64,000 nt of DNA, from the NCBI GenBank assembly GCA_944390795.1, contig CALXRI010000002.1, positions 124,001 through 188,000 of the forward strand, given 5' to 3'. The position numbers and the translations under genes were made by a program. The notes below the pieces were generated by a model that was given only the letters and a program-made list of their open reading frames with translations, had not been told where the DNA came from and did not search any database. Within the stretch, counting starts at the first letter, position 1. Each line of letters starts with the position of its first letter. Positions 1 to 64,000 of the stretch are shown here, one piece after another. The stretch is from an uncultured Victivallales bacterium (GTDB taxonomy: Bacteria > Verrucomicrobiota > Lentisphaeria > Victivallales > UBA1829).

Positions 1-1
1 A

Positions 2-76
2 ACCGACGCCGTGCTGATTCAGATGATCGAAGAAAACGCCATGGCGCATCACGATCATAGAGACATCACGCTGTGA
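2..76 (+). CDS. C-terminal end of an upstream gene (partial)
   Basis: Only the last 24 codons of a reading frame that enters from the left edge are visible; it ends in TGA at 74-76. The tail is rich in acidic and histidine residues (ends HDHRDITL). It converges on the minus-strand gene that ends at 87, leaving 10 bases between them. The fragment is too short to assign a family, and its coding status rests only on the open frame and the tight convergent spacing. Confidence 0.4.
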   Translation, partial: TDAVLIQMIEENAMAHHDHRDITL

Positions 77-86
77 TGCGGAGCTC

Positions 87-596
87 TTACATGCGCCTGC
101 TGTCATATGCCCAGTTCAGGAGGGCCTGGCGCTGTCTCCGGCGGCAGGTGAAATCTCCGGGACGGCAATTCCAGTGAATCTGCGCCACATGCCGGATCAT
201 GGCGCGCCAGCGCCTGATCTGGCGTTCGTCATCGGCGGAACGCCTTCCCATGTAATAGCGGCAGTACCATTGGAACCAGCCTCGCGGATCCTCCGCACGT
301 ATCCACCCTTTGGCGCGCCAGACCGCCAGCGGAAGCGAAGCCTCGACATGAAAAAAATTCAGCTCCGGATCATGACGTTCATGACAGAGTTTCGCATGAT
401 CGAACCAGTCGGACGGAAACTCTCCGGTGCAGTCGGTCATGTATTTCCCTCCGAAAACACCGAGCGCGAGCATCTCCTTCGGCGTCAGTTCCGGCTGGAA
501 ACCCGCATGAAAATGCTCTCCCGGCTTCTCCGTGAGAAAATAGACGTAATTTTTCTGCATCAGATCGTTTACAACGACTTCTCGCCGGAACATCAT
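87..596 (-). CDS. Conserved protein of unknown function, Trp/Arg-rich
   Basis: This is a 169-residue soluble protein. It contains blocks I recognise from a widespread unnamed bacterial family: a PxEML(A)LGVFGGKYMTDC stretch near residue 40, a VWRAKGW block near 92, a DPRGWFQWYCRYYMGRR block near 103-119 and a C-terminal CRRRQRQALLNWAYD. I know of no biochemical role for the family. The many Trp, Tyr and Arg residues hint at nucleic-acid or aromatic ligand binding, but that is a guess. The start ATG overlaps the stop of the upstream lipocalin gene (ATGA at 593-596), so the two are probably translationally coupled. An internal ATG at codon 13 is an alternative start. Confidence 0.75.
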   Translation of the reverse strand: MMFRREVVVNDLMQKNYVYFLTEKPGEHFHAGFQPELTPKEMLALGVFGGKYMTDCTGEFPSDWFDHAKLCHERHDPELNFFHVEASLPLAVWRAKGWIRAEDPRGWFQWYCRYYMGRRSADDERQIRRWRAMIRHVAQIHWNCRPGDFTCRRRQRQALLNWAYDSRRM

Positions 597-1117
597 GGCA
601 CCTTCTGTTTCGGATATTCCAGTTTTTCCGTTTCGAATCCCATAGATTTCAGGCGGTCTGTCAGTCCGGAAAGCAGAGGTGCGGGCAGCTGCGGCGAGCG
701 GGAGAGTATCCAGAGGTAATCCTTCGAGGAGGAGGTCACAACCGCATAGCTGTAATCTCCGGACAGCTCTATGATCCGATAGTCTCCGTAAAACGGGCCG
801 AAAAAAGAGACGCGCAGCTCTCCGGAGACAGGTCTGGCATCAGGATCCTTCAATTTGGCGACGCCTTCCGCCCGGCTCTGCGCGCCGTTCCGCATCCCCT
901 GATTGACCACGCGGATCCGCCCGTCGTCACGGAGGGTATACTCCGCCGTGACAAAATCCAGATCCTTTTCAAACGTATGCGGCAGACGCGCGATTTCATA
1001 CCATTTCCCCATATAGCGCGGCACATCCAGTCCGCTGACGGATGGAATGTCCTGCGTGCCGGATCCAGCGCAGGCGCCGAGCAGAAGCAGCAGACAGAAC
1101 GGAACGATTTGTTTCAT
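593..1117 (-). CDS. blc: Lipocalin family lipoprotein, Blc-like
   Basis: This 174-residue protein has a lipoprotein signal peptide ending in the lipobox LLGAC (Cys15), so it should be lipid-anchored, probably in the outer membrane. The lipocalin signature G-x-W is visible as MGKWYEIARLP near residue 36. The following beta-strand segments (AEYTLRDDGRIRVVNQG, YRIIELSGDYSYAVV, YLWILSRSP) match bacterial Blc, which binds lysophospholipids or fatty acids in the envelope. A strong ribosome binding site (AAAGGAGG) lies 7-14 bases before the ATG. It overlaps the next gene by 4 bp. The binding substrate here is inferred from the family only. Confidence 0.9.
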   Translation of the reverse strand: MKQIVPFCLLLLLGACAGSGTQDIPSVSGLDVPRYMGKWYEIARLPHTFEKDLDFVTAEYTLRDDGRIRVVNQGMRNGAQSRAEGVAKLKDPDARPVSGELRVSFFGPFYGDYRIIELSGDYSYAVVTSSSKDYLWILSRSPQLPAPLLSGLTDRLKSMGFETEKLEYPKQKVP

Positions 1118-1390
1118 CGGAACACCTCCTTTGCGTTATGATTGCCGGGACGGCATCCGCGGAAAACGCGCAGGTCCCCTTTCCCTTCCCGCTACCATAT
1201 CACGGATTCCGGAAATATCAACCGGAAAAACAAAGCAAACTTCCGCCGGAAGCAACAGTTCTCCCCGCATCCCGGGGACAGCACATTCCGGGCGCGGATC
1301 GCGATATTCCCGATGCCGTATGCCGTTCCATCCATCTCCACCATGCCGGAGCGGAGATCCGCAAAAAGCAGTTTTTTTTCTTTTTCGCTA
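1118..1390. other. Intergenic region, no gene seen
   Basis: This stretch separates the minus-strand lipocalin gene from the plus-strand GntR regulator. The only structure noted is a short inverted repeat, CTTCCGCCGGAAG, at 1240-1252. Open frames across it have no recognisable features and use a proline- and arginine-rich composition unlike the neighbouring genes. I see no convincing promoter for the lipocalin gene. Confidence 0.5.
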
Positions 1391-1418
1391 TTGACAATCT
1401 CTTTTTTTCAAGTATAAT
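1391..1418 (+). promoter_or_regulatory. Sigma-70 type promoter of the GntR gene
   Basis: A perfect -35 TTGACA (1391-1396) and a perfect -10 TATAAT (1413-1418) are separated by 16 bp. The predicted transcript start lies at about 1425, inside the inverted repeat described next and about 35 bases before the GntR ATG. Confidence 0.85.
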
Positions 1419-1420
1419 TA

Positions 1421-1441
1421 ATAGCAAACTGCTATATAGCA
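1421..1441. promoter_or_regulatory. Candidate GntR operator overlapping the transcript start
   Basis: ATAGCAAACTGCTAT (1421-1435) is a perfect 6-3-6 inverted repeat, and a third ATAGCA copy follows directly at 1436-1441. It sits just downstream of the -10 box, where a bound repressor would block transcription, so autoregulation by the GntR protein encoded at 1460 is the simplest reading. That assignment is inferred from position. Confidence 0.6.
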
Positions 1442-1459
1442 ATTTATCAAGAGCGCGTC

Positions 1460-2563
1460 ATGGAAGAAGAAAAAAAATATCTGCGGATCAGTGAAAGCAT
1501 CCTGAAAAAAATCCAGTCCGGGGAATTTCCTCCGGGCAGCCGTCTCCCGACCTATCGGCGCCTCGCGGCGGATTTCCACACCACGCAGGTGACGCTTGCC
1601 AACGCGATCCGGGAACTGGAAACGCAAGGCTGGCTCAGGCGGCATCCGGGCAAAGGCGTCTTCATCGAAAATCAGGAAACGGACATGGATCCGGGAAAGG
1701 CCGACGGAAAAAGACATCATCAGGTGGGCCTCATCCTCGGCGAAGGAGACGATCTCTTCTCCAACCTGCGCGCCAGCATGGCCTCTGTCCTGGAACCCTG
1801 CGGACGCTATCTTGTCAGCCTCTGTTCCCTCGAACCCATGACCTTCATGGAACGCGACAAACGGATCCGCAGCTTTGTGGAAAACGACTTTGAATCGCTT
1901 GTCGTCTACGGCAGCCGCCACAACCGTTTCCGGACCCTGCGCCGCCTCCTGCGTAAAATACGCCAGCTGAACTTTGTGGTTTTCCAGGAAACGGAACTTG
2001 ATTTCCCAGGCGCCAATCTGATCGCCTTCGATTACCGGGAAGCAGGAAGAATCGCCGCACGCCACCTGATCTCCTGCGGACAGCGCCGTCTGGGAGCAAT
2101 CGTCCCCGGACCGCTCAATCCCGCCGAACTTGCCAGCAACGGCGGTATGGACATCGGAGTCAACCGGATGCTCGAGGGCTTTTCCGAAGTTCTCGCGGAC
2201 GCGGGCATCGATCCCCGGACTCTGGAAATTCTGCACTCCCCTCTTTATCATGACAGTCCGACGGAATTCCACAACCGCCTGGAGAAGTTCTGCAGAAACG
2301 GGCGCGGCGGCATCTTCGCGGCGGGCGATTCCTATCTCCCCTCCGTCTACAGAACCGCGCATACATGCAAGGCGCGGATCGGCGAGGATCTGCACCTGAT
2401 CGGACTCTACAACACCGGATGGGGCGCAATTCTCTATCCGGAACTGACCTCCATCTGCATCCGCGAACATGAGATCGGAAAAGCCGCGGCGGAATGCATC
2501 CTCAACCATGCGGAAAATGAAGAAATCATCCTGAAACCTTATTTAATCAAACGTCAGACATGA
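1460..2563 (+). CDS. GntR-family regulator with LacI-like sugar-binding domain
   Basis: This is a 367-residue transcription factor. Residues about 8-75 form a GntR winged helix-turn-helix ([16 protein letters not shown], then [28 protein letters not shown]). Residues about 88-360 have the periplasmic-binding-protein fold of LacI/AraR regulators ([42 protein letters not shown]). This architecture matches AraR-type repressors, which release DNA when a sugar binds. It is followed at 13 bp by a pseudopilin gene and then by genes for carbohydrate-active proteins. It therefore probably controls that island and its own promoter, where a perfect inverted repeat lies. The effector sugar is unknown. 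Confidence 0.9.
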
Positions 2564-2576
2564 CACAGGAGAAAAC

Positions 2577-3317
2577 ATGGCAAGAAAATCATTCACGCTG
2601 ATAGAACTTCTTGTTGTAATTGCGATTATCGCGGTGCTTGCGGGGATGCTTCTTCCCGCCCTCGGCAAGGCGCGGGAAACCGCAAAGAAGATCAAATGTC
2701 TCGGAAACGTCCGGCAGCTCACGCACTATTTTCTGCTCTACGGCAACGACTACAACAGCTATCTGCCCTCCCCCAAAAACATGGGAAACATGATGATGTA
2801 CCAGGATCTGCTTGCGGAGCTTTACAAGATTCCCAAGGAGCGCATGTATCTGGACTCGCACTACCGGGGGCCGAGCATCTTCACGTGTCCGAACACGACC
2901 CCGGAGGAACTGCGCCCGAATGCGCCTGAGAATCCTTCGTACGGAACGAACGCGACCAGCTACGGAGTGAATCAGCATGCGGTCGAGGGCGGAGGAAGCA
3001 ACTGGACAGCCGTCTCCGCACACCGCCTCGGCTCCCTGCCCCGTCCGTCGCGCACCAGTCTGCTTCTGGATGTGAAGAATTTCTCCATATGGACTCCATC
3101 GAGTCTGAACGGAGGCGATGCGGCGGCATTCTGGCGGCATTCCGGAACGGTCAATGTCTCTTTCTGGGACGGTCATGCGGAAAACCGGAAGTCCAGGGAT
3201 GTTCCGTGCATTTATTCCTACCCGGGAATGGCAACCATGTTTCTGATCTTCAATTATTTCGTCAACGGCGAACTCAAAGCCGGATACGAAAGCTACTGCA
3301 AATTCCCCGACCTGTAA
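2577..3317 (+). CDS. Pseudopilin-like protein, H-X9-DG type
   Basis: This 246-residue protein starts with a short basic leader (MARKS), followed by a prepilin N-methylation motif FTLIELLVV with Glu at +5 and a single hydrophobic helix. The rest is an exported globular domain ending in the H-X9-DG signature ([12 protein letters not shown]). Such proteins are assembled or processed by type II secretion/type IV pilus-like machineries. The residue before the expected cleavage site is Ser instead of the usual Gly. An SD (CAGGAGAA) precedes the ATG. It sits between the GntR regulator and the CBM9-like gene, as if dedicated to this carbohydrate island. Confidence 0.9.
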
Positions 3318-3337
3318 CCCGGAAAACAAGGACCAGC

Positions 3338-4363
3338 ATGAAACTCTTCATTTCCGCAATTGCCGCAGGCGCGCTCCTGACGGCCGCCGCAGACTGGCAG
3401 GAACTCTCCTTCTATGCCGTGCATCCGCTGAAAAACCCGATTGTCCTGGACGGACGGCTCACGGATGCGGGATGGCGCGACATCCCCGCGCATACCGCCT
3501 ATTACGAATACTTCAAGACAAATCCGAAACCCTCTCCGCTGAAAACGGAATTCCGCATGGCATATGACGAAAAGGGAATCTATCTTGGTGTGACAAATCA
3601 TGGAGACAGCTCGAAAATCCGGAAGTTCATCCAGGCGTTCGATTCCCCTGATCTCTGGACGGACGACTGCGCGGAAATCTATTTCGACCCCGCCGGGGAC
3701 GGCATCGGATACCGCCGCTTCATCGTAAATGCCATCGGCTGCACCGCGGACATGATGCGGCTCGATGCGTCGGTGACGCTGAACGAATGGAGCGGCATCG
3801 GCTGGATGGCGAAAACTTCCGTGGAGGCGGACCGCTGGAGCATTGAGGCGTTTTTCCCGTGGAGCGATCTCGGCGCGCAGGGACATCCCGGAGACGTATG
3901 GGGCTTTCTCCATGCCAGATTCGCCTGGCCGAACGGATTCATCGGCGCGGTTTCCTCCCCCAACGGCAACTACATGAACACCACTGCGTTCACACGGATC
4001 TGCTTCACGGACGGAAAAACGCCGATGGATTTGAAACGGATCGGCGCAGTGCTCGATCCGATGACCCCAGCCCCGTGGCTCCTGCAGATCCGGGACGGAA
4101 TTCTGTACAATGACGGAAGCGGAGTGAAAACGGAAAAGGCGGACCTCTTCCTGAAACGTGCGGAAAAGGAATGGAAAAAAGAAGCCGGAAAAGTCCGCCC
4201 TCTGGCGGAACACGGGAAAAACAGCGCGGACCGGAAGGAATTCGAGTCGCTATGCGCTCCGCCTGATCTGGAAGGGCTCCCGCGTTTCTTCCAGTATCAG
4301 GAAAAATGCGGAAAACTGAAAAAACTCTACTGGAAAATACGTCTGCAGGGCGAATTCAACTGA
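3338..4363 (+). CDS. Secreted CBM9/DOMON-like carbohydrate-binding protein
   Basis: This 341-residue protein has an N-terminal signal peptide (MKLFISAIAAGALLTAAA). Residues about 30-230 resemble the carbohydrate-binding family 9-like domain. The visible blocks are VLDGRLTDAGWRDIPAH, TEFRMAYDEKGIYLGV, DDCAEIYFDP and SIEAFFPWSDLG, which are the usual strand order of that fold in secreted xylan- and sugar-binding proteins. The C-terminal third is helical and charged. The ATG at 3338 is chosen because it begins the signal peptide and follows the pseudopilin stop by 20 bp; the frame stays open further upstream, but there it overlaps the pseudopilin gene. It probably binds or helps process the glycan targeted by the next gene. 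Confidence 0.85.
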   Translation: MKLFISAIAAGALLTAAADWQELSFYAVHPLKNPIVLDGRLTDAGWRDIPAHTAYYEYFKTNPKPSPLKTEFRMAYDEKGIYLGVTNHGDSSKIRKFIQAFDSPDLWTDDCAEIYFDPAGDGIGYRRFIVNAIGCTADMMRLDASVTLNEWSGIGWMAKTSVEADRWSIEAFFPWSDLGAQGHPGDVWGFLHARFAWPNGFIGAVSSPNGNYMNTTAFTRICFTDGKTPMDLKRIGAVLDPMTPAPWLLQIRDGILYNDGSGVKTEKADLFLKRAEKEWKKEAGKVRPLAEHGKNSADRKEFESLCAPPDLEGLPRFFQYQEKCGKLKKLYWKIRLQGEFN

Positions 4364-4379
4364 AAGGAAAACAACTGCA

Positions 4380-7300
4380 ATGAAAATGACTCTCAAAATG
4401 CTGACTTTCTTCTGCCTTGCGGGATGCGCCGCGGGAACACCGGCGCTCGCGGCGAAAGTGGACGGCACGTATCTGCACGAGGTCGGGCGGAGCTATGTCA
4501 CGCCGCATCTGGAATGGGGCGGAAACTTTGCGGGAAAGCCACTGCGCGTCCTGTTCATCACGGAACGCCTGAATGCACGCGAAGCGGCGGAGAATGCGCA
4601 GCGCATGAAGATGGAATTCAGAAACTTCACCATGCTCAACTGGGCAAACCTGGCGGGAACCGACGTCTATGAAGGAACGATGACGGGAACCTCGCCGGCG
4701 GAAAAGGAGCAGGAACTGCGGAAGAAACTGGAAGAGGATTACGATGTCATCGTGTTTTACCGGGCATGGTTCGAAAAGCTTCCGGACGATCTCCAGTTCA
4801 TCATTCTGGACAAGCTCCGCAACGGAACCGGGCTTGTCTATGACTGCCTGATGCCGATCCGCTACCGCAAAGTCATCGCGGACCGGCGGAAAAATCCCTT
4901 TTCCGGACGCTTTCCCGCCACACTCCAGCCAAACGAACTGTCCGCGTATCAGTTCGGGAAAGGCCGTCTGCTCCAGTTCAAGGTGAAGCCGCTCCCCGAA
5001 GGGGCGCTGCGCAATGCCGCCTATGAGAACCGTCAGGCATTTCTGCTGCAAAGCATGATCTGGGCCGCGGGAAGGAGCAGCGGATGCGCCATCGCGTCCA
5101 TCGCGGAGGAAAACGGCGGAATCAAGGTCAAACTCGCGGGAGACGACCGGGGCGCTGCAGTGAAAATCCGGATCCGGGACGGCTTCAACCATGTGGCCGC
5201 AGAGCGGGAAGCGCGGAAGGACGGCGTTTACACGGCGGAAATTCCCGATCTGCCCGCAGGCGACTATTACGCCGACGTTTTCGTCATGAAGAACGGCGAA
5301 ACTCTCGATTTCGGCATCGGAGCCTTCAAAATCTCCTCGCGCCATGGAGGGGCGGATCTGCGCGTGCAGAACGCGTTCATCGGAAAAAACGAATCCATCC
5401 GCGGGAGTCTCTCGCTCGGGAAAGCTCCGGCAGACGGGGCGGAACTCCGCCTTCTCCTCGCCGACCATCCTTACGGACGCGTCTGGGCGGAAAAGAAAAT
5501 TCCCTGGACGCGGGGAGCCAGACTGCAGGAGTTCACATGGAGCGACCGCTTCATTCCAACCATTGCGGGAACCCTCTATGCGGAACTGAAGGACGCCGCC
5601 GGCAAAGTTTCGGAACGCCGCCACTGCGAACTCTTTTTCCCGAACCGCGACATTCCGCCTTATTTTGCCTACGGATGGGGCTTGAACCGCTCCGTTTCCG
5701 GCTCCATGCAGCTGAGCGAAACCTTCGGGCTCAACGCATGTCTGACACAATTCTCCTCCGGCACGGCAAGAGAGGCGGCCTTTCTGAATCAGCGTCTGAT
5801 CCCTTACATGCTGAGCATCGCGCTCGTCCGCGACAACAAGACGGGCGGCCTGCGCTTCTTCCACAACTACTTCCTGCCGCCGGAGCTGAAGAAAAAGGCG
5901 AAGGAAGTCGACGGCGACGCCTGCTTCTACCGCCCCGAGGTCCGGGAGATCTGGCGCGGCGCCATCCGTCACCGGATCAAAAACACGCCGCCCTACGGGA
6001 TTCCGGTCTATTCGCTCGGCGACGAGAACAATTACAACGTCAATGCCGGATTCGGCCCTTCCGACGCAATCTACTTCCGCGAGTTCCTGAAGGGAAAATA
6101 CCGCACAGTCGACGCTCTCAACCGGGAATGGAAAAGCTCCTTTGCGGATTTCTCCGCGGTGCCGCACCCGACGCTCGAGGAAGCGAGAAAGGCCGGAAAC
6201 TGGGCGGCCTGGAACGATCATCAGGAATACATGGAAAAAATGTATGCGGACATCCATCATTTCTGCGCGGAGGAGATCCGGCGGATCGATCCCGGCGCGA
6301 AAGTCGGTTCCGAAGGCTCAATGCCCGGCGACATCGAGCTGACGATCCGGGATATGGAATACTGGGGTCCCTACCGGAACCTGCTCGACAGCGAGGCCAT
6401 GCGCTGTTTCGGCGGCAAACGCCTCCGGACCGTATGGTACGGATACCACAACGAGCGCGGCGCGGGGAAATATCCCCTGCTTCTGCAGGATCTTCTCAGC
6501 GGCGTAATCAACGGCATGGGATGGTTTGAGGTGGACGCGTATTCCACCATGTGCATCCTGGGAGTGGACAACACGCCCTCCTATCCTGCGGGCTTCATTG
6601 CGGAACTGAACCGGATGCGTTTCGGGACAGGCGAACTGCTGGTCAAAACGCCGCTGCTTTCCTCCGGACTCGCGCTGTTCTGGAGTCATCCGTCCAAACG
6701 CGCGGCGGAACTGGACAAGCGCATGATCTCCCCGGTGGACAGTCTTTCCCCGCTGGTCCGCTTTCTTTACCGGCGCGGAATCAACTTCGACATGGTCTCC
6801 GAACGGACCATGGAACGGCTTGAAAACGGCTCCATCCGGACGCTCTTCCTCGCGGGGACCTCCGTCCTCGGCGACAAGACGGCGCAGGCGCTGATCCGCT
6901 TCGTCCGGAACGGCGGAACCCTGATCGCCGATATGAACTGCGCGCTTCTGAACAGCTGCTTCAGCGTCAACCGGAAAAATCCCCTTGCGGAACTCTTCGG
7001 CGATCTGACGCTCGCAAGTCTGAAAACGCCGGAAGTCCGGCGTGTCTCCGTGACGCGGAAGTGGAACGGGAAAATGCTGAACTTCCGGGCGGAAAAGGCG
7101 CTCTCCAATCCCGGCGCGGAGTTCTGCACGGTCCGGAGCTGCGGAAAAGGGCGCGCCGTTCTGCTGAACTTCACGCTCCCCATGGCGGAGGTCACGGCGG
7201 AAGACGCAACCCCGTTCGACGCGTTTCTGCTTGCTCTGCTGAAAGGGGCGGGCGTTTCCGCGGAGTATGACGTCTCGCTCCCGGATTCCAATGGAATGGC

Positions 7301-7784
7301 GCGCATCCGGACGGGCAAAGGCTTCCGCCTGATCGGCGCGCATGTCGCCAACCGTTTCGTCGCGCCGGGCAGCAAAGGCCGTATCCGCCTCCCCTCCCCC
7401 AAACACATCTACCGCTGCGGGAAAGGCTATCTCGGCAGGAGCGCCGAAATCGTGCCGGATTTCAGCGCTTCGCCGCTGGAGCTTTTTGCCGCCTTCGACG
7501 AAAAACAGCCGCCACTCCGCTTTCATGCGCCGGATTCCGCAAAACCCGGCGCGGCTGTCCGCTTCGATTTCAGTTCCATGCCGGGAAACCGGATCATTCA
7601 CCTTGCGGTCTCCGCTCCGGACGGAAAGGCGATGCGGAACCGCGGCATGGTCCTTGACACGGCGGAAGGACCGAAGTGCGTCTTCCGTTTCGCCCTCAGC
7701 GACCCGGCCGGGAAATATGAATTTCTCGTCACGGACATTCTGACCGGCTCCATGCGGAAACACACCATCAATCTTGAACCATAA
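4380..7784 (+). CDS. Large secreted GH42-like glycoside hydrolase
   Basis: This is a 1134-residue exported protein. Its signal peptide ends in LAGC (Cys16), so it may be a lipoprotein. Residues about 55-230 look like a class I amidotransferase-like fold (RVLFITERLN, DVIVFYRAWF). The middle, about 430-760, is a TIM-barrel resembling family 42 beta-galactosidases: YSLGDENNYN with Glu549 as candidate acid/base, then FREFLKGKYRTVDALNREW. MGWFEVDAYS carries Glu717 as a possible nucleophile. A second amidotransferase-like segment follows at about 810-870 (TLFLAGTSVLGDKTAQALIRFVRNGGTLIADMN), as in the trimerisation domain of GH42. The substrate is unknown. It lies 16 bp after the CBM9-like gene in the same operon. 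Confidence 0.8.
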   Translation: MKMTLKMLTFFCLAGCAAGTPALAAKVDGTYLHEVGRSYVTPHLEWGGNFAGKPLRVLFITERLNAREAAENAQRMKMEFRNFTMLNWANLAGTDVYEGTMTGTSPAEKEQELRKKLEEDYDVIVFYRAWFEKLPDDLQFIILDKLRNGTGLVYDCLMPIRYRKVIADRRKNPFSGRFPATLQPNELSAYQFGKGRLLQFKVKPLPEGALRNAAYENRQAFLLQSMIWAAGRSSGCAIASIAEENGGIKVKLAGDDRGAAVKIRIRDGFNHVAAEREARKDGVYTAEIPDLPAGDYYADVFVMKNGETLDFGIGAFKISSRHGGADLRVQNAFIGKNESIRGSLSLGKAPADGAELRLLLADHPYGRVWAEKKIPWTRGARLQEFTWSDRFIPTIAGTLYAELKDAAGKVSERRHCELFFPNRDIPPYFAYGWGLNRSVSGSMQLSETFGLNACLTQFSSGTAREAAFLNQRLIPYMLSIALVRDNKTGGLRFFHNYFLPPELKKKAKEVDGDACFYRPEVREIWRGAIRHRIKNTPPYGIPVYSLGDENNYNVNAGFGPSDAIYFREFLKGKYRTVDALNREWKSSFADFSAVPHPTLEEARKAGNWAAWNDHQEYMEKMYADIHHFCAEEIRRIDPGAKVGSEGSMPGDIELTIRDMEYWGPYRNLLDSEAMRCFGGKRLRTVWYGYHNERGAGKYPLLLQDLLSGVINGMGWFEVDAYSTMCILGVDNTPSYPAGFIAELNRMRFGTGELLVKTPLLSSGLALFWSHPSKRAAELDKRMISPVDSLSPLVRFLYRRGINFDMVSERTMERLENGSIRTLFLAGTSVLGDKTAQALIRFVRNGGTLIADMNCALLNSCFSVNRKNPLAELFGDLTLASLKTPEVRRVSVTRKWNGKMLNFRAEKALSNPGAEFCTVRSCGKGRAVLLNFTLPMAEVTAEDATPFDAFLLALLKGAGVSAEYDVSLPDSNGMARIRTGKGFRLIGAHVANRFVAPGSKGRIRLPSPKHIYRCGKGYLGRSAEIVPDFSASPLELFAAFDEKQPPLRFHAPDSAKPGAAVRFDFSSMPGNRIIHLAVSAPDGKAMRNRGMVLDTAEGPKCVFRFALSDPAGKYEFLVTDILTGSMRKHTINLEP

Positions 7785-7807
7785 AAACGACAAAAAGGAG
7801 ATCGCAA

Positions 7808-8863
7808 ATGAAAAAAACATCCATGATCGTCTGCCTGCTGCTCTCCGCGGCGGCGCTTTCCGGCGCCATGAAAGTGACGGAAAAAGACGTGGAAAACAAG
7901 AACGGAAAATTCAAGGTGACCACCTATGATCTTCCGATGGTCAGCGGGAAACTGATCTACAGCGTCACGAAAAAACCGGACGGCACAACCTCCAACACCT
8001 CGTTCGGAGCGACATTCGGCGAACACGGACGCAACGGCGGATGGGACCGCTGGCTCTTTTTCCGCTTCTATGAAAAAAACAAATATCAGAATCTGCTCAG
8101 CAGAATTCCGGCGAAAGTCACCTATGCCCCCTATGCGGGCGGCATCATCGCCGAATTCGAATGGGCTCTTCCGGACTCCGGAAAACTCAAACTCCGCTTT
8201 CTTCATAAAAAAGACATGCCGGACTGGGTCTTCGCGAAACTGGAGTTCCTCAATCTGGACATGACAAAATATGATTTCGTCTTCAACGCCATGCCGGGAA
8301 CCCCGTGGCTGAAAAAAGGCGGGGAACGCCATCTGGCAAGCCGCAGCAAGGATTATCTGCTCCGCGGAATCGTTCCGGACATTCTGCCCGAAGGAAACGC
8401 TTTCGCCTTCTACAACCGTGCCGATCTCGAAGAATTCGGCAATCTGCTGGTCTATGAAAGCGATAAAATCCAGAAAGCCGGATTCCATGCCGCGAAAGGA
8501 GTTTACCTGATGGTGAAACCGGAAACAAAGGAAATCCTTTTCGCCTTCGGCTCCTTTCTGAACGAACCGGCCTCCAAAGCCGTGCCGCGTTTTCTCTCGG
8601 AACAGGCGGACTCCGTCTTCAACACGTTGAAGAGCCTTGACTGGAATCCGAAACTGGATCATACGGAATTTGATGCGCTTGCCCGTTCTCTTGAAAAAAT
8701 CACGGCGGAAGACAGCGCAATGAAAGCGGAATTCGCCAAAATCAAGGAGGAATATCAAGCCGCACGTCAGAAAGAGGACGCGGTCCGCTGCGCGGAACTT
8801 CTGGAGCAGCTCCGGAAGCTGAACAGCCAGGCGGGCGCAAAGAAACTCTCCGAATTCCAGTAA
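7808..8863 (+). CDS. Secreted protein of unknown function with coiled-coil tail
   Basis: This 351-residue protein has a clear signal peptide (MKKTSMIVCLLLSAAALSGA). The central part is rich in aromatic residues and beta-strand-like segments (YSVTKKPDG, WLFFRFYEKNKYQ, AKLEFLNLD), suggesting a beta-sandwich of the kind seen in glycan-binding proteins. The last 70 residues are charged and helical with heptad-like spacing, probably a coiled coil. I do not recognise the family. An SD (AAAAAGGAG) stands before the ATG and the gene is last in the GntR island, so a role in the same glycan process is likely but unproven. Confidence 0.75.
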   Translation: MKKTSMIVCLLLSAAALSGAMKVTEKDVENKNGKFKVTTYDLPMVSGKLIYSVTKKPDGTTSNTSFGATFGEHGRNGGWDRWLFFRFYEKNKYQNLLSRIPAKVTYAPYAGGIIAEFEWALPDSGKLKLRFLHKKDMPDWVFAKLEFLNLDMTKYDFVFNAMPGTPWLKKGGERHLASRSKDYLLRGIVPDILPEGNAFAFYNRADLEEFGNLLVYESDKIQKAGFHAAKGVYLMVKPETKEILFAFGSFLNEPASKAVPRFLSEQADSVFNTLKSLDWNPKLDHTEFDALARSLEKITAEDSAMKAEFAKIKEEYQAARQKEDAVRCAELLEQLRKLNSQAGAKKLSEFQ

Positions 8864-8982
8864 AAAAAGAGATTCCGGCAGCCTCCATTCCATCAGGCGG
8901 ACTGCGGAATGCAGATTCCAGGATCCTTTTTCCATATGTGCGGCGCAGGTGCGGTCTCATGCAGGATCCGCCGCACACAACC
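8864..8982. other. Intergenic spacer downstream of the GntR island
   Basis: No gene is supported here. A GTGCGGC/GCCGCAC inverted repeat lies within about 8938-8978, just before the terminator at 8983. Confidence 0.4.
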
Positions 8983-9013
8983 ATCCGGCAAACGCTGTTC
9001 TGCCGGATTTTTT
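8983..9013 (+). terminator. Intrinsic terminator of the GntR island
   Basis: An 8-bp perfect stem ATCCGGCA/TGCCGGAT (8983-8990 with 9001-9008) with a 10-base loop is followed by a run of T residues. It lies 120 bases after the last gene of the GntR island and before the IclR promoter. Confidence 0.85.
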
Positions 9014-9139
9014 CTGTCTCTTTCCGCGGCATCAAGAAATCCGCCATCTCCATACAAGCCTCCGGAACTGTATTCTGATTACACATTCGTCAAACAGCGC
9101 ACAACGTTCAGAAATTATGACTCTTTTTTATTTTCATAA

Positions 9140-9167
9140 TTGAAAATATTTTCATATATGATATTTT
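9140..9167 (+). promoter_or_regulatory. IclR gene promoter with palindromic operator candidate
   Basis: TGAAAATATTTTCA (9141-9154) is a perfect 14-bp palindrome. It overlaps a possible -35 TTGAAA (9140-9145), which is followed after 16 bp by TATTTT (9162-9167). The site lies about 40-55 bases before the IclR start codon, the usual place for autoregulation by this family. The promoter match is moderate and the palindrome is exact. Confidence 0.55.
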
Positions 9168-9193
9168 AATAAAAAAAAGAGGAAAATGACTGA

Positions 9194-9964
9194 ATGCGGA
9201 AAGAAAAAAATCAGCAGATGTATACTGTTCCCGCGCTGGAGCGCGGAATGCGGATTCTGGAACTGTTATCAGAACATCCGGAAGGCCTTCACATGTCGGA
9301 AATGGAATCGCTCAAGCTGCCTGTCGCCAGTTTGTACCGGATGCTTGTGACTCTGGTCTCCCTCGGATATGTTGTCCATGAGGCAAATGAACGTTACCGG
9401 CTCGGGAGAAAACTGCTGTCGCTTGGATACCGCAGCGTGGACGATTCCTCGCTGGTGGAAAAAGCGCTCGGTCCGATGCGGGAACTGCGCAACAGGACCG
9501 GAGAAACCGTAATGCTCGGCGTGCTTTATGGCGCGGAAGGAGTCGTGATCGAATCCGTGAAATCCATCCGCCCGGTCTGCGTCTCCGTGAGAATCGGACA
9601 TCACTATCCGCTCCACACGGCGGCTCCCGCCAAGGCAATGCTCGCCTTCCTTCCGGAAAGCGAACGGATCAGCATTCTGCAAAAGATTCCGTATACCAGA
9701 TTTACAGACGCAACAATCCGTTCCGCGGAGGAACTCGCACGGGAACTTGCGGAGATCCGTCAATCCGGGATTGCATACGACCGGGGAGAAGAACTCCGTG
9801 AACTCCGCTGCGTCGGATCGCCCGTGCTCAATGCCGCGGGATATCCGGCTGCCGCAGTCTGGATCGGAGGACCGGAATCACGTCTGGACCGGAACACCTT
9901 GAAAAAATATGGTATTCTGGTTCGGGAAACGGCAGAGCGAATTCAAGACAAGTTCATCAAATAA
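9194..9964 (+). CDS. IclR-family transcriptional regulator
   Basis: This 256-residue protein has an N-terminal winged helix-turn-helix (residues about 8-70: PALERGMRILELLSEHPEG, LPVASLYRMLVTLVSLGYV) and a C-terminal effector domain of the IclR type (ETVMLGVLYGAEGVVIESV, GHHYPLHTAAPAKAMLAFLP, GIAYDRGEELRELRCVGSPVLN). IclR proteins bind small carboxylates or sugar acids. It is followed at 18 bp by an SDR dehydrogenase and then an FAD oxidoreductase, so it probably controls an oxidative pathway encoded by those genes. Confidence 0.93.
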   Translation: MRKEKNQQMYTVPALERGMRILELLSEHPEGLHMSEMESLKLPVASLYRMLVTLVSLGYVVHEANERYRLGRKLLSLGYRSVDDSSLVEKALGPMRELRNRTGETVMLGVLYGAEGVVIESVKSIRPVCVSVRIGHHYPLHTAAPAKAMLAFLPESERISILQKIPYTRFTDATIRSAEELARELAEIRQSGIAYDRGEELRELRCVGSPVLNAAGYPAAAVWIGGPESRLDRNTLKKYGILVRETAERIQDKFIK

Positions 9965-9982
9965 ATCAAGGCGGGAAACATC

Positions 9983-10702
9983 ATGGAACTCAAAAATGCA
10001 AAAATTCTCATTACAGGCGGCTCTGACGGCTACGGGCGCGGAATCGCCTGGGTTCTCCGGAAAGCCGGAGGAGAAGTCTGGATCACCGGACGCAGCGGGG
10101 AAAAGCTGAAACAAACGGCTGATGAACTGGGTGTTCATGCGATTCAGGCCGATGTCACGTCCGGGTCGGACTGGGACCGCGTCATGCGGGAAATCGCCGA
10201 ACCAGACGTTCTTGTGAATAACGCCGGTTCCGGCGGAAGAATCGCTCCGCTCGCGGAACAGAGCGATGAAGAGATCCTTGGCACAATCGCCGCAAACTTG
10301 AGCGGAGCCATCCTCGGCTGCCGCCGAGCCGCCGCCGTCATGATGAGACGCAGACGGGGAATCATAGTCAACATTTCGAGTGTCTGCGCGCTGTATGCCT
10401 GGCCCGCATGGAGCGTCTACACGGCGGCCAAGGCGGGACTCTCGAAATTCAGCCGCGGGCTCTACACGGAACTGCGCCCCTACGGCGTGCGTGTCACCTG
10501 CGTGACACCGTCCTGGGGACAGACAGGATTCAATCATGCGGCAAACATCACGGGCGCTTCGGAGGATCCTGCACTCGCGGCAAAATGCATTGCGCCGGAA
10601 ACCCTCGGAAACCTGGTCCGCACAATCATCGAACAGCCGGATCATCTGGCAATTCCGGACGTTACGGTCCTTCCCGTCATTCAGGATATTTCACCGATGT
10701 AA
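9983..10702 (+). CDS. Short-chain dehydrogenase/reductase (SDR)
   Basis: This 239-residue classical SDR has the NAD(P)-binding TGGSDGYGRGIA (the TGxxxGxG motif) at residues about 12-23, NNAG near 78 and the catalytic Ser (ISSV) and Tyr-x-x-x-Lys (YTAAK) near 150. The length is normal for the family. It oxidises or reduces an alcohol or carbonyl group, probably on a sugar-derived compound given its neighbours. It is cotranscribed with the IclR gene (18 bp gap). The specific substrate cannot be read from the sequence. Confidence 0.9.
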   Translation: MELKNAKILITGGSDGYGRGIAWVLRKAGGEVWITGRSGEKLKQTADELGVHAIQADVTSGSDWDRVMREIAEPDVLVNNAGSGGRIAPLAEQSDEEILGTIAANLSGAILGCRRAAAVMMRRRRGIIVNISSVCALYAWPAWSVYTAAKAGLSKFSRGLYTELRPYGVRVTCVTPSWGQTGFNHAANITGASEDPALAAKCIAPETLGNLVRTIIEQPDHLAIPDVTVLPVIQDISPM

Positions 10703-10720
10703 GAGAAGCAAGGAACTCCT

Positions 10721-10839
10721 CCGGTGCAGAGCACGCGCCCGTGTCGTGAGTTTCATCTGCACCGGCCGGCCTGCGCAGCTGGAGCGCGACAGGACTGAAA
10801 GGAGAGCACGAAGCAGTTTTTGTGATGCGGAACATCACA
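10721..10839 (+). promoter_or_regulatory. Two stem-loops in the leader between SDR and FAD genes
   Basis: CCGGTGCAGA (10721-10730) pairs perfectly with TCTGCACCGG (10756-10765) around a 25-base loop. A second perfect hairpin, TGTGATG/CATCACA (10821-10827 with 10833-10839), has a 5-base loop. Neither is followed by a T-run, so they are not ordinary terminators. They may be a processing or attenuation structure controlling the downstream FAD oxidoreductase. Confidence 0.4.
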
Positions 10840-10879
10840 CTGTCAAGCTGAATTTCTCAATCAAATACGGAGGTTTCTC

Positions 10880-12805
10880 ATGTGGAGTCTTTTTCTTGAA
10901 GCGGAATCCTTCCGCACACTTGGCGGATGGGTGGTCGATCCTTCCGCCATGCACCGGATGGGATCAGCATATCTGATGGCGCACGGAGCCGGTGTTCCTG
11001 TTGCGGACGCGGAAACGGAATTTGAGATCACTGCGCGGGGAGAGTATCATGTCTGGGCCCGGACCCGCGACTGGGCCGCAGTCTGGAAACGCGGCACACC
11101 GCCCGGCAGATTCACGATCCGGATCGACGGCAGCGAACTTCCCGAAGTGCTAGGTACAAACGGTTCCAGCTGGGCATGGCAGAAAGCCGGAAGCCTGATG
11201 CTCAGTCCTGGAGTCCATCAGATTGCCCTGCACGATCTGACGGGCTTCAATGGACGCTGCGATGCAGTCTATCTTACCGGAGATCCCGCGGATGCACCGC
11301 CGGATGAAGCGGACGCTCTCTCTCGTTTCCGGAGGGAAAAGTGTGCCGTCTCGATTTGCGACGATCCGGAGGAATATGATCTGATTGTCGCGGGAGGCGG
11401 CATTGCGGGAACGGTCACGGCGCTTGCAGCGGCGCGCCTCGGGCTCAAGTCACTCCTGATTCAGGACAAACTCCTGCTAGGGGGATGCAACAGTTCGGAA
11501 GTCCGTGTTCCGCTCGGAGGATGCACCCATATCGGGCCATATCCCAATCTCGGAAACACCGTAAGGGAAATCGCACCGATTGATCTGACACCCGGAGCCA
11601 AACCGGAGGAATGCTACGAAGACCTGCGCAAAATCCATGCATTCCGCGTCAGATGCGCAGGGAAAGCCGAGCTTCGCCTCGGAGAACGGGTTGTGGCTGT
11701 GGAAACGAATTCCGCCGATCCGGCAGTAATCAACTCGGTCGTGACACGGCACACCGTCACGGGAAAGGAAACCCGTTATCGCGGACGGCTCTTTTCAGAC
11801 TGCACGGGAGACGGGACACTTGCCCTTGGCGCCGGAGCCTCCTGGATGTATGGAACCGAGGGACGGGAGTTCTTCGGGGAGTCGCTGGCTCCGGAGAAAT
11901 CATCCCGCGAGGTCATGGGACTCTCCCTGCTCTGGACCAGCATACAGGAGAATCAGCCAGTGCCGTTTCCTGAAATAGACTGGGGCATCGAGTTCAATGA
12001 AGAAAACTGTTATTATCTTACGGACGGCGACTGGGAAACCGAAACGGGACAGTACCGCGACCAGGCGGAGGATACCGAATACATCCGCGATTATTCTCTG
12101 ATGACCACGCTCGCCAACTGGTCGTACCTGAAAAACCGTTCGAAACGGAAGGCGGAATGGGCGAACCGGCGGATCAACTGGATCTCATCCTGCGGCGGGA
12201 AACGTGAAAGCCGCCGCGTCATCGGCGATTATGTGATGACGCAGAAGGATATCGAGGAAGGCATTCCGCATGAAGACGGAACCGCGGCAATCTCCTGGTC
12301 TATCGATCTGCATTACCCGGAGCCGGACAACCTGGAAAAATTCGCCGAACCTTTCCGCTCCTGCGCCTACCACAGGGGAATTCCCTCATTTTATCCAGTC
12401 CCCTACCGCTGTCTCTATGCTCGCGATGTGAAAAACCTGTTTCTGGGCGGCCGCCTCCTCAGCCTCTCGCACATCGCTTTTTCCGCAGCGCGTGTCATGC
12501 GGACGCTCGGATGCCTGGGGGAAGTCGTTGCAATGGCTGCGAAAATATGCCGCGAAAAGGCCGTTCTGCCGCGTGACGTCTGTCGTCTGCATCTGGAAGA
12601 GCTCAAAGAGCTGATGCGAGCGGGCATTCCCGTGCCGGAACAGTTCGCCTGCCCTTCCACAGGAAAATGGGAGTCCTGGCATTTCAAGGACCGGGGATAT
12701 TTCCATTATGACGAAAAAGGCCAGCACTACGGACTGGATAAACACACCGCGGATGCTATCCGCAAACTGAAGAAGGAACATATTTTCCGGCATACGGGAA
12801 CTTGA
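10880..12805 (+). CDS. FAD-dependent oxidoreductase with N-terminal beta domain
   Basis: This 641-residue protein has two parts. Residues 1-140 form a beta-rich domain (LEAESFRTLGGWVVD, EYHVWARTRDWA, GVHQIALHDLTG) like those that bind carbohydrate. From about residue 168 comes an FAD-binding Rossmann fold of the FAD_oxidored (PF12831) type, with DLIVAGGGIAGTVTALAAA and GGCNSSEVRVPLGG. Later blocks (FSDCTGDGTLALGAGA, LFLGGRLLSLSHIAFSAARVM) match the family. No signal peptide is seen, so it is presumably cytoplasmic. An SD (GGAGG) precedes the ATG. With the SDR gene it suggests stepwise oxidation of a sugar derivative. Confidence 0.88.
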   Translation: MWSLFLEAESFRTLGGWVVDPSAMHRMGSAYLMAHGAGVPVADAETEFEITARGEYHVWARTRDWAAVWKRGTPPGRFTIRIDGSELPEVLGTNGSSWAWQKAGSLMLSPGVHQIALHDLTGFNGRCDAVYLTGDPADAPPDEADALSRFRREKCAVSICDDPEEYDLIVAGGGIAGTVTALAAARLGLKSLLIQDKLLLGGCNSSEVRVPLGGCTHIGPYPNLGNTVREIAPIDLTPGAKPEECYEDLRKIHAFRVRCAGKAELRLGERVVAVETNSADPAVINSVVTRHTVTGKETRYRGRLFSDCTGDGTLALGAGASWMYGTEGREFFGESLAPEKSSREVMGLSLLWTSIQENQPVPFPEIDWGIEFNEENCYYLTDGDWETETGQYRDQAEDTEYIRDYSLMTTLANWSYLKNRSKRKAEWANRRINWISSCGGKRESRRVIGDYVMTQKDIEEGIPHEDGTAAISWSIDLHYPEPDNLEKFAEPFRSCAYHRGIPSFYPVPYRCLYARDVKNLFLGGRLLSLSHIAFSAARVMRTLGCLGEVVAMAAKICREKAVLPRDVCRLHLEELKELMRAGIPVPEQFACPSTGKWESWHFKDRGYFHYDEKGQHYGLDKHTADAIRKLKKEHIFRHTGT

Positions 12806-12835
12806 CGGCTTCACGGGGGAACTGAAAAAGGAAAA

Positions 12836-13190
12836 CGGAGACGGCGGCGGTAAGCCGGATTCTGTTCCTCTTCCGAAAAAGAGGCGGCGACCATCTGTCT
12901 ATGCGACCAGAACCCGGGATTCAAACGCCGCGAGCAACGGCTCATCCCCTATTTGGTCTTGCTCCGGGAGGGGCTTGCCTTGACGGAGGGAATTGCTTCC
13001 GCTCCCGGCGGGCTCTTGCCCCGCCATTTCACCCTTGCCGGATTCGCATCCGGCGGTATGCTTTCTGTTGCGCTTTCCTTTCCGGGGCATATCGTCCCCG
13101 GCATCCCCTTGTCCAGGGGACTCCCCGCTCTGTGGAGTCCGGACTTTCCTCCGGCCCGACAGGACCGGCGGCCGCCTGCCGCCGTCTCCG
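12836..13190 (-). ncRNA. rnpB: RNase P RNA, bacterial type A
   Basis: The minus-strand sequence contains the universally conserved RNase P segments in order: GAGGAAAGTCCGGACTCC (P4/CR-I) with CACAGAG, then AGGGTGAAATGGCGGGG and CAAGAGCCCGCC, then GACAGATGGTCGCC, and ACAGAATCCGGCTTA near the 3' end. The ends are set by a perfect 12-bp P1 helix, CGGAGACGGCGG (13190-13179) with CCGCCGTCTCCG (12847-12836), giving 355 nt. A T-rich stretch follows the 3' end. The RNA is the catalytic part of the enzyme that matures tRNA 5' ends. Reading frames running through this region on either strand are not genes. Confidence 0.97.
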
Positions 13191-13195
13191 GCGTC

Positions 13196-13223
13196 AATAT
13201 ACGCCCAATTCGCGGAAAATCCA
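13196..13223 (-). promoter_or_regulatory. Promoter of rnpB
   Basis: On the minus strand, -10 TATATT (13201-13196) and a weaker -35 TGGATT (13223-13218) are 16 bp apart. The -10 ends 5 bases before the first base of the P1 helix at 13190, so promoter and RNA 5' end support each other. Confidence 0.65.
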
Positions 13224-13312
13224 GTCCTCCGGGATTGTTTTTCCCGTTTTGTGCGTTATCTTACCCCGGAAACAGCGGATGCGCAAACGGAACACGGAAG
13301 CGGAAAACGGAA

Positions 13313-14044
13313 ATGGAAGACGCAATTTTCGAACGGATCGATTTTTCTCTGGACATCAGACGACTCAACAGCGGCAAACTCGTCGAGATCACCCCGTGCA
13401 TCGAAATTGACGCGGAAAAACCCGCCACGCTCATCGTCTCGTTCCGGATCGACGGAATGGAACTGATTGAATCCGCACGTGTCGTCATTGCCCCCGGACG
13501 CAACCGCGTTCCGCTCCGCGAAAAAGCGCGGATCGGGAATCCGAACCTCTGGCACATCCATACCGCCGGACGGCCTTCCCTCTATGAGATGAGCCTGATT
13601 TTCCATAAGAACGGACAGGCATACTACCTCATCAACAAAATCGCCGGCATCCGTTTTCCCGAGTGGACGGACGAAAAGAAACTGATTCTCAACGGAATCG
13701 AATCGCAACTACGCCGCTATGAATTCACCGCCGTGCCGGAAGAAAACGAACTGGAAAAACTCTGCCGTGCCGAAGGATTCAATTTCACGATGCTGCGCGA
13801 TACGCAGAATGCGCTCGAAGAAATCCTGACGCTCTGCGACCGCATCGGAATCGCCGCCGTCCTTGAATTGAGCGGAAACGTCTCTCCCTCGCTCCTCGAA
13901 CTGCATCCCTCGGTCTGCCTCTTTCACGCAGACACGGGAGGCGCCGGACATCGGCGCTGGCGGAAACGCGTTCATGCCGTGCCCTTTCTTCCGACGGAAG
14001 AACTGGCCGGACTTCTGCGGCAAACCTATTCCGAGCGGGCGTGA
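13313..14044 (+). CDS. GH2-like immunoglobulin-fold protein lacking a full catalytic domain
   Basis: This 243-residue protein begins with a beta-sandwich like the Ig-like domain of family 2 glycoside hydrolases: ITPCIEIDAEKPATLIVSF, RVVIAPGRNRVPLREKARIGNPNLWHIH, PSLYEMSLIF. A short helix/strand segment resembling the first turns of a TIM barrel follows (LCRAEGFNFTMLRDTQNALEEIL). The remainder of a GH2 catalytic barrel is absent. The ATG at 13313 is chosen because upstream codons run into rnpB on the other strand. No signal peptide is seen. It ends convergently inside the exonuclease gene (19-bp overlap). Function unknown; it may be a degenerate or regulatory relative. Confidence 0.65.
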   Translation: MEDAIFERIDFSLDIRRLNSGKLVEITPCIEIDAEKPATLIVSFRIDGMELIESARVVIAPGRNRVPLREKARIGNPNLWHIHTAGRPSLYEMSLIFHKNGQAYYLINKIAGIRFPEWTDEKKLILNGIESQLRRYEFTAVPEENELEKLCRAEGFNFTMLRDTQNALEEILTLCDRIGIAAVLELSGNVSPSLLELHPSVCLFHADTGGAGHRRWRKRVHAVPFLPTEELAGLLRQTYSERA

Positions 14045-14577
14045 AGCGTTTTCATCGCCATTGAAAACGCCTCCATCGTGAGTTCCGCGTCATATCCGGC
14101 GCGGTGCGGACGCGCCTCGTCGATCTCCTGCCCGAGCCCGAGCGCCTGACGCAGGAACTGCAAACTGTAACTCGAGAGTCCCGGGTAGGCCTTGCGGATC
14201 AGGACAATGCTGTCGTAGGCGCCGGTTTTCCAGAGCGGGAGCCCGACGCGCGCCAGACTCTCCTGAAGAAAACTCAAATCAAACCGCGCGTTGTGCGCAA
14301 CGAGTTTTGAGCCGCGCGCAAAATCAAGGAACCGGTAGGCGGCGTCCGAAAACGACGGAGCGTCCGCCACCATGCGGTCGTCGATCCCGTGGACGCGCGT
14401 CACCTGATAAGGAATCGGCATGCCGGGATTGACCAGCGTTTCAAAATGCGTCCGGACACCGTCGCGGTCGACACGGACCGCGCCGATTTCGACAATTCTG
14501 TCGCGGACGGGGTTCATCCCGGTGGTTTCAACGTCGAACACCGTGAAGGGCCCCATGGCATGCCACGCGGAAGCCAT
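14026..14577 (-). CDS. DEDDh 3'-5' exonuclease, DnaQ/epsilon-like
   Basis: This 183-residue protein has all three exonuclease motifs of the DEDDh family: DVETTG (Exo I, with the first Asp and Glu), HNARFD (Exo II) and HRAGYDAE (Exo III, His and Asp). Members include the DNA polymerase III epsilon subunit and stand-alone exonucleases that proofread or trim nucleic acids. The short length and lack of a C-terminal extension make a stand-alone enzyme as likely as a true polymerase subunit. It starts 3 bases after galE ends, so the two are probably cotranscribed. Confidence 0.88.
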   Translation of the reverse strand: MASAWHAMGPFTVFDVETTGMNPVRDRIVEIGAVRVDRDGVRTHFETLVNPGMPIPYQVTRVHGIDDRMVADAPSFSDAAYRFLDFARGSKLVAHNARFDLSFLQESLARVGLPLWKTGAYDSIVLIRKAYPGLSSYSLQFLRQALGLGQEIDEARPHRAGYDAELTMEAFSMAMKTLHARSE

Positions 14578-14580
14578 GCC

Positions 14581-15558
14581 TTATCTGTCCCCGTATCCGT
14601 CCGGGTGTTTCTGAAGCCACTTCCAGACGGATTCGATGATCGCGCCGGCGTTTTCATATTCGGGCTTCCAGCCGAGCTCTTTTTTGGCGAGATCGGAGCA
14701 TGCGATCAGGCGCGGCGGATCGCCGGGACGGCGCGGAACCACGTCCGCCGGGATCGGATGGCCCGTAACCTTGCGCGCGGTGTCAAGAATCTCCTTCACG
14801 CTCAGACCGGAGCCGGTGCCGAGGTTGTAATGCCCGCTTCTCGGGGCGTAGAGCGCTTTTTCATGCGCCTGTGCAAGGTCGAGGATGTGAATGTAGTCGC
14901 GGATGCACGTTCCGTCCGGCGTGTCGTAGTCGTCGCCGAAAATCATGGCCTTTTCGCGCTTTCCCTGCGCGACCTGGAGCAGAATCGGGATCAGATGGGA
15001 TTCCGGATGATGATCCTCTCCGAAGTTCTCCGTCGCGCCCGCCGCGTTGAAATAGCGGAGCGCCACATATTTGAGCCCGTAGATTTTACTGTACCACTTC
15101 AGAACCTTCTCGAAACAGAGCTTCGACTCCCCGTAGGGGTTGATCGGAAGCTGTTCGGCGGTCTCCGCAATCGGAATCTCCTTCGGTTCGCCGAAGGTCG
15201 CCGCTGTGCTGGAAAAAACAAAGGCCTGCACCTTGCCTTCGACGGCGGCGTCCGCGAGATTGATCGCATTGGCGAGATTGTTGCGGAAGTATTTGCCGGG
15301 ATCCTTCATGGATTCGCCGACCAGGGAAAACGCGGCAAAGTGCATCACGGCGTCAAAGCTGCCGTTCCGGAAGATTTCCAGAAGTTTCTCACGGTCGGCA
15401 AGATCGCCCCGGATGAAGGACGCGCGTTTGTCAATAGCCTTTTCATGTCCTGTCACGAGCGAGTCGAAGACTGTGACCTGATAGCCTTTGTTCAGCATGT
15501 ACTCGGTGCATGCGCTTCCGATGTAACCGGCGCCGCCGGCGATGAAAATATGCTTCAT
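14581..15558 (-). CDS. galE: UDP-glucose 4-epimerase
   Basis: This 325-residue extended SDR carries the NAD-binding GGAGYIGS at residues 7-14, the S-x-Y-x3-K type catalytic site (SSTAATFG with YGESK) and the typical LRYFNAAGA and DGTCIRDYIHILDLA blocks of GalE. It interconverts UDP-glucose and UDP-galactose for the Leloir pathway and envelope sugars. The ATG at 15558 directly precedes the Rossmann motif and has a strong SD (AAGGAGGAAAG); a longer upstream start is possible but unneeded. It heads a two-gene unit with the exonuclease gene. Confidence 0.95.
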   Translation of the reverse strand: MKHIFIAGGAGYIGSACTEYMLNKGYQVTVFDSLVTGHEKAIDKRASFIRGDLADREKLLEIFRNGSFDAVMHFAAFSLVGESMKDPGKYFRNNLANAINLADAAVEGKVQAFVFSSTAATFGEPKEIPIAETAEQLPINPYGESKLCFEKVLKWYSKIYGLKYVALRYFNAAGATENFGEDHHPESHLIPILLQVAQGKREKAMIFGDDYDTPDGTCIRDYIHILDLAQAHEKALYAPRSGHYNLGTGSGLSVKEILDTARKVTGHPIPADVVPRRPGDPPRLIACSDLAKKELGWKPEYENAGAIIESVWKWLQKHPDGYGDR

Positions 15559-15585
15559 TGCGCTTTCCTCCTTGTTTTTTATGTC

Positions 15586-15614
15586 ACTATAACCCATGCG
15601 GATTCAGGATGCAA
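15586..15614 (-). promoter_or_regulatory. Promoter of galE
   Basis: On the minus strand, -35 TTGCAT (15614-15609) and -10 TATAGT (15591-15586) are 17 bp apart. They sit about 30 bases before the galE ATG, in the gap after the AEC transporter gene. Confidence 0.6.
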
Positions 15615-15620
15615 CCCGCT

Positions 15621-16547
15621 TCACATCAGAAAACAGAGAAAAAGGGGAACCGTCACGATGCAGGCCACCGTGGAAAAGAATACGGACTGCCCGGCGAAAT
15701 CGGGACACCCTCCGTATTTCCGGACGATCAGCACCGAAGTGCAGGACGCCGGCATCAGCGAAACGATCAGCGCCACATGATACACCAGAGGTTCCAGCGG
15801 CAGAAGCCGCAGCAGCACCACCGTGAGGAACGGCAGAATAATCAGGCGCGTTGCAAGCGTGTAGAGTGCGTCGAAACGGTGGGTCAGCATCCGGATGCCG
15901 GTCTTGTACATCGACGCGCCGATCAGCAGGAGCGAGAGCGGCACCGACAGCGCGCCGAGCTTTTCGAAAATATTCATCCCGAAGGCTGGCACCTGAAATC
16001 CGGTGAACACACAGAAAAGAGCCAGCACGACCGCCGCCATGTTCGTCGAGCATACGTTGCGGACGACACGCTTGAAATCACGCCCGGCAAGCACTCCCAC
16101 GCCGAAGGTCCAGAATCCGACGGTCGATCCCACGGTCAGGAGCATCAGCGCCGCGACGGCCCGGGCGCCGAAAAGATTTCCGAGGATCACCAGCGGCAGA
16201 AAAACGTAATTGTTCGCAATGGCGAGATGAATGAAGGTTCCGTTCCTGCGCGGCGATTTGTCGTGAAGCCCATAGACCAGCACATAGCCGCAGAGGGCGC
16301 CGAAGGCCATGATTCCCAGTCCGAGCAGGGGCAGCTGCCAGATCGCCGCAAGATCTTTCGCAGTGAAATTCCGGACAATGCTGGAAAAGGTCAGAAACGG
16401 CAGGAGCATGTCGATCGATAGACGCCCGAGCCTCCCGAGATCGCCGTCCTCAATCAGTTTCAAACGATACGCCCAGGCGCCGAATCCGAAAAAAATGAAG
16501 GTTTCCAGAATGGCCAGAATCACCTTCGTCAGCATATCCATATTCAT
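15621..16547 (-). CDS. AEC family transporter (auxin efflux carrier-like)
   Basis: This 308-residue integral membrane protein has about ten hydrophobic segments arranged as two five-helix halves, as in the AEC/bile-acid transporter fold. Recognisable blocks include LSIDMLLPFLTFSSIVRN near the first half and IANNYVFLPLVILGN. The C-terminus (VALIVSLMPASCTSVLIVRKYGG) matches the PASCxSV-like motif of AEC carriers, which export or import organic acids such as malate. The ATG at 16547 is preferred; a TTG 21 bases further upstream is an alternative. The substrate is unknown. Confidence 0.88.
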   Translation of the reverse strand: MNMDMLTKVILAILETFIFFGFGAWAYRLKLIEDGDLGRLGRLSIDMLLPFLTFSSIVRNFTAKDLAAIWQLPLLGLGIMAFGALCGYVLVYGLHDKSPRRNGTFIHLAIANNYVFLPLVILGNLFGARAVAALMLLTVGSTVGFWTFGVGVLAGRDFKRVVRNVCSTNMAAVVLALFCVFTGFQVPAFGMNIFEKLGALSVPLSLLLIGASMYKTGIRMLTHRFDALYTLATRLIILPFLTVVLLRLLPLEPLVYHVALIVSLMPASCTSVLIVRKYGGCPDFAGQSVFFSTVACIVTVPLFLCFLM

Positions 16548-16581
16548 CGCAATATCCGTTCTCCGCAAAATGAAAGCATAT

Positions 16582-16609
16582 AATATACCCCGTTTTTTTC
16601 TGCATTCAA
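16582..16609 (-). promoter_or_regulatory. Promoter of the AEC transporter gene
   Basis: On the minus strand, -35 TTGAAT (16609-16604) and -10 TATATT (16587-16582) have a 16-bp spacer. It is divergent from the promoter of the pseudouridine synthase gene 11 bp away. Confidence 0.65.
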
Positions 16610-16620
16610 TGAAGAGGGAC

Positions 16621-16648
16621 TTGATTTCCGCTCAAAACATGCTAAAAT
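16621..16648 (+). promoter_or_regulatory. Promoter of the RluB-like gene
   Basis: -35 TTGATT (16621-16626) and -10 TAAAAT (16643-16648) are separated by 16 bp, 35 bases before the ATG. Confidence 0.65.
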
Positions 16649-16682
16649 CCACTGTCTTCCACGCAGAGCGGAAAGGATTCCC

Positions 16683-17429
16683 ATGGAAACGCAATCCTCA
16701 AACGACGGATCAATGAATCTCAGCAAATATCTGAGCGCGTCCGGCGTCTGTTCCCGGCGCGGCGCGGCGGAACTGGTCGAAGCCGGAATTGTCTCCGTCA
16801 ATGGAATTCCCGCGCGAACTCCCGGGGAACGCGTCACCCCGAAAGACCGTGTGACTGTACGAGGAAAACCCGTTTTCCCCGTCCGGGAATACGTTTACAT
16901 CATGCTTCACAAACCGCGCGGCTATGTCTGCACGATGGAGGATCCGCATGCAAAAAAGAAGGCGGTCGATCTGATCCCGCTCTCCCGGGAGGTCCGGATC
17001 GTTTCCGCGGGACGTCTGGACAAGGACAGCGAGGGACTGCTTCTGTTCTCGAACGACGGCTCCTTCATCGCCAGAATGACCCATCCCCGTTATGAAGTGC
17101 GCAAAACCTACCTCGTCAGCACGGACGGCGACCTCTCCCCGGAAGCGATCCGGCGCCTGACGCACGAGGGAGTCCGCAGCGGCGGCGATCTTCTGAAAGC
17201 CGAATGCGTCGAGCATATGGCACCGAGAAAATACAAATTCATCCTTCACGAAGGAAAAAACCGCGAAGTGCGGCGGATGCTGGAATCCTGCGGGCGGGAG
17301 ACCCGCCGTCTCCGGCGCATCGCTGTCGGCGGACTGCGTCTCGGCGGACTGCCGCCCGGAAAATGGCGTCATCTGACAAAAGAAGAAGTGCGTCGCGCCC
17401 TCGGGGAAAATACGGAAGAACAAAAATAA
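16683..17429 (+). CDS. rluB: RsuA/RluB-family rRNA pseudouridine synthase
   Basis: This 248-residue protein has an N-terminal S4 RNA-binding domain (LSKYLSASGVCSRRGAAELVEAG, residues about 12-35). It is followed by the RluB/RsuA catalytic domain with MLHKPRGYVCT and the active-site Asp in GRLDKDSEGLLLFSNDG. The family makes pseudouridine in 23S rRNA (RluB/RluF) or 16S rRNA (RsuA). The block NREVRRMLE is typical. The ATG at 16683 has an AAAGGA SD at good spacing. Whether it modifies 23S or 16S rRNA cannot be decided from the sequence alone; the S4-containing length fits RluB slightly better. Confidence 0.9.
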   Translation: METQSSNDGSMNLSKYLSASGVCSRRGAAELVEAGIVSVNGIPARTPGERVTPKDRVTVRGKPVFPVREYVYIMLHKPRGYVCTMEDPHAKKKAVDLIPLSREVRIVSAGRLDKDSEGLLLFSNDGSFIARMTHPRYEVRKTYLVSTDGDLSPEAIRRLTHEGVRSGGDLLKAECVEHMAPRKYKFILHEGKNREVRRMLESCGRETRRLRRIAVGGLRLGGLPPGKWRHLTKEEVRRALGENTEEQK

Positions 17430-17523
17430 GAACACCCCCCTTTGCCCGCAATGGCTTCATGCGCCTTGTCACAGGCCGCTGGGAAAAGACGCAGCCCCGC
17501 ACCTTTGAAGATTCTCCCGTACA

Positions 17524-17561
17524 TAAAAAACCCCCCGTCATGCTGTGCATGACAGGGGGTT
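17524..17561 (-). terminator. Intrinsic terminator of the ribosomal operon
   Basis: On the minus strand, AACCCCCTGTCATG pairs with CATGACGGGGGGTT around a short loop and is followed by TTTTTATG. The stem is 14 bp and nearly perfect. It lies about 20 bases after the rplQ stop. Confidence 0.92.
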
Positions 17562-17579
17562 GCAGAAGTCTGAAAAAAC

Positions 17580-18086
17580 TTATGCCTTGGCTTCCTCAGC
17601 GGAAGCGGCGGTTTCAGCGGCAGGCTCGGCCTTGACCGTCTCATCCGCTTTGACTGTCTCCGCCGCAGGAGCGGAGGCTTTTTTCTTCGAAGCGGGAGCT
17701 CCGGCTTCCACGAACTGAAGAATGCAGGCGTCTGCGGCATCGCCGACGCGCTTGCCGGTACGGATGATCCGGGTGTATCCGCCGTTTCTCTCGGCGAAAC
17801 GGGTTGCGAGATCACCGAAAAGCTTCGCAATCACGTCCTTCTTCGTCTGAGCCCTGTCGGACGGGGTGTTGTCCTTGATTCTGGCAATGGCAAGACGGCG
17901 GTTGTGTTCGCCGCCTTTCTTTCCGTATGTGACGAGACGATCGACAAGCCGGCGGACCTCTTTTGCGCGGTTCACGGTGGTTTCGATCTGCTCGTGCTCA
18001 ATCAGGCTGCATGCCATATTGACCAGCAGAGCCTTTCTATGGCCGCAGTTGCGGCCGAGTTTCGCTACTTTCCTAAGATGACGCAT
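17580..18086 (-). CDS. rplQ: 50S ribosomal protein L17
   Basis: This 168-residue protein has the L17 core (MRHLRKVAKLGRNCGHRKAL, EQIETTVNRAKEVRRLVDRLVTYG, NGGYTRIIRTGKRVGDAADA) over residues 1-120. A 40-residue alanine-, lysine- and glutamate-rich tail follows that is not part of the common L17 fold (E. coli L17 is about 127 residues). It sits 5 bp after rpoA, the classical last position in the alpha operon, and is followed by a strong terminator. Confidence 0.97.
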   Translation of the reverse strand: MRHLRKVAKLGRNCGHRKALLVNMACSLIEHEQIETTVNRAKEVRRLVDRLVTYGKKGGEHNRRLAIARIKDNTPSDRAQTKKDVIAKLFGDLATRFAERNGGYTRIIRTGKRVGDAADACILQFVEAGAPASKKKASAPAAETVKADETVKAEPAAETAASAEEAKA

Positions 18087-18091
18087 GGCGA

Positions 18092-19117
18092 TTACGCCTC
18101 CTCTTTCTTAACGGCCTTTGCGCGGTCGGCTTCGGCCTGAATTGCATTACTGAGTTCTTCGCTGAAAGACATGCCGAGAGACAGGTTGTTCTCGGAAAGC
18201 TTTTCCTTGATTTCGTCAAGGGACTTTTTCCCGAAGTTGCGGAACTTGAGCATCCGGGATTCCGTCTTCATGCAGAGTTCGCCGAGCAGCTTGATGTTCG
18301 CATTGTTCAGGCAGTTCATCGCTCTGACGGAAAGGTCGAGCACTTCAACATCCTGCGAGAGAATGCGGAAGAGTTTCTGCTCCTCCTCGCTGATCGCCGC
18401 AAGCGCGTCATCCTCGGTCATCTGGCTTCCGAGGAAGGGACGGAGATGATCCTTGAGAATTTTCGCCGCCTTTTCCAGGGCATCCTTCGGAGAAATTCTG
18501 CCGTCGGTATAGATTTCAAGAGTGAGGCTGTCCATTTCGGTTTCCTCGCCGACGCGCGCCGCGCCGACCTGGTAGCGGACATGGGTCACCGGGCTGAAAA
18601 GACAGTCGACAAGAATGGTTCCGTAGGGATGCGTCGGAAGCTTGTTCTTCTCAGCGGGGCACCAGCCGCGGCCTCTGGAGATCTCGATTTCGGCACGGAA
18701 GGGAACATCCTTGTCCAGCGTGCAGATCACCTGATCGGGATTGAGGACCTCAACCGTTCCATCCGTGATGATGTCGCCCGCCGTCACGGGACCGGCAACG
18801 CTCTTCTTGATCTCAAGCGTTTTCGGGGGATCCGTATGCAGATTGAGTTTGACCTTTTTCAGATTCAGAATGATTTCCGTAATGTCTTCTGCGACATTCG
18901 GAAGCGTGGTGAACTCATGGGAAACGCCTTCAATTCTCACGGCGGAGATTGCGGAGCCTTCCAGAGAAGAGAGCAGCACCCTGCGCAGGGAGTTGCCTAT
19001 GGTATGTCCGAAACCGCTCTGAAAGGGAGCGGCAATGAACTTGGCATACGTGTCTGTCGCGGTATGTTCCTCCATCACGAGGGATTGAGGCATCGGAAAT
19101 CCGGATACAGCAGCCAT
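18092..19117 (-). CDS. rpoA: RNA polymerase alpha subunit
   Basis: This 341-residue protein has both alpha domains. The assembly NTD contains FGHTIGNSLRRVLLSSLEGSA and the beta-strand VTAGDIITDGTVEVLNPD. The DNA/activator-binding CTD contains VRAMNCLNNANIKLLGELC and FGKKSLDEIKEKLSENNLSLG. It recruits beta and beta-prime and contacts UP elements. The start chosen gives MAAVSGFPMPQSL; a few residues of uncertainty are possible. Located between rpsK and rplQ, with rpsD missing from its usual place directly before it. Confidence 0.97.
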   Translation of the reverse strand: MAAVSGFPMPQSLVMEEHTATDTYAKFIAAPFQSGFGHTIGNSLRRVLLSSLEGSAISAVRIEGVSHEFTTLPNVAEDITEIILNLKKVKLNLHTDPPKTLEIKKSVAGPVTAGDIITDGTVEVLNPDQVICTLDKDVPFRAEIEISRGRGWCPAEKNKLPTHPYGTILVDCLFSPVTHVRYQVGAARVGEETEMDSLTLEIYTDGRISPKDALEKAAKILKDHLRPFLGSQMTEDDALAAISEEEQKLFRILSQDVEVLDLSVRAMNCLNNANIKLLGELCMKTESRMLKFRNFGKKSLDEIKEKLSENNLSLGMSFSEELSNAIQAEADRAKAVKKEEA

Positions 19118-19206
19118 CTTGTAAAATCCTCCAAGTATTTTCGGGTTAAAAGTCCGGGGTTCATCATGCCGGGCGCGACCGCTGGCCGTGCCCGGAACAC
19201 ATCACA

Positions 19207-19665
19207 TCAGACACGGCGTCTCTTCGGAGGTCTGCATCCATTATGCGGGACAGGAGTGATATCCTTGATCGCATTGATTTCCATGCCGACGGAGGCGATG
19301 CCTCTCACGGCGGACTCTCTTCCGGCGCCCGGTCCGTTGATCCGGACTTCGACTTCCTTCATACCGAGGGCCTCGGCCTTTTTCGCGGCGTCGGCGGCAA
19401 CGACCTGAGCGGCATAGGCTGTGCTCTTTCTCGAGCCTTTGAATCCGTTTTTGCCGGAGGTGGACCAGCAGAGCACATTGCCGTGCAGGTCGGTGAAGGT
19501 TACTTTCGTATTATTGAATGTGGCAAGAATAAAAGCGATTCCGGACGGAACGTAGCGCCCGCCTTTCTTGCGCTTGCCTTCCGCCGCGGGCGCCTTGGAG
19601 GCATCGGCAGCGGCGGCTTCCGTGTTCGCGGCGACAGGAGCAGTTTCCTTTTTCTCGTCAGCCAT
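19207..19665 (-). CDS. rpsK: 30S ribosomal protein S11
   Basis: This 152-residue protein has the S11 core from about residue 38 on ([47 protein letters not shown] split over that region, ending in CRPPKRRRV). The first 35 residues are an alanine- and lysine-rich extension not found in typical S11 (about 129 residues). S11 shapes the 16S rRNA platform near the mRNA exit path. It lies between rpsM and rpoA. Confidence 0.96.
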
Positions 19666-19723
19666 GGTATTTACAAAGCCTTTCGGTTGATTGTGTTGTT
19701 TGATGACAGATTACGCCGCGGAC

Positions 19724-20155
19724 TCATTTCTTTCCGGCGGGAGCGGCAGGAGCGGGATTGCCGCTCTTCTCGATCTTTCTCTGCGTTTTGTCGCGGATGG
19801 CGCCGACTGTGACTTTCTTGCCCTTTCTGGTTCGGGCGTTGGTCCGGGTGCGCTGTCCGCGGCAGGGCAGATTCTTGCGGTGGCGGATTCCCCGGTAGCA
19901 GTTGATCGCCTGAAGGCGTCTGATATCCTGCGCAAGCGAGCGTCTGAGATCGCCTTCGACGACGAACTCGTTCTGCAGCATCGTCGTAATGGTCGCGATG
20001 TTCTCGTCGGTGATCTGATTGGCTTTGGTGCCGGGTTTGATTTTCGCGCGTTTGACCAGTTCCGCCGCGACGGCGGGTCCGATTCCGTAGATGTACCGGA
20101 GGGCGTATTCGATGCGCTTGTTCCCCGGGATGTCAACTCCTATGATTCTAGGCAT
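19724..20155 (-). CDS. rpsM: 30S ribosomal protein S13
   Basis: This 143-residue protein is a full S13: RIIGVDIPGNKRIEYALRYI at the N-terminus, the helix-two-turn-helix segment and the RNA-binding CYRGIRHRKNLPCRGQRTRTNARTRKG near residues 92-118. The last 15 residues form a proline/alanine/lysine tail. S13 contacts the P-site tRNA and L5. It follows rpmJ by about 20 bp. Confidence 0.97.
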   Translation of the reverse strand: MPRIIGVDIPGNKRIEYALRYIYGIGPAVAAELVKRAKIKPGTKANQITDENIATITTMLQNEFVVEGDLRRSLAQDIRRLQAINCYRGIRHRKNLPCRGQRTRTNARTRKGKKVTVGAIRDKTQRKIEKSGNPAPAAPAGKK

Positions 20156-20174
20156 GTCTCTTGGGTTCTCCGAT

Positions 20175-20291
20175 TTAACCTTGTTTCTGTTTGTGACGCG
20201 GATTGCGCGAGCATACGACGCGGACCGTGCCTTTGCGTTTGATGATCTGGCAGGATTCGCACCTGCGCTTGATGGACGCCCTGACTTTCAT
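20175..20291 (-). CDS. rpmJ: 50S ribosomal protein L36
   Basis: This is a 38-codon gene: it begins [14 protein letters not shown] and ends in NPRHKQKQG. The zinc ligands of the C+ form are present (Cys11, Cys14, Cys27, His33). Length and position directly before rpsM match the conserved spc/alpha junction in other bacteria. It is short enough to be missed by automatic callers. An upstream promoter at 20428-20455 drives it and the rest of the operon. Confidence 0.97.
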
Positions 20292-20427
20292 AAGTGCAGC
20301 CTCAAATTTAAGTTTTTGAATCTTACGATGAAAAAACAGTTACGCCCCCTTCCGGGAGCACGCCACGCGCACGGGTTTTGGAATGAAGTCAAGACGCGAA
20401 TCATGACTAAACACGTACGAGGCAATA

Positions 20428-20486
20428 ACTATAACATGATTTCCGCTTTTTGCAAGCCGTCTTTTTCCAAAAAAAAATTTTTTTTT
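20428..20486 (-). promoter_or_regulatory. Promoter and A/T tract of the rpmJ operon
   Basis: On the minus strand, -35 TTGCAA (20455-20450) and -10 TATAGT (20433-20428) have a 16-bp spacer. Upstream of the -35, an A9T9 tract (20469-20486) and neighbouring A/T runs look like an UP element, which the alpha C-terminal domain binds at strong ribosomal promoters. The untranslated leader to rpmJ would be about 130 bases, and I saw no clear fold in it. The A9T9 block could also serve as the end signal of the HAD gene transcript. Confidence 0.7.
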
Positions 20487-20517
20487 ATTTTTTTCTGAAA
20501 AAACAGAGAGGCCGTTC

Positions 20518-21192
20518 CTATGCCGGAGAATCCGCGCGGCCCGTATTTTCCACGCCGCGGACAATCGTCCCGCGATCCAGGATGATGTGCGACGCGATTC
20601 CTGCGGAGGCGGGAATTTCCCCGTCCTCGCAGGGATTGTCCCCGATCACGCATACGTCCGACGGGTCGGCGGGAATCTGCGCAAGGGCGCGGCGCCAGAC
20701 CTCCGGAACGGATTTGCAGCCGCGCAGAACGTTCGTTCCGAAAATCCTGCGGAAATACGGCGAGGAAAAATCGTCTTCCGCCAGTCCAGCCGCCTGCAGC
20801 TTGAACAGGCAGCCGAGATAGGGATTGTTGCTCATGATGAAAAGATTCCGGCCCTGCGCGTGAAGACGTTTCACAAGGGATACGCCGTCTTCATACGCGA
20901 ACAGATTCTCCCTGTGCCATTCTTTCATGCGCCGGAAACCCTCTTTCACGGGAAGGCGGAACTCCGCTAGAAAATCGGAATAATCCCAGAAAACAGTCCG
21001 GTTCAGGAGATCCAGGATCGCAGCTTCCGCCGCGGGCTTCTCCCAGCTGCGCGCCACCATCATATCCCGAATCACGGGAAGCAGAAAATTGCCGTGCAGC
21101 AGTTTTTCCCGGGCGACCGCGCCGGGACGATAGCCGGTAAGCGTGCCGTCGATATCGACAAGAAAACAGGAACAGCCGGGTATTTCTGTCAT
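20518..21192 (-). CDS. HAD-superfamily hydrolase
   Basis: This is a 224-residue phosphatase-like protein. Motif I is DIDGT with the nucleophilic first Asp, motif II is the MSNN segment, a conserved Lys lies in CKSVPEVW, and motif IV is GDNPCEDGE. A helical cap domain occupies residues about 20-95. HAD phosphatases hydrolyse sugar phosphates, nucleotides and similar substrates; the specific one cannot be read here. The ATG at 21192 is chosen for its SD (AAGGATGAGAG). An upstream ATG adding six residues is possible. Confidence 0.85.
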   Translation of the reverse strand: MTEIPGCSCFLVDIDGTLTGYRPGAVAREKLLHGNFLLPVIRDMMVARSWEKPAAEAAILDLLNRTVFWDYSDFLAEFRLPVKEGFRRMKEWHRENLFAYEDGVSLVKRLHAQGRNLFIMSNNPYLGCLFKLQAAGLAEDDFSSPYFRRIFGTNVLRGCKSVPEVWRRALAQIPADPSDVCVIGDNPCEDGEIPASAGIASHIILDRGTIVRGVENTGRADSPA

Positions 21193-21266
21193 TCTCTCAT
21201 CCTTATGCATGGTTCAATGCGCCGCATCTCTGCAATTTACTTGAAAAACGGAAAAAAGCAAACGGC

Positions 21267-21290
21267 ATTCCGCCGGGCGGAATTGTTTTT
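21267..21290. terminator. Bidirectional terminator-like hairpin
   Basis: ATTCCGC and GCGGAAT (21267-21273 with 21277-21283) form a 7-bp stem with a 3-base loop. On the plus strand it is followed by TGTTTTT. On the minus strand a T-rich stretch follows after four bases. It lies between the pseudopilin gene and the HAD gene and probably ends the isomerase/pseudopilin transcript. Confidence 0.55.
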
Positions 21291-21333
21291 CTGATGCGGG
21301 GAGCGAAAAGGCGAGCCTTTTCAAACTCTTTCC

Positions 21334-22149
21334 TTACAATATTCCGTCTCCGGTCATATAATCGTAGCCGGTTCCACGGCATCCCCATACCTGCCGCAGG
21401 AAGAGCGGCAGTACAAGCGGACTTGTATAAAGGCCTTCGGTGCGAACAAGATTCACACCTGTCTCGTAATTCATTTTCCCTTCGACCTTCACCGGCGCAT
21501 AGGTCTGGGAAATCAGCTTCTCGGCATGACCGTCCACAAAGGCCACGTTCGCCCTGTCCTCATGACGGTTGCCGAGCAGAAACTCCCCGACAGGCTGAAT
21601 GATCTGACCGTAACGTGCGGCATCGTAACTGTCGCCGATTGCAATCTTCTGCGATGGCTGGCGGACGGAAGGTGGTTTTGTGCTGTGAGAGCCCGCTCCC
21701 CCCAGGTAATCGTTCTTCCCGTAGGAAAGTGTCATACAAGTCGGATTGCCGGCAAAACGGTATGCGGGACAGCGGTAATACGGTGCGGCGGCATACACGG
21801 AAGGCGAAAGCCCCGACTTGTCCCGGCCGGAAATGATTTCGTAAACGAGTTCATGCCAGAACGGGCTCGTCGCAGTCGAGCTGGAACGAAATGGATAATA
21901 TCCGTAGGTATCGCCATACAGCGTCATCCCGTTCATGATCGTTTTCGCGTTGTTCAGGCAGGATATGCTCTGCGCCGTCAGTTTCGCCTTGTTCAGCGCA
22001 GGCAGAAGCATGGAGGCCAGAATCGCGATGATCGCAATCACGACCAGGAGTTCGATCAAGGTGAAATATTCTCCGGCACGGCGCTTCCCGATCCATGGAT
22101 GCAAACAGTTTTTCAGGCTCATTTCCGATTCCTTCCCCATGTTGTTCAT
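21334..22149 (-). CDS. Pseudopilin-like protein, H-X9-DG type
   Basis: This 271-residue protein has a 28-residue basic leader followed by FTLIELLVV with Glu at +5 and one hydrophobic helix, then a globular domain with the H-X9-DG motif ([12 protein letters not shown]). The residue before the cleavage site is Tyr, not Gly. Its ATG overlaps the stop of the sugar isomerase gene (ATGA at 22146-22149), so the pair is translationally coupled, which ties this pseudopilin to a sugar-metabolic enzyme. It is the second of three such genes in the window. Confidence 0.9.
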
Positions 22150-23120
22150 GAAAGTTTTTTCTCCGCCAGCGTTTCACAGCACCTCCAGAAACGGATCGCC
22201 GCGGAGAACCCCTCTTCCGGTTCCATGCCGGGCCATGCCCCCGACTCGAAATTAACCGGACCGGAAAATCCGGCGGACCATAACGACTGAATCACGTCAA
22301 TCCACGGAATCGTGCCGAATCCCGGCGGCAGATGTTCGTCGATCCCGGAGGGGGAAATCCATTTGGCCGGAGTCGCCGCCTGCGCCCGCGGGCCGCGGTT
22401 GTCATGGAAATGGGTTGTAAACAGCCTGCCTTCCATGAGAGAGATCCACTCCGTCACGGACTTTTCCCCGCAGCAGTGCGCATGACCGGAATCCAGGCAG
22501 AATCCCACGGCGGGCGAATCCGTCCTCCGGACCAGCTCGGGGAGTATGGCGGCGTTGCCGGCCGCTTCAAAACGATCGACATTCTCCAGTGCGATTTTCA
22601 CGCCGAGTTTCCGCGCCTCCTCCCCGGCAGCATGCAGGTTTTCCGCCATCGTTCCTATCACTTCCTCGCGGCCGAGCGCGGCGGACTCGCGCTCGAACAT
22701 CTCCGTATTCGAGACCCGTCCCCAGCTTTCCGGATCGTAATAATGCCCCGGATGAATCACAAGAACAGGGGAATTCAGGTTCGCCGTATAACGGACGGCG
22801 CGGATCAGGCGTTCGACAACGGGTGACTGATCCTTCCCCCTCGGAGCATAAGTCGCGGAAAGACCGTGATGCTGCGCGGGACGCATCCCCATCGAATCCA
22901 GCAGCGCGCCGAGCCGCGCGGTCTCCGCCATCATGTCGAAATCCGCTTCCTCGACCGTGACATATCCCGTAATCATCAGCCTGTCGACGCCCAGCTCCTT
23001 CAGAATCCGGCAGACGGGCAGAAACGTCTCATCCGGCATGCGTGTCACTCTCTCGCCATTCCAGTTGACGGTCGTGATCGGGTAGGACAGGGAATATTTT
23101 CTTACAGCGTCTCTCTTCAT
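22146..23120 (-). CDS. Sugar phosphate isomerase/epimerase-like TIM-barrel protein
   Basis: This 324-residue protein belongs to the AP endonuclease 2/xylose isomerase-like family. Metal-ligand blocks appear in order: [44 protein letters not shown] and VNFESGAW. Relatives include IolE/IolI-like inosose enzymes, hydroxypyruvate isomerase and tagatose 3-epimerase. The ATG at 23120 is chosen because it starts at a normal N-terminus and lies 45 bases after a good promoter. It is coupled to a pseudopilin gene and divergent from an AraC gene, which probably activates it. Confidence 0.88.
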
Positions 23121-23162
23121 GGTTCGGCACTCCGCACTTTTTCCTTGAATTCTCAGGGATGC

Positions 23163-23226
23163 ATTATATCCTGAACGGGGAGAAAATGCAAGTCCGCCAT
23201 ATGCGAAAAACATATCCATACGCGAA
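23163..23226 (-). promoter_or_regulatory. Isomerase promoter with AraC-type direct repeats
   Basis: On the minus strand, -35 TTGCAT (23191-23186) and -10 TATAAT (23168-23163) have a 17-bp spacer. Just upstream of the -35 are two near-identical direct repeats, seen on the plus strand as ATATGCGAA (23199-23207) and ATACGCGAA (23218-23226), 19 bp apart start to start. This is the arrangement of a two-half-site AraC activator abutting the -35 box, and the AraC gene starts on the other side of the same spacer. Confidence 0.6.
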
Positions 23227-23273
23227 TTTTTTTCATGCCCCACACCCCTCTCCCCGGGCACAGTCCGCAGTAT

Positions 23274-23301
23274 TTGACATTGCCCGGAATACCGGTATAT
23301 T
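23274..23301 (+). promoter_or_regulatory. Promoter of the AraC gene at 23323
   Basis: A perfect -35 TTGACA (23274-23279) and -10 TATATT (23296-23301) have a 16-bp spacer. The palindrome ATACCGGTAT (23289-23298) overlaps the -10 box. Confidence 0.8.
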
Positions 23302-23322
23302 AACCGGCGGAAGGGAACCACC

Positions 23323-24261
23323 ATGCTGGAACTGAACCTGAACAAATTCATCGACGAGACACGCTATCCGCTGGCCGTGACGCTCATGACCTGGAACGGC
23401 AATCTGCATTCTCCCGTCACGCCGCCTCACTCCCATGATTTCGCCGAGCTTGTCCTCCTTGCGGACGGGCATGCCATGCACTCCTGCGGGAACAGCCGCG
23501 GCAGACTGGGAAAAGGCGATTTTCTTCTGATCTATCCCGGAATGAAGCACGCCTATTCGGAAATCACAGAAAACATGCGTCTCTACAACATCATCTACAA
23601 TTTCAGGCTCCCTCTTCCGATGCTGACTCTTTCCAAATCGCCCTTTCTGCATATGCTTTATCCCGGCAGGGATCTGCTACGGGCTCCGTTTCAGGGGGTT
23701 CTTGGAAAACTGAGTCCACGCGATCTGACCACCGCCGTTTTTCTGCTGGAAAACATGCGCAGGGAGATTTCACGGCGGCGTCCCGGCTGCCAGACTCTGG
23801 TATGCGGACACTTCGTCGCGCTGGCCATCCTGCTTTCCTACCACTGCAAAAAGAAAAACACGCCACCGAAATCCTGGAATCTGAGCCGGGTTGTCGCCGC
23901 CATGACCGAAAACCTCGACAACGGCGCCTTTACCGTCGGAGAACTGGCGAAACAGGCGGGAATGAGCATCCGCAAACTGCAGCTTCTGTTTCAGGCGGCC
24001 TACGGGGAAAGCCCCCTGCATTTTCTGCAGCGTCTCCGGGTGAACCGCGCCATGGAACTTCTGGACAGCACACGCCTCTCCCACGAGGAAATCGCGGAAC
24101 GGTGCGGATTCTTCAACTACAGTCATATGTGGAAGTGCTTCCGCAAGCACCTGGGGTGCGCGCCGCTCTCCGTCCGGAAAAACCTGACGGAGAACCATCT
24201 CCCGCAGGAATCCGCGGAAAGAGCCTCCGCTCCTCAATCCACCCCGCCCAGTTTCCGGTAG
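23323..24261 (+). CDS. AraC-family transcriptional regulator
   Basis: This 312-residue protein has an N-terminal cupin-like sensor domain (PHSHDFAELVLLADGHAMHS, residues about 35-55) and a C-terminal pair of helix-turn-helix motifs (FTVGELAKQAGMSIRKLQLLFQ and LSHEEIAERCGFFNYSHMWKCFRKHLG, about 205-280). AraC proteins usually activate sugar genes on ligand binding. It is divergent from the isomerase/pseudopilin operon and is the likely regulator of that pair. Its last 28 bases overlap the convergent AraC gene. Confidence 0.93.
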   Translation: MLELNLNKFIDETRYPLAVTLMTWNGNLHSPVTPPHSHDFAELVLLADGHAMHSCGNSRGRLGKGDFLLIYPGMKHAYSEITENMRLYNIIYNFRLPLPMLTLSKSPFLHMLYPGRDLLRAPFQGVLGKLSPRDLTTAVFLLENMRREISRRRPGCQTLVCGHFVALAILLSYHCKKKNTPPKSWNLSRVVAAMTENLDNGAFTVGELAKQAGMSIRKLQLLFQAAYGESPLHFLQRLRVNRAMELLDSTRLSHEEIAERCGFFNYSHMWKCFRKHLGCAPLSVRKNLTENHLPQESAERASAPQSTPPSFR

Positions 24262-25058
24262 ACGGCGGGCGTGAATCCGGTGACCCGCCGGATCAGGCGG
24301 CAGAAATAGCCGGCATACGGCATCCCGCACTCGGCCGCGACCGCCTTGATCGGCAGTTCCGTCTCCCGCAGGAGCGACAGCGCGTGCTGAATCCGGAGTT
24401 CCTGAAGATAACTGCCCGGCGTCATTCCCATCTCCTGCTGAAAAAGGCGGTTGAGCGTCGTACGGTGCACGCCGAGCTCCTTTGCCAGACGCGAGGCGCT
24501 CAGACGGGTGTCCAGCTGCGACTCCTGCGCGATCTCAATAAAGCGGCGGACCACATTGCCCGGGCCGTGGGAGGAAAATCCACCTCCTGCCAGCGCTAGA
24601 ATCTCCGCAGCGACGGCAACGGCATGCCGCCTGGCATACGGGGTGCGCTCCCGCAGCAGCAGTTCCAGCTCCAGAAAGAGCTTGACCGGACACTCGCCCG
24701 CATAGCGGGAGTCGCGGGAATATCCGTAGGAGGACATGAATTCCGCGGCACGGGGGCCGTCGAAGGTGAACCAGTGGTAATGCCATCTTTTCCCGATCGT
24801 TCCATGTCTGTGATCCTCGCCGGGAAGATGGTAGAAAACCTCTCCCTCGCGTGTGACGATTTCCCTGTCCGGAAGCGCAATACGCCCGCATCCCTTCAAT
24901 GTCCAGAAGAGCTGGACGAACTGCTTTTTCCGCCCCGGAACCGATTCGCTCCATCCGCAGTCGCTTTCGTTGCTTCCCACGGAGCGGACATGGAACGGTT
25001 CGGGGAAATCCGGCACGGCATTCGGTTCCGGCCTGCTGACGATCCTGATTTTTCCCAT
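24234..25058 (-). CDS. AraC-family transcriptional regulator
   Basis: This 274-residue protein has an N-terminal sensor domain (FVQLFWTLKGCGRIALPDREI, EVFYHLPGEDHRHG, HYHWFTFDG) of the AraC-binding cupin type and a C-terminal HTH pair (LSASRLAKELGVHRTTLNRLFQQEMG and LPIKAVAAECGMPYAGYFCRLIRRVTG). The ATG at 25058 gives a normal family N-terminus (MGKIRIV); upstream starts are possible. It is divergent from the NagB-like operon and is its likely regulator. It is not closely similar to the AraC protein encoded next door. Confidence 0.92.
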   Translation of the reverse strand: MGKIRIVSRPEPNAVPDFPEPFHVRSVGSNESDCGWSESVPGRKKQFVQLFWTLKGCGRIALPDREIVTREGEVFYHLPGEDHRHGTIGKRWHYHWFTFDGPRAAEFMSSYGYSRDSRYAGECPVKLFLELELLLRERTPYARRHAVAVAAEILALAGGGFSSHGPGNVVRRFIEIAQESQLDTRLSASRLAKELGVHRTTLNRLFQQEMGMTPGSYLQELRIQHALSLLRETELPIKAVAAECGMPYAGYFCRLIRRVTGFTPAVYRKLGGVD

Positions 25059-25118
25059 ATTTTCCGGCCTTTGCTTCATTTGTGGCAGAAATGCATCAGA
25101 AGTGTGATTTCCTTTTCT

Positions 25119-25146
25119 ACAATACACGGATATAATAGCATTGCAA
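25119..25146 (-). promoter_or_regulatory. Promoter of the AraC gene ending at 24234
   Basis: On the minus strand, -35 TTGCAA (25146-25141) and -10 TATTGT (25124-25119) have a 16-bp spacer. An overlapping plus-strand TATAAT lies at 25131-25136 and may serve the divergent NagB-like operon, but its -35 (TTTCCT at 25108) is poor, as expected for an activator-dependent promoter. Confidence 0.5.
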
Positions 25147-25236
25147 ACACAACAAAATCCATATTTACAAAAAAACAGAAAAACGATGTGCGGAGAAGCG
25201 AAGTCATCCGCGCATGCGCCTGGAAAGGATGCAGTC

Positions 25237-26088
25237 ATGAAACGATCCGAGGAAGTGAGAAGAATTCTGAGCCTGTCCGTGGAGGAGCTCGTGAAGGAGG
25301 CGGCCGGACAGCTCAAGGTGCTGGAAACTCTGGACGAAGTCTATGAATTTCTTGCGGAGGAGATGGTAGGGGAATTTCAGAAAGCCGCCGAAGGAAATGA
25401 GATCGTCTCGTTCATCATGCCGGTCGGTCCGACGCAGCCTTACCGGATCATGGCCGAAAAGATCAATTACCGGAATCTCAGTCTGAAGAACGTCCGCTTC
25501 TTCTTCATGGACGAATACTGCGACGACAACGATCGGCTCATTCCCGTGACGCATCCGCTGAGCTTCCGCGGGCAGATCGGGCCGCTGCTTTTCAATCGCA
25601 TCCGTCCCGAGCTTCTCATGCCGGCGGAACAGATCATCTTCCCGTCGCCGGAAAATCTGCGCGATCTCCCGAAAATGATCGAGGACGCAGGGGGAATCGA
25701 AGTCTGCTACGGCGGCATCGGCATCCACGGACACGTTGCCTTCAATGAACCGGAGCCCGGCGTCAGGGACTCGGATCCGCGCATTCTCACGATCAACGAA
25801 TTCACGCGCACGATCGACGCCACGCGCCACAAAGGCGTCGGCGGCAATCTGGAGAATTTCCCGCGCCGCGCGATCACCATGGGCATGAGGCAGTGTCTTG
25901 CCGCGCGCAGAATGCTGCTGATGACGCGCAACGAGTCGCAGGAGTTCTTCTGGGCAAACACGGTGCTGCGCATCGCCGCGCTCGGAGAACCCGGCGACGA
26001 CTATCCCGTCACGCATGCGCGCCATCACAAGAATCTGCTGATCGTCACCGACGTCAGGACCGCTGCCGCGCCGAAGTTCAACATCTGA
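25237..26088 (+). CDS. NagB-like glucosamine-6-phosphate deaminase homologue
   Basis: This 283-residue protein is of the NagB/RpiA fold. Asp92 in FFMDEYCDD matches the catalytic Asp72 of E. coli NagB. The loop GIGIHGHVAFNEP matches GNDGHIAFNEP, with His166 and Glu171 at the places of His143 and Glu148. The Asp141 of NagB is replaced by His164. NagB converts glucosamine-6-phosphate to fructose-6-phosphate and ammonia; the swap may mean a different substrate or isomerase activity. The ATG at 25237 has a GGAAAGGA SD. It is the first gene of an operon with an amidohydrolase and a Gfo/Idh dehydrogenase. Confidence 0.85.
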   Translation: MKRSEEVRRILSLSVEELVKEAAGQLKVLETLDEVYEFLAEEMVGEFQKAAEGNEIVSFIMPVGPTQPYRIMAEKINYRNLSLKNVRFFFMDEYCDDNDRLIPVTHPLSFRGQIGPLLFNRIRPELLMPAEQIIFPSPENLRDLPKMIEDAGGIEVCYGGIGIHGHVAFNEPEPGVRDSDPRILTINEFTRTIDATRHKGVGGNLENFPRRAITMGMRQCLAARRMLLMTRNESQEFFWANTVLRIAALGEPGDDYPVTHARHHKNLLIVTDVRTAAAPKFNI

Positions 26089-26101
26089 CGGAGACGGCCG
26101 G

Positions 26102-26956
26102 ATGAAATTCATCGACGCGCACGCGCATCTGACGCACAAGGCAAAAGGGATCGACCGGATCGTGGAATCCGGCGTGTTCGAGCAGATCTGGCTGATGGAC
26201 CTCTCCGGCATCGGGCGCCTGGGCGACGTCCTCTTCGCCACGCGGGAGGAACTTCTCGAGACGGTCCGGCGCTACGACGGATTCTTCCTCGCCTTCGGCT
26301 TTCTGGATCCGGATCACGACACTCCGGAAACGATCGACCGCCTCCGCGATTCGGGCTTTGTCGGGCTGAAGCCATATAAACAGCTTCATCCCTACAACCA
26401 TGAAGCGTATTATCCGCTGTATGAACGGGCGCAGGCGCTCGGCATGCCGATTCTCTTTCATACCGGCCTGATCGCGCACGGGACGCCTTACGATCCGGCG
26501 CATCCGCACGCGTTCGGACCGGAAAACATGCGCCCGATCCATCTCGCCGGCATTGCGGAGGCGTTTCCGGAACTGCGGATCATCGCGGGGCATCAGGGGT
26601 ATCCGTTTCTGGAGGAGATGCAGCACAATCTCTATTATTACAGGAACATCCGCTGCGACGTGAGCGGCTATCTGCGCTCCGTGGACGCGCTGCGGGAGAT
26701 TCTGGACCGGCGCGCGCACGACGGCACGGACCGCTTCTTCAATGAGAAAATGCACTTCGCCACGGATGAATTCTACGGCATCGGGGAATCCAACGGACGC
26801 GCGCTGCGCCTCGCGGAATTCTGGAAACTTTATTTCGAATTCGTCGGCGGACTTTACTACCGCTGGGGCCTGCCGGAAGAGCAGGAAAAATTCTTCCGGG
26901 GCAACGCAATTGCGCTCCGCACGGAATTCATGAAAAAACAGGGAAGGGAAAAATGA
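26102..26956 (+). CDS. Amidohydrolase-2 family metal-dependent hydrolase
   Basis: This 284-residue TIM-barrel protein begins with the metal-binding DAHAHL. Other metal or active-site blocks are GLKPYK, ILFHTGL near residue 117, IIAGHQGYPF near 162 and FATDEFYG near 220. Amidohydrolase-2 members hydrolyse lactones, amides or decarboxylate acids; here the neighbours (NagB-like and Gfo/Idh) suggest a sugar lactone or amino-sugar step. It follows the NagB gene by 13 bp and overlaps the next gene by ATGA (26953-26956). Confidence 0.87.
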   Translation: MKFIDAHAHLTHKAKGIDRIVESGVFEQIWLMDLSGIGRLGDVLFATREELLETVRRYDGFFLAFGFLDPDHDTPETIDRLRDSGFVGLKPYKQLHPYNHEAYYPLYERAQALGMPILFHTGLIAHGTPYDPAHPHAFGPENMRPIHLAGIAEAFPELRIIAGHQGYPFLEEMQHNLYYYRNIRCDVSGYLRSVDALREILDRRAHDGTDRFFNEKMHFATDEFYGIGESNGRALRLAEFWKLYFEFVGGLYYRWGLPEEQEKFFRGNAIALRTEFMKKQGREK

Positions 26957-28134
26957 AGAAAACCGGGATCGGACTGATCGGTGCGGATTTTTCGCTCCGC
27001 GCGGCCCTCATCGAATGCAACTATCCGCGCGACAGGGCGGAAATGGCCGCGGTCTGCGACCGCAACCCGGAAATGCTGGAACGCTACCGGAGGGAACATC
27101 CGGATTCCGGCGCGCATCTGTATTCCTCCTATCCGGAACTGATCGCGGACCCGGCAGTCGACGCGGTCTGCGTCATGGTGCGCGACCAGTATCACGAGGA
27201 AATCGCAGTTGCAGCGCTGGAGGCGGGCAAGGCGGTTTATCTGGAAAAACCCATGGCGCTCACCGTGGAAGGATGCGACAGAATTCTGGAAACCGCCTTC
27301 CGCACGGGAAGCAGACTCTTTGTCGGACACAACATGCGCTACGTTCCCTCGATCCTCAAAATGAAAGAGGTCATCGACTCGGGAATCATCGGGGAGATCC
27401 AGTGCGCCTGGGTGCGGCACTTCATCAATTACGGAAGCTGCTACTTCCGCCACTGGTGCGCGCGGCAGGAAACCTGCAACGGGCTTCTCCTCCAGAAGGG
27501 GGCGCACGACATCGACGTGATCCACTGGCTCGCGGGGGGATACACCTCCCGCGTCACCGGAATGGGAAAACTCTCGGTCTACAACCGCACGAAAGACCGC
27601 CTGAAAGAGGGCGAGGCGCCCGACCGCAAGGCCTCCTGGAAGGCGGACTGCTGGCCGCCGCTTAGCTTGAAGGGACTGGATCCCGGACTGAACGTCGAAG
27701 ATCACAACATGATTCTGATGCAGCTGGACAACGGCGTTCAGGCCTCCTACGAACAGTGCATGTATGCGCCGGATTCGGAACGGAACTACACCTTCATCGG
27801 CACCTGCGGACGCGTCGAAAACATTGGGGATTTCGGAGACTGCCAGGTGCACGTGTGGACACGCCGCGGATTGCGCCGCGATCCGGACATCATCTATCAC
27901 CTCAAAGCCGGCGACGGCGGACACGGCGGATCGGATCCGAATATCGTCAAGGCGTTTTTCGATTTCATCCGGGACGGCAGAAATCCGGTTGTTTCCCCGG
28001 TCGCCGCGCGAAACGCGGTCGCGGCTGGCGCCCTTGCGCATTATTCCATGCGCCACGGCAATATCCCGATGGACATCCCGCCGCTCCGCCCGGAACTCGT
28101 CGAATATTTCGCCGCCGGACAAAAGCCCCGCTGA
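26953..28134 (+). CDS. Gfo/Idh/MocA-family oxidoreductase
   Basis: This 393-residue protein has an N-terminal Rossmann domain (GIGLIGADFSLRAALIE, DAVCVMVRDQYHEEIA) and the family EKP motif (VYLEKPMAL) near residue 98. The C-terminal alpha/beta domain contains the substrate block GAHDIDVIHWLAGG. Such enzymes oxidise or epimerise sugars and inositols with NAD(P). Translational coupling with the amidohydrolase (4-bp overlap) suggests consecutive steps. The exact sugar is unknown. A strong terminator follows at 28167. Confidence 0.92.
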   Translation: MKKTGIGLIGADFSLRAALIECNYPRDRAEMAAVCDRNPEMLERYRREHPDSGAHLYSSYPELIADPAVDAVCVMVRDQYHEEIAVAALEAGKAVYLEKPMALTVEGCDRILETAFRTGSRLFVGHNMRYVPSILKMKEVIDSGIIGEIQCAWVRHFINYGSCYFRHWCARQETCNGLLLQKGAHDIDVIHWLAGGYTSRVTGMGKLSVYNRTKDRLKEGEAPDRKASWKADCWPPLSLKGLDPGLNVEDHNMILMQLDNGVQASYEQCMYAPDSERNYTFIGTCGRVENIGDFGDCQVHVWTRRGLRRDPDIIYHLKAGDGGHGGSDPNIVKAFFDFIRDGRNPVVSPVAARNAVAAGALAHYSMRHGNIPMDIPPLRPELVEYFAAGQKPR

Positions 28135-28166
28135 GTCTCTTCCCCGGCAGCAGTGTATCCGAAAAG

Positions 28167-28196
28167 AAAAAACGCCGCGGGACTGCGGCGTTTTTT
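28167..28196. terminator. Bidirectional terminator between two Gfo/Idh genes
   Basis: AACGCCGC and GCGGCGTT (28171-28178 with 28185-28192) make an 8-bp GC-rich stem, with A-rich sequence before and TTTT after. It can end transcripts from both sides, because the gene on the right runs on the minus strand. Confidence 0.92.
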
Positions 28197-28222
28197 CTGC
28201 GTGGAGCGCGTTTGCAAAAGGC

Positions 28223-29389
28223 TCAGAAGGAGGAAGAGAATCCGTCCGGATTTCCGGCCGCGGAAACACTCTTCTTCCGGTAGCGGGAAGTCTCGACCAG
28301 TTTCCCGAGACGGGCGGCATATTCGGCGGAATCAATCGGCAGCGTCACAGTCTCCTCCTTCCATCCGGAAAGGAGCATGGCATTGCCGAGCTCCAGCGCG
28401 TTGATTCCCTCCTCCATCGGCGCCAGAAGTTCCGCACCGTGAAGGATCGCCTCGGCAACGTTCTCCACAATCAGCTTGTGCGGCGTCGGGCTGCCGGGAG
28501 CGACGGGGATCTCGCATTGCCAGATGTCAGGAAGACCGAACGCCTTGTCCGTCGTCTTGCAGAAAATCCCCGTCTCGACTTCATTGCGCTTGAATTCCAG
28601 GCGTCCGTCCTCATACACCAGGCGGCCGCGTTCCGCCATGATCTCCAGACGGTTCGTCCCGGGGATCTCGCCGGTGGACGCGATGAAGTTTCCGGTCTTT
28701 CCGTCCGGATATTCCAGATAGGCGTTGACTTCGTCCTCCACCTCGATGTCATGATATTTGCCGAATTTGGCCGTGGCGCGCACCTTGCACGGCATCCCGA
28801 AGAACCACTGCATCAGGTCGAGCTGATGGGGGCACTGGTTCAGAAGAACGCCGCCGCCCTCCCCGCGCCAGCTCGCGCGCCAGTCTCCGGAATCATAATA
28901 GTGCTGCGAGCGGAACCAGTCGGTGATGATCCAGTTCACGCGCGAGATCTTCCCGAGTTCGCCGGAATCGATCATCTGCTTGATTTTCTTATGTGCCGGG
29001 ATGGTGCGCTGGTTGAACATCGCGGACTTCTTGAGTTCCGGATATTTCTTCGCCTCGGCGATCATGCGTTCCGCTTCCGCCTTGTGCACGGCGATCGGCT
29101 TTTCCACGATGATGTGTTTGCCCTGCCGCATGGCAAGAATCGCCAGATCGGGATGGGAATAGTGCGGCACGGAAATCACGACCGCGTCGATGTCGGCTTC
29201 TTTTAAAAACTTCTCCGGATCGGTGAAGAGCTTCAGCTTCGCCCGGATTCCCTCGTCAATGCGCTTGAACGCCTCCGGATTGATGTCGCAGACAGCCGTC
29301 AGCTCGCAGTTTTTCAGATTGCTGATGTTCACCACATGGGCGCTGCCCATGTTGCCGATGCCGATGATGCCGAATTTGACCTTTTCCAT
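28223..29389 (-). CDS. Gfo/Idh/MocA-family oxidoreductase
   Basis: This 388-residue protein has an NAD-binding GIIGIGNMGSAHVVN at the N-terminus, IVEKPIAVHK as the EKP motif near residue 95 and a substrate-side block (LLNQCPHQLDLMQWFFGMP). The domain order and length match Gfo/Idh family sugar or inositol dehydrogenases such as IolG and its relatives. It stands alone on the minus strand and converges on the other Gfo/Idh gene, from which it differs clearly. The ATG at 29389 follows an AGGAG SD. It could supply the missing dehydrogenase step for the IolB cluster, though they are separated by the lactate operon. Confidence 0.9.
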   Translation of the reverse strand: MEKVKFGIIGIGNMGSAHVVNISNLKNCELTAVCDINPEAFKRIDEGIRAKLKLFTDPEKFLKEADIDAVVISVPHYSHPDLAILAMRQGKHIIVEKPIAVHKAEAERMIAEAKKYPELKKSAMFNQRTIPAHKKIKQMIDSGELGKISRVNWIITDWFRSQHYYDSGDWRASWRGEGGGVLLNQCPHQLDLMQWFFGMPCKVRATAKFGKYHDIEVEDEVNAYLEYPDGKTGNFIASTGEIPGTNRLEIMAERGRLVYEDGRLEFKRNEVETGIFCKTTDKAFGLPDIWQCEIPVAPGSPTPHKLIVENVAEAILHGAELLAPMEEGINALELGNAMLLSGWKEETVTLPIDSAEYAARLGKLVETSRYRKKSVSAAGNPDGFSSSF

Positions 29390-29437
29390 GAAAATCGCTC
29401 CTGTTTTCCTCCTTGGTGATGCTGGAATCATCCTCTT

Positions 29438-29466
29438 ACAATACAGCGGCACTTTGGGAAAGCCAA
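29438..29466 (-). promoter_or_regulatory. Promoter of the minus-strand Gfo/Idh gene
   Basis: On the minus strand, -35 TTGGCT (29466-29461) and -10 TATTGT (29443-29438) have a 17-bp spacer, about 50 bases before the ATG. The remaining 29467-29678 stretch is AT-rich, holds no gene, and contains no clear strong terminator for the lactate operon. Confidence 0.5.
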
Positions 29467-29678
29467 GGGGGAAGACGCGGCTTTTCCGGTAAAAAGTTAT
29501 CTCCTTATCTGTCCGGAATGAGATAAAAAAATATTTTTTATACCGGATGGAATTTCCAAAACGCGAAATAAGCTTGTATTCTTGTATTTTTTTTCAATAC
29601 GATAAAAATCCAAAAGCAAAATCTGTCTGCGGATTTCAGGCCGCATGCAGAAAGGAACTCGGCAGGGAAGACGGAGCG

Positions 29679-31082
29679 TCACAGCTCGAACACCTTGCCG
29701 GGATTGAGAATGTTCTTCGGATCGAACGCCCGCTTGATCCCGCGCATCAGCCCGATCTGCTCCGGAGCGAGCGACCGCGCCAGATACGGCTTCTTCGCAA
29801 AGCCGATTCCGTGTTCGCCGGAGACCTGGCCGCCGAGTTCGTGCGCGCGGCCGTAAAGATCGTCGAACACGGCCGAGAGCTTCCGTTTCCAGGCGGATTC
29901 GTCAAGCGCGTCGCGCAGGATGTAGATGTGCAGGTTTCCGTCCCCCGCATGACCGAACGAGCGGATGCGCACGCCGTGCTTTTTCTGCAGCGACGAGGCG
30001 AAAGTGATGAACTCCGCCACATGAATGCGCGGGACGACGACGTCGCACTCGTCCATTTCCGTCGTGGACGCCTTGATCGCCTCCAGAAACGCGCCGCGCG
30101 CCGCCCAGAGCGACTCGTTGCGTTCATCCGTGTCGGAAAGGAAAACGTCGAGCGCGCCGAGCTCCAGACAGCGTGCCGCGACTGCATGAAAGGCCAGATC
30201 GACCTCCTCGGGGCTCATTCCGTCGAAGGTCAGAAGCAGATACGCGTCCGCGCTGTTGTCGGGGAACTTGCGGTTGAGGAACTCTTCCGCGGCGAGAATC
30301 ACTTCCCGCTCCATGAACTCGACGGCGGTCGGTACGGAACTAGTCTTGATGACCTCCGGAACAGCCGAAATTGCGGAGTTCAGATCGGGAAACGGGACCA
30401 GCAGACTGATCTTGTGCTTCGGAAGCGGAATCAGGCGCAGAATGATCTTCGTAATCACGCCGAGCGTCCCTTCGGAACCGACAAACAGATCCTTGAGGTC
30501 ATAGCCGGAACTGTTCTTCACGATCTTTCCGCCGAGTTCAATCACGCTCCCGTCCGGCAGCACGACTTCAAGTCCCCGCACATAGTCGCGCGTGATTCCG
30601 TATTTGACCGCGCGCATTCCGCCCGCGTTCGTATTGACATTTCCGCCGATCGTCGCCGTTTTCTCGCCCGGATCCGGCGGATAGAAGAGGTTGTGCTCCT
30701 CCACGTATTTCCCGATGTCCATCAGAAGGACGCCCGGCTCGAGCGTCAGCGTCATGTTGACCTCATCCAGCTCCAGAAAGCGGTTCATCGCGCAGAAGTC
30801 AAGGAGAATCCCTCCGCAGAGCGCGACGGAGGCTCCGACCAGGCCGGTCCCCTGCCCGCGCGGCGTCACGGGAATGCTGTTTTCATACGCGTAGCGCATG
30901 ATCCGGGAGACCTCGTCCGTCGAAAGCACCTTCACAAGCGCTTCGGGTTCGCGCCGGATGCCGCCGAGCTCGTCATGCCAGTAGTCCTCGCCGATTTCGC
31001 CGCGGACGCTCACGCGCTCCGGGCAGACGGAACGGAGAAAGTCGAAGTCTTCCTGCTCCATTTTCTTATATTTCATATCCAT
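29679..31082 (-). CDS. lctD: FAD-linked lactate/glycolate dehydrogenase, LctD-like
   Basis: This 467-residue flavoprotein belongs to the GlcD/LctD family. The FAD_binding_4 domain is visible: [38 protein letters not shown] and [15 protein letters not shown]. It is followed by FAD-oxidase_C with the [13 protein letters not shown] and [10 protein letters not shown] blocks. In Acetobacterium woodii the LctD subunit works with EtfB/EtfA, coupling lactate oxidation by NAD+ to oxidation of reduced ferredoxin (electron confurcation). Here it lies 3 bp after an etfA with a ferredoxin-like domain and in the same operon as larA, which supports that assignment over a respiratory glycolate oxidase. Confidence 0.88.
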
Positions 31083-31085
31083 TGT

Positions 31086-32366
31086 TCACGCACCCTTTCC
31101 CTTCGCCGCCTTGATTTTTCCAATGAGTTCCGGCACAATCCTGTAGACGTCCCCGACGATCCCGATGTGCGCGATGTTGAATATCGGCGCATTCGGATCG
31201 GTGTTGATCGCCACGATGCATTCGCTGCCGTTCATGCCGGCGGCGAACTGCACCGCGCCGGAGACCGCGCAGGTCAGGATGAGTTTCGGCTTGACCGTGC
31301 GTCCGCTGAGCCCGATCTGGCGCCGCGCGTCGATCCATCCGGCTTCCACCATCGCGCGCGTCGAGCCGAGCTGGCCGCCGAGGAGCCCGGCCAGTTCCTC
31401 CAGCATGGCGATGTCCTCGGGCTTCTTGAGGCCGCGCCCCGCAACCACGATCACATCGGCGTCCTCGATTCCGCGTTCGCTCTGCTTGCGGCGCATCGAG
31501 AGGAATTCGATTCCGGAAGCAAGACGCCGCGCGTCGAGCTTGCCGGATATGAATTTCGCATGCGGGGCGGTCTTCTCCGGCATGGCGAAAACTTTATAGC
31601 GCACGGTGGCGAACTGCGGACGATGCCGCGGCGTGCGGATGTGCGCCATGATGTTTCCGCCGTAAGCGGGGCGGATCTGATCGAGATCCGTATTCTTCTG
31701 AATGTCCAGGACCGTGCAGTCCGCCGTCAGCCCGGAACGGAAGCGCGCCGCCGCGCGGGGGGCAAGCGATCGCCCGACAGAAGTTCCCCCGACCAGCACG
31801 ACGGAGGGTTTCACATACGAAATAAACTCCTCCAGGGCCGCGCAATAGGGTTCGATCCGGAAGTGCGCAAGCTCCTCCTGATCGTAAAGATAAATTTCAT
31901 CCGCGCCGTATTCCGCAAGCGAGGCCGCCGCCTTCGCAAGATTGTGTCCGATGAGAAGACAGCACACCTTCTGAGAGACCTTCCCGGCAAGCTCCCGCGC
32001 CTTTCCGAGCAGCTCCAGCGTGACCGGATGGACGGAGGATCCGACCATCTCCGCAACCACGGCGATTCCGTTCCACTGCGTCTTGTCCGCGCCGGAAGAG
32101 GCGTCATCCTCAACATATTCAAAAATGCCGTCGCCCTTTTTGCAGCAGATTCGGCACATGCGGCAGGCGGCGTTGATTGAAAGTTCGCCGTTGACGTAGT
32201 CGATCGCGCCGAACGGGCAGAGCGCCTGAAGTTTCTTCACGTCGGTCACTTTCCCGTCATGCAGCACGACTTCGCCGAGATTCAGCGCTCCCGTGCCGAA
32301 CGGAAACTGCGCGTTGAGTTTCTTTTCGTCCGTGACCCGTTCCTGATGGATGATGATCTTTGCCAT
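31086..32366 (-). CDS. etfA: Electron-transfer flavoprotein alpha with N-terminal ferredoxin domain
   Basis: This 426-residue protein has an N-terminal Fe-S domain with Cys50 (LCPFGAI) and a CxxCxxCC cluster (Cys68, 71, 74, 75: ACRMCRICC), giving ligands for a 4Fe-4S cluster. The rest is EtfA: the FAD-binding C-terminal block has VVAGRGLKKPEDIAML, GLSGRTVKPKL and INTDPNAPIFNIAHIGIVGD. This Fd-EtfA architecture is the hallmark of LctC in the bifurcating lactate dehydrogenase of Acetobacterium. It follows etfB by 4 bp and precedes lctD by 3 bp. Confidence 0.92.
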   Translation of the reverse strand: MAKIIIHQERVTDEKKLNAQFPFGTGALNLGEVVLHDGKVTDVKKLQALCPFGAIDYVNGELSINAACRMCRICCKKGDGIFEYVEDDASSGADKTQWNGIAVVAEMVGSSVHPVTLELLGKARELAGKVSQKVCCLLIGHNLAKAAASLAEYGADEIYLYDQEELAHFRIEPYCAALEEFISYVKPSVVLVGGTSVGRSLAPRAAARFRSGLTADCTVLDIQKNTDLDQIRPAYGGNIMAHIRTPRHRPQFATVRYKVFAMPEKTAPHAKFISGKLDARRLASGIEFLSMRRKQSERGIEDADVIVVAGRGLKKPEDIAMLEELAGLLGGQLGSTRAMVEAGWIDARRQIGLSGRTVKPKLILTCAVSGAVQFAAGMNGSECIVAINTDPNAPIFNIAHIGIVGDVYRIVPELIGKIKAAKGKGA

Positions 32367-32370
32367 CGCT

Positions 32371-33174
32371 TCACCTCAACTCGCTGAGAAACCGTTTTTC
32401 TTCGAGAAACGCGCAGAGCTTCCCGGCGAGCATTTCACCTTCGCCCGTCCAGGTCTCCTTCTCCGTCTTGATCTCCGGGGGAAAAATCCGCTGCACCTGG
32501 GTCGGGGAACCGTTCAGGCCGTAATGGGATTCGTCCCGGTCGGGGAGATCGTCCAGCGAGAAACAGGTGATTTTCCTGTCCGCTGTGGCAAGTTTGCGCC
32601 GGAACGAGGGAAGACGCGGCTCGAAAATACCCTTTTCCACGGTCAGGAGACAGGGAAGCTTCATGCGGACATCCACCACATGAAGCGGGATTTCCGCCTC
32701 GACGTCAAGTTTGCCTTCCTCCTGCATTCCGAGAAACTTCGTCACATTCGTCAGATGCGGAATGCCGAGAAACTCGGCAAGCTCCGCGCCGACCTGTGCA
32801 GTATCTCCGTCCGTGGTCTGCTTGCCGCAGAGGATCAGATCCCAGGCGCCGATCTTCCGGATCCCCTGCGACAGCGTGTAGGCGGTCGCCAGCACATCCG
32901 CACCGCCGAAACGCCGGTCGGAAAGAAGATACGCGTCGTCCGCGCCCATCATGAACGCTTCGCGCAGCACCTTTTCCGCCTGCGGCGGCCCCATCGTAAG
33001 GACCGAAATTCTTCCGCCGTGCCGTTCCCGGAGACGCATTGCGCTTTCCAGCGCGAAGAGATCGAACGGGTTCATTTTCGCGGCGACGCCGTCGCGCTTC
33101 AGGACCCCGGTCTTTTCATCAATTTCCACCTGCGCCGTTCCCGGCACCTGTTTGATGCAGACAATGATATTCAT
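32371..33174 (-). CDS. etfB: Electron-transfer flavoprotein beta subunit
   Basis: This 267-residue protein is a full EtfB: MNIIVCIKQVPGTA at the start, VLTMGPPQAEKVLREAFMMGADDAYLLSDRRFGGADVLATAYTL spread over residues about 55-100, and LILCGKQTTDGDTAQVGAELAE. The TMGPPQA and DGDTAQVG segments are typical of the bifurcating Etf group, in which EtfB carries the bifurcating FAD. The ATG at 33174 overlaps the larA stop (ATGA, 33171-33174). It pairs with the ferredoxin-domain EtfA directly downstream. Confidence 0.93.
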   Translation of the reverse strand: MNIIVCIKQVPGTAQVEIDEKTGVLKRDGVAAKMNPFDLFALESAMRLRERHGGRISVLTMGPPQAEKVLREAFMMGADDAYLLSDRRFGGADVLATAYTLSQGIRKIGAWDLILCGKQTTDGDTAQVGAELAEFLGIPHLTNVTKFLGMQEEGKLDVEAEIPLHVVDVRMKLPCLLTVEKGIFEPRLPSFRRKLATADRKITCFSLDDLPDRDESHYGLNGSPTQVQRIFPPEIKTEKETWTGEGEMLAGKLCAFLEEKRFLSELR

Positions 33175-34514
33175 TTTTCTTCCTTTTTCCCGACAAGTGT
33201 ATTGCATCCGCGCCGGATCGGCGTCCGTCGCGCCTTGAAGTCCTGTTGCATCCGGGCGATCACCGAAACCCCGTCCGGAATCGCCGCGACTTTCGCATCC
33301 GGCCCGCAGAGTTCAAAAGCCTTCGCAAGCGCCTCGTCAACCGAGGACGCGGCCGTTAGATGCATGGCATGAAGCATCCGGTGGTCGCAGTCTTTCGTCA
33401 CGACAATCACGGTATGCTTCACCAGAATGCGCGCGAGAATCTGATACTCCCACTGATCCGGTTCGGTCCGGTCCCGGGGGATGCGTGAAACCTCGTCCAG
33501 GATCTGCTGCGGCGTCCCTCCTGCAAGATGGCGGTAAAACGATTCCCCGCCGTGCCCGTCGCAGCAGCTCGCGCAGAGGATGATGACGCCGCCTTCGCGG
33601 CAGACCGCCTCCCCCGCCGTCATCCCCTTGACCGACTGATAGACATTCTGGTCGAGCGGATAGCCGCCGTTCCCTGTGATGACGATGTCGGCCTCCGGCA
33701 CCTCGATCCGGGCATGGCGCGAGAGATACTCCGTTCCGGCGCGGTGCGCAGCCACGGGATCGCCGGCAAACGCGGCGACAATCCGCTTTTCCGCATTGAT
33801 CACGACATTCACGATAAATGCCAGCTTCGCCGTTTTCGCCGCAAACAGCATGTCCTCGTGAATCGGATTGCCGTCCAGCACTCCGGTCCGCGCCTTCGGG
33901 TGCCGGATGAATTCCGCGCAGTGGTTCGCCAGAACCGTCCGGCGGGAGGCAATGCCGGGAAGCACGCTCTTGCGTCCGCCGGAAAATCCGGCAAAGAAAT
34001 GGGGTTCGATGAATCCTTCGGCGACGAGCAGCGAGGCCTCCGCGGCAAGGCGGTTGACAATCAGCTCTCCGCCGGAGGGAAGCGTCCCGATCCTTACGAG
34101 GCCGGATTCATCCGAGGAGTCGTGCACGACAATTCTCTCACGCCGGACAATTTCCGGACCGAACTTGTCCAGAAGCTCCGCCCCGGTCGTTCCGCGATGG
34201 AATCCGGTCGCGATCAGAATGGTGATCGCGATCGAGGGATTTCCCTTGCGCAGACGTGCAAGGATCTGCGGCATGAGAATACGGCTCGGAACCGGGCGCG
34301 TGTGATCGCTTGCGATGACGACCGCGTCGTTCACGCGCGAGGCGAGCTCTTCAAGTCCGGGCGAAGCGAACGGAGCATCCAGCGCCCGGGAAACCTCCGA
34401 AGTTTCATCACGGGCGGCCGCGGGAAGAGCCGCATGGAAACTTCCGAGAAAATTTTTCTCATCCACATGCCCCGTCAGCATGGTTTTCCCATAGGGAATG
34501 CTGATTTCCCGCAT
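33171..34514 (-). CDS. larA: Nickel-dependent lactate racemase LarA-like
   Basis: This 447-residue protein keeps the active-site residues of LarA at nearly the same numbers as in Lactiplantibacillus plantarum. The matches are SDHTRP (Asp70, Arg73), His106 in TGFHRGTT, His172 in EPHFFAG, Lys182 in GGRKSVLPG and His198. In LarA, Lys184 covalently binds the nickel-pincer nucleotide and the histidines act in hydride and proton transfer. It interconverts D- and L-lactate, or another 2-hydroxyacid, as LarA homologues vary. It heads the operon with etfB, etfA and lctD. The cofactor genes larB, larC and larE are not in this window. The ATG at 34514 has an AAAGGAAAG SD. Confidence 0.88.
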   Translation of the reverse strand: MREISIPYGKTMLTGHVDEKNFLGSFHAALPAAARDETSEVSRALDAPFASPGLEELASRVNDAVVIASDHTRPVPSRILMPQILARLRKGNPSIAITILIATGFHRGTTGAELLDKFGPEIVRRERIVVHDSSDESGLVRIGTLPSGGELIVNRLAAEASLLVAEGFIEPHFFAGFSGGRKSVLPGIASRRTVLANHCAEFIRHPKARTGVLDGNPIHEDMLFAAKTAKLAFIVNVVINAEKRIVAAFAGDPVAAHRAGTEYLSRHARIEVPEADIVITGNGGYPLDQNVYQSVKGMTAGEAVCREGGVIILCASCCDGHGGESFYRHLAGGTPQQILDEVSRIPRDRTEPDQWEYQILARILVKHTVIVVTKDCDHRMLHAMHLTAASSVDEALAKAFELCGPDAKVAAIPDGVSVIARMQQDFKARRTPIRRGCNTLVGKKEEK

Positions 34515-34605
34515 TGACCGCTTTCCTTTCCGCTTTGCAAAATTCCGCCTTACACTAGCTCCCGGAATGGATTTTTCAACCGGGGGAAAAGAAAAAGGGA
34601 TGATT

Positions 34606-34666
34606 TTCTCAGAAATTATCAAAATATTATCATTATATTTATCATTTATTTATCATAAAACAATCA
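34606..34666. repeat. Phased TTATCA hexamer array between lactate and iolB operons
   Basis: Exact TTATCA copies start at 34616, 34627, 34639 and 34650, spaced 11, 12 and 11 bp, so all lie on one face of the helix. Degenerate flanking copies (TTCTCA at 34606, CAATCA at 34661) keep the same phase. On the minus strand the unit reads TGATAA. The array lies between larA (start 34514) and the pfkB promoter at 34686 and could bind a cooperative regulator or bend the DNA. A TATAAT read on the minus strand (34637-34632) sits within the array as a possible -10 for larA. Confidence 0.7.
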
Positions 34667-34685
34667 AAAAACTTTCATTTCACTA

Positions 34686-34713
34686 TTGACAAACCCTTTT
34701 GCGAATGTATAAT
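34686..34713 (+). promoter_or_regulatory. Promoter of the pfkB-iolB operon
   Basis: A perfect -35 TTGACA (34686-34691) and a perfect -10 TATAAT (34708-34713) have a 16-bp spacer, about 50 bases before the PfkB start codon. The TTATCA array ends 20 bp upstream of the -35. Confidence 0.88.
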
Positions 34714-34761
34714 AAACGGCATGACGGAAGGAAACGAACGGAAACTCCAGGAAATTCTTAT

Positions 34762-35670
34762 ATGAAGAGTGACATTGCATTCGTCGGACTCGGTTACTGC
34801 AGCAACGACTATCTCTGCCGGGTGCCGGAAATCCCGCTGGATCACAAGATCGAGGCGCTCGAACATCTGACGCAGGGCGGCGGCCCGGCGGCAACGGCGA
34901 CGGTGGCGGCGGCCCGGCTCGGAATGAAATGCGCGTTCGTCGGAGTCGCAGGCGACGATGAATCGGGACAGATGATTGTCAGGGACCTCAACGCCGAAAA
35001 GGTTTCCACCGAAGCGTTTCGGGTCCGGAAGGGCTGCACGACCTCGAGCGCCTACTGCTGGATCGACGCAAGCGGAAAACGCAGCATTGTATGGTACCGG
35101 GGCAACGGCGCGGATCTTGCGCCGGAGGAGGTGCCCGAACCGCTGATCGCAAATGCAAAACTCCTGCATCTGGACGGACATCAGACGCATGCGGCGCTTG
35201 CGGCGGCGAAGATGGCGCGGAAGCACGGCGTGCTGGTCAACATCGACGCGGGAACGCTCCGCCCGGGAGTCGGGGAAATTCTGAAACACACGGACATTCT
35301 CATCACGTCCGAATTTTTCGCAAAGCAGATCACGGGAGCGGAGGGCTACGAGACTCAGCTGATGGAACTCGTGAAGATCGGCGCAAAGGTCACGGGCATC
35401 ACGATGGGATGCCGGGGGTCGATGTGCTATGACCGGGAGACGGGAAAAGTGATTCGCTGCCCGATTTTCGAGGATTGTCCGGTCGTCGACACCACGGGCG
35501 CGGGAGATGTGTTCCATGCCGCGTTCGGCGTGCGCTATCTGACATGCAGGGATCTGTTCCAGTGCCTCCGCTTCGCCTCCGCGGTATCGGGAATCAAGTG
35601 CGGAAAACTCGGCGGACGCGCGGGAATTCCGACATTGGCGGAAGTGGAAGCTTTTCTGAAACGGCATTGA
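34762..35670 (+). CDS. PfkB-family carbohydrate kinase
   Basis: This 302-residue ribokinase-like protein begins AFVGLGYCSNDYL. It has the N-terminal substrate block QGGGPAATATVAAARLG and the C-terminal PfkB signature with the catalytic Asp (VVDTTGAGDVFHAAF, Asp near 254). It phosphorylates a sugar or sugar acid with ATP. The position next to iolB suggests a role like IolC (5-dehydro-2-deoxygluconate kinase), but the sequence alone does not prove the substrate. The ATG at 34762 has an AGGAAA SD and directly precedes the first beta-strand; an upstream extension is unlikely because it would run back into the promoter. Confidence 0.9.
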   Translation: MKSDIAFVGLGYCSNDYLCRVPEIPLDHKIEALEHLTQGGGPAATATVAAARLGMKCAFVGVAGDDESGQMIVRDLNAEKVSTEAFRVRKGCTTSSAYCWIDASGKRSIVWYRGNGADLAPEEVPEPLIANAKLLHLDGHQTHAALAAAKMARKHGVLVNIDAGTLRPGVGEILKHTDILITSEFFAKQITGAEGYETQLMELVKIGAKVTGITMGCRGSMCYDRETGKVIRCPIFEDCPVVDTTGAGDVFHAAFGVRYLTCRDLFQCLRFASAVSGIKCGKLGGRAGIPTLAEVEAFLKRH

Positions 35671-35860
35671 AAAAGGAAAAAGGTCCACGGAAGGCGCAGA
35701 AGTCCGTTTCGCCTCCGGCGGCGGCTTGCGCAGCCGGACTGCGGCAGGACGGAAAGTCCTGCACGAATATAAGTTGCGAGGCAAATTAATTATTTTTTGA
35801 ATTGCGCAGCTTCGCGCGCATGATTTAAAAACGGGAACATTCAACCAGGGAGGTTGTAAA
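35671..35860 (+). other. Structured spacer between pfkB and iolB
   Basis: This 190-base gap contains a perfect hairpin GCAGGAC/GTCCTGC (35744-35750 with 35756-35762, loop GGAAA), nested near an outer AGTCCG/CGGACT pair (35701-35706 with 35735-35740). No T-run follows, so it is not a standard terminator. An SD (GGGAGG) stands before iolB. No gene is present. It may modulate expression between the two genes. Confidence 0.4.
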
Positions 35861-36664
35861 ATGGAAAAACTGCTTGTCAGACTCGGGAAGAAACTGAAGA
35901 ACGGATACAACCCGGTCTTCCGGAATCACACACTCGGCATGAAACTCACCACCTTCGGCATCCTCTCGCTGGAAAAAGGAAACTCCTATACGGCCGATAC
36001 CGGCGACAACGAAGTCGCCCTGGTCATTCTCGGCGGCAAATGCTCCGTGAAGGGAAAGGATTTCTCCTTCGCGGAAGTCGGAGAGCGCAAGGACGTCTTC
36101 TCCGGCAAACCCCATACGGTGTATCTCCCCTTCCATACGGAATACACCGTCACGGCTCTGACCGATACGGTGGATCTGGCCGTGAACGAATCCCCGGCGA
36201 CACGCGGAACCGCGCCGCCGACCGTCATCCGTCCTGAAGACACCAGGGAAATCACGATCGGGCGCGACAACTTCACACGCAAGGCCACCATCATGCTGGA
36301 CGAGAAATTCGATTCGGAACACTTCTACATCGGCGAAGGGCTCGTCCCCTCCGGCAACTGGTCCGGCTATCCCCCGCACCGCCACGACATCGACAATCCC
36401 CCGGAGGAAATCGACATGGAGGAGACCTATTTCTACCGCTTCCAGCCGCAGCAGGGCTTCGGCATCCAGAAGGTCTACACCGCCGACCGGCGCATCGATG
36501 AAATCTACACGATCGAGGAAAACGACACCGTCGCGATCGCCGAAGGCTACCACCCGCTGGCGGCCGCGCCCGGATACGACATGTATTATCTCTGGACGAT
36601 GACGGGCGCGAACAACCGCGGCCTCATCTCCAGCAAAGATCCCGATCACGCATGGGTAAAATGA
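35861..36664 (+). CDS. iolB: 5-deoxy-glucuronate isomerase IolB
   Basis: This 267-residue double-cupin protein matches IolB closely. The metal site appears as YPPHRHD (His173, His175), METYFYRF-like EETYFYRF (Glu188) and GYHPLAAAPGYDMYYLW (His231). The C-terminal DPDHAW is also typical. IolB converts 5-deoxy-glucuronate to 5-dehydro-2-deoxy-gluconate in myo-inositol breakdown. It lies in one operon with a PfkB kinase upstream and an FGGY kinase overlapping its stop codon. Other canonical inositol genes (iolD, iolE, iolG) are not adjacent. Confidence 0.93.
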   Translation: MEKLLVRLGKKLKNGYNPVFRNHTLGMKLTTFGILSLEKGNSYTADTGDNEVALVILGGKCSVKGKDFSFAEVGERKDVFSGKPHTVYLPFHTEYTVTALTDTVDLAVNESPATRGTAPPTVIRPEDTREITIGRDNFTRKATIMLDEKFDSEHFYIGEGLVPSGNWSGYPPHRHDIDNPPEEIDMEETYFYRFQPQQGFGIQKVYTADRRIDEIYTIEENDTVAIAEGYHPLAAAPGYDMYYLWTMTGANNRGLISSKDPDHAWVK

Positions 36665-38178
36665 TGGCGGGCAAAGACATCCTCCTTGGAATCGACTTCG
36701 GTTCCGGCGGCTGCAAGATCAGCGCGATTGACACCGTCGGCGCCCTGCTCGGCGAAGCCTCCGTGGAATACCCGACGCATTATCCGCATCCGGGATTCTC
36801 CGAACAGGAACCGGCCGACTGGTATGACGCGATGTGCCGCGCGCTCGCGCTTCTCCGGGAGCGGAACGTCGATTTCCGGAGGATCGCGGCAGTCGCCTTC
36901 GACGGGTCCACGCACAACGCGGTGCTGCTGGACGGGAACATGAAGCCCCTGCGGCGGACGATCATGTGGACCGACCAGCGCAGCGTCGAGGAGTGCGCAT
37001 ATCTGAAAGCGCACTATGCGGAGCGGATTTTCGCGACGGCGTGGCAGATGCCGACGCCGACCTGGACGCTTCCCCAGCTCATGTGGATCCGGAACCATGA
37101 AAAGGAGGTGATCGCGAAGACCGAACACGTCCTGTTTGTGAAGGATTATGTCCGCTATCTTGTAACAGGCTTATCCGCAACGGATTACATTGAAGCGCAG
37201 GGCACGCTTTTCTTCAACATGGCAAAGCGGGAATGGGCGGAGGAGCTCGTCGCGCCGACGGGATTGAAAATGTCCGCCCTCCCCCGGCTGCTCCGTCCGT
37301 GCGACCGGGCGGGAAGCGTCACAAGAGCCGCCGCGCGTGACACGGGAATTCCGGAAGGCACTCCCGTCATCTGCGGCAGTTCCGACTCCGCAGTCGAGGA
37401 TTACGGCGCCGGAGCCGTTGAGCCGGGCGACTGCATCGTCAAGCTCGCGACGGCAGGCAACGTCAATGTCATGACGGACCGCGCGGTCCCGCACGAACGC
37501 ACGCTCACCTATTCGCACATTGTCGAAGGCATGTATTACACGGTCTCGGCGACAAACGCGGCGGCGGTCTGCCAGAGATGGTTCCGCGACAATTTCTGCG
37601 ACACGGAAAAGCGTCTCGCTTCCGAACGCGGCGCCAAGGCGTTCAATCTGATGGACGAACTGGCGGAGACCTCGCCGGCCGGCTCGAACGGCATCTTCTT
37701 CCACCCCTATCTCCAGGGGGAGCGCTCCCCCTACTGGGATCCGGATCTGCGCGGCAGTTTCAGCGGAATCGGCATGGGAAGCACCCGGGCGGATTTCGCC
37801 CGCGCCCTGCTCGAAGGCGTCGGATTTTCACTCCTGGACTGCTACGGGCTGATCGAGGAGATGAAACTCCCGGTCAAACGCCTTTTCCTGATCGGAGGCG
37901 GAGGAAGGAGCCGTCTCTGGAGCAGCATCGTCTGCAACATCTTCAATCTTCCGCTGACCGTCCCCTCCCCCGGCGACGCGTCCTTCGGCGCGGCGCTTCT
38001 CGCGGGAAGCGGCGTCGGGATTTTCAGCGACCCCCGCGAAGCGGTCAGACGCTGTCTCCGGATCGACCGGGAGCTTGCGCCCGATCCCGGAACGGCGGAA
38101 AAATACCGGAAGCTGTTCGCCTCCTACAAGGCGATTCACGACGCGATGGCTCCGGTCTACCGCGCGTTGCGGAAATGA
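36661..38178 (+). CDS. FGGY-family carbohydrate kinase, XylB-like
   Basis: This 505-residue kinase has the N-terminal phosphate-binding GIDFGSGGCKISAID, the AVAFDGSTHNAVLLD block, IMWTDQRS, the substrate side and the C-terminal LFLIGGGGRSRLWSSIVCNIFNLP, which is the FGGY_C signature. Relatives phosphorylate xylulose, gluconate, glycerol and other polyols. Three in-frame ATGs lie at 36652, 36661 and 36664. The one at 36661 overlaps the iolB stop (ATGA) and is preferred. A kinase of this family in an IolB cluster is unusual and suggests a parallel sugar or polyol branch. Confidence 0.9.
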   Translation: MMAGKDILLGIDFGSGGCKISAIDTVGALLGEASVEYPTHYPHPGFSEQEPADWYDAMCRALALLRERNVDFRRIAAVAFDGSTHNAVLLDGNMKPLRRTIMWTDQRSVEECAYLKAHYAERIFATAWQMPTPTWTLPQLMWIRNHEKEVIAKTEHVLFVKDYVRYLVTGLSATDYIEAQGTLFFNMAKREWAEELVAPTGLKMSALPRLLRPCDRAGSVTRAAARDTGIPEGTPVICGSSDSAVEDYGAGAVEPGDCIVKLATAGNVNVMTDRAVPHERTLTYSHIVEGMYYTVSATNAAAVCQRWFRDNFCDTEKRLASERGAKAFNLMDELAETSPAGSNGIFFHPYLQGERSPYWDPDLRGSFSGIGMGSTRADFARALLEGVGFSLLDCYGLIEEMKLPVKRLFLIGGGGRSRLWSSIVCNIFNLPLTVPSPGDASFGAALLAGSGVGIFSDPREAVRRCLRIDRELAPDPGTAEKYRKLFASYKAIHDAMAPVYRALRK

Positions 38179-38248
38179 TTCCCCTCCCCGGAAGCAAAAT
38201 GAAGTTGATCGAATAAGAAATCACCATCAATCAAGGAGATACGACAAA

Positions 38249-39694
38249 ATGTTGCCGTCCACCAGCAATTACATGTTCGAAATGATCCGAAGCGAACTCA
38301 CTGACGCCGTCGGGAAAGAGTATGTCGACGTCCGTGAAGCGGACCGCTTCGCCCACTCCGTCGACTACTACTGGATTCCCGAAATGTGGCATGACCGCAA
38401 CATGCCCAACCCGCAGGCGGATCTCATCGTCCATCCGGGCACAGCCGAAGAAGTCTCGAAGGTCATGAAGATCGCCAACACCTACAAGATTCCCGTGGTG
38501 CCGTGGGGCGGCGGCTCGGGCTCGCAGGGCGGCGCGCTTCCCGTGCTCGGCGGCATTCTCCTTGACACGAAGCGCCTGAACAGGGTCTGGAAGATCGACA
38601 CCACCGCGCTGACGGTCACGGCCGGAACGGGAATCATCATGCGCCATCTGGAGTGGGAGGTCAACAAGGCGGGCTATTCGACGATGCATCTTCCCGCTTC
38701 GATCGCCTGCGCGACGGTCGGCGGCTTCCTCGCACACCGCGGAACGGGCGTCCTCTCGACGAAATGGGGCAAGATCGAAGACATGGTCATGTCGCTGGAA
38801 GTCGTCCTGCCGACGGGCGAAATCATCAATACGCTCCCGATTCCGCGCCACGCGTCCGGGCCCGATCTCACGATGATGTTCCTGGGAAGCGAAGGCACGC
38901 TCGGCGTCATCACGAAAGTCACGCTGAAAATCCATCCGCAGCCCGAGGCGCGCAAATTCCGCGCCTATCTCTTCAAGACCTTCGACGACGCGATGGACGC
39001 CGGAGCCTCCCTGATGAGAAGCCGTCTGCGCCCCTGCGCGATCCGCCTCTATGACGAGGAGGAGACGCGCCATCACGTCAAACGCGTGTTCGGGCTCGAC
39101 GACATCAGCGGCTCCTATCTGGTGTTCGGATTCGACGGCTATGAGAAAATCGTCGATCTGGAAATGGAGGAGGCCATGAAGATCATGAGGAAATACGACG
39201 TCCGGGACCTCGGAAGCAAAGGCGGCGACATGTGGTGGGAGAACAAATACAAGTTCTTCTATCCGCCCTACATGTTCCATATGCCGCAGGCCTTCGGGAC
39301 GCTCGACACGGTCGCAACCTTCAGCGACATCAAGAACGTCTATCACGCCATGAAGAAGGTCGTCAACGAAAACTTCCCCGAAGCGCGCTTCATCGGACAC
39401 TTCTCGCACTGGTATGAATGGGGCTGCATGCTCTACGCGCGCTTCATCTTCGAGAAGGCGCCCGCGGACCCGCGCGAGGCGGCGGCGCTCTACAACCGCG
39501 TCTGGGATCTGGCGATCCGCGCGGCGATCGCCAACGGCGGCGTCATCAACGAGCACCACGGCGTCGGACTCAAGCTCGGGCGCCTGATGAAGGAGCTCTA
39601 CGGACCCGCCAAGGAGCTCGTGCTCGACAAGCTCAAAAAGGAGCTCGACCCGAACAACATCATGAATCCCGGCAAAATGGGTTTCGGCTTCTGA
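38249..39694 (+). CDS. FAD-linked oxidase of the AgpS/GlcD-like family
   Basis: This 481-residue protein has the FAD_binding_4 fold ([50 protein letters not shown]) and the FAD-oxidase_C part (FIGHFSHWYEWGCMLYARF, INEHHGVGLKLGRLM). It is closer to the alkyl-dihydroxyacetonephosphate synthase/D-lactate dehydrogenase branch than to LctD encoded at 29679. It precedes an Fe-S protein by 36 bp, which looks like an electron-accepting partner. The ATG at 38249 has an AAGGAGAT SD. It probably oxidises a 2-hydroxyacid or polyol produced in this pathway. Confidence 0.88.
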   Translation: MLPSTSNYMFEMIRSELTDAVGKEYVDVREADRFAHSVDYYWIPEMWHDRNMPNPQADLIVHPGTAEEVSKVMKIANTYKIPVVPWGGGSGSQGGALPVLGGILLDTKRLNRVWKIDTTALTVTAGTGIIMRHLEWEVNKAGYSTMHLPASIACATVGGFLAHRGTGVLSTKWGKIEDMVMSLEVVLPTGEIINTLPIPRHASGPDLTMMFLGSEGTLGVITKVTLKIHPQPEARKFRAYLFKTFDDAMDAGASLMRSRLRPCAIRLYDEEETRHHVKRVFGLDDISGSYLVFGFDGYEKIVDLEMEEAMKIMRKYDVRDLGSKGGDMWWENKYKFFYPPYMFHMPQAFGTLDTVATFSDIKNVYHAMKKVVNENFPEARFIGHFSHWYEWGCMLYARFIFEKAPADPREAAALYNRVWDLAIRAAIANGGVINEHHGVGLKLGRLMKELYGPAKELVLDKLKKELDPNNIMNPGKMGFGF

Positions 39695-39730
39695 ATCCGA
39701 CACATCTTTAGAAATCAAGGAGAATCTTCC

Positions 39731-40783
39731 ATGCATATCCAGAAATTTGAAGACGCCATGAAGGCATGCCGCTTCTGTTTCATGTGCCGCCATCTTTCCG
39801 CGGTCGGCAACGTCACGTTCAGCGAATCCGACACCCCGCGCGGACGCGCGCTGCTGCTCGACAAGGTCTCGATGAATCCGGAATTTCTCAGGAGCGAGGC
39901 GGTCGTCTCGACGATGTATCAGTCCGACCTCAGCGCGTGCTGCCGCTTCCACTGCGTCAGCCATTACGACGAGAACGGACTTGTCCTCGCCGCCCGGCGC
40001 GACATCGTCGAAGCGGGAGCGGCGCCGGAAAACGTCGGAAAACTGGCGGCGGAACTCGGGAAAAGCGCAGCGTTCAAGGTTTCCGGAAAAAAGGCCGACA
40101 CCATCTATTTCATCGACCGGTACACGGCGCGGCAGCCGGAAATCTCCGGCGCGTTTGATAAAATCGCAAAGGCGGCAAAAGTTCCGTATATGACGATCAC
40201 CGGCGGCTGTCTCGGCAAGGCCCTCAAAACGCTCGGCTTTGAAAACGAGGCGAAAAAAGCGGCATCGGCATTCGCGAAAGCCCTCGCGGCGTCCGGAGCG
40301 AAAGTGGTGGTCGTCAGCAATCCTGCCGCCTACGACGCGCTGAAGAACGACTGTCCCGCGCTCGGAATCAAACTCAAATGCAAGGTCATGCACACGTCGG
40401 AATTCATCGCGGGGAAACTCGCGGGGCTGAAGCTCCGGAAACCGGCGGGAAAGGCCTCCGCAGTCTATTATCTGGAAAGCGACTTCCTCCGGAACTACAA
40501 CGAGGTCGCCGCGCCGCGTGAAGCGCTCACGAGGTGCGGCTTCAAGCTCCTGCCGTTCGGCACGAACAACGAGGAGTCCTACTCCGCCGGAGAGGGAGCA
40601 TGCGTCCTGCCCGAACTCAATCCCGGACTCGTGAAACTTCTTGCCGAGAAGGTCGCCTCGCGCTGCGACGATGCGAAAAAGGACACGCTTGTCACGGCGT
40701 CTCCCTACACGAAGCATGTGCTCACGAAATATGCGGGCCTCAAGGTGAAGACGATTGAGGAAATGGTCTCCTCGCTTCTCTGA
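39731..40783 (+). CDS. Fe-S oxidoreductase subunit, GlpC/GlcF-like
   Basis: This 350-residue protein has an N-terminal cysteine cluster CRFCFMCRH (Cys13, 16, 19) and a second DLSACCRFHC, as expected for 4Fe-4S ligands. The C-terminal half has alpha/beta segments similar to the heterodisulfide reductase-like CCG domains of GlcF/GlpC proteins, but the CCG motifs are degenerate. It follows the FAD-linked oxidase in the same operon and is probably its electron acceptor. I cannot tell what it passes electrons to. Confidence 0.72.
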   Translation: MHIQKFEDAMKACRFCFMCRHLSAVGNVTFSESDTPRGRALLLDKVSMNPEFLRSEAVVSTMYQSDLSACCRFHCVSHYDENGLVLAARRDIVEAGAAPENVGKLAAELGKSAAFKVSGKKADTIYFIDRYTARQPEISGAFDKIAKAAKVPYMTITGGCLGKALKTLGFENEAKKAASAFAKALAASGAKVVVVSNPAAYDALKNDCPALGIKLKCKVMHTSEFIAGKLAGLKLRKPAGKASAVYYLESDFLRNYNEVAAPREALTRCGFKLLPFGTNNEESYSAGEGACVLPELNPGLVKLLAEKVASRCDDAKKDTLVTASPYTKHVLTKYAGLKVKTIEEMVSSLL

Positions 40784-40825
40784 AACGCCCGCCACCAGTG
40801 AGAGATAAAACGAAACGAGAAAAAA

Positions 40826-41656
40826 ATGGCTCTTTACACATTCAATGAACTGCTGCGCCCGGCGCGCCGGGAAGGAGTGGCGGTTGCTGCAATCAACATT
40901 GCGAACTACGAAACGGCGGTCGCTGTCTGCGAGGCATCGGAACAGGTGCGGCGTCCGGTCATCATCCAGATGTATTCGCGGATGTTCGGAAACGGCAAGG
41001 CGGAGATGCTGATCCCCCTGCTCCGGAAACTTGCGGAGAAATCCGGCCAGATGGTCGCGGTGCATCTCGACCACGGCGCAAGTCTCGAACAGGTGCGGGA
41101 CGCGGTCCGCTGGGGATGCACGTCGGTGATGTTCGACGGCTCGAACCTTCCGATGGAGGAGAACATCCGGATCACGCGCGAAGTCGTGAAGCTTGCGAGG
41201 GCGGCCGGCGTTTCCACCGAGGCGGAGATCGGGCACGTCGCAATAGGTGACGAGGGACATCTGACCGATCCGGATGAGGCGAAACGCTTTGTCGAGGAAA
41301 CGGGAGTCGATGCGCTCGCGGTTGCAATCGGGACGGCGCACGGCTACTATAAAACCGTGCCGGAACTCGACATCGAACGCTGCGCGGCGATCGCCGAAGC
41401 GCTGCCCGATACGCCGCTCGTCCTGCACGGCGGCAGCGGCACGCCGATGGAGGACGTGAAGAAAGTCATCCGTCGCGGCATCGCCAAAATCAACATCGCC
41501 ACGGAGTTTCAGGACACCTTTCTCAAGGCGACCAGGGCGGAACTGGAAAAACTCAATGGAAAATTCCTTCCGATCGACCGCTTCATGGATCCGGTCCGGG
41601 AAAAATGCGCCGCCCACGCGGCGCGCCTGATGAAGGAGTTCGCTTTTCTGTCATAA
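40826..41656 (+). CDS. Class II fructose-bisphosphate-type aldolase, possibly IolJ-like
   Basis: This 276-residue zinc aldolase has the family blocks VAVHLDHGASLEQV, TEAEIGHVAIGDEG, AIGTAHGYYK, LHGGSGTPMEDVKK and AKINIATEFQ, with Zn-binding histidines in HLDHG, GTAHG and HGGSG. Family members cleave fructose- or tagatose-1,6-bisphosphate; IolJ cleaves 6-phospho-5-dehydro-2-deoxygluconate into DHAP and malonate semialdehyde. With PfkB and IolB upstream, an IolJ-like role fits best. It is last in the operon and is followed by a strong terminator. Confidence 0.9.
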   Translation: MALYTFNELLRPARREGVAVAAINIANYETAVAVCEASEQVRRPVIIQMYSRMFGNGKAEMLIPLLRKLAEKSGQMVAVHLDHGASLEQVRDAVRWGCTSVMFDGSNLPMEENIRITREVVKLARAAGVSTEAEIGHVAIGDEGHLTDPDEAKRFVEETGVDALAVAIGTAHGYYKTVPELDIERCAAIAEALPDTPLVLHGGSGTPMEDVKKVIRRGIAKINIATEFQDTFLKATRAELEKLNGKFLPIDRFMDPVREKCAAHAARLMKEFAFLS

Positions 41657-41682
41657 CCCCCGCTTCCGTCCGGAATATGGAA

Positions 41683-41721
41683 ACGGCATGCTGCGGCCGG
41701 CTGCCGCGCATGCCGTCTTTT
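41683..41721 (+). terminator. Terminator of the pfkB-aldolase operon
   Basis: ACGGCATG pairs with CATGCCGT (41683-41690 with 41709-41716), with a nested GCGGC/GCCGC, and is followed by CTTTT. It lies about 27 bases after the aldolase stop. Confidence 0.85.
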
Positions 41722-41793
41722 CATCTCCGACACAGACCGCAGTCCGCCGGAAAGAGCGGAAATTCATGCGGGAGTTCTTCTTACGGAAAGCGC

Positions 41794-43236
41794 CTACTTG
41801 AGTTTTTCCGAAAGCAGGCGGACAACCGTCTGGGGATTGGCTTTTCCGCGGCTGGCTTTCATGACCTGCCCGACCAGATACTGAAGGACGGCGGTCTTGC
41901 CGTCGCGGAACTGCTGCACCTGCGCGGGATTCGCCGCAATGACATCCTCGACGAACTTCAGAATCGCACCGTCGTCGGAAACCTGGACCAGTCCCTTTTC
42001 CTTCACGATTTCACCGGGCGCCTTTCCGGTCGAGAACATGTCGGCAAACACGGTTTTCGCAATCTTCCCGTTGATCGTCCCATTGTGGATGAGTTCCACC
42101 ATCGCGGCGAGATTTTCCGGAGTGATCCTGCATTCGGAAATGGAAAGATCCGCATCGGAAAGCTCCCGCAGAAGCTCTCCGACGATCCAGTTCGCAATCA
42201 GCTTGGGGGCGCCGGACTTGCGCGCGGCGGCTTCGAAATAGTCCGCCATGGGCTTTTCCTGGGTCAGAACCTGGGCGTCATAGGGCGTGATCTGAAACTC
42301 CTTCACGAAACGCTCGCGCTTGACTTCGGGCAGTTCGGGAAGCCCTTTCCGGAAGTTTTCCAGATCCTCGTCGGAGAATTCGACGGGAAGGAGATCCGGT
42401 TCGGGGAAATAGCGGTAGTCGTGGGCGTTTTCCTTGCCGCGCATCGTATAGGTTTCTCCGGCGTCGTCGTTCCAGCCGCGCGTCTCCTGTTCGACCGAAC
42501 CGCCTTCGGAAAGCAGAACGATCTGACGTTTCATCTCATAGGCGATGGCGCGGTGCACGGCGCGGAAACTGTTCAGATTCTTCAGCTCGACCTTGGTGCC
42601 GAACGTTTCGCTTCCGCGTTCGCGGATGGAAATGTTGACGTCACAGCGCATCTGGCCTTTCTCCATGTCGCAGTCGCTGATGTCGGCATACTGGATGATC
42701 TGCTTGAGCGAGGTCAGATAAGCGTAGGCTTCATCCGGGGAGCGCATGTCCGGTTCGCTGACGATTTCCATCAGAGGCACGCCGGCGCGGTTGAAATCGA
42801 CGCCGCTGTGAGTGCCGAAATGGGTCAGTTTCGCAACGTCCTCCTCCATGTGGATGCGGGTCAGGCGGATATCCTTGTCCGGCAGCTCCTCGCCGGAAAA
42901 CCCCCTGCCGCAGATATGGATTCTGCCGTTCAGGCAGAAGGGCATGTCATACTGGGTCAGCTGGTAATTCTTCGGCATGTCGGGGTAGAAATAGCTTTTC
43001 CGGTCGAACTTGCTTTTTTTCCGGATGTCGCACGAGCACATGAGCCCGGCGGTCACGATCTTGCGGATCGCCTCCCGGTTCGGAGTCGGCAGAACGCCGG
43101 GGTATCCCATGCAGACGGGACAGACCAGCGTATTCGGCTCCGCGCCGAAACGGTTCGGGCAGGAACAGAACATTTTGCTTTCCGTGCGTGCCTGGACATG
43201 CACTTCGAGACCGATCACAGCTTCATATGCGGGCAT
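41794..43236 (-). CDS. gatB: Asp-tRNA(Asn)/Glu-tRNA(Gln) amidotransferase subunit B
   Basis: This 480-residue protein is full-length GatB: EAVIGLEVHVQ at the N-terminus, a Zn site (CSCPNRFG and CPVCMGYPG), PDMPKNYQLTQYD and the GatB cradle blocks. The C-terminal YqeY-like tail ends in LVGQVMKASRGKANPQTVVRLL. It transfers an amide to Glu-tRNA(Gln) or Asp-tRNA(Asn) together with GatA and GatC. gatA and gatC are not nearby, so the operon is split in this genome. Confidence 0.97.
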   Translation of the reverse strand: MPAYEAVIGLEVHVQARTESKMFCSCPNRFGAEPNTLVCPVCMGYPGVLPTPNREAIRKIVTAGLMCSCDIRKKSKFDRKSYFYPDMPKNYQLTQYDMPFCLNGRIHICGRGFSGEELPDKDIRLTRIHMEEDVAKLTHFGTHSGVDFNRAGVPLMEIVSEPDMRSPDEAYAYLTSLKQIIQYADISDCDMEKGQMRCDVNISIRERGSETFGTKVELKNLNSFRAVHRAIAYEMKRQIVLLSEGGSVEQETRGWNDDAGETYTMRGKENAHDYRYFPEPDLLPVEFSDEDLENFRKGLPELPEVKRERFVKEFQITPYDAQVLTQEKPMADYFEAAARKSGAPKLIANWIVGELLRELSDADLSISECRITPENLAAMVELIHNGTINGKIAKTVFADMFSTGKAPGEIVKEKGLVQVSDDGAILKFVEDVIAANPAQVQQFRDGKTAVLQYLVGQVMKASRGKANPQTVVRLLSEKLK

Positions 43237-43278
43237 AGCAGTTCATCCTCTCCTTATCCTTGGAATTGTCAGGCCGTA

Positions 43279-43307
43279 AAGATAGCACGCCATTGCCCGT
43301 TCTTCAA
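43279..43307 (-). promoter_or_regulatory. Promoter of gatB
   Basis: On the minus strand, -35 TTGAAG (43307-43302) and -10 TATCTT (43284-43279) have a 17-bp spacer, about 43 bases before the gatB ATG. Confidence 0.5.
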
Positions 43308-43491
43308 ATCCGGATTTTCAAAAGAAGAGACAACTTTCACGCTCTTCTCCGGGAAACGGGCGGAGAATCCGGAAGACATCACGGGAACTGTCCTGTGATT
43401 TTTACCTGGAACTTTTCACTCCGCCCTTTCTTTCCTGCCTTTTGCGGATATATTATTCCGTCAGACAACAATCATTCAAGGATGCGCGATC

Positions 43492-44802
43492 ATGATTATG
43501 AACGGGCCGGTCCCGCCGGAAAGACAGGCGGCCTCCAAATACAACTACAAGATATTCGCCCTCATCAACGGCCTCTCCTACATGTGCCTCGGGGAAACCG
43601 TCATCATCCTGCTTGCGGTCCAGCTGGACTGCCGGGATTACATCATATCGGCTCTCGGCGCCATGCTCTATTTCGGCTTTCTTCTTCTGCCGCTCGGCAA
43701 AAACGTCACGGCACGGGTCGGCGCCGCCAGAAGCCAGGGGATTTTCTGGATTCTGCGCAACTTTTCTGCGCTTCTTGTGGCCGCTGCGACCCCCGTCAGC
43801 CTCTATGTCAGCCATTCTCTCGCGGTGATCATCCTTCTGACCGGCGCGTTTCTGTTTTACGGATTCCGCGCGGCGGGCGCGGTCATGGTGCAGCCCCTGC
43901 TCGGGGAAATGACCAACCGGAGCGACCGCTCGGCGTTCATCGCCCTGACGACCGCATTGTTTTACGTGACATGCGTGCTTGCCCTGGCGGTCATCAGCGT
44001 CGTGCTCCACTACACGCGCAGCGTCTGGGCTCTCACGGGGATCATCATTGTCGGCGCGATGTTCGGTTTCACCTCCTCGCATTTCATCAGCAGAATCGAC
44101 GAGACGGGGGCGATCCGGGATTCGGCCCGGAAACCGATTCTGGGAGAACTGCGGATTCTCTGGAAGGACCGGCCGCTGCGTCTGCTCCTCGCGGGCGGAT
44201 TCGTCATCAATCTGGCGGTCATCATGCTGATCCCGATCTCCATGCTGGCGCTGAAGCGCGGCTACGGCGTCAGCAACACCAACGCGCTGCTGTTCGCGCT
44301 GCTGCAGATGGCGGCCTCCGTGCTTCTATCCTACTTCATCGTCAAGGCGACGAGGAAACTCGGGCCGCGGCGCATCATGATCGTGACCTATCTGTTCATG
44401 CTGCTGATCGGACTGCTCTGGATGATCGCGCCGAACAGCTTTCACTGGCAGTATCTGGTTCTTCCGTTCATCCTCTGCGGGGGGACCTACGTCTCCATGA
44501 ACAACTCCATGACCCATTATTTTCTGCAGATCGTCGAAGAGGAACGGCGCGTGGCGGCCTCCATTCTGATCGCGGTCGTCACCGGTGCGGGAGCGGGCGT
44601 CGCGGGCATGTTCCTGGCGGGCGGACTCCTCGCCCTTGCGGAAAAACTGACGGACAGGCTGCAGACGCCGGATCCCTACAGGCTCTATTTCATTGCGGCG
44701 ACCATTCTTCTTCTGCCGGGCCTCTGCGTGCTTTCCAGCATGAAACCGCTTCCCGTGGAAAAACGCATGATTAAGAAAACATGGTTTGACTTTCTCTGGT
44801 GA
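43492..44802 (+). CDS. MFS-type membrane transporter
   Basis: This 436-residue protein has about twelve hydrophobic segments, and a charged segment near the middle (HFISRIDETGAIRDSARKP) separates the two six-helix halves. A basic loop (RKLGPRRIMI) between helices and the overall spread match major facilitator transporters. The substrate is unknown. A MurC-like ligase gene follows 49 bases later on the same strand, so it could be linked to envelope precursors, but that is only context. Confidence 0.85.
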   Translation: MIMNGPVPPERQAASKYNYKIFALINGLSYMCLGETVIILLAVQLDCRDYIISALGAMLYFGFLLLPLGKNVTARVGAARSQGIFWILRNFSALLVAAATPVSLYVSHSLAVIILLTGAFLFYGFRAAGAVMVQPLLGEMTNRSDRSAFIALTTALFYVTCVLALAVISVVLHYTRSVWALTGIIIVGAMFGFTSSHFISRIDETGAIRDSARKPILGELRILWKDRPLRLLLAGGFVINLAVIMLIPISMLALKRGYGVSNTNALLFALLQMAASVLLSYFIVKATRKLGPRRIMIVTYLFMLLIGLLWMIAPNSFHWQYLVLPFILCGGTYVSMNNSMTHYFLQIVEEERRVAASILIAVVTGAGAGVAGMFLAGGLLALAEKLTDRLQTPDPYRLYFIAATILLLPGLCVLSSMKPLPVEKRMIKKTWFDFLW

Positions 44803-44851
44803 TGACAGTAAATTCCGGAAAAAACATTTGACGGGAGCAAGGGGATACAAA

Positions 44852-46291
44852 ATGAAACAACTGCCGCGGAAACTTCACTTCGTCGGCGTCGGCGGCATCG
44901 GGATGAGCGGACTGGCGCAGATGGCGCGTTCCCTGGGACATGATGTGACGGGCAGCGACCGCGCCCTTCACGCGCCGGAAAACGCGGCGGTCTTTCAGGC
45001 TCTGTGCGCACAGGGCGTCCTTCTCTGCGAGCAGGACGGATCCGTCTACCAAGACTTCACGCCGGACGCGATCGTCTACTCCACAGCAATCGAAGAGGAC
45101 AATCCCGATTTCCGCCTGGCTCCGGAAAACACGGAACGGATCCACCGCTCCGTCGCGCTGGAACGCGCCATTGTGGAACTGCGCGCGCGGACTTCCTTCG
45201 CAGTCACGGGCACCTGCGGAAAAACCAGCGTCAGCGCATGGCTGGCCGAAGCGCTCGCGAATCTGGGGGAGGATCCCGGCGTCATCACGGGCGGCCTTGT
45301 CAACGCCTTCCGTTCCGGAACGCTGGCCGGCAATTACCGGAAAGGATCGGGAAAATATTTCGTGATCGAGGCGGACGAGAGCGACAAGAGCCTTCTGAAC
45401 TATCCGACCGACGGAGCCATGGTCCTGAATATCGGCACGGATCATTATCCGAAGGAGGAGCTGGCGCGCGTGTTCGGGGAGTTCGCCGGCGGCGCCGCGC
45501 GCATCGCCGTGCTGGAGGATCGCGCCTACCGGATCATCCGCGAATGCCGCGGGAAGGATTTCCTGCCGGAGAGACAGGAAAAGCTGCTCTTCAGCGCCGA
45601 CAGCAGCGCACCGGAACGGATCGACGGCATCCGCGTCATCCGCCTGAACCGTTTTTCCAGCACAAAGGACGGAGCGTATGCAGCGATGGACGGCCATGCG
45701 GAAATCCGTCTTCCCGCTCCCGGCTTCTACACGGCGGTCAACGCGCTGGCGGTCTACACGGCGCTTCTGACACTGGGATTCCCTCCGGCGGACGCAATCC
45801 GGAGCGTGGAATCCTTCCACGGGGTCTGGCGGAGATTCAATGCCGCCGGAACCAACAGCCGGGGCGCCCGGGTTTTTGACGATTACGCGCACAATGTGGA
45901 GAAAATTCTCTCCTGCATCGAGGCGGGACGGGAAGTGGCTGCGGGCCGCGTGATCGCGCTCTTCCAGCCGCACGGATACAAACCCTTCGGCTTCATGCGC
46001 GAAGAGCTGTTTTCCGCACTGGAAAAACATCTTGAAAAAGACGACCGATTCATTCTGATGCCGGTCTTCTACGCGGGCGGAAGCTCCAGCTTCTCTCCAA
46101 CGGCGGAGGAAGTCGCCGCGGAATACCGGAAAAAAACGGCATTCCCGGAACGCTATCTCGACTTCCCGGACCGGGAGTCCGCCGGACAGTATCTCCGCGA
46201 ACAGAGCGCACCGGGAGATGTGATCCTGGTCATGGGAGCCCGCGACAACTCACTCTCGAACTGGGCGCGCACGATCGTCCAGACAACCTGA
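44852..46291 (+). CDS. MurC-like Mur ligase, divergent
   Basis: This 479-residue protein has the Mur ligase order. An N-terminal Rossmann part (FVGVGGIGMSGLAQMA, TGSD) is followed by a P-loop at TGTCGKTS (residues 119-126) and VIEADESDKSLLNYP with NIGTDHY. Late FDDYAHNVEKI and FQPHGYKPFGF blocks follow. True MurC has GTHGKT and DDYGHHPTEI; here the P-loop His is Cys122 and the HH pair is changed. MurC adds L-Ala to UDP-MurNAc; these changes suggest a paralogue, such as a recycling enzyme of the Mpl type or one with another substrate. The ATG at 44852 has an AAGGGGA SD. Confidence 0.82.
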   Translation: MKQLPRKLHFVGVGGIGMSGLAQMARSLGHDVTGSDRALHAPENAAVFQALCAQGVLLCEQDGSVYQDFTPDAIVYSTAIEEDNPDFRLAPENTERIHRSVALERAIVELRARTSFAVTGTCGKTSVSAWLAEALANLGEDPGVITGGLVNAFRSGTLAGNYRKGSGKYFVIEADESDKSLLNYPTDGAMVLNIGTDHYPKEELARVFGEFAGGAARIAVLEDRAYRIIRECRGKDFLPERQEKLLFSADSSAPERIDGIRVIRLNRFSSTKDGAYAAMDGHAEIRLPAPGFYTAVNALAVYTALLTLGFPPADAIRSVESFHGVWRRFNAAGTNSRGARVFDDYAHNVEKILSCIEAGREVAAGRVIALFQPHGYKPFGFMREELFSALEKHLEKDDRFILMPVFYAGGSSSFSPTAEEVAAEYRKKTAFPERYLDFPDRESAGQYLREQSAPGDVILVMGARDNSLSNWARTIVQTT

Positions 46292-46304
46292 AAGGAACGC
46301 ATTC

Positions 46305-47093
46305 ATGAAATTTCTTCTGACGCTCAGTCTTCTGTGCGGCTTCACCGCCGCGCTCTTCGGTGCGGGCGAATGCCTGATCGTGACTTCGGACGGGAGGCGG
46401 ATCAGCACAAGTTCCGTCACGGCAAAACCCAACGGCGACCTCGAATATGTCTCCCCGGAAAACAGCGCGCTCCGGGTGCGCATTCCCAAGGGACGCTACC
46501 GCTACGCCTGGGTCCCGAAACCCGCGGACGTCACGGAGGCCGATGCGAAATACAAGGCGGGGGATTACAAGGGTGCGGCGGAACTCTATCTCAAGGCCTA
46601 TCTGAACTACCGCAATCTCGGCTGGGACATTTACTGCATGATGATGGAGGCCGACACGCTCGACAAGCTGGGCATGACCCGCGACGCCATCGCGAAGCTG
46701 GAAGGAATCCAAACAGCCCGCGTCCTCAATCCGGAACTCGAGAACGATTATCAGCGCGCAATGTTCCTGCTGGCCTCCCTGTACCGGAAGACGGACAACG
46801 CGGAGGGCGCCGAACAGCTTCTGAAGAAAGTCTCGCAGAGCCGCGACGGGGAACTCGCTGCCTCCGCATTCATGGCGAGAGCGGAAATTCTCGCGGAACG
46901 CGGCAACCGCAAGGACGCCGCAAATCTTTATTTCCAGACGGTCCTGCTGTTTCCGAAAAGCGGGAAACACCCGGAGGCGCTTTACCGCACCTACGAAAAT
47001 CTCAAGCTGCTGAACGACGCTCGCGCGGAAAAATTCGCGGAACGGCTCAGAACGGAATATCCGTCCGATCCGTTTGCAAAACGTTTGAAATAA
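46305..47093 (+). CDS. Exported TPR-containing protein
   Basis: This 262-residue protein has a signal peptide (MKFLLTLSLLCGFTAALFGAGE). After a short beta segment come several tetratricopeptide-like repeats from about residue 88 on (ADAKYKAGDYKGAAELYLKAY, ADTLDKLGMTRDAIAKLEGI, ASLYRKTDNAEGAEQLLKKV, AEILAERGNRKDAANLYFQTV), which mediate protein-protein contacts. The role is unknown. It starts 13 bases after the MurC-like stop, so they may be cotranscribed, suggesting a scaffold in the envelope. Confidence 0.8.
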   Translation: MKFLLTLSLLCGFTAALFGAGECLIVTSDGRRISTSSVTAKPNGDLEYVSPENSALRVRIPKGRYRYAWVPKPADVTEADAKYKAGDYKGAAELYLKAYLNYRNLGWDIYCMMMEADTLDKLGMTRDAIAKLEGIQTARVLNPELENDYQRAMFLLASLYRKTDNAEGAEQLLKKVSQSRDGELAASAFMARAEILAERGNRKDAANLYFQTVLLFPKSGKHPEALYRTYENLKLLNDARAEKFAERLRTEYPSDPFAKRLK

Positions 47094-47176
47094 CGCCATT
47101 GGCATGCTATTAGTACACGGCCGGGAGTCCGGTCTGCTTCATCATGATTTAATTTTACGGTTTGGTTCTGCAAAGT

Positions 47177-48142
47177 ATGGTTTTCAGGAAAATGATTTAC
47201 AACGAGCGGGAGATGCGGCTTCTGCGCATCGGGATTTTTTACGACGGCAATTACTTCTACCACGTCAGCAACTACTACTGTTACGGACATCCTCGCAAGT
47301 CGCGCCTCAGCATTCCCGGCATTCACGAATTCGTCAAGAAATACGTTGCGCTCCAGGAAAACATCCATCCGAAATTCTGTCAGATCGTCGACTGCCACTA
47401 TTTCCGCGGCCGCCTTCCCGCCATGGAGGCGAACGAACGGCAGATTCTTCTGAACGAGCGCATATTTGACGACATTCTGATGCGCGAGGGAATCGTGACG
47501 CACTATCTGCCGATGTCGCGCGGCGGAGAAAAAGGCGTGGACGTGTCGCTGGCGCTGGAGGCGCTGGAACTCACGATCTTCAAGAAATTCAATGTCGTGG
47601 TTCTGATCGCCAGCGACGGAGACTACGTTCCGCTCGTGCGCAAGCTGAACTCCCTCGGCACGCGCGTCATGGTGCTCGGCTGGGATTTCGAATACACGGA
47701 CGACAACGGCAATCAGCGCTACACCAGCACGTCCACCAAGCTTCTGAACGACGCGACCTATCCGATCCGGATGCACGACGTCATCAACGGCACGAAAAAA
47801 ATCCCGGAGGTCTGCCCCGACATGCTGTTCGTGAACCAGCAGTCTCCGGACAACCAGTATGAACCCGCCTCGGAAGAAAAACTTTACTTCCCGGATGAGA
47901 ACAGCGCGGATCCCGCGCAGCCTCCGCGCCTGCGCGGAAGGATCGTCCAGCTCCGGGGGGGGTACGGGTTCATCTCGACGGACATCCCGTCCAAGAATCT
48001 TTTCTTTTTCATAGAGGAACTGCGCAACTGCGATTTCAACGAGCTCCAGATCGGAGACCTGATGGAATATGAACCGGGAATGAACGACAGAGGAGAATGC
48101 TGCAAGAACATCACTCTGATTTCTCATGCGGCGCCGCGATGA
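47177..48142 (+). CDS. NYN-domain nuclease-like protein with cold-shock-like C-terminus
   Basis: This 321-residue protein has two parts. Residues about 15-205 are a NYN (PIN-like) domain with acidic residues in the right places: GIFYDGNYF (Asp23), GVDVSLALE (Asp122) and ASDGDYVPL (Asp147, Asp149). Residues about 253-315 (RGRIVQLRGGYGFISTD, NLFFFIEEL, LQIGDLMEYEP) look like a cold-shock/OB fold that binds single-stranded RNA or DNA. This suggests an RNA-targeting nuclease. The start is uncertain: ATGs at 47177 and 47192 and a TTG at 47162 are in frame, and none has a good SD. The C-terminus lies next to mlaE. Confidence 0.8.
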   Translation: MVFRKMIYNEREMRLLRIGIFYDGNYFYHVSNYYCYGHPRKSRLSIPGIHEFVKKYVALQENIHPKFCQIVDCHYFRGRLPAMEANERQILLNERIFDDILMREGIVTHYLPMSRGGEKGVDVSLALEALELTIFKKFNVVVLIASDGDYVPLVRKLNSLGTRVMVLGWDFEYTDDNGNQRYTSTSTKLLNDATYPIRMHDVINGTKKIPEVCPDMLFVNQQSPDNQYEPASEEKLYFPDENSADPAQPPRLRGRIVQLRGGYGFISTDIPSKNLFFFIEELRNCDFNELQIGDLMEYEPGMNDRGECCKNITLISHAAPR

Positions 48143-48143
48143 C

Positions 48144-48953
48144 ATGACCAGACGGAACAGCATACTGCTCCAGATCGGAGATGTTTCCTGCGTGATCTGG
48201 CAGGAGACGCTGAGCCTGATTCAATTTATCGGGGAGGCTGTTTCCGCATGCGCGGACGCCGTGCGCCGCCCCCGGAAAATCCGCTGGCGCGAAACGCTTT
48301 TTTATATGAACATGTGCGGATCGGACGGCCTGCCCATCACTGCCCTGATCTGTTTTCTCACCGGCATCATCCTCGGCTACCAGTGCGCCGTCCAGATGCA
48401 CAAATACGGGGCGGACGCATTTCTGCCCGGGCTTGTCGGCTGTTCGGTGGTGCGGGAACTCGGTCCGATGATGGTCGCCATCGTCGCGACAGGGCGCGCC
48501 GGATCGGCGTTCGCCGCGGAAATCGGCACCATGAAGGTTTCCGAGGAGATCGACGCGATGCGCACAATGGGATTTCTTCCCGAACGCTTTCTCGTGATTC
48601 CGAAACTCATCGCAATGACGCTGACGATCCCGATGCTGACAGTCATCGGAGACGTCATGGGAATTCTCGGCGGCATGATCGTGGGACACACGTCTCTGGG
48701 CATGCCGGTGCAGACCTATTATCAGCAGACAGTGGAATGGGTCGCTCCGGAATACTTTTTCGAAAGCATTTTCAAAAGCGTCGTTTTCGCAGTCGTCATC
48801 ACCCTGACCGGATGCTGGCGCGGCTTCCGTGCTGGCAATGACGCGATCGCCGTCGGGAAGGCGACCACCTCCGCCGTGGTGATCAGCATTCTCTTCATCA
48901 TCCTCTGCGACACCTTCCTCGCGCACGTGTTCAACACCATCTTCTTCGGGTGA
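48144..48953 (+). CDS. mlaE: Mla-type ABC transporter permease (MlaE/YrbE)
   Basis: This 269-residue membrane protein has the MlaE family layout. The cytoplasmic block VRELGPMMVAIVATGRAGSAFAAEIGTMKVSEEIDAMRTMG appears in pieces near residues 104-144, with hydrophobic segments around it, and the C-terminus has LTGCWRGFRAGNDAIAVGKATTSAVV. The family forms the permease that moves lipids between outer and inner membranes. It starts just after the NYN gene stop; an upstream in-frame ATG at 48126 overlaps that gene. It is followed by mlaF and mlaD. Confidence 0.93.
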   Translation: MTRRNSILLQIGDVSCVIWQETLSLIQFIGEAVSACADAVRRPRKIRWRETLFYMNMCGSDGLPITALICFLTGIILGYQCAVQMHKYGADAFLPGLVGCSVVRELGPMMVAIVATGRAGSAFAAEIGTMKVSEEIDAMRTMGFLPERFLVIPKLIAMTLTIPMLTVIGDVMGILGGMIVGHTSLGMPVQTYYQQTVEWVAPEYFFESIFKSVVFAVVITLTGCWRGFRAGNDAIAVGKATTSAVVISILFIILCDTFLAHVFNTIFFG

Positions 48954-48957
48954 CGCC

Positions 48958-49752
48958 ATGACGCAGAATGCCATTTCAGTGAAAAATCTCACCGCGGGAT
49001 ACGGCAGACGCATCGTTCTGGAAAACATCTCGTTCGACGTGCCGCCGGGACAGATTCTCACGATACTCGGGGGTTCCGGCTGCGGAAAAAGCACGCTTCT
49101 GAAGCACATGATCGGCCTCCGCACGCCGTTCGCGGGGGACATTCTGCTGCATGGAAAAAGCATTGTCAGCAGCACGGGAAACCGCAAGCGCGCGATCATG
49201 CGGCGGTTCGGCGTGGCCTATCAGGGCGGCGCATTGTTCCGTTCTCTCTCGCTTGCCGAAAACATCGCGCTTCCGATGGAGGAACATACGAAGATGTCGA
49301 AGGAGGAAATCCGGGAAAAGGTCCGGGAGAAACTCCGTCTTGTCAATCTGGACGGCTATCAGGACTGCATGCCGTCCGATCTCTCGGGAGGCATGGTGAA
49401 ACGCGCCGCCTTCGCACGTTCGCTGGCGCTCGACCCGGACATTCTGTTCTTCGACGAACCGTCCGCGGGGCTCGATCCGCTGAGTTCGGCAAGCCTCGAC
49501 CGCCTGATTCTGGACATCCGGGAGAAAACCGCCGCCACGATTGTCGTGGTGACACATGAACTGGAAAGCATCTTCACCATCGCGGACCGTGCCGTCATGC
49601 TCGATGCGGACACGAAATCCATCATCGCGGACGGTCCGCCGCTGGAACTAAAAAAACACTCCGCCAATCCGTTCGTCCGGCTCTTCCTGAACGCCGGACG
49701 CGACCCGGCGGCCCATTTACACGAAGGGAGCATTCATGCAGGATACCAATAA
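48958..49752 (+). CDS. mlaF: Mla-type ABC transporter ATP-binding protein
   Basis: This 264-residue ABC ATPase has Walker A GGSGCGKST (residues about 38-46), the Q-loop GVAYQGGALF, the signature LSGGMVKRAA, Walker B ILFFDEPSAGLDP and the switch THELES. The YQGGALF and LSGG-MVKR blocks are typical of MlaF/MkL proteins. It powers lipid transport with MlaE. The start is 4 bases after the mlaE stop, and its end overlaps mlaD by 17 bp. Confidence 0.95.
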   Translation: MTQNAISVKNLTAGYGRRIVLENISFDVPPGQILTILGGSGCGKSTLLKHMIGLRTPFAGDILLHGKSIVSSTGNRKRAIMRRFGVAYQGGALFRSLSLAENIALPMEEHTKMSKEEIREKVREKLRLVNLDGYQDCMPSDLSGGMVKRAAFARSLALDPDILFFDEPSAGLDPLSSASLDRLILDIREKTAATIVVVTHELESIFTIADRAVMLDADTKSIIADGPPLELKKHSANPFVRLFLNAGRDPAAHLHEGSIHAGYQ

Positions 49753-50731
49753 ATTCAAACTCGGGCTGTTCGTCACGATTTCGCTGTTTGTGTTCATCGC
49801 GGCAGTGCTTTCGATGGGGGTGTTCGATTCCCTGTTCAAATCCCGCGCCCACATGGCAACCTTTGTGGAAGAATCCGTGCAGGGGCTGAACAGCGGTTCC
49901 GCCGTCAAATTCCGAGGGGTCCCCATCGGCAGCATCAGCGACATCACGATCATCATGGAGAGCCGGACCGTCCGGATCGACATGGAAATCGATCTTTCCA
50001 AGTTCAAGACGACTCTTGGCAAGAACATCTTCACAACTCCAAGCATCCCGGCGCCGGAGTTCTACAAGTATCTGCATTCGGAAATTGACAAGGGACTCTG
50101 CTGCCGGATCGAACCGGACGGGATCACAGGAATCAAATATATCGAAATGGATTTCTTCAAGGATGTGGATGCCCGGCACGCCGGCCCGGAATTCCAGCCC
50201 GGGCTCCGGAACGGCATTTTCTTCATGCCTTCCACGCCGTCGCTGATGTCCAGCCTCCGCTTCAACATGACTGAAATTCTGGCGAACATCGCCACAATCG
50301 ACTTCAGGAAAATTTCAGAGGAAACCATCTCCCTTCTGGAGCGGGCGAACAAGACGCTGAATGATCCGCGGCTCGACAACCTGCTCAACGACGCGGAAAC
50401 CATTCTGAAGAAGGCCTCCGAGACAGTCGAAACACTGAACGGCACGCTCACACCCGAAAAACTTGATCTGACTCTCGCTGAGCTGGACAAGACAATCCGA
50501 AGCATCCGCCTTCTTTCCGACGGACTGGAAAAAACGCTTGCGACCTCAAAAATTCCGCAGACAACGGCCTCCATCCGCGAACTCTCCGATTCGTTCAGCA
50601 CGGGAGACTCCAGCATCAAAATGACGATCCTGAAACTGAATGAGGCGCTCGACGCCATGACCGATCTCATCCAGTATATCAACGACAACCCGTCGTCAGT
50701 GCTTCACGGAAAAGGACGGGCGAAGCAGTGA
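49736..50731 (+). CDS. mlaD: MCE/MlaD-family lipid-binding protein
   Basis: This 331-residue protein has a single N-terminal membrane helix (LGLFVTISLFVFIAAVLSMG), an MCE domain around residues 40-125 (FVEESVQGLNSGSAVKFRGVPIGSI and related strands), and a long C-terminal helical region with coiled-coil-like spacing (SLLERANKTLNDPRLDNLLNDAETILKKA in pieces). MCE proteins form rings that carry phospholipids across the periplasm. It completes an mlaE-mlaF-mlaD operon. No mlaC or mlaB gene is nearby, so the periplasmic carrier must be elsewhere or missing. Confidence 0.92.
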   Translation: MQDTNKFKLGLFVTISLFVFIAAVLSMGVFDSLFKSRAHMATFVEESVQGLNSGSAVKFRGVPIGSISDITIIMESRTVRIDMEIDLSKFKTTLGKNIFTTPSIPAPEFYKYLHSEIDKGLCCRIEPDGITGIKYIEMDFFKDVDARHAGPEFQPGLRNGIFFMPSTPSLMSSLRFNMTEILANIATIDFRKISEETISLLERANKTLNDPRLDNLLNDAETILKKASETVETLNGTLTPEKLDLTLAELDKTIRSIRLLSDGLEKTLATSKIPQTTASIRELSDSFSTGDSSIKMTILKLNEALDAMTDLIQYINDNPSSVLHGKGRAKQ

Positions 50732-50766
50732 CCCTCCGGAAAAAGGGAAGGAGCGCCCGCCGCACA

Positions 50767-50800
50767 CGGAGGCAAAGAATCCGGGATTTTTTTGCCTCCG
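50767..50800. other. Stem-loop after mlaD
   Basis: CGGAGGCAAA pairs exactly with TTTGCCTCCG (50767-50776 with 50791-50800). The T-run lies inside the loop and 3' arm rather than after the stem, so this is an atypical terminator or an RNA stability element at the end of the mla operon. Confidence 0.5.
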
Positions 50801-50816
50801 CATTCATAAAAAAACG

Positions 50817-50845
50817 TTGCAATTTCAACGGGGACGTGCTATATT
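50817..50845 (+). promoter_or_regulatory. Promoter of the etfBA-acyl-CoA dehydrogenase operon
   Basis: -35 TTGCAA (50817-50822) and -10 TATATT (50840-50845) are separated by 17 bp. The untranslated leader to etfB is about 100 bases and A-rich. Confidence 0.7.
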
Positions 50846-50948
50846 TGCGCCATATGTCCATGCCGGATGCTTGCAATCCGGAGGTGTTCTTTCATTGTTG
50901 ACGGCTACTTAACAATACAAACAATAACCAACAAACAAGGAGCAGCCA

Positions 50949-51842
50949 GTGCAGTATAAAATCATAGTGTTTGTGAAGCAGGTTCCGGACACGCAGAATG
51001 TCACGGGACAGGCTATGAAACCCGACGGCACTGTAAACCGCCAGGCTTTGCCGGCAATCTTCAACCCCGAGGATCTCAACGCCCTGGAGCTCGCGCTTCA
51101 GATCAAGGATCGCTACGACGCAAAAGTCGTCGTGGCCACGATGGGGCCGCCGAACGCGTCCAAGGTTCTCCGGGACGCACTCTGCATGGGCGCTGACGAG
51201 GCGATTCTCCTCACGGACCGCGCATTCGCCGGATCCGACACGCTGGCAACCAGTTATGCACTCAGCTGCTGCGCAAGAAAAATCGGAAATTTCGACTTGA
51301 TACTCTGCGGCAGGCAGGCAATCGACGGAGACACCGCACAGGTGGGTCCGCAGATTGCCGAAAAACTCGCCATCCCGCAGATTTCCTATGTGGAGCAGGT
51401 TCTGGAGCTCAAGGACCGCACGATCCGCGCAAAACGCGCAATTGAAGGCGGCTACGAGATTCTCGAATCCCCCCTCCCCGTCCTCCTGACCGTCATCGAC
51501 GCCAACGAACCGCGTCCGCAGAATGCCAAACGCATCATGAAGTACAAAAAGGCGAAAACCCGTTCGGAATTCGCGGCGGCCCAGGGCAGCACCTATGCGG
51601 AGTCGGGGCAGATGGCCGAATTCGAAAAGGTCTACGGGGACAAAGGCCTTCTCATTCAGGAATGGACCGCCGCGGAAACCGGAGCGGACCTGAAGCGCTG
51701 CGGACTGGCGGGCTCTCCCACCAAGGTCAAACAGATCATGAGCGTCGTGCTCACCGCGAGCGACTTCAAAAAGATCGAGCCCACCGAGGCCGGCATCTCC
51801 AATTTCATACATGAACTTATCGAAGACCACACACTGGGGTGA
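50949..51842 (+). CDS. etfB: Electron-transfer flavoprotein beta subunit (second copy)
   Basis: This 297-residue EtfB begins with a GTG at 50949 that has a good SD (AAGGAG). Family blocks are IIVFVKQVPDTQNVTG, VATMGPPNASKVLRDALCMGADEAILLTDRA and LILCGRQAIDGDTAQVGPQIAE. The TMGPPNA and DGDTAQVG segments are typical of the bifurcating Etf group. It is the first gene of an operon with etfA and an acyl-CoA dehydrogenase and differs from the etfB of the lactate cluster, as its longer C-terminus shows. Confidence 0.93.
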   Translation: MQYKIIVFVKQVPDTQNVTGQAMKPDGTVNRQALPAIFNPEDLNALELALQIKDRYDAKVVVATMGPPNASKVLRDALCMGADEAILLTDRAFAGSDTLATSYALSCCARKIGNFDLILCGRQAIDGDTAQVGPQIAEKLAIPQISYVEQVLELKDRTIRAKRAIEGGYEILESPLPVLLTVIDANEPRPQNAKRIMKYKKAKTRSEFAAAQGSTYAESGQMAEFEKVYGDKGLLIQEWTAAETGADLKRCGLAGSPTKVKQIMSVVLTASDFKKIEPTEAGISNFIHELIEDHTLG

Positions 51843-51847
51843 GCAAC

Positions 51848-52867
51848 ATGACAAAAATCGGTAACGTATGGGTTTTCATCGAGCAGGAAGGCGGGAAAAT
51901 CGCCGACGTCAGCCTCGAACTCGTCTGCAAAGGCAAAGAGCTTGCCGCCAGGCTGGGCGTCAAGGTCGAGGCCGTTCTTCTCGGCGACAACGTCGCGCAC
52001 TGCGCGGATACGCTTTTCAGCTACGGCGTAAAGACCGTTTTTCTTGCCGAGGACAAACGCCTTGAGCCGTTCACGGTTCTGCCCTATGCCAAGGTCATCA
52101 TGGATCTCATCAAGGAGCACAGGCCGAACATTCTGCTGTTCGGAGCGACGATGAAGGGCCGCGAACTCGCGCCGCGCATCGCTTCCGAAAAGCTCGCCGG
52201 ACTGACGGCCGACTGCACAGACCTCCAGATCGACGACTTCGACGACAAGGTCAACAAGAAATCCTACACCAACAAGCTGATGCAGATCCGTCCCGCATTC
52301 GGGGGCAACATCATCGCAACCATCGTCAACACATGGGACGATCCCCAGATGGTCACGGTGCGCGAAGGCGTGATGAAGATGGACGCGCCTGTTCCGGGGC
52401 TCAAGGGCGAAATTGTAAAAGTGAATGTCGCCCTCACGGAAAAAGAAACCGTCATGAAGGTGGTTGAGCGCATCCGTCAGGAAAAGAGCGTCAATCTCAA
52501 GGGTGCGCAGATCATTGTCTCCGGCGGCTACGGCGTCGGCTCGAAAGAGAACTTCAAGCTGATCCGCGATCTTGCCGAAGCGCTCGGCGGCGAAGTCGGA
52601 GCCTCCCGCGCCGCGGTTGACGCGGGCTGGATCGACCACGATCATCAGGTCGGACAGACCGGCGTGACGGTCCGTCCCAAGCTCTACATCGCCTGCGGCA
52701 TCAGCGGCTCCGTTCAGCACGTCGCCGGAATGAAGGAAAGCAAAAAGATCATAGCCATCAACAGCGATCCGGACGCCCCGATCTTCTCCGTCGCGCACTA
52801 CGGCATCATCGGAGACCTCAACGTCATCATTCCGATGATGATCAAAGCCTACAAAGCCAAAGCCTGA
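51848..52867 (+). CDS. etfA: Electron-transfer flavoprotein alpha subunit (second copy)
   Basis: This 339-residue EtfA lacks the N-terminal ferredoxin domain of the copy in the lactate operon. The FAD-binding domain is seen as IIVSGGYGVGSKENFKLI, GEVGASRAAVDAGWIDHDHQVGQTG, VRPKLYIACGISGSVQHVAGM and INSDPDAPIFSVAHYGIIGD. The ATG at 51848 is chosen with the SD-like GGGGTGA; a GTG at 51839 overlapping the etfB stop is also possible. It is followed after 13 bp by the acyl-CoA dehydrogenase gene, the usual partner. Confidence 0.93.
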   Translation: MTKIGNVWVFIEQEGGKIADVSLELVCKGKELAARLGVKVEAVLLGDNVAHCADTLFSYGVKTVFLAEDKRLEPFTVLPYAKVIMDLIKEHRPNILLFGATMKGRELAPRIASEKLAGLTADCTDLQIDDFDDKVNKKSYTNKLMQIRPAFGGNIIATIVNTWDDPQMVTVREGVMKMDAPVPGLKGEIVKVNVALTEKETVMKVVERIRQEKSVNLKGAQIIVSGGYGVGSKENFKLIRDLAEALGGEVGASRAAVDAGWIDHDHQVGQTGVTVRPKLYIACGISGSVQHVAGMKESKKIIAINSDPDAPIFSVAHYGIIGDLNVIIPMMIKAYKAKA

Positions 52868-52880
52868 GAGGACGAACATC

Positions 52881-54608
52881 ATGTCAAATTTCTACAATGA
52901 CAATCCGGACCTGCTCTTCACGCTGAAAAATCTCGAACTTGAAGAGGTTGTCAAGCTGAAGGAGAAGAACTATACCGAAGTGAAAAAATTCGACTACGCG
53001 CCCGAAAACTTCGAGGATGCGATCGACAGTTACGACAAGGTGCTTGCCGTCATCGGCGACATCACCGGGGAACGGATCGCGCCGCGCTCCAGACAGGTCG
53101 ACGAAGAAGGGCCGCATTTTGAAAACGGAGTAGTCACCTACCATCCGCTGACGAAAAAGAACCTCCAGGAACTCACCGACGCGGGTGTCATGGGCGTGAT
53201 TCTGCCGCGCCAGTACGGCGGGCTCAATTTCCCGACCACCATCTACACGATGATGACGGAAATGGTCTCCCGCGCGGACGCGTCTCTCCAGAACCTCTTC
53301 GGACTTCAGGACATCGGAGAAACAATCTGCGAGTTCGGCGACGAGGAGCAGCGGGCGAAGTATCTGCCCGGCTTCGCCAGCGGCGAAGCCGACGGCGCGA
53401 TGGACCTGACCGAGCCGGATTCCGGCTCCGACCTCCAGTCCGTCCGTCTCAAGGCGACGCAGGATCCCAAGACCGGAAAATGGTATCTGAACGGCATGAA
53501 GCGCTTCATCACGAACGGCTGCGCCAAGACACACCTTGTGCTCGCCCGTTCCGAGGAAGGCACTACGGACGGACGCGGACTTTCGATGTTCATCTGCCAG
53601 AAATGCCCCGAACTGGTCGTCCGCCGCATCGAGCACAAACTGGGCATCCACGGCGTCGCGACCTGCGAACTGCAGTACAACAACGTGCCGGCTGAACTCT
53701 GCGGCCAGCGCAGACGCGGTCTCACAAAATACGTCATGTCTCTGATGAACGGCGCGCGCGTCGCAATCAGCGCTCAGGCGGTCGGCATTGCAGAAGCGGC
53801 TTACCGCGAGGCAAGGAAATACGCCTCCGAGCGCGAGCAGTTCAAGCAGAGCATTGACAGATTCCCTGCGATCTATGACATGCTCGCGCGGATGAAGACC
53901 AAGCTCGCAGCCTCCCGCGCCCTCCTGTATGAAACCACGAAATGTGTCGATCTGCGCAATTCCTACAATCATATCATGGACCACGGTCCGGTTGAGGAAC
54001 AGACCCCTGAAGTCCGCGAGAAATCGAAATACTACTCCAAACTTGCGGCGGCGCTCACCCCGATGAGCAAGGCGCTCTCGACCGAGTCCGCGAACCAGAT
54101 CGCCTACGACTGCATCCAGATCCACGGCGGAACCGGATTCATGCACGACTTCGACGCGGAGCGTTATTACCGCGACGCCCGCATCACGAACATCTATGAA
54201 GGCACCACGCAGCTTCAGGTCGTCGCCGCGATCGGCGGCGTCATGCAGCGCGTTCTGGACAACCACATCAACGAGCTCTTCGACCGGATCAAGGCCGAGG
54301 GCCTTCATGCCAGACTCAAGACGCTCGTGCGCGACATGTTTGAAAAACAGCTTGCCGCGGTCAAGTTCGTCGCGGAAAAGAAGGATGCCGAATACCAGAA
54401 CCTCCGGGCACGGAATCTTGTGGAGAACGAGACCTTCGTCCTGGTCAGCCTTCTGATGCTCCGCGACGCCCAGAAGGACGCAAAGCGCGAAGCTCTCGCC
54501 GAACGCTACATTCTGGACGCGGTTCATGATTTCGAGCGCAACAACCAGATCATCCTCAGCAACGATCTCACGACAATCGACAGACATCGTGAAGTGATCG
54601 ATTACTGA
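52881..54608 (+). CDS. Acyl-CoA dehydrogenase family protein
   Basis: This 575-residue protein is an acyl-CoA dehydrogenase of the longer type, with the FAD-binding AMDLTEPDSGSDLQSVRLKAT, the substrate domain and IHGGTGFMHDFDAERYYRDARITNIYEGTTQLQ, which has the catalytic Glu of the family (YEGT) near residue 446. A C-terminal extension beyond about 455 is present, as in the larger AidB/AcdA-like members. It dehydrogenates an acyl-CoA or related CoA ester and passes electrons to EtfBA encoded directly upstream. In anaerobes such pairs can couple crotonyl-CoA-type reduction to ferredoxin reduction; that role here is inferred. Confidence 0.93.
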   Translation: MSNFYNDNPDLLFTLKNLELEEVVKLKEKNYTEVKKFDYAPENFEDAIDSYDKVLAVIGDITGERIAPRSRQVDEEGPHFENGVVTYHPLTKKNLQELTDAGVMGVILPRQYGGLNFPTTIYTMMTEMVSRADASLQNLFGLQDIGETICEFGDEEQRAKYLPGFASGEADGAMDLTEPDSGSDLQSVRLKATQDPKTGKWYLNGMKRFITNGCAKTHLVLARSEEGTTDGRGLSMFICQKCPELVVRRIEHKLGIHGVATCELQYNNVPAELCGQRRRGLTKYVMSLMNGARVAISAQAVGIAEAAYREARKYASEREQFKQSIDRFPAIYDMLARMKTKLAASRALLYETTKCVDLRNSYNHIMDHGPVEEQTPEVREKSKYYSKLAAALTPMSKALSTESANQIAYDCIQIHGGTGFMHDFDAERYYRDARITNIYEGTTQLQVVAAIGGVMQRVLDNHINELFDRIKAEGLHARLKTLVRDMFEKQLAAVKFVAEKKDAEYQNLRARNLVENETFVLVSLLMLRDAQKDAKREALAERYILDAVHDFERNNQIILSNDLTTIDRHREVIDY

Positions 54609-54630
54609 TCGAAAAAAGGAGTTCTGCTTT

Positions 54631-54906
54631 ATGAACAATGAATATCTTGCCAGAGCAAGAGAAAAGGTGCCCGACGCAAAAACACTGATCGTGCTGGCGT
54701 CCAAGCGGGCACGGCTGCTGGCGACCGGCGCACCGCCGATGGTCAGATGCAAGGACGAAAATTTCCTTGACGTCGCTCTTCTGGAAATCGCCGAAGGCAA
54801 GCTTGTCGCCAGTTTCGAGGACAAGCCCCAGGACGATTTCATGTCGGAAATCGCGGCGGTCAAAGCCGCGGCGGCCGCAGAAGCCGGGAAGAAATCCGAC
54901 GCCTGA
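54631..54906 (+). CDS. rpoZ: RNA polymerase omega subunit
   Basis: This 91-residue protein matches RpoZ: LIVLASKRARLLATGAPPMV and DVALLEIAEGKLVASF are typical of omega, which stabilises the beta-prime subunit. The C-terminus is alanine/lysine-rich. An AAGGAG SD precedes the ATG. It follows the acyl-CoA dehydrogenase by 22 bp, so it may be partly read through from that operon. Confidence 0.88.
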   Translation: MNNEYLARAREKVPDAKTLIVLASKRARLLATGAPPMVRCKDENFLDVALLEIAEGKLVASFEDKPQDDFMSEIAAVKAAAAAEAGKKSDA

Positions 54907-54964
54907 TCCGCTGCGCAGCGCTGCAGGCATTTCCAGGGACGAGGACGACAGTTCTTACAGCTGT

Positions 54965-54992
54965 TTGACTCGTCCTTGGCAGTTTTTAAAGT
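54965..54992 (+). promoter_or_regulatory. Candidate promoter of purE
   Basis: -35 TTGACT (54965-54970) and a weak -10 TAAAGT (54987-54992) with a 16-bp spacer, about 25 bases before the purE ATG. Confidence 0.45.
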
Positions 54993-55016
54993 ACTCTCTG
55001 AAAGGAAAATATCGTT

Positions 55017-55523
55017 ATGACCGCAGAAATCGCCGTCATCATGGGAAGCAAAAGCGACCTTCCTTCTCTGAAAGGGGCCTTCGACACCCTGAAAAAATTC
55101 GGACTGCCGTTTGAGGCACGCGTCCTTTCCGCACACCGGACGCCGGATGCCGCCGCGGAATATGCGAAAAACGCGGAATCACGCGGAATCAAAGTCATCC
55201 TCTGCGCAGCGGGCATGGCCGCTCATCTCGGCGGAGTCATCGCCGCCCATACAACGCTTCCGGTCATCGGCATCCCGATGGCAGGCGAACCCTTCCACGG
55301 CTGGGACGCCCTTCTTGCCATGGTGCAGATGCCGCCCGGAATCCCGGTTGCGACAGTGACTGCCGGCCCCGCAGGAGCGAAAAATGCCGCACTTCTGGCT
55401 GTCGCCATTCTCGCACTGTCCAATCCGGAACTCGCGGGGAAACTCAAGGATTTCCGCGCAGCCCAGACAAGACAGGTGGAAGAGGCGGATGCCGCCCTGC
55501 AGGCGGAAATCGCCAGCCTTTGA
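55017..55523 (+). CDS. purE: N5-carboxyaminoimidazole ribonucleotide mutase
   Basis: This 168-residue protein is class I Pur[11 protein letters not shown] near the start, VLSAHRTPD with the active-site His, [15 protein letters not shown] and [30 protein letters not shown]. It converts N5-CAIR to CAIR in purine synthesis together with PurK. purK is not visible beside it. The ATG is preceded by an AAAGGA SD. Confidence 0.96.
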
Positions 55524-55550
55524 AAAACGGCCCCGGGAGACGGAAGCAGG

Positions 55551-56504
55551 ATGGGAAGCAGGATGAACAAGCGGACAGAAAGCCGTGCGCACCTGCCGCT
55601 GCTTGTTCCCGTATTGCTTTTCTGTCTGACCGCGTCTTTCGCACTCCGGGGCGACAGCAATGCTCCTCCGGAATCGGAAGAAAGCAAAGCGGTCCCATCT
55701 CCGGACCGTCCGGGAAAAATTCTGCTCAACACCGTTTCCGCCAGCCTGAAGACCATAGAAAAAGAATCTCCAGTATTCTTCCGGCAGCTGGAACGGAAAA
55801 TGGCGGGGGAAAAGGACCGTCTTGCATCGGCGTTTCTAGTTGCGCTTGCTCCGGAGCTCGCACAGCGCCCCGCAGAGATGCCGTGTGCAGAAATCAAGCA
55901 CCCGCCGTTTCATGCACTCCTGCTGGAAAACAGGCGGATTCTGTATCTTTCCCTCGGATCATTCTCGCCGGAAACGAAAACGGGACTGGAAAACGCGCTG
56001 CGCCAGACATGGCAGGAACAGGTCCATTTGACTGGAATCATCCTCGATCTTCGCGACGCCGCGGGCGACAACCCGCTTGACGGCCGGGAAGTGTTTTCCC
56101 TCCTCTCTTTCCGTGGAGACAAGAACACGGTTCAGCACGTTCCTGTCCCGATTCTGGTCCTGACGAACGGCAATACGAGCGGTGCAGCCGAAATCCTGGC
56201 AAAACTTCTGGAACACACCCGTTACGGACTCTGCATCGGTGAAAAAACCCGGGGGGAACCGTTTCCGCGCAGAGCAATCCGATCCGGAGGAAATACTCTG
56301 CACATTCCGCTGATCCCGGAAAAACTGGGAAATCTGACTGCGGATGCACTGACTCCCGCGGTCGCGGTCGCAGCCACTCCCCGCATGGAGATCGGCGCCT
56401 TGCGAAAGCAGCTGCCCTTCACGGAACAATCCGATCCTTCGCTCAGCCGGGCCAGGGATCTCCTGCTCAGTCTTGACACGCTTAACCAAAAATGGAGAAA
56501 ATAG
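55551..56504 (+). CDS. Minimal S41 (C-terminal processing) peptidase-like protein
   Basis: This 317-residue protein has an N-terminal membrane or signal segment ([18 protein letters not shown]). The rest resembles the catalytic part of S41/Ctp proteases: [42 protein letters not shown] with the candidate Ser nucleophile, and [14 protein letters not shown] with the candidate Lys. The family usually also carries a PDZ domain, which is missing here. It may be a minimal peptidase or an inactive relative. It is followed 5 bases later by the GHL10 hydrolase gene. Confidence 0.75.
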
Positions 56505-56509
56505 CCCAC

Positions 56510-57847
56510 ATGAACAAACTGACCGCAATTCTGTCATCCGCTCTTGCCATGGCTCTCCCGCTTTGCCTTGCCGGCGCGCCGAACAGTTTCAAGGTTCTGT
56601 ATGAAAATGGAAAACCGGTGCCTTACTCCTGTTTGAAGGGTGAACAGCGCCGCGTTATCATTCCAACGGCCTACCAGAAAAAAAGCGGGGAATTCCGCGG
56701 CGCCTGGGTCGCTACGATTTCCAATCTGGATTTCCCGAAGACGGACACGCCTTACGCGTTCAAAATGAAATTCAGGACCATTGCAGTCAACCTGAAACGG
56801 GCGGGATTCACCGCCGTGATTTTTCAAGTCCGCCCCTCCAACGACGCCTTCTATCAGTCAGAATACAATCCATGGTCGCGCTACATCCGCGGGACGGAGG
56901 GATACGCCTATAAAAACTTTGATCCGCTGCAGTACATGACCGCCGAAGCACAGCGCCAGGGACTGGAGTTTCATGCCTGGCTGAATCCTTTCCGTGTGGC
57001 GAAATCAACCCGCCTGAGCAAGACGGATTACCTTGCCACGCTCGCTCCCGGCAACTTCGCACGCAGAAATCCGGATGCGGTGATCGCCGTTCCCGTGCAG
57101 GGCGGCAGCATGCTGATGCTGGATCCGGGACATCCGAAAGTCAAGGAGTTTCTTCTGAACACCGTGAGAGAAATCATTGCCAACTACAATGTGGACGCCA
57201 TTCATTTCGACGACTACTTCTATCCCTACGAGGGTATCCGCGATCTCGACGCCGCGACCTACCGGACCTACAACAGAAATTCGAAATTCACCATTCAGGA
57301 CTGGCGGCGCAACAATATCGACGATCTGATCTTCAGTGTCTCATCCCTGATCCGGAAAAACAATTCCTCGAAAGGCAAACAGATCCAGTTCGGAGTCAGC
57401 CCGTTCGGGATCTGGCTGAATCAGGCATCCACGAAATACGGATCTCCGACCAGCGGCAGCGAATCCTACTTCAAGCAGTTTGCGGATACCCGCTACTGGG
57501 TGAAAAAAGGCTGGCTGGATTATATCATCCCGCAGATTTACTGGAATTTCTCCCATGCGAAAGCTCCGTATGCCGCGCTGACGGACTGGTGGTCCGACAC
57601 GGTTGCGGGAACGCGCACAAAACTTTACATCGGGCTCGCCGCATACAACCAGAAACCCGGCGCCGCGGGATGGAGCAATCCGGACGAATTGAAAAATCAG
57701 GTTCTCTACACGCTCCGCCGCGCCAATATCCGCGGAGTGTCCCTGTTCAGCTACAAGCACCTCTTCTCCCCGGACAACGCCGTCAAGAAAGAAGCGGTGA
57801 AAAAACTGGTGATCGGCTGCTGGCGCGGCGAACTCCCTTATCGCTAG
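56510..57847 (+). CDS. GHL10 family secreted glycosyl hydrolase-like protein
   Basis: This 445-residue protein has a signal peptide (MNKLTAILSSALAMALPLCLAGA). It contains the blocks of the GHL10/DUF187 family: EFRGAWVATISNLDFPK, FTAVIFQVRPSNDAFY, LEFHAWLNPFRVAK, VDAIHFDDYFYPY and QFGVSPFGIW, then WLDYIIPQIYWNF. The Asp pair in HFDDYFYP is a likely active-site element. Relatives include YngK; activity on peptidoglycan or polysaccharide is suspected but not established for this protein. The ATG at 56510 starts the signal peptide and follows a TGGAGA SD. Confidence 0.9.
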   Translation: MNKLTAILSSALAMALPLCLAGAPNSFKVLYENGKPVPYSCLKGEQRRVIIPTAYQKKSGEFRGAWVATISNLDFPKTDTPYAFKMKFRTIAVNLKRAGFTAVIFQVRPSNDAFYQSEYNPWSRYIRGTEGYAYKNFDPLQYMTAEAQRQGLEFHAWLNPFRVAKSTRLSKTDYLATLAPGNFARRNPDAVIAVPVQGGSMLMLDPGHPKVKEFLLNTVREIIANYNVDAIHFDDYFYPYEGIRDLDAATYRTYNRNSKFTIQDWRRNNIDDLIFSVSSLIRKNNSSKGKQIQFGVSPFGIWLNQASTKYGSPTSGSESYFKQFADTRYWVKKGWLDYIIPQIYWNFSHAKAPYAALTDWWSDTVAGTRTKLYIGLAAYNQKPGAAGWSNPDELKNQVLYTLRRANIRGVSLFSYKHLFSPDNAVKKEAVKKLVIGCWRGELPYR

Positions 57848-57887
57848 GAAAGTCCATTTCAAAGGATGCACGGGGGAATGAGCGGAT

Positions 57888-58997
57888 TCAGCGGCGGAGA
57901 GATTCATACAAGGCAAGATAGGCCCGGCACATCTCCTCATTCGTCATAATGACACGTCCCTCGTATCGCGATGCGGAAAGCGCGCTCTGAAGACGTTCCG
58001 CAATGGAATCGGGCGCCTCCCCGTCAAAGTCGGCGAGGAAGAAATGATCGCCGATCCGGGCGCAAAGTTCCGGCAGGGAGTCCGCCGTGCTGCAGAAGAC
58101 TGGAATTCCGGCGGAAAAGGCCTCGGCGAGCGTCAGTCCGTAACCTTCATAGCGGGAAGGCATGGCGAAAAGATCAAACATGGTCATCAGAGATGCGCCG
58201 TCTTTCCGGTATCCCGGCATGCGGATGCGCAGATTCGAGCATTTCGCCTCCACCTCGGCCGCCTGCTGCCGGAGCCGTTCCCGCTCCGGACCGTCGCCGA
58301 TGAGCACAACGCCAAGCGTTCTCTCCTTCGGAAGTCTCCGCGACAGATACGGCAGCAGCGTCAGAAAGCGGTCAAACCCCTTCTGCGGATCAAGACGGCC
58401 GAGCAGACCGATGATTTTTGAGCAGGACTCCACTTCCCACTCCCGCTTCAGCGACGCAATCGTTTCCGGCGAAGCCTGCGGGACCGGGTCGGAACCGTTG
58501 TAAATCACGCGGATGGAGTTCTCCTTCAAGCCGCATTTTCTCTCATGGAAGCGGGCGGCGGCATTGGATACGGCAGTGCAGACATCACAGAGGGGAAAGG
58601 TCAGACGGTCCAGAAAAAAGAAAAGTCCCTTTCCGGGACGGCGTTCGGCAATGTGAACCGTATTCACAAGAGGCTTCCGCGTCAGGACATTGACCATGCG
58701 TCCCAGAAGATTCGGATGCATCAGATGGGTATGAATCACATCGGGATTTTCCATGCGGATCACCCGATACAGCGAAAGAATCCTCCATGGAGTTCCTTTT
58801 GTCAGACGCAGAAAAACAAGTTTTGCGCCGCAGGCAAGAAGGGCGTCCGGAATGGCGCGCTGCTCCGGCGGAGGTTCGGGCGTCAGGGAGACCACGGTCA
58901 CATCATGCCCATGGAGGCGGAGACGGCGCACCAGTTCCAGCACGACCTTTTCCGCTCCGCCGTGCGCCAGTTCCGTAAGAATCATCAGAAGTTTCAT
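57888..58997 (-). CDS. Family 4 glycosyltransferase
   Basis: This 369-residue GT-B protein begins LLMILTELAHGGAEKVVLEL, has the SNAAARFHERKCG and IRVIYNGSDP blocks and ends with the PSRYEGYGLTLAEAFSAGIPVFCS donor-site signature with the E-x7-E type pair. GT4 enzymes move sugars from nucleotide-sugar donors onto lipids or polysaccharides. The acceptor is unknown. It is alone on the minus strand, converging on the GHL10 hydrolase gene. Confidence 0.93.
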   Translation of the reverse strand: MKLLMILTELAHGGAEKVVLELVRRLRLHGHDVTVVSLTPEPPPEQRAIPDALLACGAKLVFLRLTKGTPWRILSLYRVIRMENPDVIHTHLMHPNLLGRMVNVLTRKPLVNTVHIAERRPGKGLFFFLDRLTFPLCDVCTAVSNAAARFHERKCGLKENSIRVIYNGSDPVPQASPETIASLKREWEVESCSKIIGLLGRLDPQKGFDRFLTLLPYLSRRLPKERTLGVVLIGDGPERERLRQQAAEVEAKCSNLRIRMPGYRKDGASLMTMFDLFAMPSRYEGYGLTLAEAFSAGIPVFCSTADSLPELCARIGDHFFLADFDGEAPDSIAERLQSALSASRYEGRVIMTNEEMCRAYLALYESLRR

Positions 58998-59008
58998 AGA
59001 CAGCCCCG

Positions 59009-59041
59009 AAAAAAAGAGACATCCGGATTCCCGGATGTCTC
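59009..59041 (-). terminator. Terminator of the LA_2272-like gene pair
   Basis: On the minus strand GAGACATCCGG pairs with CCGGATGTCTC around a 4-base loop and is followed by seven T residues. It lies 25 bases after the stop of the smaller repeat protein gene. Confidence 0.93.
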
Positions 59042-59065
59042 CACATGACCACGGAATATGAACCG

Positions 59066-59524
59066 TCAGAAGCGGAAGTTCACAAACGGGAAGAACGGAA
59101 CCGAGGAATCCTTGATGATGTTCACGATTCCGATCTGAAAGGATTTGTCCTTTGCAAAGTTGACGATTCCGAACTGGAGTCCTTTGACGGTATCGGCATT
59201 GTTGACCAGTGTGCTGGCCTGAAGCCCTTCCAGCCTTTTGGCGGAATTGAACAGCGGAGCGGCCTGCACGCCGTAGACTTCGTCGCTCATGCTGGCGAAG
59301 ATGGATCCCTCTACGCCGGCGACAAAAGTTCCGCTGCCGAATCCGACGGGAACACCGACCTTGACGCCATAGACATTGAATACGTCAGCCGTCTGGGGCA
59401 CCCCGGGCACAAAGGTGAAGGAAATGAAATCCCACGGCTGTTCCGCCTGCGCCTCCTGCGCCTCCTGCGCAGGAAGGGAAAGCGAAAGCAGGCAAACGGC
59501 AACTGCGGCAAAGAAAATCTTCAT
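59066..59524 (-). CDS. LA_2272-like repeat-containing surface protein, short
   Basis: This 152-residue exported protein has a signal peptide (MKIFFAAVAVCLLSLSLPA). The body repeats a motif of the type G-(L/F)-Q-x-G-(I/V)-N, seen as YGVQAAPLFN, GLQFGIVNFA and FQIGIVNII. Such repeats resemble the surface repeat proteins first named from Leptospira (LA_2272 family) and likely form a beta-solenoid or barrel on the outer surface. It is 13 bp after its larger paralogue in one operon. The function is unknown. Confidence 0.78.
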   Translation of the reverse strand: MKIFFAAVAVCLLSLSLPAQEAQEAQAEQPWDFISFTFVPGVPQTADVFNVYGVKVGVPVGFGSGTFVAGVEGSIFASMSDEVYGVQAAPLFNSAKRLEGLQASTLVNNADTVKGLQFGIVNFAKDKSFQIGIVNIIKDSSVPFFPFVNFRF

Positions 59525-59537
59525 TTTGCTACCTCCT

Positions 59538-60329
59538 TCATTTCACGGACGCGGATTTTTCCGCCGCCGGGGTTTCCGCGGCATTCTTGTCGTCGGAACC
59601 GATGCAGATATTGAAGATCGGCATGACAGGCACCCAGCTGTCCGCTATGATGTTGATTCCGCCGAGCTGAATGCCCTCGTCGGAGCTGAAATTGATGACA
59701 CCGCACTGGAAGCCCTTGAAGACGCCGCTCACAATGTTGACAGCACCGCACTGGAAGCCCTTGAAAATTTTGGAGACAATGTTGACCGCTCCGAACTGGA
59801 AACCGCCGAATTCCCCGTCTGTCACCGTCACGGCGCCGGTCTGAAACCCCTTGAAGCCGTCCATTGCCACAGAGGAAATACCAGCCTGGCAGCCGACAGA
59901 CGGATCGGTCAGGAAGGAAAGACCGGCCGCCTGGAAACCGGTAAGCCGTCTGGCAAGAGCAAGCGACATGGTTCCCTGAACGCCGTAGACCTCGCCCAGC
60001 GCGATCGAAGGACCGAACCAGGAAGCCTGGCAGCCGTCCACGTCTTTGGTTCCGCTGTAGAGAAAAGACGCTTCAATTCCTTTCACCACGCCCCTGCCGC
60101 CGGTTGCGGGAATGCCAAGTTTCAATCCGTAGACGGTCGATGTCATGGAACTGTTGGGAAGACCGGGAATGAACACAAGCTGAAAAGGCGTCCAGCTTGC
60201 ATCCTGCTGCTGTGCATTCGCAGCGGCCGGAGTTCCGGAATTCGCCGCAGCCGCATTGTCCGCGGCAAAGAGTCCGCAGGCGGAAAGGACCAGCGCCGCA
60301 ACGGCGCCGCTTTTGAGCAGAGTTTTCAT
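59538..60329 (-). CDS. LA_2272-like repeat-containing surface protein, long
   Basis: This 263-residue paralogue of the neighbouring gene product has a signal peptide ending in LSACG, possibly a lipobox. Repeats of about 19 residues, each with a GFQxGAVNI core (GFQTGAVTV, GFQFGAVNI, GFQCGAVNI, GFQCGVINF, GIQLGGINI), run from about residue 165 to 235. It presumably makes a beta-rich surface protein together with its smaller partner. It starts divergently from the UPF0489 gene. Confidence 0.8.
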   Translation of the reverse strand: MKTLLKSGAVAALVLSACGLFAADNAAAANSGTPAAANAQQQDASWTPFQLVFIPGLPNSSMTSTVYGLKLGIPATGGRGVVKGIEASFLYSGTKDVDGCQASWFGPSIALGEVYGVQGTMSLALARRLTGFQAAGLSFLTDPSVGCQAGISSVAMDGFKGFQTGAVTVTDGEFGGFQFGAVNIVSKIFKGFQCGAVNIVSGVFKGFQCGVINFSSDEGIQLGGINIIADSWVPVMPIFNICIGSDDKNAAETPAAEKSASVK

Positions 60330-60377
60330 ATTCTCTCCTTGGTTGGTTGAAAATGACGACTCGAAACAGGCCTCCCG

Positions 60378-60405
60378 TTGACTCGCGCCAAATGGAAGCT
60401 ATATT
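60378..60405 (+). promoter_or_regulatory. Promoter of the UPF0489 gene
   Basis: -35 TTGACT (60378-60383) and -10 TATATT (60400-60405) have a 16-bp spacer. It lies about 145 bases before the ATG, so the untranslated leader is long. Confidence 0.7.
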
Positions 60406-60550
60406 ATCCTGCTGCAGTAATTTATACCGGGAAGGAAAATCTTCAAGCCGGGATACGCTCCGAAAGGACAAAAACATAAAAAAATATTTGTGTAAAACGG
60501 AAAATGTCGGACAACTGTTTTCATCGGCATCTTAACAGCGGGAGTCTCCA

Positions 60551-61237
60551 ATGACGCCATTTCAGAAAAAAAATATAAACGGGAAAAGCGTTTATCTTGT
60601 AGAAGACCATCATCATGCGCTTCTTCCCTGGGCATATGAACGGGACAGGCTTGGAATTGCTCCGCATGTTCTCACGCTCGACCATCACACAGACACTCTG
60701 CCGGCATTCACACATTATGACGAGACCCATGAAAAACCTCATGAGAAACAAATCGCGAACCATGGCGCGGAGGCTCTCGAAAACGCCTTGAAAGACCTCC
60801 GGCACGATGAACATTTCGATTTTGCAATCCGCAACGGCATCATCGCCTCCGCGACGATTTTTTCCCATGTAAACTTCTCCCGGGACGTCAATCCGGCAAT
60901 CCGGATCATCCACGATCCTCCGCCGGATGACAAGCTGGAAACACTGGCGCGTTATTATGCCCGCGCCCTGGAAACGGAATTCCTGTCCGCCAATCTCGAA
61001 CGCGCCCCCCTTCCCCACGGCCTTCCGTTCATTCTGGATATCGACCTGGATTATTTCAAGGGGGAAAAATCCATCAAACCGGAAGACTCTTCGCTTTTCC
61101 GGGAACTGATCCGGAAATCCGCTGTCATAACAATCGCACGGGAACGCGACTGGGTCCGCCTTCTGAATATGGATTATGGAAAAACGCCAGATTTCATTTT
61201 TGAGAGGAATCTCCTGCGGATGATTTCCGGGCAGTAA
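60551..61237 (+). CDS. UPF0489 (arginase-fold) protein, peptide-arginase-like
   Basis: This 228-residue protein has the metal-binding blocks of the UPF0489 family: EDHHHALLPW (Asp19, His20-22), LDHHTDT (Asp44, His45, His46, Asp48) and LDIDLDYF (Asp163, 165, 167). Members include peptide arginases such as OspR that turn arginine into ornithine in ribosomal peptide products. No precursor peptide or other RiPP gene is seen nearby, so this may be a stand-alone arginase-fold hydrolase with another substrate. The ATG has a GGGAG SD. Confidence 0.82.
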   Translation: MTPFQKKNINGKSVYLVEDHHHALLPWAYERDRLGIAPHVLTLDHHTDTLPAFTHYDETHEKPHEKQIANHGAEALENALKDLRHDEHFDFAIRNGIIASATIFSHVNFSRDVNPAIRIIHDPPPDDKLETLARYYARALETEFLSANLERAPLPHGLPFILDIDLDYFKGEKSIKPEDSSLFRELIRKSAVITIARERDWVRLLNMDYGKTPDFIFERNLLRMISGQ

Positions 61238-61247
61238 GAAAAAAAGC

Positions 61248-61279
61248 GAAAAAATCTCAGTATTTTTCTGGATTTTTTC
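61248..61279 (+). terminator. Terminator-like hairpin after the UPF0489 gene
   Basis: GAAAAAATC pairs with GATTTTTTC (61248-61256 with 61271-61279) around a T-rich loop. The stem is AT-rich, so termination would be moderate. Confidence 0.55.
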
Positions 61280-61637
61280 TTGAATGGAAGTATGGTAACA
61301 ACCGTTATTTTTGCCGGGGTGCGCCTTATATCATCCCCCCCCCATAGACGTATCCCCGGCTCTTTTCCACGCAGTTCGCCTTCGGCAGCGGGAGTCCGGG
61401 GAGATGCTCCGCCCATTTCTTCCAGGCGCGGCAGAGCATCCGATATGAGTTTCATTCAGGCATTCAAAAAATCAGGTTAAGGCCGCGCATGCTCCGCATT
61501 GCCAGAAATTGCTTCGTGCTCTCCGGGGAGTCCTGGTGCGGTCCAGCTGCGCAGGCCGGTCGCTGCAGGCGAAATCCCCGATACCGCGCATGCCTGCATC
61601 GCGGTAATTTATTCGGATATTCTCCGAGATTCCGCAA
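61280..61637. other. Intergenic region, no gene seen
   Basis: This 358-base stretch lies between the UPF0489 terminator and the LacI promoter. It contains a C8-9 run near 61336 and several short inverted repeats, but no open frame with recognisable protein features and no RNA family I can identify. Confidence 0.5.
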
Positions 61638-61666
61638 TTGCATTTTCACTTATCATGCTGTATAAT
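61638..61666 (+). promoter_or_regulatory. Promoter of the LacI gene
   Basis: -35 TTGCAT (61638-61643) and a perfect -10 TATAAT (61661-61666) have a 17-bp spacer. The expected transcript start at about 61673 coincides with the first in-frame ATG, which favours the internal ATG at 61694 as the translation start. Confidence 0.7.
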
Positions 61667-61693
61667 GCATGAATGTTCAATGCGGGGTGCAGA

Positions 61694-62683
61694 ATGCCGG
61701 ATCAGCGGGAACGAATCACAATTGTAGACATCGCCAGAGAATGCGGGTGTTCGAAGACAACCGTCGCCTGTGCCGTCGATGCGCGGACCGCGCATAAGGT
61801 GGCGCAGAAGACACGGGAGAAAATTTACGAGGCTGTCCGGCGTCTCGGTTATCTGCCAAACCGCTCCGCAAAGGCGCTGCGCCTTCAGAAAACATATACG
61901 GTCGGGGTCATGCTGCCGGAACCGGCAAACAGCTTTTACGGCAATATCGTTCTGAATCTTCAGCGGCAGCTTGCCGACCGCGGTTATACCGCCCTGTTTG
62001 CCTTCTGGGAAAACTATGATGATGTGGAAACCATTCAAAGGGCGCTTGACATGCTTCTGTCACGGGGCGTTGACGGAATCATAACCGGACAGCTTTCCGG
62101 CATTCATCTGGAAAAGTGCAATGTGCCCGTGATCCGCTGGCAGGAACCCGGCGATTATGATTCGTTCAGCAGCTTTCCCGATATGGAATGCGCGTATGAA
62201 CGTCTTCTGGCAATTCTTCGGGAAAAAAACTGCCGGAACTATGCGATCATGACCAATGCCCTGGACCAGGGCCGGGCTGCGATTCTGATCAAACTCTTCG
62301 CCAGGCACCGGATCCCGCTCCGGAAAGATTTTCTGGTGGACGGCATCCGGTCGCCTTATCAGGCCTCCGAGGCGATGCGGAAGCTTCTGCGGAACAAGAC
62401 TCTCCCGGATGTGCTGATCGCCAATAACGACTATCTGGCGCTGGCGGCAATGGCACAGGCCGTGAAAAACGGGATTCGCGTTCCGGAACAGATGAAATTT
62501 GTCGGATTTGACGGAATTCCCGAAAGCGGATATCTCCATCCGAGCCTGACCACATTCTTCGTGCCTCCGGAAGCCATCGCGGAAAAACTGATTTTTCTGC
62601 TTTTCCGCCGTCTGGAAAATCCGAATGCCGATTTCATGAGTCTTTCTCTGATGCCCGAACTCCTGATCCGCGATTCCATCTGA
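61694..62683 (+). CDS. LacI-family transcriptional repressor
   Basis: This 329-residue protein has the N-terminal LacI HTH (ITIVDIARECGCSKTTVACAVD with the hinge EKIYEAVRRLGYLPNRSAKAL) and the periplasmic-binding-protein-like effector domain (VGVMLPEPANSFYGNIV, RGVDGIITGQL, DVLIANNDYLALAAM, KFVGFDGIPESGYLHPSLTT). The operator it most likely uses is the 18-bp palindrome with central CG in the promoter of the next gene. The start at 61694 has a GGGGTG SD; an ATG 21 bases upstream is in frame but is too close to the transcript start. Confidence 0.93.
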   Translation: MPDQRERITIVDIARECGCSKTTVACAVDARTAHKVAQKTREKIYEAVRRLGYLPNRSAKALRLQKTYTVGVMLPEPANSFYGNIVLNLQRQLADRGYTALFAFWENYDDVETIQRALDMLLSRGVDGIITGQLSGIHLEKCNVPVIRWQEPGDYDSFSSFPDMECAYERLLAILREKNCRNYAIMTNALDQGRAAILIKLFARHRIPLRKDFLVDGIRSPYQASEAMRKLLRNKTLPDVLIANNDYLALAAMAQAVKNGIRVPEQMKFVGFDGIPESGYLHPSLTTFFVPPEAIAEKLIFLLFRRLENPNADFMSLSLMPELLIRDSI

Positions 62684-62895
62684 TTGCGCACCCCCGGAAG
62701 CATTTGACTTTTCAGACCCGTCACCTCCGAGCGCAATGCGCCGTTCCCGCGGAAATATGGAGACAGCGCGCCGCATCCGGCTGCATCCGGTCTTTTCCCC
62801 GCATCGGAGCATGAACCGTCCATCCCCGCCGTTGCTCCGACGAGCCCTATTGTCCGGACAGAACGGAGAAAAATAAAATTTTTCCACTTTTGATC
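62684..62895. other. Spacer between LacI gene and pseudopilin promoter
   Basis: No gene is supported. An 8-bp inverted repeat TCGGAGCA/TGCTCCGA (62804-62811 with 62833-62840) is present around a 21-base loop; no T-run follows. Confidence 0.4.
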
Positions 62896-62924
62896 TTGAC
62901 AAATCGGAACGTTCCGATTATAAT
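62896..62924 (+). promoter_or_regulatory. Promoter with LacI-type operator filling its spacer
   Basis: A perfect -35 TTGACA (62896-62901) and a perfect -10 TATAAT (62919-62924) are separated by 17 bp. The spacer plus the first -10 base is AATCGGAACGTTCCGATT (62902-62919), a perfect 18-bp palindrome with the central CG typical of LacI-family operators. Bound repressor would exclude RNA polymerase. The LacI gene ends 212 bases upstream. Confidence 0.93.
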
Positions 62925-62956
62925 GTGTCATACAGAATTCAGAAAGGTTGCTCCTC

Positions 62957-63793
62957 ATGCATATGAACAGAAAAAATACCGCCGCGTCAGGAAAAATGCG
63001 CCGGGACCTCCGATCCGGGAGAGTGCCCCTGCAGCACGGGGAGGCCAAAACAGGGAAAGCGGAAGAAAGTTACGCATCCGATGTTCCTTCCTCTCTTTCC
63101 CGCAGGACAACCGGAAATCAATCTTTTACATTGATAGAACTCTTAGTCGTAGTTGCCATCATTGCGGTTCTTGCGGCGATGCTTCTGCCGGCCCTGAACA
63201 AGGCAAAGGAAAAAGCGCATGCGATCTCCTGCCTCGGACGACTCAGCCAGTGGGGAAAGGCCCTGGCAGTCTATGAGAGCGATTACCGGGAACTCCCATT
63301 CTGTTATTACAAGCCGCCGGATGCCGCAGCGACTGTCCGCTGGCATGACATGCTGATCAGCGATTATCTGCGCATTTCCGTGAAAGACAGGCCGCAGATC
63401 CGCAGAATCGACCCGAATTCCCCGAAATGGAAAATCTACCGCTGCCCCGCAGCCGTCATGATTGACGGAGCCTACATGAACGAGGAGACGGACTGGACAG
63501 CCAATATGAGCGTGTTTCCGCGCATCAACGGCACGGTGGACAACGCCACGACAAGAACTCCGCTGCGACGTCTGCTGTTTCCGTCCAGAACCTTTCTTCT
63601 GCTGGAATGTCACTCCTGCAGCAATTCCGCCAGCGGAATCAGCTCAATCAACCAGACCCGGATCGGAGAACTGCGGATTCCCTATACGCGGCACGGCAAC
63701 AGCGTGACAATCTTCTTCGCGGATTTCCATGGTGCGCTCGTGACAAGACCGCCTGCGGGAAAAACGCTTGACATTCTCATAAAGAACCCTTGA
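62957..63793 (+). CDS. Pseudopilin-like protein with long leader
   Basis: This 278-residue protein has the motif [11 protein letters not shown] with Glu at +5, but it is preceded by a basic, polar leader of about 55 residues, far longer than the usual short leader. A shorter start within it cannot be excluded, though no internal ATG with an SD is apparent. The residue before the cleavage site is Ser, not Gly. The C-terminal signature is altered: H-X9-D is followed by Phe ([12 protein letters not shown]) instead of Gly. It is under the LacI-operator promoter and precedes a DUF4838-like gene by 23 bp. Confidence 0.85.
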
Positions 63794-63816
63794 TCCGACA
63801 GAAACCGAGGACAGCA

Positions 63817-64000
63817 ATGCAGAACTTGAAAAACATCCTTCTTCCGGTCGTTCTTCTTTCCGCCGGCGCTCTTTCCGCGGACGCCTGGCTGGCAAAGGAT
63901 TCCCGCAGCGACGGAAAGATCTTCCTGCCGGCGGAGTACGGGAGAGCGCTCCATCTGGCCTCCCTGGAACTTCAGAGCTTTCTGGAACGCGTCTCCGGCG
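63817..64000 (+). CDS. Secreted DUF4838-like protein, N-terminal part (partial)
   Basis: The first 61 codons are visible before the window ends. A signal peptide (MQNLKNILLPVVLLSAGALSADA) is followed by a segment (LHLASLELQSFLERVSG) like the N-terminal alpha/beta domain shared by DUF4838 proteins and alpha-glucuronidases. It is in the LacI-controlled operon after the pseudopilin gene, repeating the pattern of a pseudopilin next to a putative glycan enzyme. The rest of the protein is not in the window. Confidence 0.6.
   Translation, partial: MQNLKNILLPVVLLSAGALSADAWLAKDSRSDGKIFLPAEYGRALHLASLELQSFLERVSG

Follow-up and report, generated by a model that had tools for sequence, protein, structure and literature searches.

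A conserved set of carbohydrate genes in Verrucomicrobiota, arranged as a six-gene operon in an uncultured Victivallales bacterium, is best read, together with a PF02952 isomerase encoded elsewhere in the genome, as a dedicated galacto-type sugar route that would form dihydroxyacetone phosphate (DHAP) and carry a redox side module, not as inositol catabolism. We give this reading an even chance. That the route is DHAP-forming and non-inositol is its firmer part, and the D-galacto substrate is a tentative assignment that, within this reading, we hold at somewhat less than even probability. The window, that is, the whole 64-kb stretch of DNA analysed here, encodes the operon as follows:

34762..35670, + strand, PfkB-family sugar kinase of the YihV-like group (PF00294, 151 bits)
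35861..36664, + strand, IolB/KduI-family (cupin) isomerase (PF04962; TIGR04378, 250.1 bits, cut-off 205)
36652..38178, + strand, FGGY-family kinase, xylulokinase-like (FGGY N- and C-terminal domains; TIGR01312, 377.9 bits)
38249..39694, + strand, FAD dehydrogenase nearest to alkyl-DHAP synthase (ADPS) (PF01565, FAD_binding_4; PF02913, FAD-oxidase_C)
39731..40783, + strand, Fe-S partner with a CCG fold (invariant Cys; AlphaFold and Foldseek)
40826..41656, + strand, class II (FBP/TBP-type) aldolase (PF01116, F_bP_aldolase, 289 bits)

As originally predicted, all six ORFs lie in this order on the + strand. Their short intergenic gaps (190, -13, 70, 36 and 42 nt, in gene order) across 34762-41656 are consistent with one transcription unit. 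Pfam and NCBIfam back the family calls for five of the six ORFs, the exception being the Fe-S partner, which matches neither collection. The gap between the PfkB and IolB genes holds a G+C-rich stretch of which no second copy was found in the 64-kb window.

Conservation and co-occurrence across the phylum

Querying GTDB genomes with the Fe-S protein returned 22 loci with the operon whole or in part, nearly all titled Lentisphaerae or Victivallales and the rest Verrucomicrobia, Kiritimatiellae or Geminisphaera; it also gave two weak Fe-S matches in Bacteroidales, both without other operon genes. The same genes occur in the same order in Lentisphaerae, Kiritimatiellae and Opitutales (Geminisphaera), and the order PfkB-(PF02952)-IolB-FGGY-FAD-FeS-aldolase persists where identity has fallen to about 50%. 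A cultured strain, Geminisphaera colitermitum TAV2, is among the carriers. Conservation is highest for the FAD gene, at 68% identity or more within the 22 loci. A DeoR regulator stands divergent at many loci, though not in the window's clade. In a phylum sample of 289 genomes, the FAD gene and PF02952 are each found in 31 and occur together in 27, compared with 3.3 expected, and operon-type IolB is found in 35, including all 31 carriers of the FAD gene; close relatives in this sample are not independent and inflate the significance of these counts, and the pattern covers several classes. Because the genes are kept together at 22 loci and co-occur across the 289 genomes, their grouping is not chance. 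The original view of the gene set as coherent and non-standard holds.

A PF02952 aldose isomerase (AraA/FucI-type, that is, of the fucose/arabinose isomerase type) belongs to this set as a seventh member, lying inside the operon at 10 of the 22 loci. The window's operon lacks it, and the orthologue is encoded elsewhere in the same genome, at a contig end (G000:C10:109403-110743). This copy clusters with the operon copies in a tree and is 61% identical to that of genome G213, which sits between the FGGY and FAD genes. Persicobacter carries PfkB, PF02952 and class II aldolase genes as one group, a triad without IolB that resembles sulfo-EMP2.

Glycosidases and the likely input sugar

Several relatives carry glycosidase genes with the operon. 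A GH4 gene lies in or adjoining it in 10 genomes; all of these GH4s but one, which falls just short, reach the alpha-galactosidase subfamily cut-off, and one is 58% identical to the GH4 of an Enterococcus alpha-galactoside cluster. GH2 accompanies the operon in five genomes, and the one member tested has a beta-galacturonidase as its best PDB match (277 bits, the next being 178). In one genome a GH28 gene stands between PF02952 and IolB. The GH4, GH2 and GH28 genes in relatives' operons make a D-galacto-type sugar, freed from a glycoside, the probable input. The operons of the window's own clade have none of the three.

Two galacturonate schemes were considered. UxaC is present in the window genome and in 212 of the 289 genomes, so galacturonate isomerization does not depend on IolB alone, and the case for IolB as a UxaC substitute is weakened. 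Cleavage of galacturonate to tartronate semialdehyde is weakened as well: the window genome has no match to tartronate-semialdehyde reductase at E<=1e-60, nor is the enzyme enriched, and its absence at this threshold counts against a simple tagaturonate phosphate cleavage.

A probable IolB role outside the inositol pathway

Operon IolBs retain the HxHD, EETY/EEIY and GYHP/GFHP motifs, and that of the window passes the IolB equivalog cut-off. In a tree they form their own clade, apart from the IolBs of iol operons, and they carry YYLW at a site where YYLN stands in five IolBs taken from iol loci or encoded beside iolG. YYLW is also read in IolBs of E. eligens and of a Priestia plasmid. Since the Priestia gene adjoins altronate dehydratase and tagaturonate reductase genes, with no UxaC annotated there, its neighbourhood shows use of the IolB family outside inositol metabolism. 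An IolB relative, E. coli KduI, reportedly promotes the conversion of galacturonate and glucuronate (PMC3578941).

The lack of iolD, iolE and iolG first noticed at the operon extends to the whole genome (95% complete), in which the best matches to IolD, IolE and IolG reach 222, 68 and 173 bits against curated cut-offs of 715, 290 and 355. Across the phylum sample, IolD reaches its cut-off in 7 of the 289 genomes and in none of the 31 operon carriers, showing that the operon works without it, although IolD is rare enough in the sample that the zero overlap is not significant by itself. The operon PfkB scores 108.4 bits against the IolC equivalog TIGR04382, which has a cut-off of 300.

Kinase, aldolase and the FGGY-FAD/Fe-S module

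The solved structure nearest to the PfkB protein is the sulfofructose kinase YihV (7AG6, 126 bits), with IolC (2QCV) at 63.6 bits, which points to the YihV-like group, not IolC, and to a probable ketose 1-kinase. By family, PF02952 and IolB proteins interconvert aldoses and ketoses, YihV-like PfkB kinases place a phosphate on the CH2OH adjoining the keto group, and DHAP is the product that class II aldolases set free. The operon aldolase, for which the nearest PDB entry is 7NCC (177.6 bits) followed by the TBP aldolase AgaY (171.6 bits), would correspondingly act as a ketose-1-phosphate aldolase yielding DHAP. At the position where bisphosphate aldolases presumably contact the distal phosphate through a basic residue, operon aldolases have R in the window's clade and K or L in relatives, a variability that does not point to one particular aldolase substrate. 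A PfkB kinase and a class II aldolase that cleaves a ketose-acid 1-phosphate are also paired in E. coli YdjH/YdjI (octuluronate kinase and aldolase), but neither sequence is the closest in its tree and that cluster lacks the isomerase, FGGY and FAD/Fe-S genes.

The FGGY kinase falls just below the xylulokinase equivalog cut-off of TIGR01312 (377.9 versus 380.25 bits) and is about 40% identical to FGGY genes adjoining FAD oxidases on alphaproteobacterial plasmids. The top PDB matches of the FAD enzyme are alkyl-DHAP synthases (183 and 160 bits). It retains the equivalents of ADPS R419, Y578, H616 and H617, with Glu in place of H615 (residue numbering and active-site roles as we take them to be). 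A GlcD-type 2-hydroxyacid oxidase is less likely, since among solved families ADPS lies nearest and its His-His pair is retained. Because it is closest to ADPS and keeps ADPS active-site residues, its sequence suggests a phosphorylated or polyol-like substrate. The AlphaFold model of the Fe-S partner (pLDDT 89) has EtfD, LutA and HdrB as its top Foldseek matches. Cys13, Cys16, Cys19 and Cys75 are invariant in the operon Fe-S homologues and the full CCG-cluster Cys set is not present; the four invariant cysteines are enough for one [4Fe-4S] site, which the protein probably has.

Outside the operon, Mesorhizobium encodes FGGY, FAD and Fe-S homologues together without the other operon genes, its Fe-S homologue having lost most cluster cysteines. 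Roseibium, Paracoccus and Shinella have FGGY-FAD pairs accompanied by sugar ABC transporters. A plasmid search with the Fe-S protein as query gave no match, and a Microbacterium protein adjoining a related FAD enzyme proved not to be an Fe-S homologue. Since the FGGY, FAD and Fe-S genes occur together without isomerase, PfkB and aldolase, FGGY appears tied to the FAD enzyme, and by gene content the three are predicted to be a separable second module. This module recalls polyol-phosphate oxidation by GlpK and GlpABC, where an FGGY kinase likewise adjoins a FAD dehydrogenase with a CCG-fold Fe-S subunit; however, the operon FAD enzyme belongs to the ADPS/GlcD (VAO) family, not to that of GlpA, and its FGGY is xylulokinase-like.

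Proposed pathway and alternatives

In the best reading, the substrate, the sequence of reactions and what FGGY and FAD/Fe-S do are all inferred. Relatives that have GH4, GH2 or GH28 would use them to release a sugar of D-galacto configuration, either D-galactose or D-galacturonate. The PF02952 isomerase would convert this aldose to a 2-ketose, with IolB serving a second or anionic substrate, and PfkB would phosphorylate the CH2OH adjoining the keto group to give a ketose-1-phosphate, which the class II aldolase would split into DHAP and an aldehyde. FGGY and FAD/Fe-S would make up a second module for entry, phosphorylating and oxidizing a polyol or a sugar akin to the main substrate. The presence of two isomerases may reflect two related substrates; because two isomerases and two kinases exceed the needs of one linear route, the division of labour among them is a guess. 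Against this reading, glycosidases accompany some operons only and none in the window's clade.

One competing scheme is a tagatose-type bisphosphate route, in which PF02952 would form a ketohexose, FGGY would act at C6 and PfkB at C1, the aldolase would yield DHAP and glyceraldehyde-3-phosphate, and FAD/Fe-S would feed in the matching polyol. It accounts for both kinases, its products need no extra enzyme, the operon GH4s are close to alpha-galactosidases and the closest matches to the PF02952 profile are L-arabinose isomerases. However, FGGY, FAD and Fe-S genes are found without isomerase, PfkB and aldolase, so that FGGY looks FAD-linked; IolB is left unexplained; and the presumed distal-phosphate residue is variable in operon aldolases. 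We regard this scheme as rather unlikely. A lower probability still attaches to sulfoquinovose (sulfo-EMP type) or another 6-anionic hexose as substrate, with PF02952 as an SqvD-like, PfkB as a YihV-like and the aldolase as an SqiA-like enzyme and the remainder handling the aglycone or C3 product. The sulfo-EMP combination of PF02952 isomerase, kinase and class II aldolase is present, YihV is the nearest solved structure to the operon PfkB and the closest plasmid relatives of the PF02952 protein sit in sulfoglycolysis-like clusters. Some sulfo-EMP clusters also hold a cupin and a glycerol kinase, as in the E. rectale SQ cluster, where the cupin is of unknown role. The positions of YihV N109 and R138, which we take to be sulfonate-site residues, are nevertheless W and H in the window PfkB, the H being found in every operon PfkB. 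Neither a sulfolactaldehyde (SLA) reductase or dehydrogenase nor a sulfoquinovosidase (GH31) was among the recurrent neighbours in 49 stretches of sequence, and the operons instead carry FAD/Fe-S and galacto-type GH4, GH2 and GH28 glycosidases. The differing sulfonate-site positions and the failure to find an SLA enzyme near the operons lowered this reading, even though SftI/SqvD isomerases belong to PF02952, sulfo-EMP2 uses a class II aldolase (PMC11968277, PMC12890257) and sulfo-EMP enzymes show YihV-like kinase and class II aldolase chemistry (PMC12890257).

Least probable, and in our view very unlikely, is a variant inositol or cyclitol route in which FAD/Fe-S and FGGY replace IolG, IolE and IolD in making 5-deoxy-glucuronate and the IolB, PfkB and aldolase genes act as IolB, IolC and IolJ. 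To our knowledge, the operon has no enzyme type that hydrates or opens a cyclohexane ring. The operon shares with myo-inositol iolBCDEGJ an IolB-family isomerase, a PfkB kinase and a class II aldolase giving DHAP, its IolB is above the equivalog cut-off, and a PfkB kinase with a class II aldolase fits the final two steps chemically (PMC8355322). In contrast to that system, it lacks IolD, IolE and IolG, its PfkB is far under the IolC cut-off and nearer to sulfofructose kinase, its IolB is of a separate clade with the YYLW signature, and it adds FGGY, FAD/Fe-S and the PF02952 isomerase, the last of which, like the glycosidases, is left without a place. Together with the phylum profile of IolD, the scores below cut-off for IolC, IolD, IolE and IolG led us to reject the inositol pathway and, with it, the original proposal that IolB, PfkB and the aldolase complete its lower part. 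The original remark that the known inositol route has no place for FGGY or FAD/Fe-S holds. The suggestion of a variant route or a different cyclitol survives in part: a different substrate is likely, but the isomerase and the GH4, GH2 and GH28 genes alongside the operon suggest a glycoside-derived aldose, not a cyclitol.

Implications for Verrucomicrobiota metabolism

No paper describing the pathway turned up in literature searches on this gene set. It is possible, at a little short of an even chance, that the set encodes an EMP-like pathway of Verrucomicrobiota hitherto undescribed, with an IolB-family cupin and the PF02952 isomerase feeding a class II aldolase via a YihV-like kinase, and with an ADPS-like FAD/Fe-S enzyme and FGGY as a redox arm through which a related polyol or sugar acid enters. 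If so, the IolB and ADPS-like families would gain new physiological roles. Because the operon genes routinely receive names from inositol, xylulose and glycolate metabolism, genome annotation and gut and sediment metabolic models of Lentisphaerae and their relatives are probably wrong at this operon. The conserved seven-enzyme set with its redox module is a concrete target for a new carbohydrate pathway, and it makes roles of an IolB-family isomerase and an alkyl-DHAP-synthase-like flavoenzyme beyond the textbook ones testable.

Gene neighbourhood of the operon

A divergent gene cluster adjoins the operon in the window:

29679-34622, minus strand: LarA (nickel lactate racemase), EtfB, EtfA and a GlcD-type dehydrogenase

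In make-up, this cluster resembles a lactate dehydrogenase set of the electron-confurcating type, together with the matching racemase. Its EtfA carries an N-terminal ferredoxin-like part. Close to the operon, five genomes (L156, L159, L169, L172 and L186) carry a gene that resembles glucosamine-6-phosphate deaminase.

Related genes at other loci

At loci of other Verrucomicrobiota (L184, L190, L196, L197 and L198), a second paralogue of the PF02952 aldose isomerase is accompanied by AraC and Gfo/Idh genes, often with TIM-barrel isomerase or ThuA genes nearby; these loci probably represent another aldose pathway.

Pairs of FGGY and FAD oxidase genes on alphaproteobacterial plasmids (L075, L078, L079 and L080) are accompanied by LacI and ABC transporter genes, with Fe-type alcohol dehydrogenase and SDR genes also present at three of the four. 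These plasmid sets are a separate, uncharacterised module. The Mesorhizobium stretch, L075, encodes a homologue of the Fe-S partner:

L075 13434-14558: Fe-S partner homologue, adjoining the FAD gene

Three of the four cysteines invariant among operon homologues (C13, C16, C19 and C75) are gone from this protein, with adjacency to the FAD gene kept.

Two further plasmid clusters (the L077/L076 pair of stretches) look like sulfoquinovose-type clusters: that of Zymomonas pZZM402 encodes PF02952, an aldolase, an aldose epimerase, Gfo/Idh and MFS proteins, and that of Chlorohelix encodes sulfite reductase, semialdehyde dehydrogenase, PF02952 and PFK. IolB itself occurs on a Priestia megaterium plasmid:

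L084 10013-13942: adjoining genes for IolB, altronate dehydratase and tagaturonate reductase

The annotation of this plasmid stretch contains no UxaC; uronate isomerisation at this locus may fall to IolB.
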